Shown here: positions 1-37,989 of the stretch, piece after piece
Layout: each line of letters opens with the position of its first letter
Numbering within the stretch: position 1 is the first letter of the stretch
Origin: Cytophagales bacterium
GTDB lineage: Bacteria; Bacteroidota; Bacteroidia; Cytophagales; Microscillaceae
NCBI GenBank assembly: GCA_013298075.1
Contig: JAAFJG010000045.1
Coordinates: forward strand, 1-37,989
Direction: 5' to 3'
Length of the DNA: 37,989 bases
Notes under the pieces: model-generated
What the model was told of the DNA's origin: nothing
Databases searched by the model: none
What the model saw: only the letters and a program-made list of their open reading frames with translations
Translations under genes and position numbers: made by a program

Positions 1-124
1 AAATTAATAAAAAATACTTACGGGAATTTGTCGTATCTATTTTTAATTAATGTTTTAAATACAAAAAATTCTTTTATACTAAATTTAAGCCTTTATAGCC
101 TTTACAACTATGTCACCCATATTG
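1..124. repeat. 124-bp direct repeat, copy 1
   Basis: Positions 1-124 are repeated base for base at 359-482, an offset of 358 bp. The repeat may extend left of the window, since copy 1 begins at base 1. It carries no open reading frame. The 234 bp between the copies is unique within the window. It could be a recent segmental duplication or part of a larger tandem array that continues upstream. Confidence 0.9.
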
Positions 125-358
125 ATGAATATTTTAAACTTCACAGGTTAAACGCACGTAATAAGCCATATTTTTTAAAATTCCTTTAAATATTTATCAT
201 TCCAGCCTACTTTTTTTGTTTGTTCTTTTATACTTTGATACTGACATTTCTTTTATGTTTAGAATAACAATATGAGTGACATTTTGAATTTAACACAAAA
301 AGGCTATTTAAAGACGATTAAGGTATTTTCAATATTTTTAAATATTTAGTATTTGGTT

Positions 359-482
359 AAATTAATAAAAAATACTTACGGGAATTTGTCGTATCTATTT
401 TTAATTAATGTTTTAAATACAAAAAATTCTTTTATACTAAATTTAAGCCTTTATAGCCTTTACAACTATGTCACCCATATTG
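359..482. repeat. 124-bp direct repeat, copy 2
   Basis: This is the second copy of the sequence at 1-124, apparently identical; the copies diverge at 125 versus 483. From 483 to 1007 I see no gene and no clear element, only AT-rich sequence with a weak small hairpin near 840-862. Confidence 0.9.
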
Positions 483-1007
483 GAATAATGTTATAAAATG
501 CGATGCTGTCCCAATTTTGTTTCAAATTTATTTTTATGTTGAAAAAAGTATCTATAACCATTTTGTTTTAAATCTCTTACAACGGATTTAAGACAGTAGC
601 TACTTTTTTAGTTTCGATAAAATATAAATTTTATTAAAAAAAACACGTTATATTTAAGTGCTTTATAGAATTAGTCCCAAATATAACTAATTTATTTTAA
701 AAATCAAAAATATTTTTCATAAACTTTAATTTTTATACATAAAAAGACAAAATAATGGCTTTTTAGGTGCATTTAACTTGTTAAAAGTATTAGTTACCCT
801 AAAGCGAAACGTTTTAAAAATAAATATTTACATAGAACTCCTGCTATATGGCAGCAGGATTAACAGATAAAGTATGGACGTTAAAAGAATGATTGATGAA
901 GAGACCACAGAAATATATAGCATAGGATAGCCGTGCATTTTCAAAATTTCATTTATTATATTTTCAAAAAAAATAGATAAAAAATTGCATTTTCAAAAAA
1001 AGTATTT

Positions 1008-1015
1008 TACATTTG
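1008..1015 (+). promoter_or_regulatory. -7 element for the ABC ATPase gene
   Basis: TACATTTG matches the Bacteroidota -7 consensus TAnnTTTG exactly. About 21 bp upstream is ATTG, a one-mismatch match to the -33 TTTG. The in-frame TTG at 1013, a possible start, lies inside this element, so translation more likely begins at the ATG at 1034, leaving a very short leader. Confidence 0.5.
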
Positions 1016-1033
1016 ACAAAAAATAAGTGTGGT

Positions 1034-2860
1034 ATGGAAAATCAAGCAATTTTAGAAGTAAAAAACTTATCTATTAGTTTTTTACACGAAAAAAAATATG
1101 TAATAGCAGTCGATAATATTAGTTTTGGAGTTTATAAAGGAGAAACATTGGGCATTGTGGGAGAATCTGGTTCAGGAAAATCAGTAACTTCTTTGGCAAT
1201 TATGGGACTTTTGCCCGCAGGAAAAAAATGTAAAGTATCAGGTGAGATTTGGTTTCGCTCACGCTTATATGGCGTAATTGATATTTTGAAAACTCCCGAA
1301 CATCAACTCAAAGAAATAAGAGGAAAAGAATTAGGAATGATTTTTCAAGAACCTATGACTTCGCTCAATCCTGTTTATACGTGTGGAAATCAAGTATTTG
1401 AGGCATTGATGTGGCACGAAAAAGGACTCAAAAAAGAAGATGCCAAAAAAAGAGTGATAGAATTATTTGCAAAAGTAGAACTACCCGAACCCGAAAAAAA
1501 ATATGACGCATATCCACACGAAATATCAGGAGGACAAAAACAAAGAGTAATGATTGCGATGGCTTTGGCGTGTAATCCACTTTTATTGATTGCCGATGAG
1601 CCAACAACTGCTTTAGATGTTACAAATCAAAAGACAATTTTAGATTTATTAGAAGGGCTAATGTTAGATTTTAACACTTCTATTATGTTTATTACGCACG
1701 ATTTGGGCGTAATTGCCGAAATTGCTGATTATGTAATGGTGATGTATAAAGGAAACGTAGTAGAAGATGGCGAATTATGGGCAACTTTTAACACGCCTCA
1801 ACACCCTTATACCAAAGGACTTTTGGCGTGCAGACCGCGTTTGGATATGAAATTGAAAGTTTTGCCAACGGTTAGTGATTTTATGGAAGTTGATGAAAAA
1901 GGTAATATTTCAGAAAAAAAACAAGAAAGATATAGTTCGGTTGGTTTTGCTTTGTTAGATAATTTTGTTCTTGATGAAGAGGCAAAAGAACAAGCCATCG
2001 CACTCCAAACTAAAGAACCTATCGTAAAAATACAAGATTTAAAAGTATATTATCCACTCAATAAAGGAATATTTGGCAAAGCAAAAGAATTTAGAAAAGC
2101 CGTAGATGGCGTAAGTTTTGAAGTATATCCGGGCGAAACGATTGGTTTAGTAGGTGAATCTGGTTGTGGCAAAAGTACGATTGGAAGAACTTTGATGCGA
2201 TTGATAGAACCCACATGTGGCAAAATTTTATTCGAAGGAAGAGATATAACTACTTTTAACGCCAAAGAATTGAGAAGTTATAGAAATGAAATGCAAATTA
2301 TTTTTCAAGATCCATATTCTTCGCTTAATCCAAGAATGACCGTAGGACAATCTATTTTAGAACCTATGCAAGTGCATAAAATCTATCAAAATAATAAAAT
2401 CAGAGTCGAAAAAGTATATGAATTATTAGAAGAAGTTGGTTTAAAAAGTGATTTTTATAATCGTTACCCTCACGAATTTTCAGGCGGACAAAGGCAAAGA
2501 ATTTGCATTGCACGTACTTTATCTATGAATCCGAGATTTATTGTAGCAGATGAATCTGTTTCGGCTTTAGATGTATCTGTGCAGGCGCAAGTATTAAATT
2601 TATTGAATGATTTGAAACAAAAATTTAATTTAACATATATTTTTATCTCACACGATTTGTCTGTGATAAAATTTATGGCGGATAGAATTGTAGTAATGAA
2701 CGCTGGAAAAATTGAAGAAATTGATTTTGCGTATGAAATTTATGAAAATCCAAAAACAAAATATGCCAAAGAACTCATTGAAGCCATTCCAAGTGCTGAC
2801 CCTAAAAATGTATTGAAACGACAAAGAGAAAGAATTGAAAAATGGGGGCAAAAATTATAA
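1034..2860 (+). CDS. Fused dipeptide/oligopeptide ABC transporter ATP-binding protein (two NBDs)
   Basis: This 608-residue protein is two peptide-importer ATPases joined head to tail, like the YejF/GsiA or DppD-DppF type, and would energise uptake of peptides or a related substrate at the inner membrane. NBD1 has Walker A GESGSGKS (43-50), Q-loop [10 protein letters not shown], signature SGGQKQR (about 165) and Walker [10 protein letters not shown] (about 187), followed by the HPYTKGLL motif of the oligo_HPY extension. NBD2 has GESGCGKS (374-381), SGGQRQR (about 483) and ADESVSALD (about 505), where Ser replaces the usual Pro after the catalytic Glu. H-loops THD and SHD are present in both halves. 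No permease or binding-protein gene lies beside it, so its partners are elsewhere. The exact substrate cannot be told from sequence. ATG 1034 is preferred over the TTG at 1013, which overlaps a promoter element. Confidence 0.93.
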
Positions 2861-2883
2861 TATTTTCCCCAAAATATAACAAA

Positions 2884-2926
2884 AATAACCTTATTGAATT
2901 TAAAAAAATCAACAAGGTTATTTTTT
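2884..2926. terminator. Bidirectional intrinsic terminator
   Basis: An imperfect stem (AATAACCTT-A-TTGA paired with TCAA-C-AAGGTTATT) is followed by T6 on the plus strand and also by a T run on the minus strand. It sits between the convergent ABC ATPase and hydrolase genes and could end both transcripts. Confidence 0.7.
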
Positions 2927-2942
2927 AGTCAATCAACTAATT

Positions 2943-3722
2943 TTATTTATTCCAAGGATACGAATAAAACATTTTTCCAACGGTAGTTGTTTTGAAAGGT
3001 CTCCATTCATCTTCTGGTTGTGCCAATCTATCGGCAATACAAACTAAAGTCATTGGGTCAAAGCCTAGTCCGATATGACTTGCAAATACTTCTACATTTT
3101 CAGATGTATAATTTTCAATTTCGTTTAGGCATGCCTGCCAAGCCACTATGCCATCTAATCTTGTATAAATAGAAGTATTTGGCACTTTTAAGGCACCTGC
3201 TGACCTTTCTAAAATTACTTTTTCTATTTCTTCATTTTTTTTACCTGTAATCACTTCAGTCAAAAATTGGAGATTATTTTTTCCATCTACTCCTCTAAAT
3301 GGTGAGCCTAAGGTAATCACTTGCCTAATACATTCAGGGGCTTCGTTGGCTAAGGCACGTGCAAAAATACCACCCGCACTCCAACCAATTAAACTTATTT
3401 TTTGCCCGCTTTCTTCTGCATATCTTCTGATCATATTGAGCATTTTTTCTTCAATTTCTTCATAATTAGCATAGTTACGACCTAATTCCCAAGGTTTTGG
3501 AGTATATCCATTCGATTTTAAAAAATACCTTAAAGGAACAGTTACACTATCATTTGTCAAAAAACCGGGCAAGACTATTACAGTATGTCCATCACCTTTC
3601 GGCAAAAAAGGAGATAAGGGCAGAGAGGCAAAATAAGTACCAAAATTAAATGCACCACGTAATAATTCTGTTACCAACAACAAAGGAGAAGGGGCTTTTA
3701 CGTTTTGAAGGGGGGTTTGCAT
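2943..3722 (-). CDS. Alpha/beta hydrolase (lipase-like)
   Basis: The 259-residue protein has the nucleophile elbow GWSAGG (113-118, Ser115) in an alpha/beta hydrolase context: an oxyanion-side HTVIVLPGFLTND strand/loop near 46-58 and LGSPFRG at 138-144, which resembles PGAP1/triacylglycerol-lipase-like esterases. A later ASHIGLGFDP segment probably supplies the catalytic His. There is no convincing signal peptide, so it is likely cytoplasmic or loosely membrane-associated. The substrate is unknown; an ester of a lipid or similar compound is likely. The start ATG follows a good promoter at 3767-3798. The gene is alone, converging with the ABC ATPase and separated from the next minus-strand gene by about 185 bp. 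Confidence 0.85.
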   Translation of the reverse strand: MQTPLQNVKAPSPLLLVTELLRGAFNFGTYFASLPLSPFLPKGDGHTVIVLPGFLTNDSVTVPLRYFLKSNGYTPKPWELGRNYANYEEIEEKMLNMIRRYAEESGQKISLIGWSAGGIFARALANEAPECIRQVITLGSPFRGVDGKNNLQFLTEVITGKKNEEIEKVILERSAGALKVPNTSIYTRLDGIVAWQACLNEIENYTSENVEVFASHIGLGFDPMTLVCIADRLAQPEDEWRPFKTTTVGKMFYSYPWNK

Positions 3723-3766
3723 ATTTTTTATTATTTAATGGCTGTATGTTCCTACATACATCAACG

Positions 3767-3798
3767 CAAAATTAAGTAACTTATTTTAAAAAAACAAT
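3767..3798 (-). promoter_or_regulatory. Bacteroidota-type promoter for the hydrolase gene
   Basis: On the minus strand, TAATTTTG (3767-3774) is an exact TAnnTTTG -7 match. ATTG (3795-3798), one mismatch from TTTG, lies 20 bp upstream. The start codon is about 45 bp downstream. Confidence 0.55.
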
Positions 3799-3906
3799 AA
3801 ATTGTAATATTTTTTGATTTTTTTTCACTTTTCTAAGATTTTTTAACTATTTATCCTAAAACTTACTTAATTCTTACATTGTATTTTTGAAAAATTCATT
3901 TATTTT

Positions 3907-4554
3907 CTACACATTTTTTTCAATATGCACTTTCACATATTGTAACATATTGATAATTTGCTTTAAATCATCTTTATCTGTAGCGTCAAATGCTTTGCTT
4001 GAAACATATTCTCTCCCATTTAAAATAATAAAAAACCAAAATTGCCCAATATTATACAAGCCATAAATAGGCAAATGTAATCCATTATTTTTTGTTTGTG
4101 CGGCAAGCATAGCAATTAAAAGTTGTCCTTGTGGGTCAGAAACTACTTTTATTTGAGCCTTATATTCATTGATAAAGAAAAAAGGAGTTTGTGGATCCTG
4201 TTCGCCAGTTGCGACTACAAATTCTACTCTTCCTCTCAAATCTTGTAAAACACCTTTTATATCAGGTATTTGAGCAGCCATAGTTGCCTCCATAAAAGCT
4301 CTATATTTACCAAAAGAATAAAAATTGACAATATCAATAATTGGAATAATGAAAAAAACTTTGATGTCTTCTTCTGCCCAAAAATTAGCAAATCGTTTTA
4401 ATCTTATACGTAATTCTTCGATACGTTCTTTGTGTTTTTCTTCTTCAGGAAAATACGAATTTAACCAATCTTCCATCAACTGATGCGTTTCTACTTGCTG
4501 AATACCAAAAGTCATTCTCACTTCTTCAGTTTTCCATTTTTCAAAAGGTTTCAT
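3907..4554 (-). CDS. PD-(D/E)XK nuclease-like protein of unknown role
   Basis: The 215-residue protein resembles a protein type I recall as common in Bacteroidota and cyanobacteria: an N-terminal FEKWKTEEV segment, a charged helical middle (about 36-63), then a core suggestive of the PD-(D/E)XK fold. Candidate catalytic residues are Glu111 in RVEFVVATG (Asp is usual here), Glu130 and Lys132 in FFFINEYKAQ, and a downstream Gln in DPQGQLLIAMLAAQ (about 140-153). The C-terminal WFFIILNGREY segment is a beta hairpin typical of such proteins. Whether it cuts DNA is not shown; some members may have lost activity. ATG 4554 is chosen because the upstream in-frame TTG (4587) lies within a promoter element. 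No partner gene is adjacent. Confidence 0.7.
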   Translation of the reverse strand: MKPFEKWKTEEVRMTFGIQQVETHQLMEDWLNSYFPEEEKHKERIEELRIRLKRFANFWAEEDIKVFFIIPIIDIVNFYSFGKYRAFMEATMAAQIPDIKGVLQDLRGRVEFVVATGEQDPQTPFFFINEYKAQIKVVSDPQGQLLIAMLAAQTKNNGLHLPIYGLYNIGQFWFFIILNGREYVSSKAFDATDKDDLKQIINMLQYVKVHIEKNV

Positions 4555-4584
4555 ATTTTTTTTATTTATATTTTTTTGTAGTTG

Positions 4585-4592
4585 CAAAGTTA
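4585..4592 (-). promoter_or_regulatory. -7 element for the PD-(D/E)XK-like gene
   Basis: TAACTTTG on the minus strand is an exact TAnnTTTG match 31 bp upstream of ATG 4554. No TTTG sits at the ideal -33 spacing; the nearest is only 12 bp upstream. It decides the start of the gene. Confidence 0.45.
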
Positions 4593-4661
4593 CAACAATA
4601 TTTTCAAAAATTTATTTTTTGATGTAAAAAATACTTTCTACATATTTAGCGATTATTTTCT

Positions 4662-6161
4662 TTATTTTTTTGTATGGACATTTGAGATAAATTGTGCTAA
4701 ACTTTCTGCTACTTTTTGGACAAAATTGACTTGATGTGGTTTTATTTCTTGAAACGAAGCCAACTCAAATAAACCTAATATTTGCTGATTATTTTTGAAT
4801 GGCACAATCAATAAGGATTTTGGTTTTGCTTCTCCCAAACCAGAAGTAATCAATACATAATTTTCAGGAATTTCACGCAAATAAATAATTTCGCCTTCTT
4901 GCCAAGCTTGTCCTAAAATTCCTTGTCCTTTTTGTATTTCTTTTTGTAAATATTTTTTTTTGGTATAAGCATAAGTAGCCCTAAGACTTAATTTTTGGTA
5001 ATTTTTTTCTCCTTCTACCACAAAAAAACCGCCTTGGTTGATTTCTAAATAAGAAATAAGTTCTTTCATAATTTCATCAGCCAATACATCTAAATTATCA
5101 GAATATTTAGCGATGATTTGTCCAAATTTGGCTAAACCTTCATTCGCCCAATCTCTGATACTATTTTCGATAAAAATATTTTTAAGACCTTCACGCATAT
5201 CTGCAAAAGATTTTCCTAAAATTCCATTTTCCTCAAAAATTTTAAAATCGTGTTCAAATTGTCCTTTTTTTACTTCGTCGGTGAAATTTTTTATTTCGTT
5301 TAATTCGTGATTAAATTGATTAAATTGACTATTTATTTTTTCAAATTCATTCCAATATGCAGGTTTTTTGGTAGGAATGTTACCTTTTAATAAATTTTCT
5401 GTATAAATTTCAATATTTTCAATATCTTTTTTAGTTTTGATATACAAAATGTATCCAATCGAAACACTCATAAAAGTAGCCAACAAAGCACAAAAAAGAC
5501 CTAACCAAAACCATAATTGATATTGAGATTGAATAGCAAAAATATGCGTATTATTATAAATATTGATTTTTTCGGTCAATTCTGCGGAAGAGGACAAAAC
5601 ATTTTCAAATAAAGGTTTTATTTGATTTTGAAAAGTATTAGCAAAAGCAGGATAATAATAAATTTTAATTTTATTGCTTATATTTTCTAAAATAATAGGG
5701 TTTGCTTCCTCAATATTTTTTAAATTTGTTTGTAAAGTTCTGTAAATTTGTCTTATTTTTCTCGAATTTTGATGTGATGCCTCAATAATTGCCTCTTGTT
5801 TTGATTTTTGGGCATATTTTTCGACAGAATCTAGATGTGGTAAAATAGTATTTGTCCACATTTTTTGAATTCTTGCTTGTATCAATTTAATATCTTCACT
5901 TTGAGAACGCTTATAAACGATTGTCTGCAAAACTTCCATCGATTCGGTTACGGCAGTTTGCGTAATTCGAATATTATCCATCAGAGGAAATAGCACAGAA
6001 GTATATAATTGATTAGATTTTTGTTGAATTTGTGTCGTTTTTTGAGCCAAAAACCAACTAAATGGTAATAATATAAGCCATAAAAACATAGCAACTATTC
6101 CCCAATATTTTAAACTTCTGAAGTTGGTTAGTTTTTGTATCGAAATAATTGGAAATTTCAT
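4662..6161 (-). CDS. Membrane-bound GAF-domain sensor without an output domain
   Basis: The protein of about 499 residues (from the ATG near 6161; an upstream TTG near 6209 would add 16) has a transmembrane helix at about 19-39, a helical, mostly polar extracytoplasmic region (about 40-215) like a four-helix-bundle sensor, and a second helix at about 217-241. A linker with HAMP-like helices follows, then a C-terminal GAF domain (about 345-495). It lacks histidine kinase, GGDEF, methyl-accepting or other output sequence and ends directly after the GAF domain. It may pass a signal to a separate kinase by contact. Neighbouring genes give no clue. The ligand is unknown. The domain order is like that of chemoreceptor- or kinase-derived sensors common in Cytophagales. 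Confidence 0.75.
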   Translation of the reverse strand: MKFPIISIQKLTNFRSLKYWGIVAMFLWLILLPFSWFLAQKTTQIQQKSNQLYTSVLFPLMDNIRITQTAVTESMEVLQTIVYKRSQSEDIKLIQARIQKMWTNTILPHLDSVEKYAQKSKQEAIIEASHQNSRKIRQIYRTLQTNLKNIEEANPIILENISNKIKIYYYPAFANTFQNQIKPLFENVLSSSAELTEKINIYNNTHIFAIQSQYQLWFWLGLFCALLATFMSVSIGYILYIKTKKDIENIEIYTENLLKGNIPTKKPAYWNEFEKINSQFNQFNHELNEIKNFTDEVKKGQFEHDFKIFEENGILGKSFADMREGLKNIFIENSIRDWANEGLAKFGQIIAKYSDNLDVLADEIMKELISYLEINQGGFFVVEGEKNYQKLSLRATYAYTKKKYLQKEIQKGQGILGQAWQEGEIIYLREIPENYVLITSGLGEAKPKSLLIVPFKNNQQILGLFELASFQEIKPHQVNFVQKVAESLAQFISNVHTKK

Positions 6162-6246
6162 TTTTGATTTTAATTTTTTTATCAATTTATAATTCAATAA
6201 TCTTTCCAATTATTTCATTAAAACAAGTCTATTTTTGATACAATGA

Positions 6247-7650
6247 TTATTTTTTGTCTTTTTTATCTTTTTTACGTTCCTCTGCAATTTTTTTTGCTTT
6301 TGCATAATTTGGAATACCAAAACCTAATTCATAATCTGGATTTTTAGATTTAGAACCTGATAATTGTATAATTTCTATCACTTCGCTATTTTTCAAATAC
6401 GGAAATTCACTCCAAAAAGAGGCAGCAAAACCTGCCATCAAAGGACTCGAAAAAGATGTACCGCTGTTGGTAATTATATTTCCCGAGGGCGAACCTACGA
6501 CTGTGGGCGCACCTTGTGCCGTAATATTTGGTTTTTGTCTTTTGTCCGAAGTTGGTCCCAAAGAACTAAAAGACGCACAATCTCCATCAGCATTGACAGC
6601 ACCCACGGTCATTATCAAATCAGCATCACCGGGAGCAGAAACATATTTCCAATCATCATTGCCTTCGTTACCTGCACTCGATACGACTAAAATCCCTTTG
6701 GTGGCTGCTAAAGTGGCTGATTTGCTCGACATACAAGTTTTTCCGTTCATATCTTTGTAAGTATAACTCATTTTTTCATCATTAAAATCGGTATAACCCA
6801 AAGAAGAATTGATAACATCTACGCCCAAACTATCTGCTTTTTCAGCGGCAATCGTCCAATTTAGTTCTTCTACACGATATTCTGTATTGGCATCTTCGGT
6901 TCTAAACAAATAAAAATGGGCTTCTGGAGCAGTGCCTATCAAATTTTTATCATAACTTGCAATCGTTGAAAGTACCTTTAGACCATGACTTCCGACTGTA
7001 TAAACGTCATTTTTATTCAACACAAAATCAAAAGTTCCTAACACTTGTGTATTTTTGTATAAATGTTCAAAAAAAGATACTTTATTCCCATTTTCAAAAC
7101 CCGAATCAAAAATTGCCACTATCATTCCTTTTCCTCTTATATTATTTTTGTGCATTTGCGTAGCCCCAACCATTTTCATTTGATTATAAGAATCGCCATA
7201 ATCTTTTTCTGATTTGATTTCTAAACTTTTTTCGAGTGGTTTTAATTCCAAAGTTGTAAATCTTTCGGCTTTTTCAAAACTAAATTTTGAAGGAGCCAAG
7301 TAAGTATTTTGTGGGGCAATAAAAGGCAATTTTTTGATATTTGTCAGTACATTTTCATCTGCTTCTATCATTACTGCATTCAGCCAACGCGAAGTGTACC
7401 AAATTTTTGCTCCTTCTTTTTTAATTTTTTCTATATAATTTGAGTTAATCGGCAAATCATTTTCTTCTAATTTTATGCCTTGTTTTTTTCGTCTTTCTAA
7501 GGCTCTTGTTGTTAAAAAAACTTCAGGTTTTTCTAAGGAATAACCATTTCCTTTTTTATCTTTCAGATAAATCAGATGTTTTTTTTGTTGTGCAAAACTG
7601 TGAATTTGTGTAAATAAACACACAAATAAGAATATAAAACCAACTTTCAT
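6247..7650 (-). CDS. Secreted subtilisin-like serine protease (S8 family)
   Basis: The 467-residue preproprotein starts with a signal peptide (about 1-20, ending SFA-QQ). A propeptide-like region (about 25-130) precedes the S8 catalytic domain. The triad is visible: Asp182 in AIFDSG, His222 in GSHGLKV and Ser399 in SGTSFSSP, with oxyanion Asn328 in SAGNEGN. The enzyme would hydrolyse proteins outside the cytoplasm. The C-terminus is a short lysine-rich tail (EERKKDKKDKK), and no type IX secretion CTD is evident, so it may remain in the periplasm or be released by another route. It is a single gene, followed 37 bp later by the minus-strand GAF gene. Confidence 0.93.
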   Translation of the reverse strand: MKVGFIFLFVCLFTQIHSFAQQKKHLIYLKDKKGNGYSLEKPEVFLTTRALERRKKQGIKLEENDLPINSNYIEKIKKEGAKIWYTSRWLNAVMIEADENVLTNIKKLPFIAPQNTYLAPSKFSFEKAERFTTLELKPLEKSLEIKSEKDYGDSYNQMKMVGATQMHKNNIRGKGMIVAIFDSGFENGNKVSFFEHLYKNTQVLGTFDFVLNKNDVYTVGSHGLKVLSTIASYDKNLIGTAPEAHFYLFRTEDANTEYRVEELNWTIAAEKADSLGVDVINSSLGYTDFNDEKMSYTYKDMNGKTCMSSKSATLAATKGILVVSSAGNEGNDDWKYVSAPGDADLIMTVGAVNADGDCASFSSLGPTSDKRQKPNITAQGAPTVVGSPSGNIITNSGTSFSSPLMAGFAASFWSEFPYLKNSEVIEIIQLSGSKSKNPDYELGFGIPNYAKAKKIAEERKKDKKDKK

Positions 7651-7736
7651 ATTAAATTAAGGATTTTTTTTTTGAGTATATTGTATAAAACTCTTTTTTT
7701 TTGATTTTATTATAAAAAAATAATATTTTACAAAAA

Positions 7737-7773
7737 AATACTCTACATAATTTAGAAAATTGTGTAGAGTATT
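7737..7773 (-). terminator. Intrinsic terminator of the 73-residue gene
   Basis: A 16-bp stem with one mismatch (AATACTCTACATAATT against AATTGTGTAGAGTATT) is followed on the minus strand by T7. It lies between the 73-residue gene and the protease gene. Confidence 0.7.
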
Positions 7774-7803
7774 AAAATAAGTATTAAAATAAAATGTATA
7801 TTA

Positions 7804-8025
7804 TTAGTTATTACTTGTGATAATTTGTATAATGTCTTTGAAAGGCAACACAGAATTAGGTGTGCTATTCGTATCAACATTTGCCCAGCGCCCTTGTGCT
7901 TGAATAGCAAGTTTTTCAATTTCTTGCAATTTTTTCATCAAGCTTAAAACGGTTTCATTTGAAAATTTTTCACGCATTTCACTATTTACTTGCGTATTTT
8001 TTGGAATTTCTAGTTCGCTTGTCAT
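7804..8025 (-). CDS. Small hypothetical protein (73 aa)
   Basis: I do not recognise this family. The protein is mainly helical and charged (a coiled-coil-like stretch around VLSLMKKLQEIEKLAIQAQ, 27-45), without signal peptide or membrane segment. Support for it being real comes from a clean ATG, a matched terminator directly downstream (7737-7773), and the absence of a competing frame. It could be a small regulatory or adaptor protein; this is a guess. Confidence 0.55.
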   Translation of the reverse strand: MTSELEIPKNTQVNSEMREKFSNETVLSLMKKLQEIEKLAIQAQGRWANVDTNSTPNSVLPFKDIIQIITSNN

Positions 8026-8180
8026 AATCGGTATAAAAATAAAAATGGTTTAAATCAGAATTATATTTTGTAATATGACTATAACAAAATGAACTTTAAA
8101 AATGTTTCACAAAATAATATTTTTTTTTATCTTTTTTTTTATTCATTCAAAAGGAGAAAACCAAATTAAATTTGTATGAT

Positions 8181-8567
8181 TTATTTTCCGAAGACACTTT
8201 CGTCGTCATCGTCGTCATCTTTTTTAGATTTTCCTTTACCCTTGTTGTTTTTTGCTTGTTCAAATTGTTTTTCAAATTTTGTTTTTTGAGTAGCATTTAA
8301 CACAGCAACGATCCTTTGTTTTCTATCGGCACGCAAATTTTTTGCATTACCCGTTTTTGAATCAATTTTTTTGTTGATTTCTGCATTGATAGCCAAGATT
8401 TTTTTTGCTTGTTCGCCATTCAAAGCCAAAAATTTAGTCAGTTGTTCTGTATAAATTTTGGCTCTTGCATCTCCACTGTTTTTTTTGTCTTTTCCTTGTG
8501 CAAAAGCAATGTTCAAAGAAATAAATAAGGCTACACAAGCCATTAAAATAAATTTAGTAATTTTCAT
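8181..8567 (-). CDS. Small secreted protein with poly-Asp tail
   Basis: The 128-residue protein has a signal peptide (about 1-23, ending NIAFA-QG). The mature part is a helical, lysine-rich domain built of 'L..NGEQAKKILAIN..I' and 'LNATQKTKFEKQFEQ' segments. This pattern is seen in small periplasmic helical proteins of Bacteroidota (DUF4890-like or Spy/CpxP-like, by appearance only). The C-terminus is a basic GKGKSKK stretch followed by a run of six Asp residues, encoded by GAC/GAT repeats. The acidic tail might bind metal ions, but this is inference. It is a single gene. Confidence 0.75.
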   Translation of the reverse strand: MKITKFILMACVALFISLNIAFAQGKDKKNSGDARAKIYTEQLTKFLALNGEQAKKILAINAEINKKIDSKTGNAKNLRADRKQRIVAVLNATQKTKFEKQFEQAKNNKGKGKSKKDDDDDDESVFGK

Positions 8568-8724
8568 GCTATTTTTAAAATTTTAAGCGTTATTAAATAA
8601 ATATAATCACATACCTATAACGCAATTTATTTTATTAAATTATATTAAAATTATAATATTTTTTAATTTACCATTACTATTTTTAGGGTAATAAACTGCA
8701 ATAAAATAAATATATAAACAATTT

Positions 8725-8862
8725 GTTACTGTAATTAAAAGTGTGGAAAATTATTTTGTGTTAAAATAATCACAATTTTTTAACAAATAAAGTCAATTTA
8801 TTTGCATAAAATTACAAGTAAACCTCCTATTATTTGTTTACCACACCAAAAATTACACTAAC
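8725..8862. mobile_element. MITE-like element D, copy 1 (uninterrupted)
   Basis: The 138-bp element has imperfect terminal inverted repeats of 22 bp (17 matching): GTTACTGTAATT... at 8725-8746 and its counterpart at 8841-8862. It has no coding capacity. An interior segment containing AACAAATAAAGTCAATTTA and ATTACAAGTAAACCTCC recurs, split by other elements, at 30512-31031. The left end recurs as 27 identical bases at 37766-37792. Confidence 0.75.
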
Positions 8863-8958
8863 TTTTTTTTAAAAAAATTTGTACAAAGGTACAAAAAAAT
8901 CAATTTAACATAAATTATTCGTGCATTTTCATAAAATAATATATAATTGCATAATTTT

Positions 8959-9340
8959 TTATGAAATCATTACAATAATTTTATTCACTTTATCAACTGT
9001 CGTGTTTAATTTTCTGGCTATTTCTTCTATAGAAATTTTCTGTTTGTATAAAGAAATAACAGCGTAAAAAAACTCCTCTGTTCGATTTTCACCAATTTCG
9101 ATGCCTTTTTCTCACCAATTTCGATGCCTTCGATGTATCGAATATCAGTTTCTAAATCATAAATGAATGCCATATTATTACTTTTTTGTTTAGTGATTTC
9201 TTGAATGTTTCTTAATTTTGATAAAACTTCCAAATGCACAGCACATTTTTCTTTTCTATCTACCGCAATATTCATAGAAACTATTTTTTGTAAAATAATA
9301 TCTACAATATCTTCAGGATTTTTACCTTTATAGTCTACTT
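8959..9340 (-). pseudogene. Truncated, frameshifted Rpn-type nuclease/transposase remnant
   Basis: On the minus strand, codons from about 9340 to 9160 read as a fragment with DYKGKNPEDIVD, KEKCAVHLEVLSKLRNIQEI and MAFIYDLETD, typical of the C-terminal half of PD-(D/E)XK Rpn/transposase-family proteins. An 18-bp direct repeat (AGGCATCGAAATTGGTGA on the minus strand, near 9099-9140) with a 23-bp spacing then shifts the frame. In the shifted frame the normal tail reads EFFYAVISLYKQKI and SIEEIARKLNTTV to a stop at 8959-8961. The 5' end is missing: homology stops at a TTAGTCCCTAA motif like the end of element A. The open frame of 82 codons (9275-9027) is only an artefact of the shift. Confidence 0.75.
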
Positions 9341-9364
9341 AGTCCCTAATTTGTCATACTCATT

Positions 9365-9485
9365 AGTATTTTTTAAATGAAAGAGATTTTAGCACACAGA
9401 TAACACGGATTTAGCGGATTAATACGGATTTTTCTCGAATTTTTAATGATTTTTGTCAATTTTTGGCTACCATTTAAAAAACTCT
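9365..9485. mobile_element. Repeat element E, copy 1
   Basis: The 121-bp element is bounded by inverted repeats AGTATTTTTTAAATG and CATTTAAAAAACTCT. Its core contains AGCACACAGATAACACGGAT and a GCGGATTAATACGGATTTTT stretch. Near-identical copies lie at 21578-21709 (same orientation) and 22061-22190 (inverted); core fragments are at 12949-12980 and 35432-35500. I recall similar 'cacggatttagcggatt' sequences as frequent intergenic repeats in Bacteroidota genomes. The rest of 9486-9582 shows no feature. Confidence 0.8.
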
Positions 9486-9582
9486 ATTATCATAAATTCT
9501 TCGTTTCTTTGCCATTTTTTGTTCCTTTTTATATCAAAATTTATCGTTTTAATGATTTTTTTCACCAACTTTATTTTCAAAA

Positions 9583-9634
9583 AAATCCCCATTAAGTTAA
9601 TAAAACCTCTTTTATCAATCTAATGGGGATTTTT
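9583..9634 (-). terminator. Intrinsic terminator of the NYN-CSD gene
   Basis: The arms AAATCCCCATTA and TAATGGGGATTT form a strong stem with a roughly 25-nt loop, followed on the minus strand by a T-rich run. It lies about 20 bp after the stop at 9655. Confidence 0.75.
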
Positions 9635-9654
9635 TAAATATAACTAAAATTTAT

Positions 9655-10866
9655 TTAATGCTGCACTCCATTTTCCAAAACAACTCCATTATTATAAACA
9701 GGAGTAGGAATTTGTGTTGGAGTATTATTTTGAATAGGCGTAATATCTTGAACTATATGATTAGCAAATGGGTCAGCAGGACGCATCACATCATAAGCTA
9801 CGTCATCGCCTTTTTCACCTCTTTTTATTTTAAATTCAATCGAATCACCTTCTTTCAAATCGTTAAAATCACAATTTGATAAATTACGCCAATGAAAAAA
9901 TAAATTATTAGGCGGATAAGTAATAAATCCATATCCATTTTTCAAACTATGCACACTACTTCTAATCACAGTCCCATGCTCATGTCCATTCACACTAAAA
10001 CCCGTATTAGGCAATGGAATAGGCACAATTTCATTTTTTACAAAACCATTATTTACATGATTAGTAACGCCATTTGTATTGTTAGTAATAACATTTGTAT
10101 TAGTAGGAATAACATTTGTGGTCTGATTGAGGTGATTAACAGCCGTAGGAATGACCGAAATAGGAGTGTGAACTGGTTCTACTCGTGGGCGAGTGCTTTG
10201 ATATAATTCACGATGAACAAATAAATTATTGATGATAGGGTCGGTACGCATTACTTTATTATCTATAATTTCTTGCATCAAAATAGGATAAGTAACTTCT
10301 CTTAATAGTTCGATAGAAGTAGTTGTTTTTTTGAGTCGTCCTGTTCGGTCATCAGTGTATTCGAAGTCCCAAGCCAACACCATTACTCTAATTCCTAACG
10401 TATTTAGTTTTCTTATCAATGGCATATAATCACCATCAGAAGCAATCAAAACGACTATATTAAATTGTTTGTTGATAGATAATTCGTAAGATTCTAATGC
10501 TAACCAAACATCTATTCCTTTTTCTTCATATTTTCCATCTCTATTTCTTAATGGTAAATAGTGGGTAACTACCCCTTCATTCATCAAAATATCATCAAAA
10601 ATTCTTTCTGAGAGTAATTTATTTTGTTCATCTGCTTCATACGAACTTAATCTACCTCTAAAATAATGAGCATCTACTACTTGACACAATTTCATATCTG
10701 TATTTTCTGCTTTTGCGACTTCACGTCTAACAAATTCGTGCAATCCTGCAATACTTAATCTTGCTCTCCTCGGATGCTCATAGTTATAATAATTACTTAC
10801 GTGAAAAAAATAATTACCGTCATAAAATACACCTATGCGTGTAAGTCTGTTATCTGATATATTCAT
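9655..10866 (-). CDS. NYN (PIN-like) ribonuclease-type domain fused to a cold-shock domain
   Basis: The N-terminal part (about 8-200) is a NYN/LabA-like PIN-fold domain. Its expected acidic metal-binding residues are present: Asp16 in GVFYDGNYF, Asp119 in GIDVWLALE, and Asp144/Asp146 in ASDGDYMPL. These fit a metal-dependent RNA nuclease. A 90-residue Asn/Thr/Val-rich linker with NTNVITNNTNGVTN-like repeats follows. Residues about 299-362 form a cold-shock (OB-fold) domain with NGYGFITYP and LFFHWRNLS, corresponding to RNP1/RNP2-type RNA-binding motifs. A proline/asparagine-rich tail ends the 403 residues. The likely role is RNA binding and processing or decay in the cytoplasm; the target RNA is unknown. 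A promoter (10922-10953) and terminator (9583-9634) show it is transcribed alone. Confidence 0.88.
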   Translation of the reverse strand: MNISDNRLTRIGVFYDGNYFFHVSNYYNYEHPRRARLSIAGLHEFVRREVAKAENTDMKLCQVVDAHYFRGRLSSYEADEQNKLLSERIFDDILMNEGVVTHYLPLRNRDGKYEEKGIDVWLALESYELSINKQFNIVVLIASDGDYMPLIRKLNTLGIRVMVLAWDFEYTDDRTGRLKKTTTSIELLREVTYPILMQEIIDNKVMRTDPIINNLFVHRELYQSTRPRVEPVHTPISVIPTAVNHLNQTTNVIPTNTNVITNNTNGVTNHVNNGFVKNEIVPIPLPNTGFSVNGHEHGTVIRSSVHSLKNGYGFITYPPNNLFFHWRNLSNCDFNDLKEGDSIEFKIKRGEKGDDVAYDVMRPADPFANHIVQDITPIQNNTPTQIPTPVYNNGVVLENGVQH

Positions 10867-10921
10867 ATCTTTTTTTTAAATAAAAAAACTAATTAATAAA
10901 AAATTATACTTAAATTTGGCA

Positions 10922-10953
10922 TAAATTTAGCTTTAAAAATCTAATAAAGCAAA
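10922..10953 (-). promoter_or_regulatory. Promoter for the NYN-CSD gene
   Basis: On the minus strand, TTTG (10950-10953) is followed after 20 bp by TAAATTTA (10922-10929), one mismatch from TAnnTTTG. The start codon is 55 bp downstream. Confidence 0.45.
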
Positions 10954-11012
10954 TTTATAATCATTTTTTTTGTGAAATTGTGAAATTTATATTTTTTTGA
11001 AAATTTTACCAC

Positions 11013-11047
11013 AAAATCCGTAAGCCTTTTTAAAACGTTACGGATTT
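11013..11047. terminator. Intrinsic terminator downstream of glnS
   Basis: AAAATCCGTAA pairs with TTACGGATTTT across a 12-nt loop. The T run is stronger on the plus strand, but the position 15 bp after the glnS stop points to termination of glnS on the minus strand. Confidence 0.55.
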
Positions 11048-11062
11048 TTTGTTTTAAATCTT

Positions 11063-12748
11063 TTATTTTTTTTGCTCTTTTGCCCAAGCATCTTTCAAAG
11101 TAACGGTTCTGTTAAATACCAAATTATTTTCTGTACTTTCTGTATCTACACAAAAATAACCTAATCTTTGAAACTGATATTTTTCGCCTACTTTTGCATT
11201 TTTTAAAGAAGGTTCTAACTTACAATTTTTCACAATTTCTAATGAATTTGGATTAATAAATTCTTTAAAACCTTTGTCCTCGTGTGCGTCAGGCGACTCG
11301 TCTGTGAACAATCTATCATACAAACGCACTTCTGCATCGATGGCTTGATTTGCCTCTACAAAATGAATCACGCCTTTTACTTTTAAACCACTTGTATCTT
11401 GTCCGCTTTTTGAATTTTCAAAATATTCGCAATGCAAAGCCGTGATTTCTCCTTGCTCATTTTTGACAACCGATTTACATTCGATAATATAAGCCGCTTT
11501 CAAACGTACCATTCCACCTACGCTCAATCTAAAATATCCTTTGGGCGCAACTTCTAAAAAATCATCTTGCTCAATAAAAATTTCTCGACTAAATGGAATA
11601 GTTCGCGTACCAGAATTTTCGTCTTCGGGATTATTTTCAATCACTAAATCTTCGTTTTTTGCTTCGGGATAATTGGTAATAATTACTTTTAAAGGATTTA
11701 AAACGCCCATCACACGCGTAGTAATTTTATTCAAATGTTCTCTAACACTAAATTCTAATAATGAAACATCAATCACATTATCACGTTTGGCAATGCCAAT
11801 TCGAGTCGCAAAATTACGAATAGATTCAGGCGTATAACCTCTACGACGTAACCCTGAAATAGTTGGCATTCGTGGATCGTCCCAAGATTCGACTATTTTT
11901 TCATTGACTAATTGCAATAATTTTCGTTTGCTCATCACTGTATAATTCAGATTTAAGCGAGCAAATTCGATTTGTTGTGGGCGATAAATTCCCAAAGTTT
12001 CTAAAATCCAATCATACAAAGGTCGATGCACTTCAAATTCCAAAGTACAAACCGAATGGGTAATATTTTCTATCGAATCAGAAATACAATGGGCAAAATC
12101 ATACATTGGATAAATACACCATTTGTCGCCTGTGCGATGATGTGTGGCTTTTTTGATACGATACAAAACGGGGTCACGCATGTGCATATTGCTCGAAGCC
12201 ATATCAATTTTTGCTCTCAATGCTTTTGTTCCTTCCTCAAATTCGCCATTTTTCATTCTTTCGAATAAATCCAAATTTTCTGCGATAGTTCTATTTCTGT
12301 AAGGACTTTCGATGCCTGCTTTGGTTGGGTTTCCTTTCGTGCTTGCCATTTGTTCAGATGTTTGGTCATCGATATAAGCCTTATCATTTTTGATAAGTTG
12401 GCAAGCATATTCATAAATTTTATCAAAATAATCAGAGGCAAAAAACATTCTATCTTCCCAAGAAAATCCGAGCCATTTTACGTCATTTTGAATAGATTTG
12501 ACGTATTCAACTTCTTCTTTTTCAGGGTTTGTGTCATCAAAACGAAGATTAGTTAGTCCGTTATATTTTTGTGATAAACCAAAATTTAAGCAAATTGACT
12601 TTGCATGTCCAATATGCAAATATCCGTTGGGTTCGGGTGGAAATCGTGTGTGAACTTTTTGGTTATATTTTCCCGTTTTGTTATGTTCTTCGATAATTTG
12701 CTCAATAAAATTAAGCGATTCTTTTGTTTCTTTGTTTTCTGTACTCAT
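11063..12748 (-). CDS. glnS: Glutaminyl-tRNA synthetase
   Basis: The 561-residue protein charges tRNA(Gln) with glutamine using ATP in the cytoplasm. It is a class I enzyme: the HIGH motif is at 45-48 within PPEPNGYLHIGHAKS, and the KMSKS motif appears as VMSKR at 271-275. Between them are the family signatures LRFDDTNPEKEE (about 68-79), RDPVLYRIKKATHHRTG (about 191-207), YPMYDFAH and the TLEFEVHRPLYDW segment. The anticodon-binding beta barrels follow, ending with FNRTVTLKDAWAK. The length matches the family (E. coli about 554). It is transcribed alone, with a -7 element at 12779-12786 and a hairpin downstream. Confidence 0.97.
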   Translation of the reverse strand: MSTENKETKESLNFIEQIIEEHNKTGKYNQKVHTRFPPEPNGYLHIGHAKSICLNFGLSQKYNGLTNLRFDDTNPEKEEVEYVKSIQNDVKWLGFSWEDRMFFASDYFDKIYEYACQLIKNDKAYIDDQTSEQMASTKGNPTKAGIESPYRNRTIAENLDLFERMKNGEFEEGTKALRAKIDMASSNMHMRDPVLYRIKKATHHRTGDKWCIYPMYDFAHCISDSIENITHSVCTLEFEVHRPLYDWILETLGIYRPQQIEFARLNLNYTVMSKRKLLQLVNEKIVESWDDPRMPTISGLRRRGYTPESIRNFATRIGIAKRDNVIDVSLLEFSVREHLNKITTRVMGVLNPLKVIITNYPEAKNEDLVIENNPEDENSGTRTIPFSREIFIEQDDFLEVAPKGYFRLSVGGMVRLKAAYIIECKSVVKNEQGEITALHCEYFENSKSGQDTSGLKVKGVIHFVEANQAIDAEVRLYDRLFTDESPDAHEDKGFKEFINPNSLEIVKNCKLEPSLKNAKVGEKYQFQRLGYFCVDTESTENNLVFNRTVTLKDAWAKEQKK

Positions 12749-12778
12749 TGCTCAATAACTATATTTATTATTTTTTTG

Positions 12779-12786
12779 CAAATATA
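12779..12786 (-). promoter_or_regulatory. -7 element for glnS
   Basis: TATATTTG on the minus strand is an exact TAnnTTTG match, 31 bp before the glnS ATG. No clear TTTG was seen at -33. Confidence 0.45.
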
Positions 12787-12878
12787 ATTATTTTTGAATA
12801 AAAAAGATGTTATTTTTTTTATTTTTTATAAATGTCTTTTTATTTCGATATAAAAATAAGGAAAATCAAAATACTTTT

Positions 12879-12980
12879 TTTGAATTGCCTCTAAATTTAT
12901 CTGAATTGCCTCCAGATTTATCTGGAGGATTTAAAATGACAAAAATTTTAGCACACGGATAACGCGGATTAAGCGGATTT
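12879..12980. repeat. Palindromic 21-bp unit (two copies) and element E core fragment
   Basis: Two tandem 21-bp units of the TGAATTGCCTCCAGATTTATC type (the first degenerate) end in the perfect palindrome CCTCCAGATTTATCTGGAGG at 12909-12928. Next, 12949-12980 repeats the AGCACACGGATAACGCGGAT core of element E without its ends. The hairpin could act as a transcription terminator for the histidine kinase gene that ends at 13004. Confidence 0.75.
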
Positions 12981-13003
12981 TTTACGACTTATAATTTTTT
13001 TAT

Positions 13004-15928
13004 TTATAGTTCTTTGATAGGTAATATTATCGAAAACGTACTTCCTTGTCCTTTCACACTTTTTACTTTAATATCACCTTCTAATAATTTAATATATTTT
13101 TTAGAAATAGACAATCCAATTCCTGCTCCTTCGTGTGTACGTTTGTAGCCTGAACTTTCCTGCTCAAATGAGTTATAAATTTTTGATAAATACTCTTTAG
13201 AGATTCCGACTCCTGTATCTTCTACCTCTACTACAATTTGATTATTGATTATTTTTGTTGTGATAATAATATGTCCTTTGTGTGTAAATTTAATAGCATT
13301 TCCAATAATATTATGAAAAATTTGTGTGAGCATAGTTTCATCAGCCCAACAAAATAAAGCGTTAGGCATATTATTATATTCTATCGTGAGATTTTTATGT
13401 TGCGCAGAAATTTGTAAAGGTGGCAATAATTGGTCTAATAAATTAGTAATAGATATTTTTTGTAAACTATTCGCTATTCCTTCTGCTTCTAATCTTGATA
13501 AAGCCAAAATATCTTCAATAGTTTTGAGCAATCTCCAACCGCTTTGAATTTGCATTTCTAATAAATTTTTGACTTCTTGCAAATCATCTTCCTTTCTCAT
13601 TACTTGTGCCAATCCTAAAATTCCGTTCAAAGGTGTTCTTATTTCGTGAGACATATTAGCCAAAAAACTTGTTTTGATTCGGTTCATTTCCTCTGCTTTA
13701 TGTTTGGCAATTTCTAATTCTTGTTGTTTCTCTTTTAATTCAGTAATATCATCTTCCAAAGCAATAAATCGAATTAAATTATTTTCAGCATCAAATATAG
13801 GTTCGATATTTAGTTTTATCCAATATTTTTTTCCTGTTTTTGAATAATTGATGATTTCTACTTGCACAGATTTTTTTTGATTGAGTTCTTTTCTCAAAAA
13901 AAGGATTGTATCTTTATTTGTTTCATCTCCTTGTAAAAAACTAGGACTTTTACCTACAATTTCTTCTAATGAATATTCTGATAATTTCAAAAAAGCGTCA
14001 TTTACCCAAACTATTTTTCTATTTTGGTCGGTTATTAACACTAAATTACTCGTTTTTTGTGTCACCATAGCCAATTCAGCTATTTTTCTATTATTCATCT
14101 CACTTTCAGTAATATCCAACATAGAAACACTTACTGCATAAAACCCACTATAACTATCATAGACAGGAAAAAATACAATTTTCCAGATATATTCTATTTC
14201 ATATTTATTAGGATAATGATAAATAAATTCGTGTGCTTTCCCTTCTTTTACCTCTTCAAAAACTTTATCAAATACATTTATTTGAGATTTTTTAATATAA
14301 TTTTTGATATAAATATTATTTTCAAGTTTTTGATGAAATATTTTTTCAAATAAATTAGACGCACTTTTATTATATCCAATTAAGTTTTTATCTTTATTTA
14401 ATAAAAAATTAGGGTGGATACTACTATCATACATCCATTTTAATTTTTGGTCAGTTTCGTTAAATTTTTTAAATAAATCAGCCAATTCATCGTTCATTTT
14501 TTTAATTTTTTGGCTGCTTACATATAATACGTGTACAATTTCGTTATGAAGTTGTTTGGCAATATCTAATTCATATTTTTCCCAAGCAATAGATTCATTA
14601 TTTATATATTCATTCCATATACTTGGTTTTTTTTCTTCATTATATCCTATGTAATTGGTAGGTGTTTTATTCTCTTTTCTAAACCAAATTAAATATTCTT
14701 TTTGTATTTTTGAAATTTCTATCACTAATATTCCTGCACATTTATCAACATAAGGCAATAAAGATGGAAAAGAATTGTAAGCAGTATCCGTAGCAAAAAT
14801 ATTTTTTATGGAATTATTACTCAATTCATCTGTTAATTGTTTTAAAACATCAATAGATAAATGATTATTGATAAAATTCCATTTTTTATCATAAAAACAA
14901 ACAAAACTATCTGCATTAAATAAATCTAAGGCGTTTTGTTTATGATTGATTAAAGATTCTATAATATCAAAATTAGTTAATAAATTATTTTTAATATTTG
15001 TCAAAATAAATTCTTTTTTGATAAATTCTTTGGTTTGATATTCATTCTCTAAAATATCAATCATATCTCCGAAAGTTTGTGAAATTACTTCTATCATTTT
15101 TCTTATCTCTGTTCCAACATATTTTCTTTCTTCTAAATGATGACACAAAATATTCCCCCATAATTTACCTTTTACATAAATACTGCTCGTAAAAATAGAT
15201 TTAACGCCCAAATAATTTAATAAATCAATCATTTCATTGTTCGTTTCGCATAAAACTGTCCACGAAATATCAGCAAAAAATTCATCATTCACTCTAAATA
15301 TAGGTACGCCAATTCCTTCTACATTTTCTACCAAACGTATTTTATTTTGATATAATATTTCTGTAATTTGTTTTCTATAAGGAGTCAATAAATAAGTATG
15401 GTTTAATAAACTTGGAATAGTATCATTTTTTCTTACTTCTGTGAGAATATTTCCATTCAAATCATTTTTATATTTCAATAACATTACTCTGTCATATTGT
15501 AACCATTTTTGAATATCTTTGACGATATTATTGAGTAAAACGTCTAAATCTTTGATATGTTTTGAAGATTTTATAATACCACTCGCAATATCAAAAGCCT
15601 TTATTTTTTGTTCAGGCATTGATGAATATTCTAATTCAAAAATATAATATTTTTTTTGAGATAAAATCCGAGTAGAAATATTAATAGTTCCTTTCGATAA
15701 AAGCCAAGTAACTTCTTTATAATCTAACAAAATTGGAAAAATATCGGTGGAAAATAAATCGAAACAATTAGGTAAATATTTTTTTATATTTTCACCTAAT
15801 ATTTTTTCTTTCCCCTCAAACAAATATAACTCAATATTTCCACTTACACACTCAATCAGACCCGTTTCTGACTGGACAATCAAAAGAGCCCCAAAAGATT
15901 GAATGTGTATAGGAAGTTTGTACATCAT
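13004..15928 (-). CDS. Histidine kinase with phytochrome-like but degenerate photosensory module
   Basis: The 974-residue protein begins with a PAS-2-like segment (PIHIQSFGALLIV, 6-18). A phytochrome-type GAF domain follows (IQKWLQYDRVMLLKY, and FTSSIYVKGKLWGNILCHH), then a PHY-like region to about 470. Two PAS domains come next (about 500-630 and 635-745), the second with GKSPSFLQGDETN. A HisKA domain (phospho-acceptor His761 in MSHEIRTPLNG) and a HATPase domain (N-box Asn877, DTGVGIS, GAGIGLSISK) complete a membrane-free kinase. There is no receiver domain. The N-terminal Cys used by bacteriophytochromes to bind bilin is absent, and the PASDIP motif is replaced around HTYLLTPYRKQ. The second PAS has Pro where LOV domains have the photoactive Cys. 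It therefore probably senses something other than light, or binds a chromophore non-covalently. No cognate regulator is adjacent. Confidence 0.88.
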   Translation of the reverse strand: MMYKLPIHIQSFGALLIVQSETGLIECVSGNIELYLFEGKEKILGENIKKYLPNCFDLFSTDIFPILLDYKEVTWLLSKGTINISTRILSQKKYYIFELEYSSMPEQKIKAFDIASGIIKSSKHIKDLDVLLNNIVKDIQKWLQYDRVMLLKYKNDLNGNILTEVRKNDTIPSLLNHTYLLTPYRKQITEILYQNKIRLVENVEGIGVPIFRVNDEFFADISWTVLCETNNEMIDLLNYLGVKSIFTSSIYVKGKLWGNILCHHLEERKYVGTEIRKMIEVISQTFGDMIDILENEYQTKEFIKKEFILTNIKNNLLTNFDIIESLINHKQNALDLFNADSFVCFYDKKWNFINNHLSIDVLKQLTDELSNNSIKNIFATDTAYNSFPSLLPYVDKCAGILVIEISKIQKEYLIWFRKENKTPTNYIGYNEEKKPSIWNEYINNESIAWEKYELDIAKQLHNEIVHVLYVSSQKIKKMNDELADLFKKFNETDQKLKWMYDSSIHPNFLLNKDKNLIGYNKSASNLFEKIFHQKLENNIYIKNYIKKSQINVFDKVFEEVKEGKAHEFIYHYPNKYEIEYIWKIVFFPVYDSYSGFYAVSVSMLDITESEMNNRKIAELAMVTQKTSNLVLITDQNRKIVWVNDAFLKLSEYSLEEIVGKSPSFLQGDETNKDTILFLRKELNQKKSVQVEIINYSKTGKKYWIKLNIEPIFDAENNLIRFIALEDDITELKEKQQELEIAKHKAEEMNRIKTSFLANMSHEIRTPLNGILGLAQVMRKEDDLQEVKNLLEMQIQSGWRLLKTIEDILALSRLEAEGIANSLQKISITNLLDQLLPPLQISAQHKNLTIEYNNMPNALFCWADETMLTQIFHNIIGNAIKFTHKGHIIITTKIINNQIVVEVEDTGVGISKEYLSKIYNSFEQESSGYKRTHEGAGIGLSISKKYIKLLEGDIKVKSVKGQGSTFSIILPIKEL

Positions 15929-15982
15929 TTAAAAAAAGTAAAAAAAAATCGAGCTGGTTTTGTAGCAAAGGTTGTGTTATTA

Positions 15983-16145
15983 GGGAGCATCTAAAAAATA
16001 AATTACCCACTCAAAAAAACTTATTTTTAGTTCCCTCACCGCTGGGGAGGGTTAGGGTGGGGCTTTTTGCAAAATTATGCCCCACCCCAGCCCTCCCCAA
16101 AGGTGAGGGAGTTTTTTTTAGGTATATTATTTTTTATTTAGTCCC
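15983..16145. mobile_element. MITE-like element A, copy 1
   Basis: This 163-bp element begins GGGAGCATCTAAAAAATAA and ends with a counterpart ATTATTTTTTATTTAGTCCC, with TTA directly repeated outside both ends (15980-15982 and 16146-16148). Inside, GGGGAGGGTTAGGGTGGGG and CCCCACCCCAGCCCTCCCC form a long, unusually GC-rich imperfect hairpin. It codes for nothing. It lies just upstream of the kinase start and may influence that promoter. Confidence 0.85.
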
Positions 16146-16195
16146 TTATTTATCATGCAAAGTTAGATTTTTTTGTTTTATTTGTATATTAAATA

Positions 16196-16220
16196 TCGAT
16201 AAAAATACTATTTTTGTCGA
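16196..16220. promoter_or_regulatory. Short hairpin upstream of the 405-residue gene
   Basis: TCGATAAAAAT and ATTTTTGTCGA form an 11-bp stem with one mismatch and a 3-nt loop. TATCGATAAAAAT recurs at about 16234-16248. The pair could be an operator, but no known binding site is recognised. The rest of 16249-16399 is AT-rich with no clear promoter. Confidence 0.3.
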
Positions 16221-16399
16221 CATAATACACTTTTATATCGATAAAAATTATTTTATTTTATAAAATAATTGTAAATCTATACACAAATAAACTTTGTATG
16301 TTTTTATGTTTTATAAAAATATAATTTCAATATATACATTAAAAAAACTTTTTTTCGTTTCATGTCAAATACATTTTATTAAAAAATCTACTTAAAATT

Positions 16400-17617
16400 A
16401 TGAAAAAATTACTATTTTTTGCTTTGTTGTTATATACAAGCATACATCATGACACATACGCAACGTCTCCGCCTGCAAATCTTTACGAACAATTGTGCAA
16501 AGTAAATCAAGAATGGTATCAATACAAAGAAATTGCCAAAAAAAATAATTATATCAATATGAAAATCATTGAAAACGAACAGGATCTGTTGGTTTTTCAT
16601 ATAAAAGCCTTAGAAATGATATTTAAAAAACGAAATCTAACCAATTTATCGCCCACACAATTATTAAATCGCAAAAAAAATTTAAAAGTGTTGAATGAAT
16701 ATTGGAACAGACATGATTGTCCAATCAATTATGATTTATCGTATCGAAATCCTGTTTTTATTGATAGAGAAGGACGTTATTGTGCAGTGGGTTATTTGAT
16801 GCTTAAAAGTGGTAAAGAAATTTTTTGTAAAAATGTGCAAAAAAATAATAATTTGATTTATATCAGAGAGATTAAAAATGATGAATTTACAGAATGGCAA
16901 CAACAAAGCGGACTTTCTATAGATGAATTGGCTTGGATTCAGCCCGGATATTCGCCTTATGTGAGATTGGTAGGCTACGGAAAATTTGATAAAAAAGGAA
17001 AACCTATTTATCTACCACAAAGTCAAGCAAATCTATATTATAATATGGAAAAAGATACTGAAAATATTATGAGTACAATTTTTTTTCAAAATCGTATTGA
17101 TGTTGTTGCTCAACTAAAAAAATTAAATTACAAAGGAAAACAACCTAATTGGGAAATATTTACTCAAGAATCAGGTACAAAAAGAATTACAGCCGTTACG
17201 GTTTTTAAAGAGGACATTTATATAGGAGTAGATTCTGTGTATTATAATCATGTGAATGATACTACTATAATTACTACTCAATATTCTGTTATTCTAAAAT
17301 ATACTCAAAAAGGTGAATGGGAAACGGCTTTAGATTTGAAAGGCAAACATAGAGTTTATAAATTGAAAAATTTTAACGGTAATTTATTGGCGTATGGCGG
17401 TTATGTGGAACACGATAAAATTACTTATAAAGCTCGCTATGAATCTTTTTTAGGTGAATATGACGGAAAAAAATGGAAAATTGATGATAAAAATTATCAA
17501 GGAATTATTTTTAAAATCATTGCATCGAAAGGAAAAATAAATTATATTGCTACTACGGTCAATGAACTTGATTTTATGAATCCTGATGGTACACTTATAA
17601 AACAAGACGAGCAGTAA
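16400..17617 (+). CDS. Secreted protein of unknown function
   Basis: The 405-residue protein has a short signal peptide (about 1-21, ...DTYA-TS). The region 115-185 carries a pattern I recognise from Bacteroidota exported proteins but cannot name: RNPVFIDREGRYCAVGYLM, then WQQQSGLSIDELAWIQPGY. Cys128 with Cys107 or Cys143 might form a disulfide. The C-terminal half (about 200-400) is beta-rich with repeating 'KYTQKGEWETALDLKG' and 'GEYDGKKWKIDD' blades, like a propeller. There is no type IX secretion CTD. It probably acts in the periplasm or at the surface. It is transcribed alone and converges with a lipoprotein gene. Confidence 0.75.
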   Translation: MKKLLFFALLLYTSIHHDTYATSPPANLYEQLCKVNQEWYQYKEIAKKNNYINMKIIENEQDLLVFHIKALEMIFKKRNLTNLSPTQLLNRKKNLKVLNEYWNRHDCPINYDLSYRNPVFIDREGRYCAVGYLMLKSGKEIFCKNVQKNNNLIYIREIKNDEFTEWQQQSGLSIDELAWIQPGYSPYVRLVGYGKFDKKGKPIYLPQSQANLYYNMEKDTENIMSTIFFQNRIDVVAQLKKLNYKGKQPNWEIFTQESGTKRITAVTVFKEDIYIGVDSVYYNHVNDTTIITTQYSVILKYTQKGEWETALDLKGKHRVYKLKNFNGNLLAYGGYVEHDKITYKARYESFLGEYDGKKWKIDDKNYQGIIFKIIASKGKINYIATTVNELDFMNPDGTLIKQDEQ

Positions 17618-17660
17618 GATTTCTTTATTCTTATTTTAAAAATAATTTTTTGAATTTTAT

Positions 17661-17689
17661 CTTGAATTGCCTCCAGATTTATCTGGAGG
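17661..17689. repeat. Palindromic repeat between convergent genes
   Basis: One 21-bp-type unit with the perfect palindrome at 17670-17689 (CCTCCAGATTTATCTGGAGG), followed by TTTTATT. It lies between the stops of two convergent genes and could serve as their terminator. Confidence 0.7.
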
Positions 17690-17719
17690 TTTTATTAAAA
17701 TCTTTGTCATATTTTTTTA

Positions 17720-18190
17720 CTATTTATATTGTAATCCGTTCGCAGCATCAGGAAATTGTTGTATAAAATTTAAAATTTCAATTCCTTCTTTTTCTATTTT
17801 TCTGAGATATTTTTTTTGATTGAATTGACAATGAAAATAAAATTCATTTTTTTGTATCAAAATATCACCTTCTAATAAATCTACTTTTACATTCATTCTT
17901 TTAAAAATAATTGTACCAATTTTTTTTAGATTTTTTATATTTATGTTCGAATTTTGAATTGCTAAACTATTGACAAAATTTCTTCGATGATGTTTATCTT
18001 TCAATAAAATTTTTAAAGGTTGTTTTGATTTTTTATTTTCTTCATAATTACTATCATTTTCATTTTCTTTGTACTCGTCAAAAATAAATTGTATGCTATC
18101 AAGACCTGCTACTTCTTGTCTTATATCTAAAGAAGAACGACAAGCAGCAAAAATTGATAACATACAAAATAAAATAAGAATCCGTTTCAT
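17720..18190 (-). CDS. Small lipoprotein of unknown function
   Basis: The 156-residue protein has a lipoprotein signal peptide with lipobox FAAC (Cys17), so it is anchored to a membrane, probably the outer one. The mature part is charged (KENENDSNYEENKKSK, about 41-56) and contains a beta-rich C-terminal domain ending in ILNFIQQFPDA. I do not recognise a family. The start lies only 9 bp after the stop of the upstream PspC gene, which implies a shared transcript and perhaps a linked envelope function. Confidence 0.75.
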   Translation of the reverse strand: MKRILILFCMLSIFAACRSSLDIRQEVAGLDSIQFIFDEYKENENDSNYEENKKSKQPLKILLKDKHHRRNFVNSLAIQNSNINIKNLKKIGTIIFKRMNVKVDLLEGDILIQKNEFYFHCQFNQKKYLRKIEKEGIEILNFIQQFPDAANGLQYK

Positions 18191-18199
18191 TTTTTTTGA

Positions 18200-18421
18200 T
18201 TATTTATCCCAAGAATAATAATTTCTTGATTTTCTAAAATGTTTACGAATATTAAACCAAAATGCCAACACCAAATAAATCAAAATCGGTGAACCGAAGG
18301 CTAAAAAAGAGGCATAAATAAAATACAAGCGAATGCTACTTGCAGAGACACGCATCAACTCGCCCAGACGTGTGCATACGCCAAAGGCTTGTTTTTCGAA
18401 AAAATTTGTTACTTTTTGCAT
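18200..18421 (-). CDS. PspC-domain membrane protein
   Basis: The 73-residue protein (from ATG 18421) has a PspC-type domain: an amphipathic segment with AFGVCTRLGELMRVSASSIRL followed by one or two membrane helices (YFIYASFLAFGSPILIYLVLAFWF). PspC proteins are associated with envelope-stress responses, but small stand-alone PspC proteins are common in Bacteroidota with unknown role. The TTG at 18454 is rejected as a start because it lies in the -7 element at 18452-18459. The gene is the first of a two-gene operon with the lipoprotein. Confidence 0.82.
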   Translation of the reverse strand: MQKVTNFFEKQAFGVCTRLGELMRVSASSIRLYFIYASFLAFGSPILIYLVLAFWFNIRKHFRKSRNYYSWDK

Positions 18422-18451
18422 TGTTTTTATTTTTAAAACGAAATATTTATG

Positions 18452-18459
18452 CAAAAGTA
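18452..18459 (-). promoter_or_regulatory. -7 element for the PspC-lipoprotein operon
   Basis: TACTTTTG on the minus strand is an exact TAnnTTTG match, 30 bp upstream of ATG 18421. It decides the start against the in-frame TTG at 18454. Confidence 0.45.
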
Positions 18460-18478
18460 TAACTTTTTTTAATTTTTT

Positions 18479-18510
18479 TTTGTTTTTAACAAAAAAAAAA
18501 ACTAAAATTG
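18479..18510 (+). promoter_or_regulatory. Candidate promoter for the TPR lipoprotein gene
   Basis: TTTG (18479-18482), 20 bp, then TAAAATTG (18503-18510), one mismatch from TAnnTTTG. The start codon is 45 bp downstream. Divergent promoters of the PspC and lipoprotein genes overlap in this interval. Confidence 0.35.
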
Positions 18511-18555
18511 CACTTTAAAGTAGAATTTAATTTAAAAACTAATATTTAATACTCG

Positions 18556-20475
18556 ATGAGAACTCAAAAAAGGCTTATTTTAAGTTTGGCTTTTGTAGGA
18601 AGTGCTTTCTTAGCAACCAGCTGCAAAAATCCATTAGCCGAAATGGTTAAATTGGCTAAAGACCAAGAAATTACGGTGGATCCAAATCCATTAGAATTAC
18701 ATGGCAACAAAGTAGATTTTAAAGTATCTGCAAAACTACCTGTCAAAATGATGAAAAAAGGTACAAAATATACCTTAGAATTTGTTTATGAACCAGGTGA
18801 TATCGAAAATAAACAAGATATGCAGCCTTATTCAGCTGATGCACAAAAAACAGGCTCGGTTTCTTTTGATGGTGATAAATATTATAACCAAAAAGAAGAC
18901 CCAAAAACTATCGCTAACGGAACTTTTGGCTACCAAGATAAATTCGAAGTAGGTGGATTATTTTTGAAAGGTATCGCAAGCAAAGGCGAAGGGGCTAAAG
19001 CAAAAACAAAAGAATTCGGTCCTGTGAGATTGAAAGTAAAAGACGGACGTTTTGTAAAAGGCGTAGTAACAACTTGTAGATTAGTAAAAAGCCCTGTTGA
19101 TGGCTTAAACCCTACACAAGGCGAGTCTCCATTTGCTTATGGCGACCATAATTATTCTGCACCAGCAGACGAAATGCAAGAAATTGGCGTAAATTTCGAA
19201 AAAGGTAGCGTAAACATCACTCCTAATACAGGAAACAATAAAGCAACGATGGAATTGATTGCTACATTGTTTAAAGATAGCAAAATGCCTGCATTCGACG
19301 CAGCAGGAACTGCTTCGCACTCACCTGAAGGAACTGAAACTGTGAATGCTGGCTTGGCAGAAGGACGTGCTAAAGCGTTAGAAATGACTTTTGGTGAAAT
19401 GTTGAAAAAATTCAAATACACAAAAGAAGAAGTAGCAACCTACAAATTTAACTTCTCTAAAAAAGTAATGGGCGAAACTTTGCCCGAATTTAGTAGTTTA
19501 GTAGATGCAAGTGGACTTTCCGCAGAACAAAAAGCAGAAGCAAAATCTATTATGAATGGCGACGGTGATTTCGTTGAAAAAGAACGTAAATTACAATCAA
19601 AACCTTATTATAATGAACTAATGAAGTCTGTATATCCGCAAATGCGTTATGCAAAAGTAGCTATCAAAAAACCAGGGGCAGCAAAATCAGCAGCCGAAAT
19701 GTCAGCCTTGACTAAAATGATTGCAGATGGTAAAAAATCAGCTACAGATTTGACTGAAGCTGAATATTTATATGCCGCAGCAAATACTCCTGATTTAGAT
19801 GAAAAAGTAGCTATTTTAATGTTAGGACAAAAAGCCTACGGAGATTCTTGGAAAATGAACAACAACTTAGGGGCTGCTTTATTAGATATTGCTTTGTTTA
19901 AAAATGATAAATCAAAAGCTGCTCCTGCTATTCAAGCATTAGAAACGTCTATGAGCAAAAAAGAAACGGGCGAAGCGGCTTATAACTTAGCAATGGCGTA
20001 TTCAATGCAAGGAAATAAAGATAAAATGGAAGAATATTTGCAAAAAGCTTCTAATTTAGGCAATGATGGCAATCCGTATGTAGGTAAATTAATAAACGGT
20101 GCAAAAGGTTATTTGGCAATTAAAGCGGCAGGTGCGCGTGATGATGGCAAATACAAAGAAGCTGAAGATGTATTAGGAAGTGCTGCTAATACAAACCCTA
20201 ATTTATTCAATCAAGGTTTAGCACAATTATTACAAGGCGTAAATTATGATGCTGCGATTGCAAGTTTCACTTCTGCTGAGCAAAAAAATTCTAAAGATGC
20301 GATGACTAAATATGCGTTAGCGATTGCTTATGCTCGTAAAGGAAACGAATCTCAAATGTCTCAAAAATTAAAAGAAGCGTGTGGATTAGAAAGCGGTTTG
20401 AAAGCAAAAGCTATCAAAGATGTTGAATTTGATAAATACAAAAGTAGCAATTCTTTCAAAGATGCTATTCGTTAA
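18556..20475 (+). CDS. Lipoprotein with OmpA-like and tetratricopeptide regions
   Basis: The 639-residue protein has a lipoprotein signal (lipobox ATSC, Cys23). The N-terminal half is a beta-rich domain (about 35-190). Residues about 210-375 resemble a divergent OmpA/MotB-type domain: GTASHSPEGTETVNAGLAEG RAKALEMTFGEML, then PYYNELMKSVYPQMRYAKV, a pattern also seen in large Bacteroidota OmpA proteins. The C-terminal third (about 390-630) is helical with TPR-like repeats (GEAAYNLAMAYSMQGNKDK and AMTKYALAIAYARKGNESQ). It probably acts as an outer-membrane structural or scaffolding lipoprotein. Its codons are less AT-biased than in neighbours, which suggests strong expression. It is followed by a good terminator and stands alone. 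A precise function is not known to me. Confidence 0.82.
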   Translation: MRTQKRLILSLAFVGSAFLATSCKNPLAEMVKLAKDQEITVDPNPLELHGNKVDFKVSAKLPVKMMKKGTKYTLEFVYEPGDIENKQDMQPYSADAQKTGSVSFDGDKYYNQKEDPKTIANGTFGYQDKFEVGGLFLKGIASKGEGAKAKTKEFGPVRLKVKDGRFVKGVVTTCRLVKSPVDGLNPTQGESPFAYGDHNYSAPADEMQEIGVNFEKGSVNITPNTGNNKATMELIATLFKDSKMPAFDAAGTASHSPEGTETVNAGLAEGRAKALEMTFGEMLKKFKYTKEEVATYKFNFSKKVMGETLPEFSSLVDASGLSAEQKAEAKSIMNGDGDFVEKERKLQSKPYYNELMKSVYPQMRYAKVAIKKPGAAKSAAEMSALTKMIADGKKSATDLTEAEYLYAAANTPDLDEKVAILMLGQKAYGDSWKMNNNLGAALLDIALFKNDKSKAAPAIQALETSMSKKETGEAAYNLAMAYSMQGNKDKMEEYLQKASNLGNDGNPYVGKLINGAKGYLAIKAAGARDDGKYKEAEDVLGSAANTNPNLFNQGLAQLLQGVNYDAAIASFTSAEQKNSKDAMTKYALAIAYARKGNESQMSQKLKEACGLESGLKAKAIKDVEFDKYKSSNSFKDAIR

Positions 20476-20518
20476 TATCAAATAAATTTTCATTTATTTT
20501 AATATCAATATAAAAAAA

Positions 20519-20546
20519 GGCTATCTTGAAAAAGATAGTCTTTTTT
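20519..20546 (+). terminator. Intrinsic terminator of the TPR lipoprotein gene
   Basis: GGCTATCTT and AAGATAGTC form a 9-bp stem with a GAAA-type loop, followed by T6. It lies 44 bp past the stop codon. Confidence 0.85.
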
Positions 20547-20550
20547 GTTT

Positions 20551-20780
20551 TTAGAAAATTTATGCAGAAAATAATTTTTTTTTGAAATATATTTTTTGAA
20601 TTGCCTCCAGATTTATCTTGAATTGTTTATAGATTTATCTTGAATTGCCTCCAGATTTATCTTGAATTGCCTCCAGATTTATCTGGAGGATAATATAAAA
20701 TTCAATTGTTTGCCTTAGCCGAAAATCTCTCCGTTTTTGAAATTGATATTTTTGTATATTTTGAAAATAAATGGCTATTT
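20551..20780. repeat. Element G, partial copy, with 22-bp tandem array
   Basis: The sequence is close to the left arm of the longer element at 30091-30500, including TATGCAGAAAATAATTTTTT, ATTCAATTGTTTGCC and CGAAAATCTCTCCGTTTTT. It is interrupted by four tandem 22-bp units TTGAATTGCCTCCAGATTTATC (20596-20683, unit 2 degenerate), which end in the palindrome CCTCCAGATTTATCTGGAGG. The other copy has one unit at that point. The remainder, to 20829, has no feature. Confidence 0.8.
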
Positions 20781-20829
20781 ATAATAGAGTAAAATTATCT
20801 CCGTAATAATTTTCTATGAACCTAATTTT

Positions 20830-21555
20830 TTATTTTCGTCCTAAATTTTTCGTAAATTTCCAAAATTCTTGATAAGTTTCTTTATCTGTAAATACTTTTT
20901 TGATGACTTGCCAATATCCTTTTATACCTTTTTCGAAAGATGGATTTGGATTTTTTTGCATTGCTAATGACGTTTCAATTTCCTTTTGTTTTATTTCATA
21001 TTCTTTAATGATTTGGTCTATAGGAGGTTTTTCAAAAGTTTTTCCTTTGTCTGCAATATTATCAGCGGTATCAAATTTTTGTTTTGCTTCCATTTTATAC
21101 CCTAATTTTTCTTCTAATAAACCTAAATTATTCCAAGCAACTGCATCTTTTTCGTCTAAAACAAGTGCTTTTTTATAATCTTCCATCGCACCATACGTAT
21201 CACCTACGATAGCCTTCACGTAAGCGCGACTCGAATATCGATAAGGATTTTGTGGCTCTAAATTTTGGGCTGCATCAAAATCATCTAACGCTTCTTTATG
21301 ATTTTTATTCAAATGTTTGGCGACTCCTCTTTGGCTCAAAATATTAGCATTTGTATTTTCAAAAGAGAATGCTTTGTCAAAATCTGCAATAGCTTTTGGG
21401 TAATTTTCTAATTGTAAATATACCATTCCTTTATTATACCAACTTTGAGCGTGATTGGGTGAAAGATGAATAGATTTTTCAAACAAAATAATTGCTTCTT
21501 GATATTTTTCTTCTTTACATTTTTGTAAAGCATTTTGAAAATGAATATTTGACAT
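20830..21555 (-). CDS. Tetratricopeptide repeat protein
   Basis: The 241-residue protein has about five consecutive TPR units (residues about 3-170), for example AQSWYNKGMVYLQLENYPKA and AVAWNNLGLLEEKLGYKMEA. A charged helical C-terminus follows. No signal peptide or membrane segment is seen, so it is probably a cytoplasmic scaffold for protein contacts. Its partner is unknown. The region upstream of the start is occupied by repeat element E2 only 22 bp away, so the promoter must lie within or beyond that element. No terminator was identified. Confidence 0.88.
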   Translation of the reverse strand: MSNIHFQNALQKCKEEKYQEAIILFEKSIHLSPNHAQSWYNKGMVYLQLENYPKAIADFDKAFSFENTNANILSQRGVAKHLNKNHKEALDDFDAAQNLEPQNPYRYSSRAYVKAIVGDTYGAMEDYKKALVLDEKDAVAWNNLGLLEEKLGYKMEAKQKFDTADNIADKGKTFEKPPIDQIIKEYEIKQKEIETSLAMQKNPNPSFEKGIKGYWQVIKKVFTDKETYQEFWKFTKNLGRK

Positions 21556-21577
21556 TTTTTTGATACGGATAAATATT

Positions 21578-21709
21578 AGTATTTTTTAAATGAAAGAGAT
21601 TTTAGCACACAGATAACACGGATTTAGCGGATTAATACCGATTTTTTTTCTTTTTTCTCGAATTTTTAATGATTTTTGTCAATTTTTGGCTACCATTTAA
21701 AAAACTCTA
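21578..21709. mobile_element. Repeat element E, copy 2
   Basis: The 132-bp copy of the element at 9365-9485 differs mainly by an 11-bp T/C-rich addition after the GGATTAATACCGATT core. It is inverted relative to copy 3 at 22061-22190, so the two flank a 351-bp interval. Its end lies directly before the TPR gene start. Confidence 0.85.
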
Positions 21710-21792
21710 TTTCAGTTTTGGACAAGATATGTTAAAAAATAAAATGATGATACGAAGTTTCTATAATTTTGAGAATGCAAAATTTTACTAAT

Positions 21793-21880
21793 GTTTAGTC
21801 TTTCTAAAAATTTCGGAAATGTATTAAAAATTTGTTTCTCATCTAAAAAGTACGTTTTAACCGCCATTTTTAGATGCGCC
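21793..21880. mobile_element. Element F, degenerate copy
   Basis: GTTTAGTCTTTCTAAAAATT, TTTCGGAAATG and TTTGTTTCTCATCTAAAAA correspond in order to the reverse complement of 22551-22641. A 10-bp hairpin CATCTAAAAA/TTTTTAGATG is kept at 21840-21876. The copy is decayed: its outer end retains only part of the AGTGTTCAGTC repeat. Confidence 0.65.
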
Positions 21881-22060
21881 CTTACCATTTTTATGTGAAA
21901 AGTATTTGTTAATTTTAATATAAGTGTAGCCTTCGATATCACCTCCAAAAGTGTAGTTGGTTTGAGTGAGAATACATATTTTTATTATCACCACTCAAAC
22001 TATGTGCAAAGTTATAAATTTATTGATTGATAATGAAAAAAATTGGCAAAAAAATAATAA
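21881..22060 (-). other. Possible transcribed relic with promoter between two E copies
   Basis: TAACTTTG on the minus strand at 22005-22012 is an exact -7 match. A hairpin GGTTTGAGTG/CACTCAAAC (21959-22000) follows. A short minus-strand frame reads TNYTFGGDIEGYTYIKINKY before running into the degenerate F element and stopping. It may be a fragment of an interrupted gene or an untranslated RNA. The overlapping 78-codon frame at 21712-21948 looks like chance. Confidence 0.3.
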
Positions 22061-22190
22061 AGTTTTATTAAATGGTAGCCAAAGATTGACAAAAATCATT
22101 AAAAATTCAAGAAAAAAGAAAAAAATTCCGTATTAATCCGCTAAATCCGTGTTATCTGTGTGCTAAAATCTCTTTCATTTAAAAAATACT
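22061..22190. mobile_element. Repeat element E, copy 3 (inverted)
   Basis: Reverse-complement copy of the elements at 9365-9485 and 21578-21709, containing the core as AATCCGCTAAATCCGTGTTA and bounded by TTTTATTAAATGG and CATTTAAAAAATACT. It keeps the T/C-rich addition seen in copy 2, so copies 2 and 3 are closer to each other than to copy 1. Confidence 0.85.
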
Positions 22191-22195
22191 ATTGT

Positions 22196-22283
22196 CCTCC
22201 AGATAAATCTGGAGGCAATTCAGATAAATCTGGAGGCAATTCAGATAAATCTGGAGGCAATTCAGATAAATCTGGAGGCAATT
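22196..22283. repeat. Tandem array of four 21-bp palindromic units
   Basis: Four perfect units of CAGATAAATCTGGAGGCAATT occupy 22200-22283, preceded by CCTC that completes the first palindrome. They are the reverse complement of units found at 12879, 17661, 20596 and 30140. Because the unit is 21 bp, a plus-strand frame reads DKSGGNS repeatedly. The surrounding frame (22160-22372) has no other sign of being a gene. Confidence 0.9.
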
Positions 22284-22342
22284 CAAAATATATGCTTCTT
22301 AGAAAATTATCATGGAATGCTTTTTTGTATCTACATTCTAAT

Positions 22343-22413
22343 CCTTGGTCTGTGATACACAGACTGAAATAAAAGTTACTAAGTTATTTCGGTTTGTGTG
22401 CCACAGACTAAGG
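22343..22413. repeat. Long imperfect hairpin
   Basis: Two 29-bp arms, CCTTGGTCTGTGATACACAG... at 22343-22371 and the counterpart ending CCACAGACTAAGG at 22385-22413, pair over most of their length with a 13-nt loop. It could be a small structured RNA, a terminator-like structure or an inactive element end. No partner copy was seen in the window. Confidence 0.55.
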
Positions 22414-22503
22414 AGAATAAGAAAAGTTTGTTTTGATATTTTAAAGAAAAATTCGCTCAAAAAAATAAACAAACTTTTTTCAGATAAATAACGTTATTAG
22501 GTT

Positions 22504-22641
22504 CTAGTGTTCAGTCGGAGTAAAAAATTCGTTTTTTATTTTGTAAATAGCATCTAAAAAATAGGCATTAACGCCTATTTTTTAGATGAGAAACAGATTT
22601 TTATTTCATTCTCCGAAAATTTGAGAAAGACTGAACACTAG
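22504..22641. mobile_element. Element F, intact copy
   Basis: The 138-bp element has 13-bp perfect terminal inverted repeats, CTAGTGTTCAGTC (22504-22516) and GACTGAACACTAG (22629-22641). Its centre is a perfect 16-bp stem, CATCTAAAAAATAGGC and GCCTATTTTTTAGATG, with a 6-nt loop (22551-22588). It encodes nothing. A degenerate relative lies at 21793-21880. From 22642 to 22846 I see no gene, only a weak AGGTTTAA/TTAAACCT inverted repeat around 22676-22731. Confidence 0.8.
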
Positions 22642-22846
22642 TGTTGTTATTAAATCGGGGAATTCAAAAGTAATAGGTTTAAGTAGCGCTTTGCTTAATA
22701 CTTAAATCAGTTTGTTTATAGTTAAACCTGTTAGGGTAAAATAAATTTATCATTTTTTTGTAACATAACCAATAAAAAATTCGTATAACCATTATGTTAT
22801 ATTTTCAAATAATTATTTTTATCACAAAATTTTTTTATAAATTCTA

Positions 22847-23248
22847 ATGAAAAAACTATTTTCTATTTTTCTTTTTGTAATGCTCTTTGTGAACATCAAC
22901 AAAAACACTGCTTTTGCACAAGAACCACAAAATTTTCTTGGTAGTGTTGGTAATCGTTCTATTGAAATGTTGCTTACTTTTGGTGATATGAACGACAAAA
23001 ACATTATGGAACTTAGTGGCACATATTTCTACGCAGACAACCAAAGATCTACACTTAACCTCACAGGTGCATTAAATTATGATACAGGAAAAGTAGCAAT
23101 GACCGAAAAAAATAGTCAAGGCAAAACAACAGGTTTTTTTAATGGCACTTATGACCAAAATAATCCAGAAGGAATTAAAATAACAGGCATCTGGACTTCT
23201 GTGGATAAGAAAAGAAATTTAAAATTTTCAATAGTCAAACCACATTAA
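22847..23248 (+). CDS. Small secreted beta-rich protein
   Basis: The 133-residue protein has a clear signal peptide (about 1-24, NTAFA-QE). The mature 109 residues look like a single beta-sandwich or barrel domain with alternating strands, such as MELSGTYFYADNQRSTLNL, GALNYDTGKVAMTEK, TTGFFNGTYDQ and IKITGIWTSVDKKRNLKF. I have seen this pattern in Bacteroidota periplasmic proteins but cannot name a family. A lysozyme-inhibitor-like or lipocalin-like fold is possible but unproven. The gene stands alone and has a strong terminator. Confidence 0.75.
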   Translation: MKKLFSIFLFVMLFVNINKNTAFAQEPQNFLGSVGNRSIEMLLTFGDMNDKNIMELSGTYFYADNQRSTLNLTGALNYDTGKVAMTEKNSQGKTTGFFNGTYDQNNPEGIKITGIWTSVDKKRNLKFSIVKPH

Positions 23249-23267
23249 AAAGTTTGAAAATTCAAAA

Positions 23268-23326
23268 TTTAAGGTTCAAAAAGTCCAAAATTTTAAAGCT
23301 GTGGACTTTTTAAACCTTATTTTTTA
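23268..23326 (+). terminator. Intrinsic terminator of the small secreted protein gene
   Basis: AAGGTTCAAAAAGTCCA (23271-23287) pairs with TGGACTTTTTAAACCTTA (23302-23319) with about one mismatch, followed by T6. From 23327 to 23593 there is no gene; 23516-23535 is a single half unit of the ATCTGGAGGCAATTC repeat. Confidence 0.8.
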
Positions 23327-23593
23327 TTTCTCCAAACTTACAATTAGTTTAAATATCAATCAAAGCATTACTTAAACCAAAAAATGCCTAAAAAAATACT
23401 TGCTATAAAGATAAAAAATAGTGTATTTTCATCAAAATAACAAATATTTTCCTTGTATTTTTAATAAAAAATACATTGATTTGCAGGCAAAACAGAAATC
23501 ATACATTATTTTTCATATAAATCTGGAGGCAATTCAAAAAAATATTTTTACCTTTCCGACATATTTTCTACAAAACATAACACTCACTATCAA

Positions 23594-25690
23594 CTAACTA
23601 ATTCTACTCCAAACACTATCATTTTCTTTTTGAATACTTAAAAATAATTCAAAGATTTTGTTATCAGGATGTTGTAAATGTTCATCTTTTTCTAAAATAG
23701 CCAAGGCAGTATTGCGTGCCTCTTGCAAAATAATTCCATCTTTGGCTAAATCTGCAATCATCAAATTAACCACGCCACTTTGTTGTGTACCCGACATATC
23801 ACCAGGTCCTCGCAATTCCAAATCCACTTCTGCAATCTCAAAACCATTCGTAGTTTTGCACATTGTATCGATTCTTTTTCGTCCTTCTTTGCTCAATTCA
23901 GGCTTTGTCATCAAAATACAATAGGATTGTTCTGCGCCACGACCCACACGCCCACGCAACTGATGCAGTTGTGCCAAACCAAATCTTTCGGCATTTTCTA
24001 TTATCATCACACTTGCATTCGGCACATTTACGCCTACTTCTATCACCGTGGTTGCGACCATAATTTGCGTTTCACCTTTTTTAAATCGTTGCATTTCGTA
24101 TTCTTTATCGACACTGCTCATTTGTCCGTGCATAATACTGATGTGATTATCAGGAAAAGCACGCGATACGCTTTCGTATCCGTCCATCAAATTTTTATAG
24201 GATAATTTTTCAGATTCTTCTATCAAAGGATACACCATATATACTTGCCTTCCTTTGTCAATTTCTTCTTTCATAAAGGCAAAAACACGCAATCGATGGG
24301 CATCATATCTAAAAGCAGTAGTGATAGGTTTTCTACCCGACGGCAATTCATCAATCACCGAAACTTCTAAATCGCCATACACAGTCATCGCCAAAGTTCG
24401 AGGAATAGGCGTGGCGGTCATCACCAAGATATGTGGATATAAATCGATGTTTTTTTCCCATAATTTACGCCTTTGAGCCACTCCAAATCGATGTTGTTCG
24501 TCAATAATACATAAACCCATATTTTCAAATTGCACTTTATCCTCAAAAATAGCGTGTGTTCCTATCAAAATTTTTAGATTTCCATTCATCAATCTCTCGT
24601 GCATAATCCGCCTTACACGCGCACGTGTGGAGCCTGTGAGCAAGTCAATCGTAATATTTAATTTATCTGCATATTCTTTTAACGTATGATAGTGTTGCTC
24701 TGCTAAAATCTCTGTGGGAGCAACCAAACACGTTTGAGCATTGTTGCCAATTGCCATCAACATACACAAAAAAGCCACCATCGTTTTTCCACTTCCTACA
24801 TCACCTTGCAAAAGTCTGTTCATTTGTTTGCCCGAAATCATATCAGTATGAATTTCTTTGACCACTCTACTTTGTGCGTTAGTGAGTTGGAAAGGCAAAT
24901 GCTTGTCGTAAAATTCGTTTAATAAATCGAGTTTATCAAATAAATGTCCACTAATTACTTCTTTTTGATTTTTATTTTGTTTCAACATTTTGAGTTGAAT
25001 ATAAAATAATTCTTCAAATTTTAGTCTTCTTTTGGCGTGATGCAATGCGTTGGCGTGTGCGGGATAGTGCAAATTTTTGAAAGCTGCTTGTCTCGAAATA
25101 AATCTATATTTTGTTAAAACTTCGGAGTTTAAATTTTCAGGGATAGAAAAATTAGCCAGTTCTAATAAATTTTGAACGCATTTTGCAATAAATTTACTTC
25201 CTAAAAATCTACGATTTAATTTTTCTGTAGATGGATAAACAGGTTGTAAAAAACCCGTTTGCGAAGTCAAAGACACCAATAATTCTATTTCAGGATGAAC
25301 AATAGAAAATTTATTATTGAAAAATTGAGGTACGCCCAATACCAAATATTCAGTGTTTGCCTTCAAACTTTTGAGCAAATAAGATGCCCCTTGAAACCAC
25401 AACAATTCCATATATCCTGTGCCATCTGTAAAATGAGCCACTAAGCGAGATTTTTTATCATCACCCAACATTTCGATATTTGTGAGTTTGCCTTTGAGTT
25501 GTACAAAAGGCATATCAGGCTCCAATTCAGCAATAGCATAAACTTTTGTGCGGTCTTCGTGTCGAAAAGGAAAATGATATAACAAATCTTTATACGTAAA
25601 AATTTGTAATTCTGTTCCTAATACATCTGCTTTTTGTGTTCCAATTCCTTTCAGAAATTCTACTTTTGTGTTCCAAAAATTAGTCATCAT
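23594..25690 (-). CDS. recG: ATP-dependent DNA helicase RecG
   Basis: The roughly 698-residue protein remodels stalled replication forks and branch-migrates Holliday junctions. It has an N-terminal wedge/OB region (about 10-130) and a superfamily 2 helicase core: Walker A GDVGSGKT (about 296-303), DEQH box in IIDEQHRFGVAQRR (about 397), TATPIPRTLAMT, and motif VI LHQLRGRVGRG. The C-terminal part ends with LRGPGDMSGTQQSG, typical of RecG. The length matches the family. The start is one of two adjacent ATG codons (25690 or 25687); the TTG at 25693 is less likely. The -7 element is at 25711-25718. Confidence 0.97.
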   Translation of the reverse strand: MMTNFWNTKVEFLKGIGTQKADVLGTELQIFTYKDLLYHFPFRHEDRTKVYAIAELEPDMPFVQLKGKLTNIEMLGDDKKSRLVAHFTDGTGYMELLWFQGASYLLKSLKANTEYLVLGVPQFFNNKFSIVHPEIELLVSLTSQTGFLQPVYPSTEKLNRRFLGSKFIAKCVQNLLELANFSIPENLNSEVLTKYRFISRQAAFKNLHYPAHANALHHAKRRLKFEELFYIQLKMLKQNKNQKEVISGHLFDKLDLLNEFYDKHLPFQLTNAQSRVVKEIHTDMISGKQMNRLLQGDVGSGKTMVAFLCMLMAIGNNAQTCLVAPTEILAEQHYHTLKEYADKLNITIDLLTGSTRARVRRIMHERLMNGNLKILIGTHAIFEDKVQFENMGLCIIDEQHRFGVAQRRKLWEKNIDLYPHILVMTATPIPRTLAMTVYGDLEVSVIDELPSGRKPITTAFRYDAHRLRVFAFMKEEIDKGRQVYMVYPLIEESEKLSYKNLMDGYESVSRAFPDNHISIMHGQMSSVDKEYEMQRFKKGETQIMVATTVIEVGVNVPNASVMIIENAERFGLAQLHQLRGRVGRGAEQSYCILMTKPELSKEGRKRIDTMCKTTNGFEIAEVDLELRGPGDMSGTQQSGVVNLMIADLAKDGIILQEARNTALAILEKDEHLQHPDNKIFELFLSIQKENDSVWSRIS

Positions 25691-25710
25691 CAATCATTTT
25701 AATTTCTATG

Positions 25711-25718
25711 CAAAGATA
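25711..25718 (-). promoter_or_regulatory. -7 element for recG
   Basis: TATCTTTG on the minus strand is an exact TAnnTTTG match 21 bp before the recG ATG. No TTTG was found at ideal -33 spacing. From here to 25936 there is no further feature beyond a faint fragment of element G near 25829-25870. Confidence 0.4.
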
Positions 25719-25936
25719 ACAATTTTTGATTTATTTTAGTTTAATTTGATAGCATTTTTTTGTTTTTATAAATATTTTTGGTTATTAGTAAATTTGTTGC
25801 AATTTTTTATCTTAGATTTAAGATAAAAGGTTTTTAGGTAATTTGTGTGGACAATGAAAATATTTTTTTTGCACAAATTTTTTGAAAACTATATTTTATG
25901 AGTAGTAGTTTTTGAGTTGTCAATGTTGATGACTTA

Positions 25937-26057
25937 GGTATCTTCTAAAAAATATAATACCCGTTTAAAAGCGTTTTTTATCGGAAAAATTCCTTCAAGG
26001 TTTTTAAAACCTTGAAGGAATCGTACTCGGTGGGTATATTATTTGCTACTTAGTCCC
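25937..26057. mobile_element. MITE-like element A, copy 2 (alternative core)
   Basis: The 121-bp element has family A ends, GGTATCTTCTAAAAAATATA and GGGTATATTATTTGCTACTTAGTCCC, and TTA directly repeated outside (25934-25936 and 26058-26060). Its interior differs completely from copy 1: a hairpin TTCCTTCAAGGTTTTTAAAA CCTTGAAGGAA. The same ends carrying different cores suggests mobilisation by one transposase in trans. Confidence 0.8.
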
Positions 26058-26094
26058 TTAACAAACTGAAAAAATAACATTTAAAAAAACAAAA

Positions 26095-26125
26095 AAAAGG
26101 CAACCAAAAATGATTGCCTTTTTTT
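26095..26125 (-). terminator. Intrinsic terminator of the OmpA/TSP3 gene
   Basis: On the minus strand AAAGGCAATCA pairs with TGGTTGCCTTT across a T-rich loop, followed by T8. It starts about 15 bp after the stop at 26138. Confidence 0.8.
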
Positions 26126-26137
26126 ATTGATACTTTT

Positions 26138-27556
26138 TTATTTTTGTCTATTACTCAACTTCATTTCTACACGTCTATTGAGTGCTTTGCCTGCAGGAGT
26201 TGTATTGGTTGCTATTGGTTTCGATTCCCCAAAACCTGTTGCACTTGTAATTCGAGATTCTTCGATGCCTTTTCCTATCAAATAATCTTTCACTGCTTTT
26301 GCTCTGTCTTTTGATAATTGTAGATTAGAAGCGTCATCGCCTTCGTCATCTGTATGTCCTGCCAACGAAATAGTAGCATCAGGATATTGGCTCAATAATT
26401 TTGCTAATTCATCTAACAAAGGATAAGAGGCTTTCAAAATAACTGCTTTAGAACTCTCAAATTGGACTTTACTTGCTTTTTCTAAGATTTTTGGACAGCC
26501 TTTATTTTCTTTCGGACCTGGTACATAAGGACAATCATCTACTTTATCTTGCACGCCGTCTTTGTCTGTATCAGGGCAACCATCAAATTCTTTCACGCCT
26601 TTTACATCAGGGCATTTATCGTCTTTGTCCGTAATTCCATCGCCATCTTTATCAGGACAACCTTTTAATTCTACACTTCCTTTTACGTCAGGACAATCGT
26701 CTTTTACGTCAGGAATACCATCGCCATCTCTATCAGGGCAACCATTTAGTTCGAGAAGTCCTTTGGTATCGGGGCATAAATCATCGCCATCTGGCACGCC
26801 ATCTTTATCTCTATCGGGACAGCCAAAAGATTCTTTAGGTCCTTTTACGTCTGGGCATTTGTCTAATTTATCAGGAATTTTATCGCCATCTCTATCAGGA
26901 CAACCGCTTGTTTCGACTGTTCCTATAAATTCGGGACATTCATCGACCATATTGGGTGAACCGTCTTTATCATCGTCTGGCAAACAACCAAAAATATCTA
27001 CATTCAAACGGATACGAACTGTAACTGTTTTTTGAGTTATTTTTTGGTCTTTATCTTCTATATTTCCAATAAATTCGATATAAGAATTGGCATTTACATT
27101 TTTTAATCTTGTGTTTGCTTCGTCAATTTTTATTTGTTGTTCAGCGACCAGAGAATCATATTTTACCATTTGTGCTTTTCTGTCTTTAGATTTCATATTG
27201 GCATATTTGCCATATTTTTCGTCTGCTCTTTTTACTTCGCGTCTGTGTTCGGCTTGTTTGTTGCGAAGCAATTTTATTTCGTCATCAATCACAACTCTTT
27301 CTTGATATAAATAATTTGCTAAATTATCAGGCAGTCTGACAATTACGTTTTTTCCATCAATTTCGTTGATAGTAGTGGCTCTTCTTCCTTGAATTTGCGA
27401 AAGAGTAGAAGGGCATTTGTCTTGTCCGCTCAGGTCTTGTACGCCATCGCCATCGGCATCAGCAGTAGTCAATACGAGGGTTTTTCTTGGTGGTTGTGCG
27501 TTGCTGATTTGCAAAGAAAACAACAACATCATAAAACACAATGTAAATAGTTTCAT
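26138..27556 (-). CDS. OmpA-family outer-membrane protein with thrombospondin type-3 repeats
   Basis: The 472-residue protein has a signal peptide (about 1-20). An N-terminal region with a coiled segment (about 75-150) precedes a block of about seven calcium-binding TSP3 repeats (about 185-355), each of the form DxDxDGxPDxxDxCP, such as GCPDRDGDGIPD. The C-terminal OmpA domain (about 360-470) has SLAGHTDDEGDD, LSKDRAKAVKDYL and GFGESKPIA, and binds peptidoglycan. It probably links outer membrane and cell wall, with the TSP3 rod rigidified by Ca2+. A further TSP3-like start (TTADADGDGVQDLSG) sits near residue 31. The gene is single with its own terminator. Confidence 0.93.
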   Translation of the reverse strand: MKLFTLCFMMLLFSLQISNAQPPRKTLVLTTADADGDGVQDLSGQDKCPSTLSQIQGRRATTINEIDGKNVIVRLPDNLANYLYQERVVIDDEIKLLRNKQAEHRREVKRADEKYGKYANMKSKDRKAQMVKYDSLVAEQQIKIDEANTRLKNVNANSYIEFIGNIEDKDQKITQKTVTVRIRLNVDIFGCLPDDDKDGSPNMVDECPEFIGTVETSGCPDRDGDKIPDKLDKCPDVKGPKESFGCPDRDKDGVPDGDDLCPDTKGLLELNGCPDRDGDGIPDVKDDCPDVKGSVELKGCPDKDGDGITDKDDKCPDVKGVKEFDGCPDTDKDGVQDKVDDCPYVPGPKENKGCPKILEKASKVQFESSKAVILKASYPLLDELAKLLSQYPDATISLAGHTDDEGDDASNLQLSKDRAKAVKDYLIGKGIEESRITSATGFGESKPIATNTTPAGKALNRRVEMKLSNRQK

Positions 27557-27635
27557 ATTTTAAAAGTAAAATAAACTTAATATATAAGACGTAAAATAAT
27601 TAATATTATTATAAAAAAAGAGATTTTTTTTGGAT

Positions 27636-29957
27636 TTATGCGCCCAAAGGAATTTCAAAAGTAAAACGAACACCTTTATTTTCTTCACTTTCTAAGGATA
27701 ATTTTCCGCCCAATTTTTGAACAGCCAAATTATAAACGATATTCATTCCTAATCCACTTCCACCATTTTCACGATTCGTAGTAAAAAAAGGTTCATAAAT
27801 TTTTGCTTGTACTTCAGGACTCATACCATTGCCATCATCAGTATAAATTAACATCACAGCTTTATTTTTTTGTTTTGTTTCGATTTTGATAATGCCATTT
27901 TCTCGTCCTTTGAAACCGTGAATAATCGAATTCATAATCAAATTAGTAAGAATTTGCGAAAATCCGCCTGCAAAACTATTGATTTGTATTTCTTCTAAAT
28001 CTAATTTGATTTGATAAGGTTTGTTTTTTAACTCAGGTCGCAAAGACATAATCGTTTCTTCGAGGTATTTTTTGAGTTCGAAAGTTCGTTTAGTTTCGAT
28101 AGATTGTTCTACTGCCACTCTTTTAAAACCTTGTACCAAATCAGCAGCACGCTGCAAATTAGTCAATAAAATTTTCATTCCTTCTTGCGAAGTAGCAATA
28201 AAATCGGTTAAATCTTTCTTTTTCATTTGCCCATTTTCCATCAAATGATTAAATTCTTTGACTTTGCTATCTAGCCTTGAAGCAGCTGTTACACATATTC
28301 CGACGGGCGTATTGATTTCGTGAGCAACTCCTGCCACCAAATTTCCTAACGCAGCCATTTTTTCGGCTTCGATAAGTTGTTGTTGTGCGGCATTTAATAT
28401 TTGATAGGTTTCTGCATTTTTGAGGGCGATGGTTGTATAAGCACTCAACGTTTTTATCATTTCAAGATGTTGTGGCGTATAAGCATATTTATCTTTACTA
28501 AAAATAGCAAAAATTCCAATGACTTTTTCTGAACTCAACAATGGCATAAAAATTCCAGATTGAAATGCAGGGTTCCATGTTTGTGCCGTAAATTCATATC
28601 TTGAGGTCAAATCTTGTTGGCTTTGAATCGTAATTGGCAATGTATTTTTTACGCAGCAAATAGCAGGATGATTTTGGTTTTTGAGTGAAAGTGGCGCATA
28701 ATTTACTTTATTTTCGCCTTCTAATACAAATTTATACGCCAAATGATTGTCTTCTACTTCGTATTCTGCGACTGCAATACAATCTGCGGGCATCAATTCT
28801 TTGATATAACCATATAAATTTACAAAAACCTCCTCCAAATTCAAAGATGAAGTAATACTCTGTCCAATTTTACTTAAAATAGTAATTGTATCGTAAGACT
28901 TTTCTAATTCTTCTGTTTTTAGTCCTAAATTATCTCTTTGCGTTTTGATTTCCTCTTGTTGTTGTAAAAGTTCTTCATTTTTTTCCAAGAGTTCTATTCC
29001 TTTCGTTTCCAATTCTTCTTTTTGGATTTCAATTTCACGATTTTGGGCTTCGATTTTTTTAGTTTTATCTTCTAATTCTTGGAATGCTCTTTTAATTCTT
29101 GTATTTTTTTCTTCTAATTCAGATTTTTGTTTTTCGATTTCTTTATTAGTAGTAGATAATTCATCTTTTTGAAATTGTAATTCTTGTGAATGTGTTTTGG
29201 CATTCAAAAAAGAGCGAATAAGTACGACCATAAAAACCACCATCAAAATCAACGCAAAAATACTTACATATCGAAAACCTGCATCTGCCGAGATTTTGGC
29301 ATCTAAAGAACGTTTGATAATACTTGCTTTACTAAAACTTGCTACATCTATTGCTTCCAAAGATTTATCAGAATATTCCAAGGCTTTGTCTTGGTCACCT
29401 TTTTCAAAATAAACTTCTGCTAATGCTTCTGCGGTGGTTGATAATTTATTTTTTTGATTCAAATCTTTATAAATAGCATAAGTAATATTATAATATTTGC
29501 TCGCAGAATCTAAATACGCTTCTTTGATGTATTTAATTTCATAATAAAACCTTGCGTAATCTGCGCATACGTGAGCATAATCAATTTTTTCTGCTGATTT
29601 TTCTGATAATTTAATGGCTCTTTTGAAAAAACTAATTGTATTATCAAATTTTTGTGGATCTAATTTATATTGTACCAAACCAATATTTCGAAGAGCATAT
29701 ATAATTTGACGATTGTCATTCATTTTTTCTGCCAAATTCAAGGCTTGCGACCCATAATCTAGCGCCTCTTCTTTCTGTCCAATCAAAATATACTCTCTCG
29801 ATAGTTCATTCAAAACCTGTGTTTCTTGGCGTAAAGCATTTTCTTTTACATATTTTGAATAAATACCCAACAAACTATCAATTTTTGGATTACATTGTGC
29901 GTTGGCAAACTGAATTAATAATAAATAAAAAAAGAAAAGTAATATTTTTTTTTGCAT
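27636..29957 (-). CDS. TPR-GAF sensor histidine kinase
   Basis: The 773-residue protein starts with a signal peptide or N-terminal membrane helix (about 1-20) and a periplasmic TPR-like domain (about 35-205). A transmembrane helix (about 228-250) and a long cytoplasmic coiled coil (about 255-365) rich in Glu/Lys/Gln follow. Then come a GAF domain (about 370-520), a HisKA-type segment (phospho-acceptor His546 in VAHEINTPVG) and a HATPase domain (NLIMNSIIHG, DDGNGM, GGSGLGMNIV). This layout is common in Cytophagales. It likely passes a periplasmic signal to an unlinked response regulator; none is adjacent. The HEINTP motif puts it with HisKA kinases of the ZraS/NtrB-like type. It is preceded by a -7 element at 29997-30004. 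Confidence 0.92.
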   Translation of the reverse strand: MQKKILLFFFYLLLIQFANAQCNPKIDSLLGIYSKYVKENALRQETQVLNELSREYILIGQKEEALDYGSQALNLAEKMNDNRQIIYALRNIGLVQYKLDPQKFDNTISFFKRAIKLSEKSAEKIDYAHVCADYARFYYEIKYIKEAYLDSASKYYNITYAIYKDLNQKNKLSTTAEALAEVYFEKGDQDKALEYSDKSLEAIDVASFSKASIIKRSLDAKISADAGFRYVSIFALILMVVFMVVLIRSFLNAKTHSQELQFQKDELSTTNKEIEKQKSELEEKNTRIKRAFQELEDKTKKIEAQNREIEIQKEELETKGIELLEKNEELLQQQEEIKTQRDNLGLKTEELEKSYDTITILSKIGQSITSSLNLEEVFVNLYGYIKELMPADCIAVAEYEVEDNHLAYKFVLEGENKVNYAPLSLKNQNHPAICCVKNTLPITIQSQQDLTSRYEFTAQTWNPAFQSGIFMPLLSSEKVIGIFAIFSKDKYAYTPQHLEMIKTLSAYTTIALKNAETYQILNAAQQQLIEAEKMAALGNLVAGVAHEINTPVGICVTAASRLDSKVKEFNHLMENGQMKKKDLTDFIATSQEGMKILLTNLQRAADLVQGFKRVAVEQSIETKRTFELKKYLEETIMSLRPELKNKPYQIKLDLEEIQINSFAGGFSQILTNLIMNSIIHGFKGRENGIIKIETKQKNKAVMLIYTDDGNGMSPEVQAKIYEPFFTTNRENGGSGLGMNIVYNLAVQKLGGKLSLESEENKGVRFTFEIPLGA

Positions 29958-29996
29958 AATATTTTTAATAAATAAGAAATATGCTTTTTAAGCTTG

Positions 29997-30004
29997 CAAA
30001 AATA
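29997..30004 (-). promoter_or_regulatory. -7 element for the TPR-GAF kinase gene
   Basis: TATTTTTG on the minus strand is an exact TAnnTTTG match, 40 bp before the start. No TTTG was found at the usual spacing. Confidence 0.4.
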
Positions 30005-30090
30005 GTGAAATACTTTTAATTTTTTAATATTATTTATAAAAAAAAGAAAAAATGATGAAATATATTTGATTTATTCGATTTATTTGATTT

Positions 30091-30500
30091 TTAGGAAATT
30101 TGTGCAGAAAATGATTTTTTTTTGAAATGTATTTTTTTATATTATCCTACAGATTTATCTGGAGAATAATATAAAATTCAATTGTTTGCCCTAGCCGAAA
30201 ATCTCTCCGTTTTTCAAATTGATATTTTTCTATATTTTCAAAATAAATGGCTGTTTTTGAAGGAGGTGTAAAAAAAAATTATTTTGTTGATTTTATTTAA
30301 ATTTTATTGGTTCATTGGGAAATTATTGCGGATATAATTTTCTTCTGTATGAATAGAAATGGCATTTATTTAAAAAATATCAATTTGAAAAGTACGGAGA
30401 TTTTGGCTAAAGCCAAGGATTGAATTTTATTATTATCCTCCAGATAAAGCTGGAGGCAATTTAAAAAACGTATTTCAAATTTTTTTTCCGCACAAACCCC
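30091..30500. repeat. Element G: long inverted repeat
   Basis: The left arm (30091-30250) and right arm (30357-30500) are imperfect reverse complements over about 150 bp. Paired landmarks are TTTGTGCAGAAAA with TTTTCCGCACAAA, the CAGATTTATCTGGAG and CCTCCAGATAAAGCTGGAGG palindromes, and TCAAATTGATATTTTT with its complement. The central 105 bp is unique. A partial left arm occurs at 20551-20780. It contains no gene. Confidence 0.75.
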
Positions 30501-30538
30501 TTAAGAACCATAACTTTTTAACAAATAAAGTCAATTTA

Positions 30539-30838
30539 GGGACTAAGTAGAAAATATTATACCCAAAAAAACTCCCTCACCTTTGGGGAGGGCTGGGGTC
30601 AGTGTTGTTAAATTCTTTTCTTTTTAACAAGTAAAATAGAAATTAACTTGTATAATATTCTGTAAAAAATCTATAATTTTTTGAAAATCTTATAGATTTG
30701 GCAAATTATATTTTGATTTGTAAAATAATTTACCTGACAAATATTAGAATTTAATAACACTGACCCTAACCCTCCTCAGCGGTGAGGGAACTAAAAATAG
30801 GTTTTTTTGAGTGGGTAGTTTATTTTTTATATGCTCCC
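30539..30838. mobile_element. MITE-like element A, copy 3 (inverted, inserted in D)
   Basis: The 300-bp element begins GGGACTAAGTAG and ends ATGCTCCC with TTA on both sides (30536-30538 and 30839-30841). Its arms match element A1 in reverse, including ACTCCCTCACCTTTGGGGAG and CCTCAGCGGTGAGGGAACTA, but the centre is replaced by the B sequence. The undisturbed D1 shows one TTA at the insertion point, which supports a 3-bp duplication. Confidence 0.85.
30598..30766. mobile_element. Element B: central module of A3
   Basis: The sequence is bounded by inverted repeats GTCAGTGTTGTTAAATTCT and its near complement AGAATTTAATAACACTGAC. Inside is a hairpin AATCTATAA/TTATAGATT. It takes the place of the GCATAATTTTGCAAAAAG centre of A1, so either it inserted with local loss, or A elements exchange centres. 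Confidence 0.65.
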
Positions 30839-30900
30839 TTATTTGTATAAAATTACAAGTAAACCTCCTATTATTTATTTACCACCTAAAAAATTAGGTA

Positions 30901-31013
30901 GTGTCCCAAATTCGTTGCAGAAAAAGTATATCGTTGTACAGACGTTGCATACAACGTCTGTACTGTAGCACAAATGTTCCAAAATAAAAAAATTGCAACG
31001 AATTAGGGACAAC
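30901..31013. mobile_element. Element C at the end of rpe
   Basis: The ends GTGTCCCAAATTCGTTGCA and TGCAACGAATTAGGGACAAC are inverted repeats. Its centre has a perfect 12-bp stem GTACAGACGTTG/CAACGTCTGTAC with a 4-nt loop (30936-30963). It splits the right end of D copy 2 next to the rpe stop codon. It may also act as transcription terminator of rpe. Confidence 0.75.
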
Positions 31014-31014
31014 A

Positions 31015-31680
31015 TCAAAAATTACAGTAACAAATTTTATTTTTTAGTTCTTGAATTACTTGTAAAGGAGTTTCAGATTTGAATACAAAATTGCCTGCGA
31101 CCAACACATCTGCCCCTGCCTCAGAAAGTAAAGAAATATTATCAGCATTTACGCCACCATCAATTTCTATTTGTGTATTCGTTTTTAATTCTGTAATCAT
31201 TTTTTTGAGTTCTTTAGTTTTTTTATAGGTATTTTCTATAAATTTTTGTCCACCAAAACCCGGATTAACAGACATCAGACAAACTAAATCTGCTAAATAT
31301 AACACATCACTCAATACGCTCACAGGTGTATGAGGATTTAGAGCGATACCTGCTTTACAACCAAGGTCTTTTATTTGTTGTAAAGTTCGATGCAAATGAG
31401 TACAGGTTTCGTAATGTACCGTAATTACATTGGCACCCAATCTTTGAAATTCATTCAAATAACGTTCAGGTTGAACAATCATCAAATGAACGTCTAGAAT
31501 TTTGGTACTATATTTTTGTATCATTTCTAAAACAGGCATACCAAACGAAATATTTGGCACAAAAACTCCGTCCATTATATCTAAATGTAACCAATCTGCT
31601 TGACTTTGGTTCACCATTTCAATTTCTTGTTTGAGTTTTCCAAAGTCTGCTGCCAAAAGAGAAGGAGCGATAATTTTCAT
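31015..31680 (-). CDS. rpe: Ribulose-phosphate 3-epimerase
   Basis: The 221-residue TIM-barrel enzyme interconverts D-ribulose 5-phosphate and D-xylulose 5-phosphate in the pentose phosphate pathway. Motifs are PSLLAADF (6-13), WLHLDIMDGVFVPN (about 35-48), VHLMIVQPERY, VHYETC, MSVNPGFGGQKF (phosphate-binding loop) and EIDGGVN with AGADVLVAGNFVFKS. The start ATG overlaps the stop of the upstream CBS gene (ATGA), so translation is probably coupled. The last residues CYCNF and the TGA stop are encoded by the end of MITE-like element D, so the natural C-terminus may have been altered by insertion. Confidence 0.96.
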   Translation of the reverse strand: MKIIAPSLLAADFGKLKQEIEMVNQSQADWLHLDIMDGVFVPNISFGMPVLEMIQKYSTKILDVHLMIVQPERYLNEFQRLGANVITVHYETCTHLHRTLQQIKDLGCKAGIALNPHTPVSVLSDVLYLADLVCLMSVNPGFGGQKFIENTYKKTKELKKMITELKTNTQIEIDGGVNADNISLLSEAGADVLVAGNFVFKSETPLQVIQELKNKICYCNF

Positions 31681-32342
31681 ATACTTAGAAATTTGAATAA
31701 ATGGTCTAATCTTTCTTGTTCAACGTTTTGATGAGAAGTATCTTGAAATTTACCAATAATATGGTAATTAAATCTTTCAAAAGTAGCAATAATTCTATTC
31801 AAATCAGTAATATTTAATTTGATAGTTATTTTTATTTTTTGAGGATTATCTTTGTCATCGGTCAAATAAGTACTTAAAATTTTTGCGTCATTGCTTTCGA
31901 CCAATCGACTAATTTCAGATAAAGAATAATCTCTTTTATCCATCCAAAACACCAAAATACCGCCTGCTTCTTGCATAGAGGCAGATTCTGACAAAGCCAT
32001 TAAAGTATCGTTGAGAGTAACTGCACCAATAAATTGATTGTCTTCATTCAAAACAGATACGACTTGTAACTGATTCTGGTTTGCCAATCTCAAAATATCG
32101 TAAAAATGTTGATGTGCATACACAAAAGTCCCCACATATATCAAAGATAATTCTGAAATAGAAGCATCTTGTATGTTATGTTGATAAATCATTTCTTCAC
32201 TTATCAATCCTTTGTATTCTTTGTTTTCAATCACAGGAAGTTGATTCACGTGTAATTCCTCTATCCATTGTAACGCTTGCTGGATAGAATCACTCATTTT
32301 AAGGGGCGGAATCATCTGGTTGATAAGTTCTTCGGCTATCAT
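31677..32342 (-). CDS. CBS-pair protein with ACT-like C-terminus
   Basis: The 221-residue protein (from ATG 32342) has two CBS motifs (about 7-58 and 70-125), with the typical LPVIENKEYKGLISEE and VVSVLNEDNQFIGAVTLND. A C-terminal region (about 130-205) resembles an ACT-like domain, with GGILVFWMDKRDYSLSEISRL. Such proteins bind adenine nucleotides as regulators; the ligand here is unknown. It overlaps rpe by 4 bp, implying a shared transcript. The TTG at 32423 would put the start inside the element H region and is rejected. The upstream 313 bp to cvpA is largely element H. Confidence 0.82.
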   Translation of the reverse strand: MIAEELINQMIPPLKMSDSIQQALQWIEELHVNQLPVIENKEYKGLISEEMIYQHNIQDASISELSLIYVGTFVYAHQHFYDILRLANQNQLQVVSVLNEDNQFIGAVTLNDTLMALSESASMQEAGGILVFWMDKRDYSLSEISRLVESNDAKILSTYLTDDKDNPQKIKITIKLNITDLNRIIATFERFNYHIIGKFQDTSHQNVEQERLDHLFKFLSI

Positions 32343-32390
32343 AATTTTTATACTATTTAAAACAATTTGCTTTTTTCTATACGTTTTTTT

Positions 32391-32573
32391 ATCTTGGGAT
32401 CGAATTTTAAATAATGTAAACACCCAAAAAAGTAAATATAAAATTAAAATTATTATATTTTTTAGGTATTTAGTTTGGTTATCAATAAGCCATTTTTTGC
32501 AGTTATAACATTTTTAGACCTCAAAAATAAATAAAATAAAAAGTTTACATTATTACTTTTTCGATCCTTGGTT
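32391..32573. mobile_element. MITE-like element H between cvpA and the CBS gene
   Basis: Two 31-bp arms, ending GGATCGAATTTTAAATAATG (32391-32421) and starting GTTTACATTATTACTTTTTC (32543-32573), are imperfect inverted repeats with about 22 matches. The 121-bp centre is AT-rich and without coding capacity. It separates two genes that otherwise look like an operon. Only one copy is visible here, so mobility is inference. Confidence 0.5.
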
Positions 32574-32655
32574 AAAATGATAACAAATAAATTAAAAAGG
32601 TTGTTCCATATTTTATTACTTTATTTTCTTAGAAACGTTTCATATTTTGATGTTT

Positions 32656-33183
32656 TTATTTCTTACTTCCATCAGCAAAGCCTTCAATTTTTTTATCTAA
32701 TTCTTCTTGATTTTTTGAGTTTGAAACAACTAAAGCAATATTTTCTACAAAACCATACATAAAAGATTTGCTGGTTAGATTGGGTTGAAAACTGCCTATT
32801 CCTGTCAAAAACCAAAAACAAAAACTCAATATTAAAGAATGTTTAATTGTCCCAAATACCGCTCCTACTACATTATCCCACACGCCCGGAAAATCATAAT
32901 CGATTTCAGTTTTTATATATTGCTCTACAAATGATAATAAATAATTAGACGCAATAATAGAAGACACAAATATAAATTCAGGATAAATATCTCTTTGAAA
33001 AGAAAATAAATATTTATGAACTAAACTTAATATAGCACCTACTAAAAAAAAGCAAATCAAAAAAGCAATCACAAAATGCAACATTTTTGTTACTGCGTCT
33101 AAAAGCCCTTTTTGATACCCACTATATCCTCCCCAACCTAAAAATGCAAGGATTAAAAAATCTAATATTAAACTGATATTCAT
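32656..33183 (-). CDS. CvpA family membrane protein
   Basis: The 175-residue protein (from ATG 33183) has four predicted membrane helices, near 5-20, 33-55, 67-82 and 108-130. It has the CvpA-family signature FLGWGGYSGYQKGLLDAVT and the later DNVVGAVFGTIKHSLILSF. CvpA proteins were linked to colicin V production and to envelope integrity under stress, though the molecular role is unclear. It lies downstream of yqeY and upstream of the CBS gene. A pair of overlapping hairpins (33203-33258) occupies its leader. Confidence 0.85.
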   Translation of the reverse strand: MNISLILDFLILAFLGWGGYSGYQKGLLDAVTKMLHFVIAFLICFFLVGAILSLVHKYLFSFQRDIYPEFIFVSSIIASNYLLSFVEQYIKTEIDYDFPGVWDNVVGAVFGTIKHSLILSFCFWFLTGIGSFQPNLTSKSFMYGFVENIALVVSNSKNQEELDKKIEGFADGSKK

Positions 33184-33202
33184 AATTTTGGTAAGTTCAA
33201 AT

Positions 33203-33258
33203 GTGGACACTTGAATGTTTTAATCCTATAATTTTGTGCAAGTGTCCACACTTGCACA
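33203..33258 (-). promoter_or_regulatory. Overlapping hairpins in the cvpA leader
   Basis: TGTGCAAGTG/CACTTGCACA (33235-33258) is a perfect 10-bp stem with a 4-nt loop. Its inner part CAAGTGTCCAC (33239-33249) can instead pair perfectly with GTGGACACTTG (33203-33213). Both structures cannot form together. On the plus strand the first hairpin is followed by T10. The second ends about 20 bp before the cvpA ATG. The arrangement is like an attenuator, but no ligand or leader peptide is recognised. Confidence 0.45.
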
Positions 33259-33266
33259 TTTTTTTT

Positions 33267-33743
33267 TTAATTATTCAATAATTGTTTTACGATTTGAGAA
33301 ACTAATTTACCATCTGCTTTTCCCGCTAATTCTTTGGTAGCCGTTCCCATTACTTTTCCCATATCAGAAGGTTTTGATGCCCCAACTCTTGTTATGATTT
33401 CTTGCAAAAGGCTTGTAATTTCTTCTTCTGATAATTGTTTTGGTAAAAACTCTTCGATAATTCTTAATTCAACAATTTCTTTTTCTGCCAAATCATTTCT
33501 ATTTTGTTGTGTAAAAATATCGATAGAATCTTTACGTTGTTTTGCTGCTTTGGTAAGTATAGCAATTTCATCTGCCTCTGAAATTTGTCCATCTTTTCCT
33601 TCCAAAACTTGTCCAGGTTTTCCTTCTTTTGTTTCTTCCAACAGAATCAACGCTTTGATTGCTCTGAGTGTTCTTAATCTGTCCGCATCTTTGGCAAGCA
33701 TTGCTTTTTTGATGCCTTCATCGATGGTCGTTTTTAGTGCCAT
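33267..33743 (-). CDS. GatB/YqeY domain protein
   Basis: The 158-residue protein is a stand-alone YqeY domain: an N-terminal helical part (LRTLRAIKALILLEE, 23-37) and a C-terminal domain with IEEFLPKQLSEEEI and VGASKPSDMGKVMGTATKEL. It is related to the tRNA-binding tail of GatB amidotransferase. The role of the free form is not settled. The length matches the family. A perfect promoter is at 33780-33811. It is the first gene of the yqeY-cvpA-CBS-rpe series. Confidence 0.93.
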   Translation of the reverse strand: MALKTTIDEGIKKAMLAKDADRLRTLRAIKALILLEETKEGKPGQVLEGKDGQISEADEIAILTKAAKQRKDSIDIFTQQNRNDLAEKEIVELRIIEEFLPKQLSEEEITSLLQEIITRVGASKPSDMGKVMGTATKELAGKADGKLVSQIVKQLLNN

Positions 33744-33779
33744 AATTTTAAAACTAAATAAATAGGTGTATTAAAAAGC

Positions 33780-33811
33780 CAAAAATAAACTTTTAATTTC
33801 ATAAATTCAAA
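33780..33811 (-). promoter_or_regulatory. Promoter for the yqeY-like gene
   Basis: On the minus strand TTTG (33808-33811), 20 bp, then TATTTTTG (33780-33787): a perfect TTTG-N20-TAnnTTTG. The start codon is about 37 bp downstream. Confidence 0.7.
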
Positions 33812-33835
33812 AAAAACAAGATTTTTTTTCTTAAA

Positions 33836-33867
33836 TTTGGAAATATATTAATAAAAATGTATCTTTG
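33836..33867 (+). promoter_or_regulatory. Promoter for the PKD lipoprotein gene
   Basis: TTTG (33836-33839), 20 bp, then TATCTTTG (33860-33867): a perfect Bacteroidota promoter. The in-frame ATG at 33857 lies within it, so the real start is ATG 33899. It is divergent from the yqeY promoter 25 bp away. Confidence 0.7.
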
Positions 33868-33898
33868 CGGACAAATATTATTTCAATTTTTAAATAAA

Positions 33899-35344
33899 AT
33901 GAAAACAACCACTAATTTTATCAATATACTTTTTTTAATTTCTGTTCTTTTTTTTGCTACTGCTTGTAAAAAAATTGTAGAATTAGAGGCTATTGATTAC
34001 GTCGATTTGAAAGCCAGTTTTTTTATGTCTGATATTGTGGCTCGTGAAGGGCAAACGATTTCATTCACACAAACTTCTACCATTGTTGCCAAACAATTTG
34101 CCTGGAATTTTGGCAACCAAAAAAATTCTACTGACAAGAACCCAACAAATATTTACAATAATTTTGGTAAATATAATATTACCTTGACAGTCAAAAAAGA
34201 ACAAGGAAATTTGATAGATTCAACCCAAAAAACAATCACAATTATCCCAAGAACTCAACAAGCAGCCCGCGAGTTTTTTTATGGTGATGCAGGAACAGAT
34301 GAACAAGGTTTTTGTATTACAGAGGCAGAAAATAATGGTTTTTTGTTGGTAGGAAGGCAAAATATAAATGTTTTGTATGTAGTCAGAATCAATAATGCAG
34401 GCGTAAAATTATGGGAAAAAAGAATTGATAATATCACATTAGGAACAATTACTCCGCGTGCCGTTTTCAAAACTGTGGACAATGATTTTATTATTGTAGG
34501 CAATTATCAATATAATACAACAGATAATGATGCTTTTATAGTTAAATTAGCCAATGATGGCTCTGCTGAAAGATGGAGAATTATAAGAAATACTTCTCAA
34601 AGCGAAGAATATACGTCTGTGGTGCAATATGGAAATAGAATTTTGATTGGCGGAAGTACTACTTCAAACTCTACTACAGGCACTATCAATAAAATTTTAT
34701 TAGAAGAATATAATTTAGATGGAATTTTGCAATCAAGCCAAACTGATGGCACAAATTGGAAATTGAATAGTGCAGAATTTGCCTTAGATGGATTTACTTG
34801 TGCGATTACAGAAGCCTCAAGTCCTTCTTTGATTTTTTATAATACGGCTTTTGAGCAACGTAGAAAAAGAACTTTGGACTTTTTAGAAGGAACTGCTAAT
34901 GACGTTACAACCCTTGACGAAGGTTTTGTAACCGTAGGTTATTATTTATCTAATAATTTGGATATTAATGGCAACCGAATTAGACACGGTTTTATCTCAC
35001 GAATTAGTAATTTTGCTCAATATGAATGGACTATCAAAGCCCGCAAAACAGAAATATATGCTGAAGAATTTAAAAGAGTAATTCAATTACAAAGTGATGA
35101 AAGTTTTATCGCTATTGGCACAAACACAAATCCTTTGTCAGGCAAAGATGTGGTTGTTTGTAAATATGATAAAAACGGAAATTTGGTCAAATATAAATTG
35201 ATTGGTAATACTAAAGATGATGAAGGTTTTGATGTAAAAATAATTTCGCCTACTGAATTTTATGTATTTGGAACGTTTCAACAAACCACAGGCGCAGAAA
35301 GACGAGATTTTTATTTGATAAAATTAGACCAAAATTTAGACTAA
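33899..35344 (+). CDS. PKD-domain lipoprotein
   Basis: The 481-residue protein has a lipoprotein signal peptide (lipobox FATAC, Cys23). A PKD-type immunoglobulin-like domain spans about 34-120, with FAWNFGNQ and PTNIYNNFGKYNITLTV. The remaining about 350 residues form repeated beta blades, such as FLLVGRQNINVLYVVRINN, DFIIVGNYQYNT and SFIAIGTNTNPL, that resemble a beta-propeller of the 'GLVVAGxT' type found in Bacteroidota. It is likely a surface lipoprotein that binds a polymer or protein; the substrate is unknown. The gene is alone, with promoter 33836-33867 and terminator 35354-35400. Confidence 0.85.
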   Translation: MKTTTNFINILFLISVLFFATACKKIVELEAIDYVDLKASFFMSDIVAREGQTISFTQTSTIVAKQFAWNFGNQKNSTDKNPTNIYNNFGKYNITLTVKKEQGNLIDSTQKTITIIPRTQQAAREFFYGDAGTDEQGFCITEAENNGFLLVGRQNINVLYVVRINNAGVKLWEKRIDNITLGTITPRAVFKTVDNDFIIVGNYQYNTTDNDAFIVKLANDGSAERWRIIRNTSQSEEYTSVVQYGNRILIGGSTTSNSTTGTINKILLEEYNLDGILQSSQTDGTNWKLNSAEFALDGFTCAITEASSPSLIFYNTAFEQRRKRTLDFLEGTANDVTTLDEGFVTVGYYLSNNLDINGNRIRHGFISRISNFAQYEWTIKARKTEIYAEEFKRVIQLQSDESFIAIGTNTNPLSGKDVVVCKYDKNGNLVKYKLIGNTKDDEGFDVKIISPTEFYVFGTFQQTTGAERRDFYLIKLDQNLD

Positions 35345-35353
35345 AAAATGTAT

Positions 35354-35400
35354 AAAACTTGGTTTTATTTGCTTTGAAACGAATAAAATCAAGTTTTTTT
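35354..35400 (+). terminator. Intrinsic terminator of the PKD lipoprotein gene
   Basis: AAAACTTGGTTTTATT pairs with AATAAAATCAAGTTTT over 16 bp with one mismatch, followed by a T run. It starts 10 bp after the stop. Confidence 0.85.
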
Positions 35401-35431
35401 TTAAATATTTAAGCAATTATATCTCGATGTC

Positions 35432-35500
35432 AAAAGAAAATCCGTTTTAATCTGCTAAATCAGCGTTATCCGCGTGCTAAAAATCTTTATCATTAAAAAC
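35432..35500. repeat. Element E core fragment
   Basis: AATCCGTTTTAATCTGCTAA and CAGCGTTATCCGCGTGCTAA match the reverse complement of the element E core; the ends are degenerate but ATTAAAAACTCTATT remains on the right. It lies between convergent genes. From 35501 to 35608 there is no feature. Confidence 0.65.
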
Positions 35501-35608
35501 TCTATTGATTTTTTGCATTGCCAAAATGGTATAAATTTAATTCATATAATTTTCTTTCAAATTTTCATATTTTTACGATTTTTTGGAAAAATTTTATGGT
35601 AAGATTTT

Positions 35609-36277
35609 CTACTTTATTTTATATTCTCTCAACAAAATTTGTGTTTCTAAAATCATTTTATCTACACTTTCACGTTCTGTGCCATCATAATAACCTCTAA
35701 TTCGATGTTGTTTATCCACCAAAATAAATTTTGAGGCGTGCATAAATTCAGGCGTGATAGCATTTCCTTCTTCGCCTGCATTGATTTTGAAACCGCTGTA
35801 TGCTAATTGATATATTTTTTTCTTATCACCCGTCAAAAAATGCCATTGTGTTGCATTAGCACTATATTTTTTGCCATAATCTTTCAAAACTTCAGGCGTA
35901 TCATTTTCAGGATCTACCGTAAAAGAAATAATTTGAACAGAAGGAATTTTAGCAAAATGCTCCTGCACACGCATCAATTCCGAACTCATTTTTGGGCAAA
36001 GCGTAGGATTTCCACATTTTGTAAAAAAGAAATCTACAATATATAATTTCCCTTCTAAATCTTTTTTGCCAAAATCTTTGTTATTTTGGTCTGTAAAATT
36101 AAAATCGGGCAAGGTATGATAGGTATTAACTTGCCATTTTCCTTTGACTTGAGTCGAATCTAAAGGATAATAAATCGTTACTTTATAATGATTGGTAACA
36201 AAAAATTGTAAAAATAAAAAGACAAAAATAGGCAATATTAAAAGTGCAAATAAGATTAAAAACTTAGAGTTTTTCAT
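35609..36277 (-). CDS. SCO1/SenC family protein
   Basis: The 222-residue protein is anchored by an N-terminal membrane helix (about 6-28). A thioredoxin-like domain follows, with FTDQNNKDFG and YIVDFFFTKCG leading to Cys88 and Cys94, and the distal His180 in FMHASKFILVD. SCO1 proteins deliver copper to the CuA site of cytochrome c oxidase or act as thiol reductases on the outer face of the membrane. The usual CxxxCP motif is here C-x5-CP (CGNPTLCP), two residues longer. The Cys and His ligands are otherwise present. The gene has a perfect promoter at 36310-36340. No oxidase genes are adjacent. Confidence 0.9.
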   Translation of the reverse strand: MKNSKFLILFALLILPIFVFLFLQFFVTNHYKVTIYYPLDSTQVKGKWQVNTYHTLPDFNFTDQNNKDFGKKDLEGKLYIVDFFFTKCGNPTLCPKMSSELMRVQEHFAKIPSVQIISFTVDPENDTPEVLKDYGKKYSANATQWHFLTGDKKKIYQLAYSGFKINAGEEGNAITPEFMHASKFILVDKQHRIRGYYDGTERESVDKMILETQILLREYKIK

Positions 36278-36309
36278 TGTTTTTTGAAATAAATTTGATA
36301 ATTTTTGTG

Positions 36310-36340
36310 CAAATATAAATCAAAAATTGATGTTTTCAAA
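36310..36340 (-). promoter_or_regulatory. Promoter for the SCO1-like gene
   Basis: On the minus strand TTTG (36337-36340), 19 bp, then TATATTTG (36310-36317): a perfect TTTG-N19-TAnnTTTG. The start codon is 33 bp downstream. Confidence 0.7.
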
Positions 36341-36400
36341 AATAATTATGTATTTTTATAGTTAAATTTTGGTTTATTTTTTTGATTTATTTTCTTGATT

Positions 36401-37516
36401 TTATGGTATTAATTTCCCATTTTCAATCGTAAAAATGGCAGGTTTTATATGGATAGTTGCAAAAATTTGTGCAGTGCGTTCTGGGCGTGCATCTGTCACA
36501 AAAATTTGCCCAAAAGTTTCATCATTCACTAATTTAATCAGTTGTTGGATTCTAAAATCATCTAATTTATCAAAAATATCATCTAACAATAAAATAGGTT
36601 TAAATTGTTTTTTTTGATAAATAATTTCATATTGAGCCAATTTTAACGCAATTAAAAAAGATTTTTGTTGCCCTTGCGAGCCATATTTTTTGAGTGGATA
36701 ATTATCAATAAAAAAAATAATATCGTCTTTATGCGTCCCAAAAGTTGTTCTTTTTAATAGTACATCTTTTTGAAATGCTTGATAATATTTATTTTTAAAA
36801 TCTTTCAATAAAAAATCTGCCTTGTATTCAAAATGACAACTTTCTTTTTTTTGCGTCAAGAAATCATAATTTTTTTGAAAAATAGGTAAAAATTCTTCCA
36901 TAAATAATTGTCTTTTTTGCGTGATTTTTTCTCCAAAATTCAACAAATATTTATCATACGTTTCTATCAAAGTTGTATCAAGAGCCGTATTTTGTTTCAA
37001 AATAGCATTTCTTTGCGACAAATAATGATTATAATGAATTAAATTTTGCAAATATTCTTTATCAATTTGAGAAATCAAACTATCCAAAAAACGCCTTCTT
37101 TCTTCACTTCCTTCTGCTATCAAATCTTGGTCGCTTGGCGCAATCATCACCATAGGAAAACGCCCAATATGTTCAGTAATTTTTGTATAAACCAAATCAT
37201 TCACTTTCAAAATTTTCTTTTGTCCTATTTGTATCGCACAATAAATTTCAAAATTTTCTTCTGAATTTTGTGCTAAATTCTGTCCATTCATACAAAAATT
37301 TCCTTTTATCATCATCATATCTTGTGCATGTAAAATATTTTGCGTATCAGTATTCAAAAAATAACTTTTACTCATCGATAAATAATGCAAAGCATCTAAT
37401 AAATTGGTTTTTCCTGCTCCATTTTCGCCTGAGATACAATTAATTTTTGCCTCAAATTCGACTTCAAGTGTTTCATAATTTTTGAATTGGAAAAGAGAAA
37501 GTTTTGAAATATACAC
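36401..37516 (-). CDS. recF: DNA replication and repair protein RecF
   Basis: The 371-residue SMC-like ATPase loads RecA at gapped DNA with RecO/RecR. It has Walker A GENGAGKT (30-37), the conserved LSMSKSYF (about 47-54), MVMIAPSDQDLI with GSEERRRFLD (about 126-144), a helical mid-region, the signature YGSQGQQKSFLIALKLAQ and Walker B ILLLDDIFDKLDD. The length matches the family. It starts with GTG at 37516; no in-frame ATG lies upstream. No dnaA, dnaN or gyrB gene is adjacent, a common arrangement outside the gammaproteobacteria. Confidence 0.96.
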   Translation of the reverse strand: MYISKLSLFQFKNYETLEVEFEAKINCISGENGAGKTNLLDALHYLSMSKSYFLNTDTQNILHAQDMMMIKGNFCMNGQNLAQNSEENFEIYCAIQIGQKKILKVNDLVYTKITEHIGRFPMVMIAPSDQDLIAEGSEERRRFLDSLISQIDKEYLQNLIHYNHYLSQRNAILKQNTALDTTLIETYDKYLLNFGEKITQKRQLFMEEFLPIFQKNYDFLTQKKESCHFEYKADFLLKDFKNKYYQAFQKDVLLKRTTFGTHKDDIIFFIDNYPLKKYGSQGQQKSFLIALKLAQYEIIYQKKQFKPILLLDDIFDKLDDFRIQQLIKLVNDETFGQIFVTDARPERTAQIFATIHIKPAIFTIENGKLIP

Positions 37517-37527
37517 TTTATTTTTTT

Positions 37528-37608
37528 GTTTTTATGTTTAAAGTGAATTACATAAAAAATAAAACTACAAAACTTCAAAAAAAAGTCTTGTAATTTTATA
37601 TTAAACAT
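37528..37608. repeat. Imperfect long hairpin upstream of recF
   Basis: TTTATGTTTAA (near 37530) and TTAAACATAAA (near 37600) form the base, and ACTACAAAACTT with AAGTCTTGTAAT forms an upper stem after an internal unpaired stretch. It could be a terminator for a plus-strand transcript or a decayed element. No gene is visible from 37609 to 37765. Confidence 0.45.
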
Positions 37609-37765
37609 AAAAGTTCGATAATAGATAATTCCAGTTTTACGACCTCAATAGTTATGCCATTAGAAAAAAAATTTTACAATATAAATGTTAGTATTTAAAA
37701 AGAGAAAATCTATGATGCATATAATTACCTGAGTGACATTGATAATCTTATGACATTACAAATAT

Positions 37766-37792
37766 TTTGTTACTGTAATTAAAAGTGTGGAA
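37766..37792. mobile_element. Element D, left-end fragment
   Basis: Twenty-seven bases beginning TTTGTTACTGTAATT are identical to 8722-8748, the left end of D copy 1. The following sequence diverges and no right end is found before the A4 insertion. Confidence 0.7.
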
Positions 37793-37865
37793 GTATTTTT
37801 TACATCAAAATATAGTGTAATTTCTAAAAAATATTTTAAAATTTCATATAAAACGGAGGCATTAA

Positions 37866-37989
37866 GGGAGCATATAAAAAATAAACTACCCACTCAAAAA
37901 AACTTATTTTTAGTTCCCTCACCGCTGGGGAGGGTTAGGGTGGGGCTTTTTAGTCAAATTATGCCCCACCCCAGCCCTCCCCAAAGGTG
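37866..37989. mobile_element. MITE-like element A, copy 4 (cut by window end)
   Basis: It begins GGGAGCATATAAAAAATAAA and matches A1 almost throughout, including the GGGGAGGGTTAGGGTGGGG arm and its partner CCCCACCCCAGCCCTCCCC. The loop is slightly longer than in A1. The right end lies beyond the window. Confidence 0.85.

Follow-up and report, generated by a model that had tools for sequence, protein, structure and literature searches.

The window analysed here is the whole of contig C94, a stretch of 37,989 nt from the draft genome of a Cytophagales bacterium (4.71 Mb in 153 contigs, 97.9% complete). It contains four copies of a short repeated sequence, here named element A, whose starts (15983, 25937, 30539 and 37866) are exactly those given in an earlier note on this DNA. 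Copy 1 (15983–16145, plus strand) is complete and 163 bp long, with a left end at 15983–16007, a right end at 16121–16145 and a palindromic interior. It is flanked by a TTA target duplication, at 15980–15982 on the left and 16146–16148 on the right (no strand assigned), and its own start lies 54 bp past that of a gene for a protein with phytochrome, PAS and histidine-kinase domains. Copy 2 (25937–26057, plus strand) belongs to a 121-bp class, of which 11 complete copies (121–122 bp) were examined, and lies between TTA at 25934–25936 and 26058–26060. Copy 3 (30539–30838, minus strand) spans 300 bp, which include a nested element, here named element B, and is flanked by TTA at 30536–30538 and 30839–30841. 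Copy 4 (37866–37989, plus strand) is truncated by the contig end and preceded by TAA at 37863–37865. The TTA on both sides of the three complete copies, as described in the note, was therefore confirmed.

The two ends of copy 1 have the sequences GGGAGCATCTAAAAAATAAATTACC and GGGACTAAATAAAAAATAATATACC, the second written inward from the opposite side. Copies 1 and 4 have their interior in common. In copy 2 the right end is as in the other copies, but the left tip is GGTATC and the interior is an unrelated CCTTCAAGG/CCTTGAAGG hairpin, so the ends GGGA(GC/CT)...ACC that had been proposed for all four copies do not describe the left tip of copy 2. All four copies are located outside the listed open reading frames (ATG start, at least 90 aa), in agreement with the claim that they encode no protein, and no Rfam family was found in the window. 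The description of a transposon-derived, non-coding family with 3-bp TTA duplications, whose parent transposase is absent from the window, was thus upheld. Element A is short, non-coding and multi-copy and has terminal inverted repeats, and is in kind a family of miniature inverted-repeat transposable elements (MITEs). According to the portions of the literature available, bacterial MITEs such as NEMIS, RUP and that of Anabaena sp. 90 (and Nezha, by name only) are non-coding, 100–350 bp long and foldable, with inverted ends; element A is like them in these respects. Neither its end sequence nor a link to the ISAzo13 family is mentioned in those portions of the NEMIS, RUP and Anabaena sp. 90 descriptions.

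The window also contains other repeats. Units of 21–22 bp around CCTCCAGATTTATCTGGAGG, partly in tandem and with GAATTG spacers, were found at 22179–22304, 20590–20701, 12895–12940, 17656–17701 and 30132–30177. An interspersed repeat of 53–149 bp with TTTTTGTCAATTTTTGGCTACC has direct and inverted copies at 9361–9488, 21575–21725 and 22043–22194. A repeat with GTGTCCCAAATTCGTTGCA, located just beyond 30890 and also at host loci L075 and L101, is apparently another MITE-like family; its window and L075 copies include a ACAGACGTTG...CAACGTCTGT hairpin. The contig starts with a 124-bp perfect direct repeat (1–124 and 359–482, 358 bp from start to start).

Copy number and target sites in the host genome

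A search of the whole host genome with the element ends, as suggested in the note, placed the family far above four copies. At up to 3 mismatches, the left-end pattern was found at 132 places (67 and 65 by strand) and the right-end pattern at 123 (55 and 68 by strand); the reversed left- and right-end patterns, used as controls, were found at 0 places each. Among the matches listed (first 100 places per pattern), 63 nearest inward pairs were formed, 60 of them left–right pairs of 100–470 bp. The commonest lengths of the latter were 296–301 bp (28 pairs) and 153–165 bp (15 pairs), the rest measuring 100–104, 132, 195, 259, 334–336 and 469–470 bp. The other three pairs, one right–right pair of 396 bp and two of more than 6 kb, were not IS-sized either.

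For 40 of the 77 unpaired ends the inner side was taken (at most 3 kb, and shorter where a contig ended), and about half of these had a diverged partner within ~350 bp. No transposase gene bounded by element A ends was found among 14 single ends printed and the open frames of seven loci; the loci with a single end proved to be decayed copies, contig edges, or copies broken up by another element. The full-length element with a transposase between the same ends, for which the note had proposed a search, was not encountered in the host among the first 100 places per pattern.

Median pairwise identity was 0.90 in the 158–166-bp class (n = 16), 0.95 in the 120–123-bp class (n = 11) and 0.91 in the 294–301-bp class (n = 10), and the highest values within length classes were near 0.99. 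The impression that the copies are nearly identical and recently active holds for some pairs, which are ~99% alike, but the medians are 90–95% and many ends are decayed. Two genomes of the same genus, one of them only 79% complete, gave no match to the end patterns (at most 1 mismatch) or to the element, and the exact right end was found 0 times in the scanned named genomes. This version of the sequence is therefore confined to the host lineage, as far as sampled, and its absence from the two same-genus genomes suggests a set that was expanded in the host lineage or kept only by it.

Copies are present in both orientations, TAA being TTA on the opposite strand. Identical 3-bp flanks were found at 39 of the 46 complete host copies examined (both ends within 4 mismatches), with 21 TTA, 17 TAA and 1 TCA, as compared with 3.9% of 200,000 random intervals for any identical triplet. 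TTA/TAA duplications accounted for 38 of the 46, versus 0.26% of the random intervals. This tabulation of flanking triplets, also proposed in the note, extends the duplication to most of the copies examined, the exceptions being the TCA copy and seven copies with unmatched flanks (four TAA/TTA, two TTA/TAA and one TCA/CAA).

A paralogous empty site of copy 3 is located in the window at 8765–8855 (plus strand), where both flanks of the copy (36 bp aligned on the left and 58 bp on the right) join at a single TTA (8798–8800) with no element between them. This is what an insertion with 3-bp duplication, or a precise excision, would leave. Together, the duplications and the empty site show that element A enters TTA sites with duplication of 3 bp.

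Recurrence of the ends and the candidate transposase

A relaxed motif of the ends, TWAGGGANNNNNTARAAAATAWNNTACC, was found in at least 64 stretches of other genomes. The taxa among the matches listed include Saprospiraceae and other Bacteroidota (Arcicella among them), the cyanobacteria Cyanothece SIO2G6 and Nodosilinea, and several Desulfobacterota such as Desulfonema magnum. Among the same matches, a partner end (at most 5 mismatches, flanks ignored) was located no more than 420 bp away in 40 of the 64 loci, and seven loci are cut near an edge; 34 of the 40 partnered loci have identical flanks, and their lengths peak at 157–160 bp. As the scan demanded TWA-GGGA at one end, only the other end is independent evidence. 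Single matches in Ureibacillus, Chlorobiaceae, Pelagibacteraceae and Marinimicrobia had no partner end among the matches listed, and viral contigs gave 0 matches. In genomes G015 to G022 the relaxed motif (at most 2 mismatches) occurred 124, 1, 213, 44, 76, 17, 148 and 91 times, respectively, and the reversed motif 0 times in each.

By RNA folding energies, most of the complete look-alikes examined form a single long palindrome over their whole length, and their interiors differ between genomes. Since the ends recur while the interiors differ, it is the ends that the genomes have in common. No full-length element was detected in G021 and G022 (100 of 148 and 50 of 91 places, respectively), where one 1-kb pair consisted of two MITEs, nor by eye in D. 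magnum (100 of 124 places), where two gaps of IS size lie between ends of the same kind whose flanks do not match.

The ISAzo13 family makes 3-bp duplications, and for this reason the profile PF07592 was searched. It had matches in four of the nine genomes with the end motif, versus none of 14 control genomes. It had no match in the host, so the copies there look orphaned, nor in four of the eight other genomes with the motif. The D. magnum genome, with 124 end-pattern matches, contains 27 PF07592 matches, of which 18 are full-length and all have the same score, and the family was confirmed as ISAzo13 by NF033519. All 15 of the copies examined are 1374 bp long, with ends GGAATCGGTATTAAATAACTTTCCC and GGAATGAGCATGAAATAATATGCCC, and 14 of the 15 have identical flanks (TAA 8, TAT 3, TTA 3); TAT, in contrast, was not seen at the 46 host copies. 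Eight loci were read from 162 plasmid records with an ISAzo13 protein match, in a search open to any 3-bp duplication, and TTA was the best pair in five of them. Four of these have GG-A...AAATAA ends: GGATCGTGGATTAAATAA in Calothrix, GGATCTGGTAAAAAATAACTTCCC in Methylomonas, GGAACTGTCCCGAAATAACTTCCC in Thiothrix and GGATTTAAGAAAAAATAAGTT in Nostoc. The Streptomyces locus combines TTA with a GGGC end, and in those of Polaromonas, Rhodococcus and Mesorhizobium the best pair was not a clear TTA-GG one.

A score matrix built on 12 AT-rich ISAzo13 ends was applied to 23 chosen MITE ends, all of which scored best with one leading G dropped, a register that had been noticed before it was tested. Compared with shuffles keeping GGGA, 23 of 23 exceeded the 95% value and 19 of 23 the 99% value. 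The non-host elements had each been selected, at one end or both, with the host-derived motif, which leaves the six host ends as the one fully independent test; these six scored 12.7, 10.2, 8.8, 6.4, 4.9 and 4.7, all above the 95% value and three above the 99% value of 7.16. Saprospiraceae ends reached 21.8, and an Arcicella element scored 19.9 at one end and 6.4 at the other. The average of 1644 other genomic TWAGG sites was -12.1, the highest 30 of them (7.4–17.4) being mostly, by eye, diverged members of the family. In a direct count on nine ends, 14–20 of 25 bases agreed with the better-matching D. magnum ISAzo13 end, and at least 14 agreed in ~0.4% of shuffles.

ISAzo13 elements and element A thus have in common a 3-bp duplication, mostly TTA/TAA, inverted terminal repeats and resembling GG-A...AAATAA ends, followed by CCC in D. 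magnum, Methylomonas and Thiothrix. They differ in that ISAzo13 encodes a transposase and its ends begin with GGA (GGGC in Streptomyces), whereas element A encodes nothing and begins with GGGA. No ISAzo13 element with exactly the element A ends was found; element A has one extra G, and the two were never identical. The scores of the host ends point to a parent that is likely an ISAzo13 subgroup with GGGA tips, none of which was seen. Titles and abstract starts of the literature, most subscription papers lying outside this scope, yielded nothing that connects ISAzo13 to MITEs or to the end motif described here.

The note had attributed the duplication to the IS5 superfamily, and a TNA/TWA target with GG ends would indeed also fit some IS5 groups. 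The eukaryotic PIF/Harbinger Tourist MITEs likewise have GG ends and a 3-bp TTA/TAA duplication. An IS5/PIF-Harbinger-like transposase as the mover of element A would also agree with the presence of PF13359 in five of the eight other element-holding genomes, versus one of 14 controls. The host searches covered PF13359, PF13586, PF01609 and PF07592 in a draft that may lack collapsed repeats, and neither PF13359 nor PF13586 was matched. PF01609 had four matches: one IS4, one interrupted IS1634, one fragment below every NCBIfam cut-off (NF041680 scoring highest, ahead of IS4/IS701 models) and a degenerate stretch on contig C77. None had element A ends in the flanking stretch available, which for the two matches within ~125 bp of a contig start leaves one flank barely visible, and an IS5-like parent in the host was rejected. 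The IS5-like loci of other genomes were rejected as partners too, since none of 13 PF13359 loci (10 places) was bounded by element A ends, and D. magnum, G016 and G021 have no PF13359 match. The IS5 attribution was thus not sustained, and such a mover is considered unlikely. In the parts of the sources available, Tourist MITEs are described with a 3-bp duplication (PMC2213677) and the eukaryotic counterpart of ISAzo13 is Zator (PMC5718144). Tourist elements belong to a different transposase superfamily, while the evidence here points to ISAzo13.

ISAzo13 is therefore the best candidate for the mover, the case for movement by its transposase being one of sequence likeness. Element A is a gene-less unit with ~25-bp ends, roughly GGGA-N5-TAAAAAATAA-NN-TACC, and is probably moved in trans by an ISAzo13-family DDE transposase to TTA sites that become duplicated. 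By analogy with the resembling ends, the transposase would bind the ends of the element; the entry of the element into TTA sites with duplication of 3 bp is shown by the flanks and the empty site. Palindromic interiors, seen in most of the complete elements printed, may be tolerated or favoured. The enzyme would have been lost from the host lineage or be missing from the draft, the absence of PF07592 referring to this assembly only.

Interior of element A and nested element B

Folded as single-stranded DNA, copy 1 has a z-score of -8.3, and none of 200 shuffles was as stable. Its interior consists of two 30-nt units in inverted orientation, CCCTCACCGCTGGGGAGGGTTAGGGTGGGG on the plus strand (16033–16062, with a TTA second loop) and CCCTCACCTTTGGGGAGGGCTGGGGTGGGG on the minus strand (16080–16109, with a CTG second loop), which are like the intrastrand triplex motif as defined in PMC4666352. 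Such an inverted pair was also the basis of the interior in the copies read of the two commonest length classes (28 and 15 of the 60 pairs). In the available part of Holder et al. 2015 (PMC4666352), the consensus of the E. coli motif (TM-ECO) is CCCTCNCCCN3-6GGGNGAGGGN3GGGNGAGGG. The strict consensus had 0 matches in the window and 82 host loci, while a shorter variant devised in this analysis matched 33 of these 83 sources. Judging by that part of the source, the published PIT/intrastrand triplex motif and copy 1 both have a C-rich stem, a G-rich stem, a G-rich third strand and a TTA second loop, and two loop types paired in inverted orientation occur in E. coli and in copy 1. The same part reports the E. 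coli motif as unassociated with transposons, unlike the variant described here, which is the interior of a mobile element and falls outside the strict published pattern. The interior thus resembles the design of the intrastrand triplex motif, a kind of palindrome believed to form triple-stranded DNA, rather than its strict consensus.

The strength of this palindrome, and the T-run that follows the hairpin of copy 1 on one strand, would suit old immobile remnants kept for a hairpin function, for example as transcription terminators. Several copies with decayed ends retain an intact core, although these came from loci fetched by similarity to the core. Such remnants would hardly be expected to show clean duplications, an empty site and pairs with as much as 99% identity, nor to be missing from two genomes of the same genus, even if one is only 79% complete, and this explanation is regarded as quite improbable.

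Much the same G-rich core was found without element A ends in G005 and G007, which belong to other genera of the host's family. At two G005 loci (L111 and L122) a similar core lies between different inverted ends, those of L111 being quite different 24-bp ones, TGGTTCTTCAAGGATTTATACGGA. The core, found without these ends and between others, can therefore be regarded as a cargo able to sit in different settings. The same loci, and the retention of the core in copies with decayed ends (found through that core), might suggest that the hairpin itself is the mobile unit (REP/REPIN-like or triplex-motif, with an HUH enzyme) and the outer ends incidental, but the TTA duplication, both orientations and empty site are all found at the outer ends, and the same ends enclose unrelated interiors in copy 2 and in other phyla, making this the least probable explanation, with very little chance of being correct. 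Movement by an ISAzo13-family transposase remains the preferred explanation, and the interior would then be an exchangeable passenger sequence.

Element B, located in the window at 30600–30762 inside copy 3 (163 bp, no strand assigned), has 16-bp ends CAGTGTTRTTAAATTC, as do further copies at L033 (386–546) and L046 (394–555). It is 161–163 bp long, with ends CAGTGTTRTTAARTTC/GAAYTTAAYAACACTG, and occurs within the core of many element A copies. Fourteen copies with both ends were found, one of them of 209 bp. A perfect 10-bp direct repeat flanks five of the 14: three have GGGTTAGGGT on one strand or the other, one has GGGCTGGGGT and one has GGGTTAGGGT shifted by one base. All 14 adjoin the triplex-like motif at, or a few bases from, one place, a target preference seen among loci fetched for holding element A, so that element B may also occur elsewhere. 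A degenerate copy in L063 lies where no triplex-like motif remains. Element B thus seems to be a second MITE, with 10-bp duplications, that repeatedly inserts near one spot of the triplex-like motif. In the ~299-bp class of element A the sequence is GGGTTAGGGT-B-ACCCCAGCCC, with half of either arm present. If each arm had received an element B copy, recombination between the two would give exactly this ~299-bp form, which has since spread in its own right. In L070 and L047, which lie at the edges of C90 and C74 (contigs of the host), a copy of element B is apparently broken up by an IS4-family element (NF033591).

What was not expected of the family is that one end pair extends across phyla and that the cargo is of the triplex type. 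It is possible, though rather doubtful, that one ISAzo13-dependent end pair is a universal chassis across phyla, loaded with any palindrome, reaching at least 100 ends per genome and so providing one of the routes for the dispersal of intrastrand-triplex-type repeats in bacterial genomes. The analysis provides a signature, T[T/A]A-GGGA-N5-TAAAAAATAA-NN-TACC, for MITEs recurring in three or more phyla. These MITEs are thereby linked to ISAzo13, a little-studied family named in just 10 of 5.39 million openly available papers. Element A is moreover a candidate vehicle for triplex-type repeats, and element B is an example of a MITE that seems to target a motif inside a different MITE.
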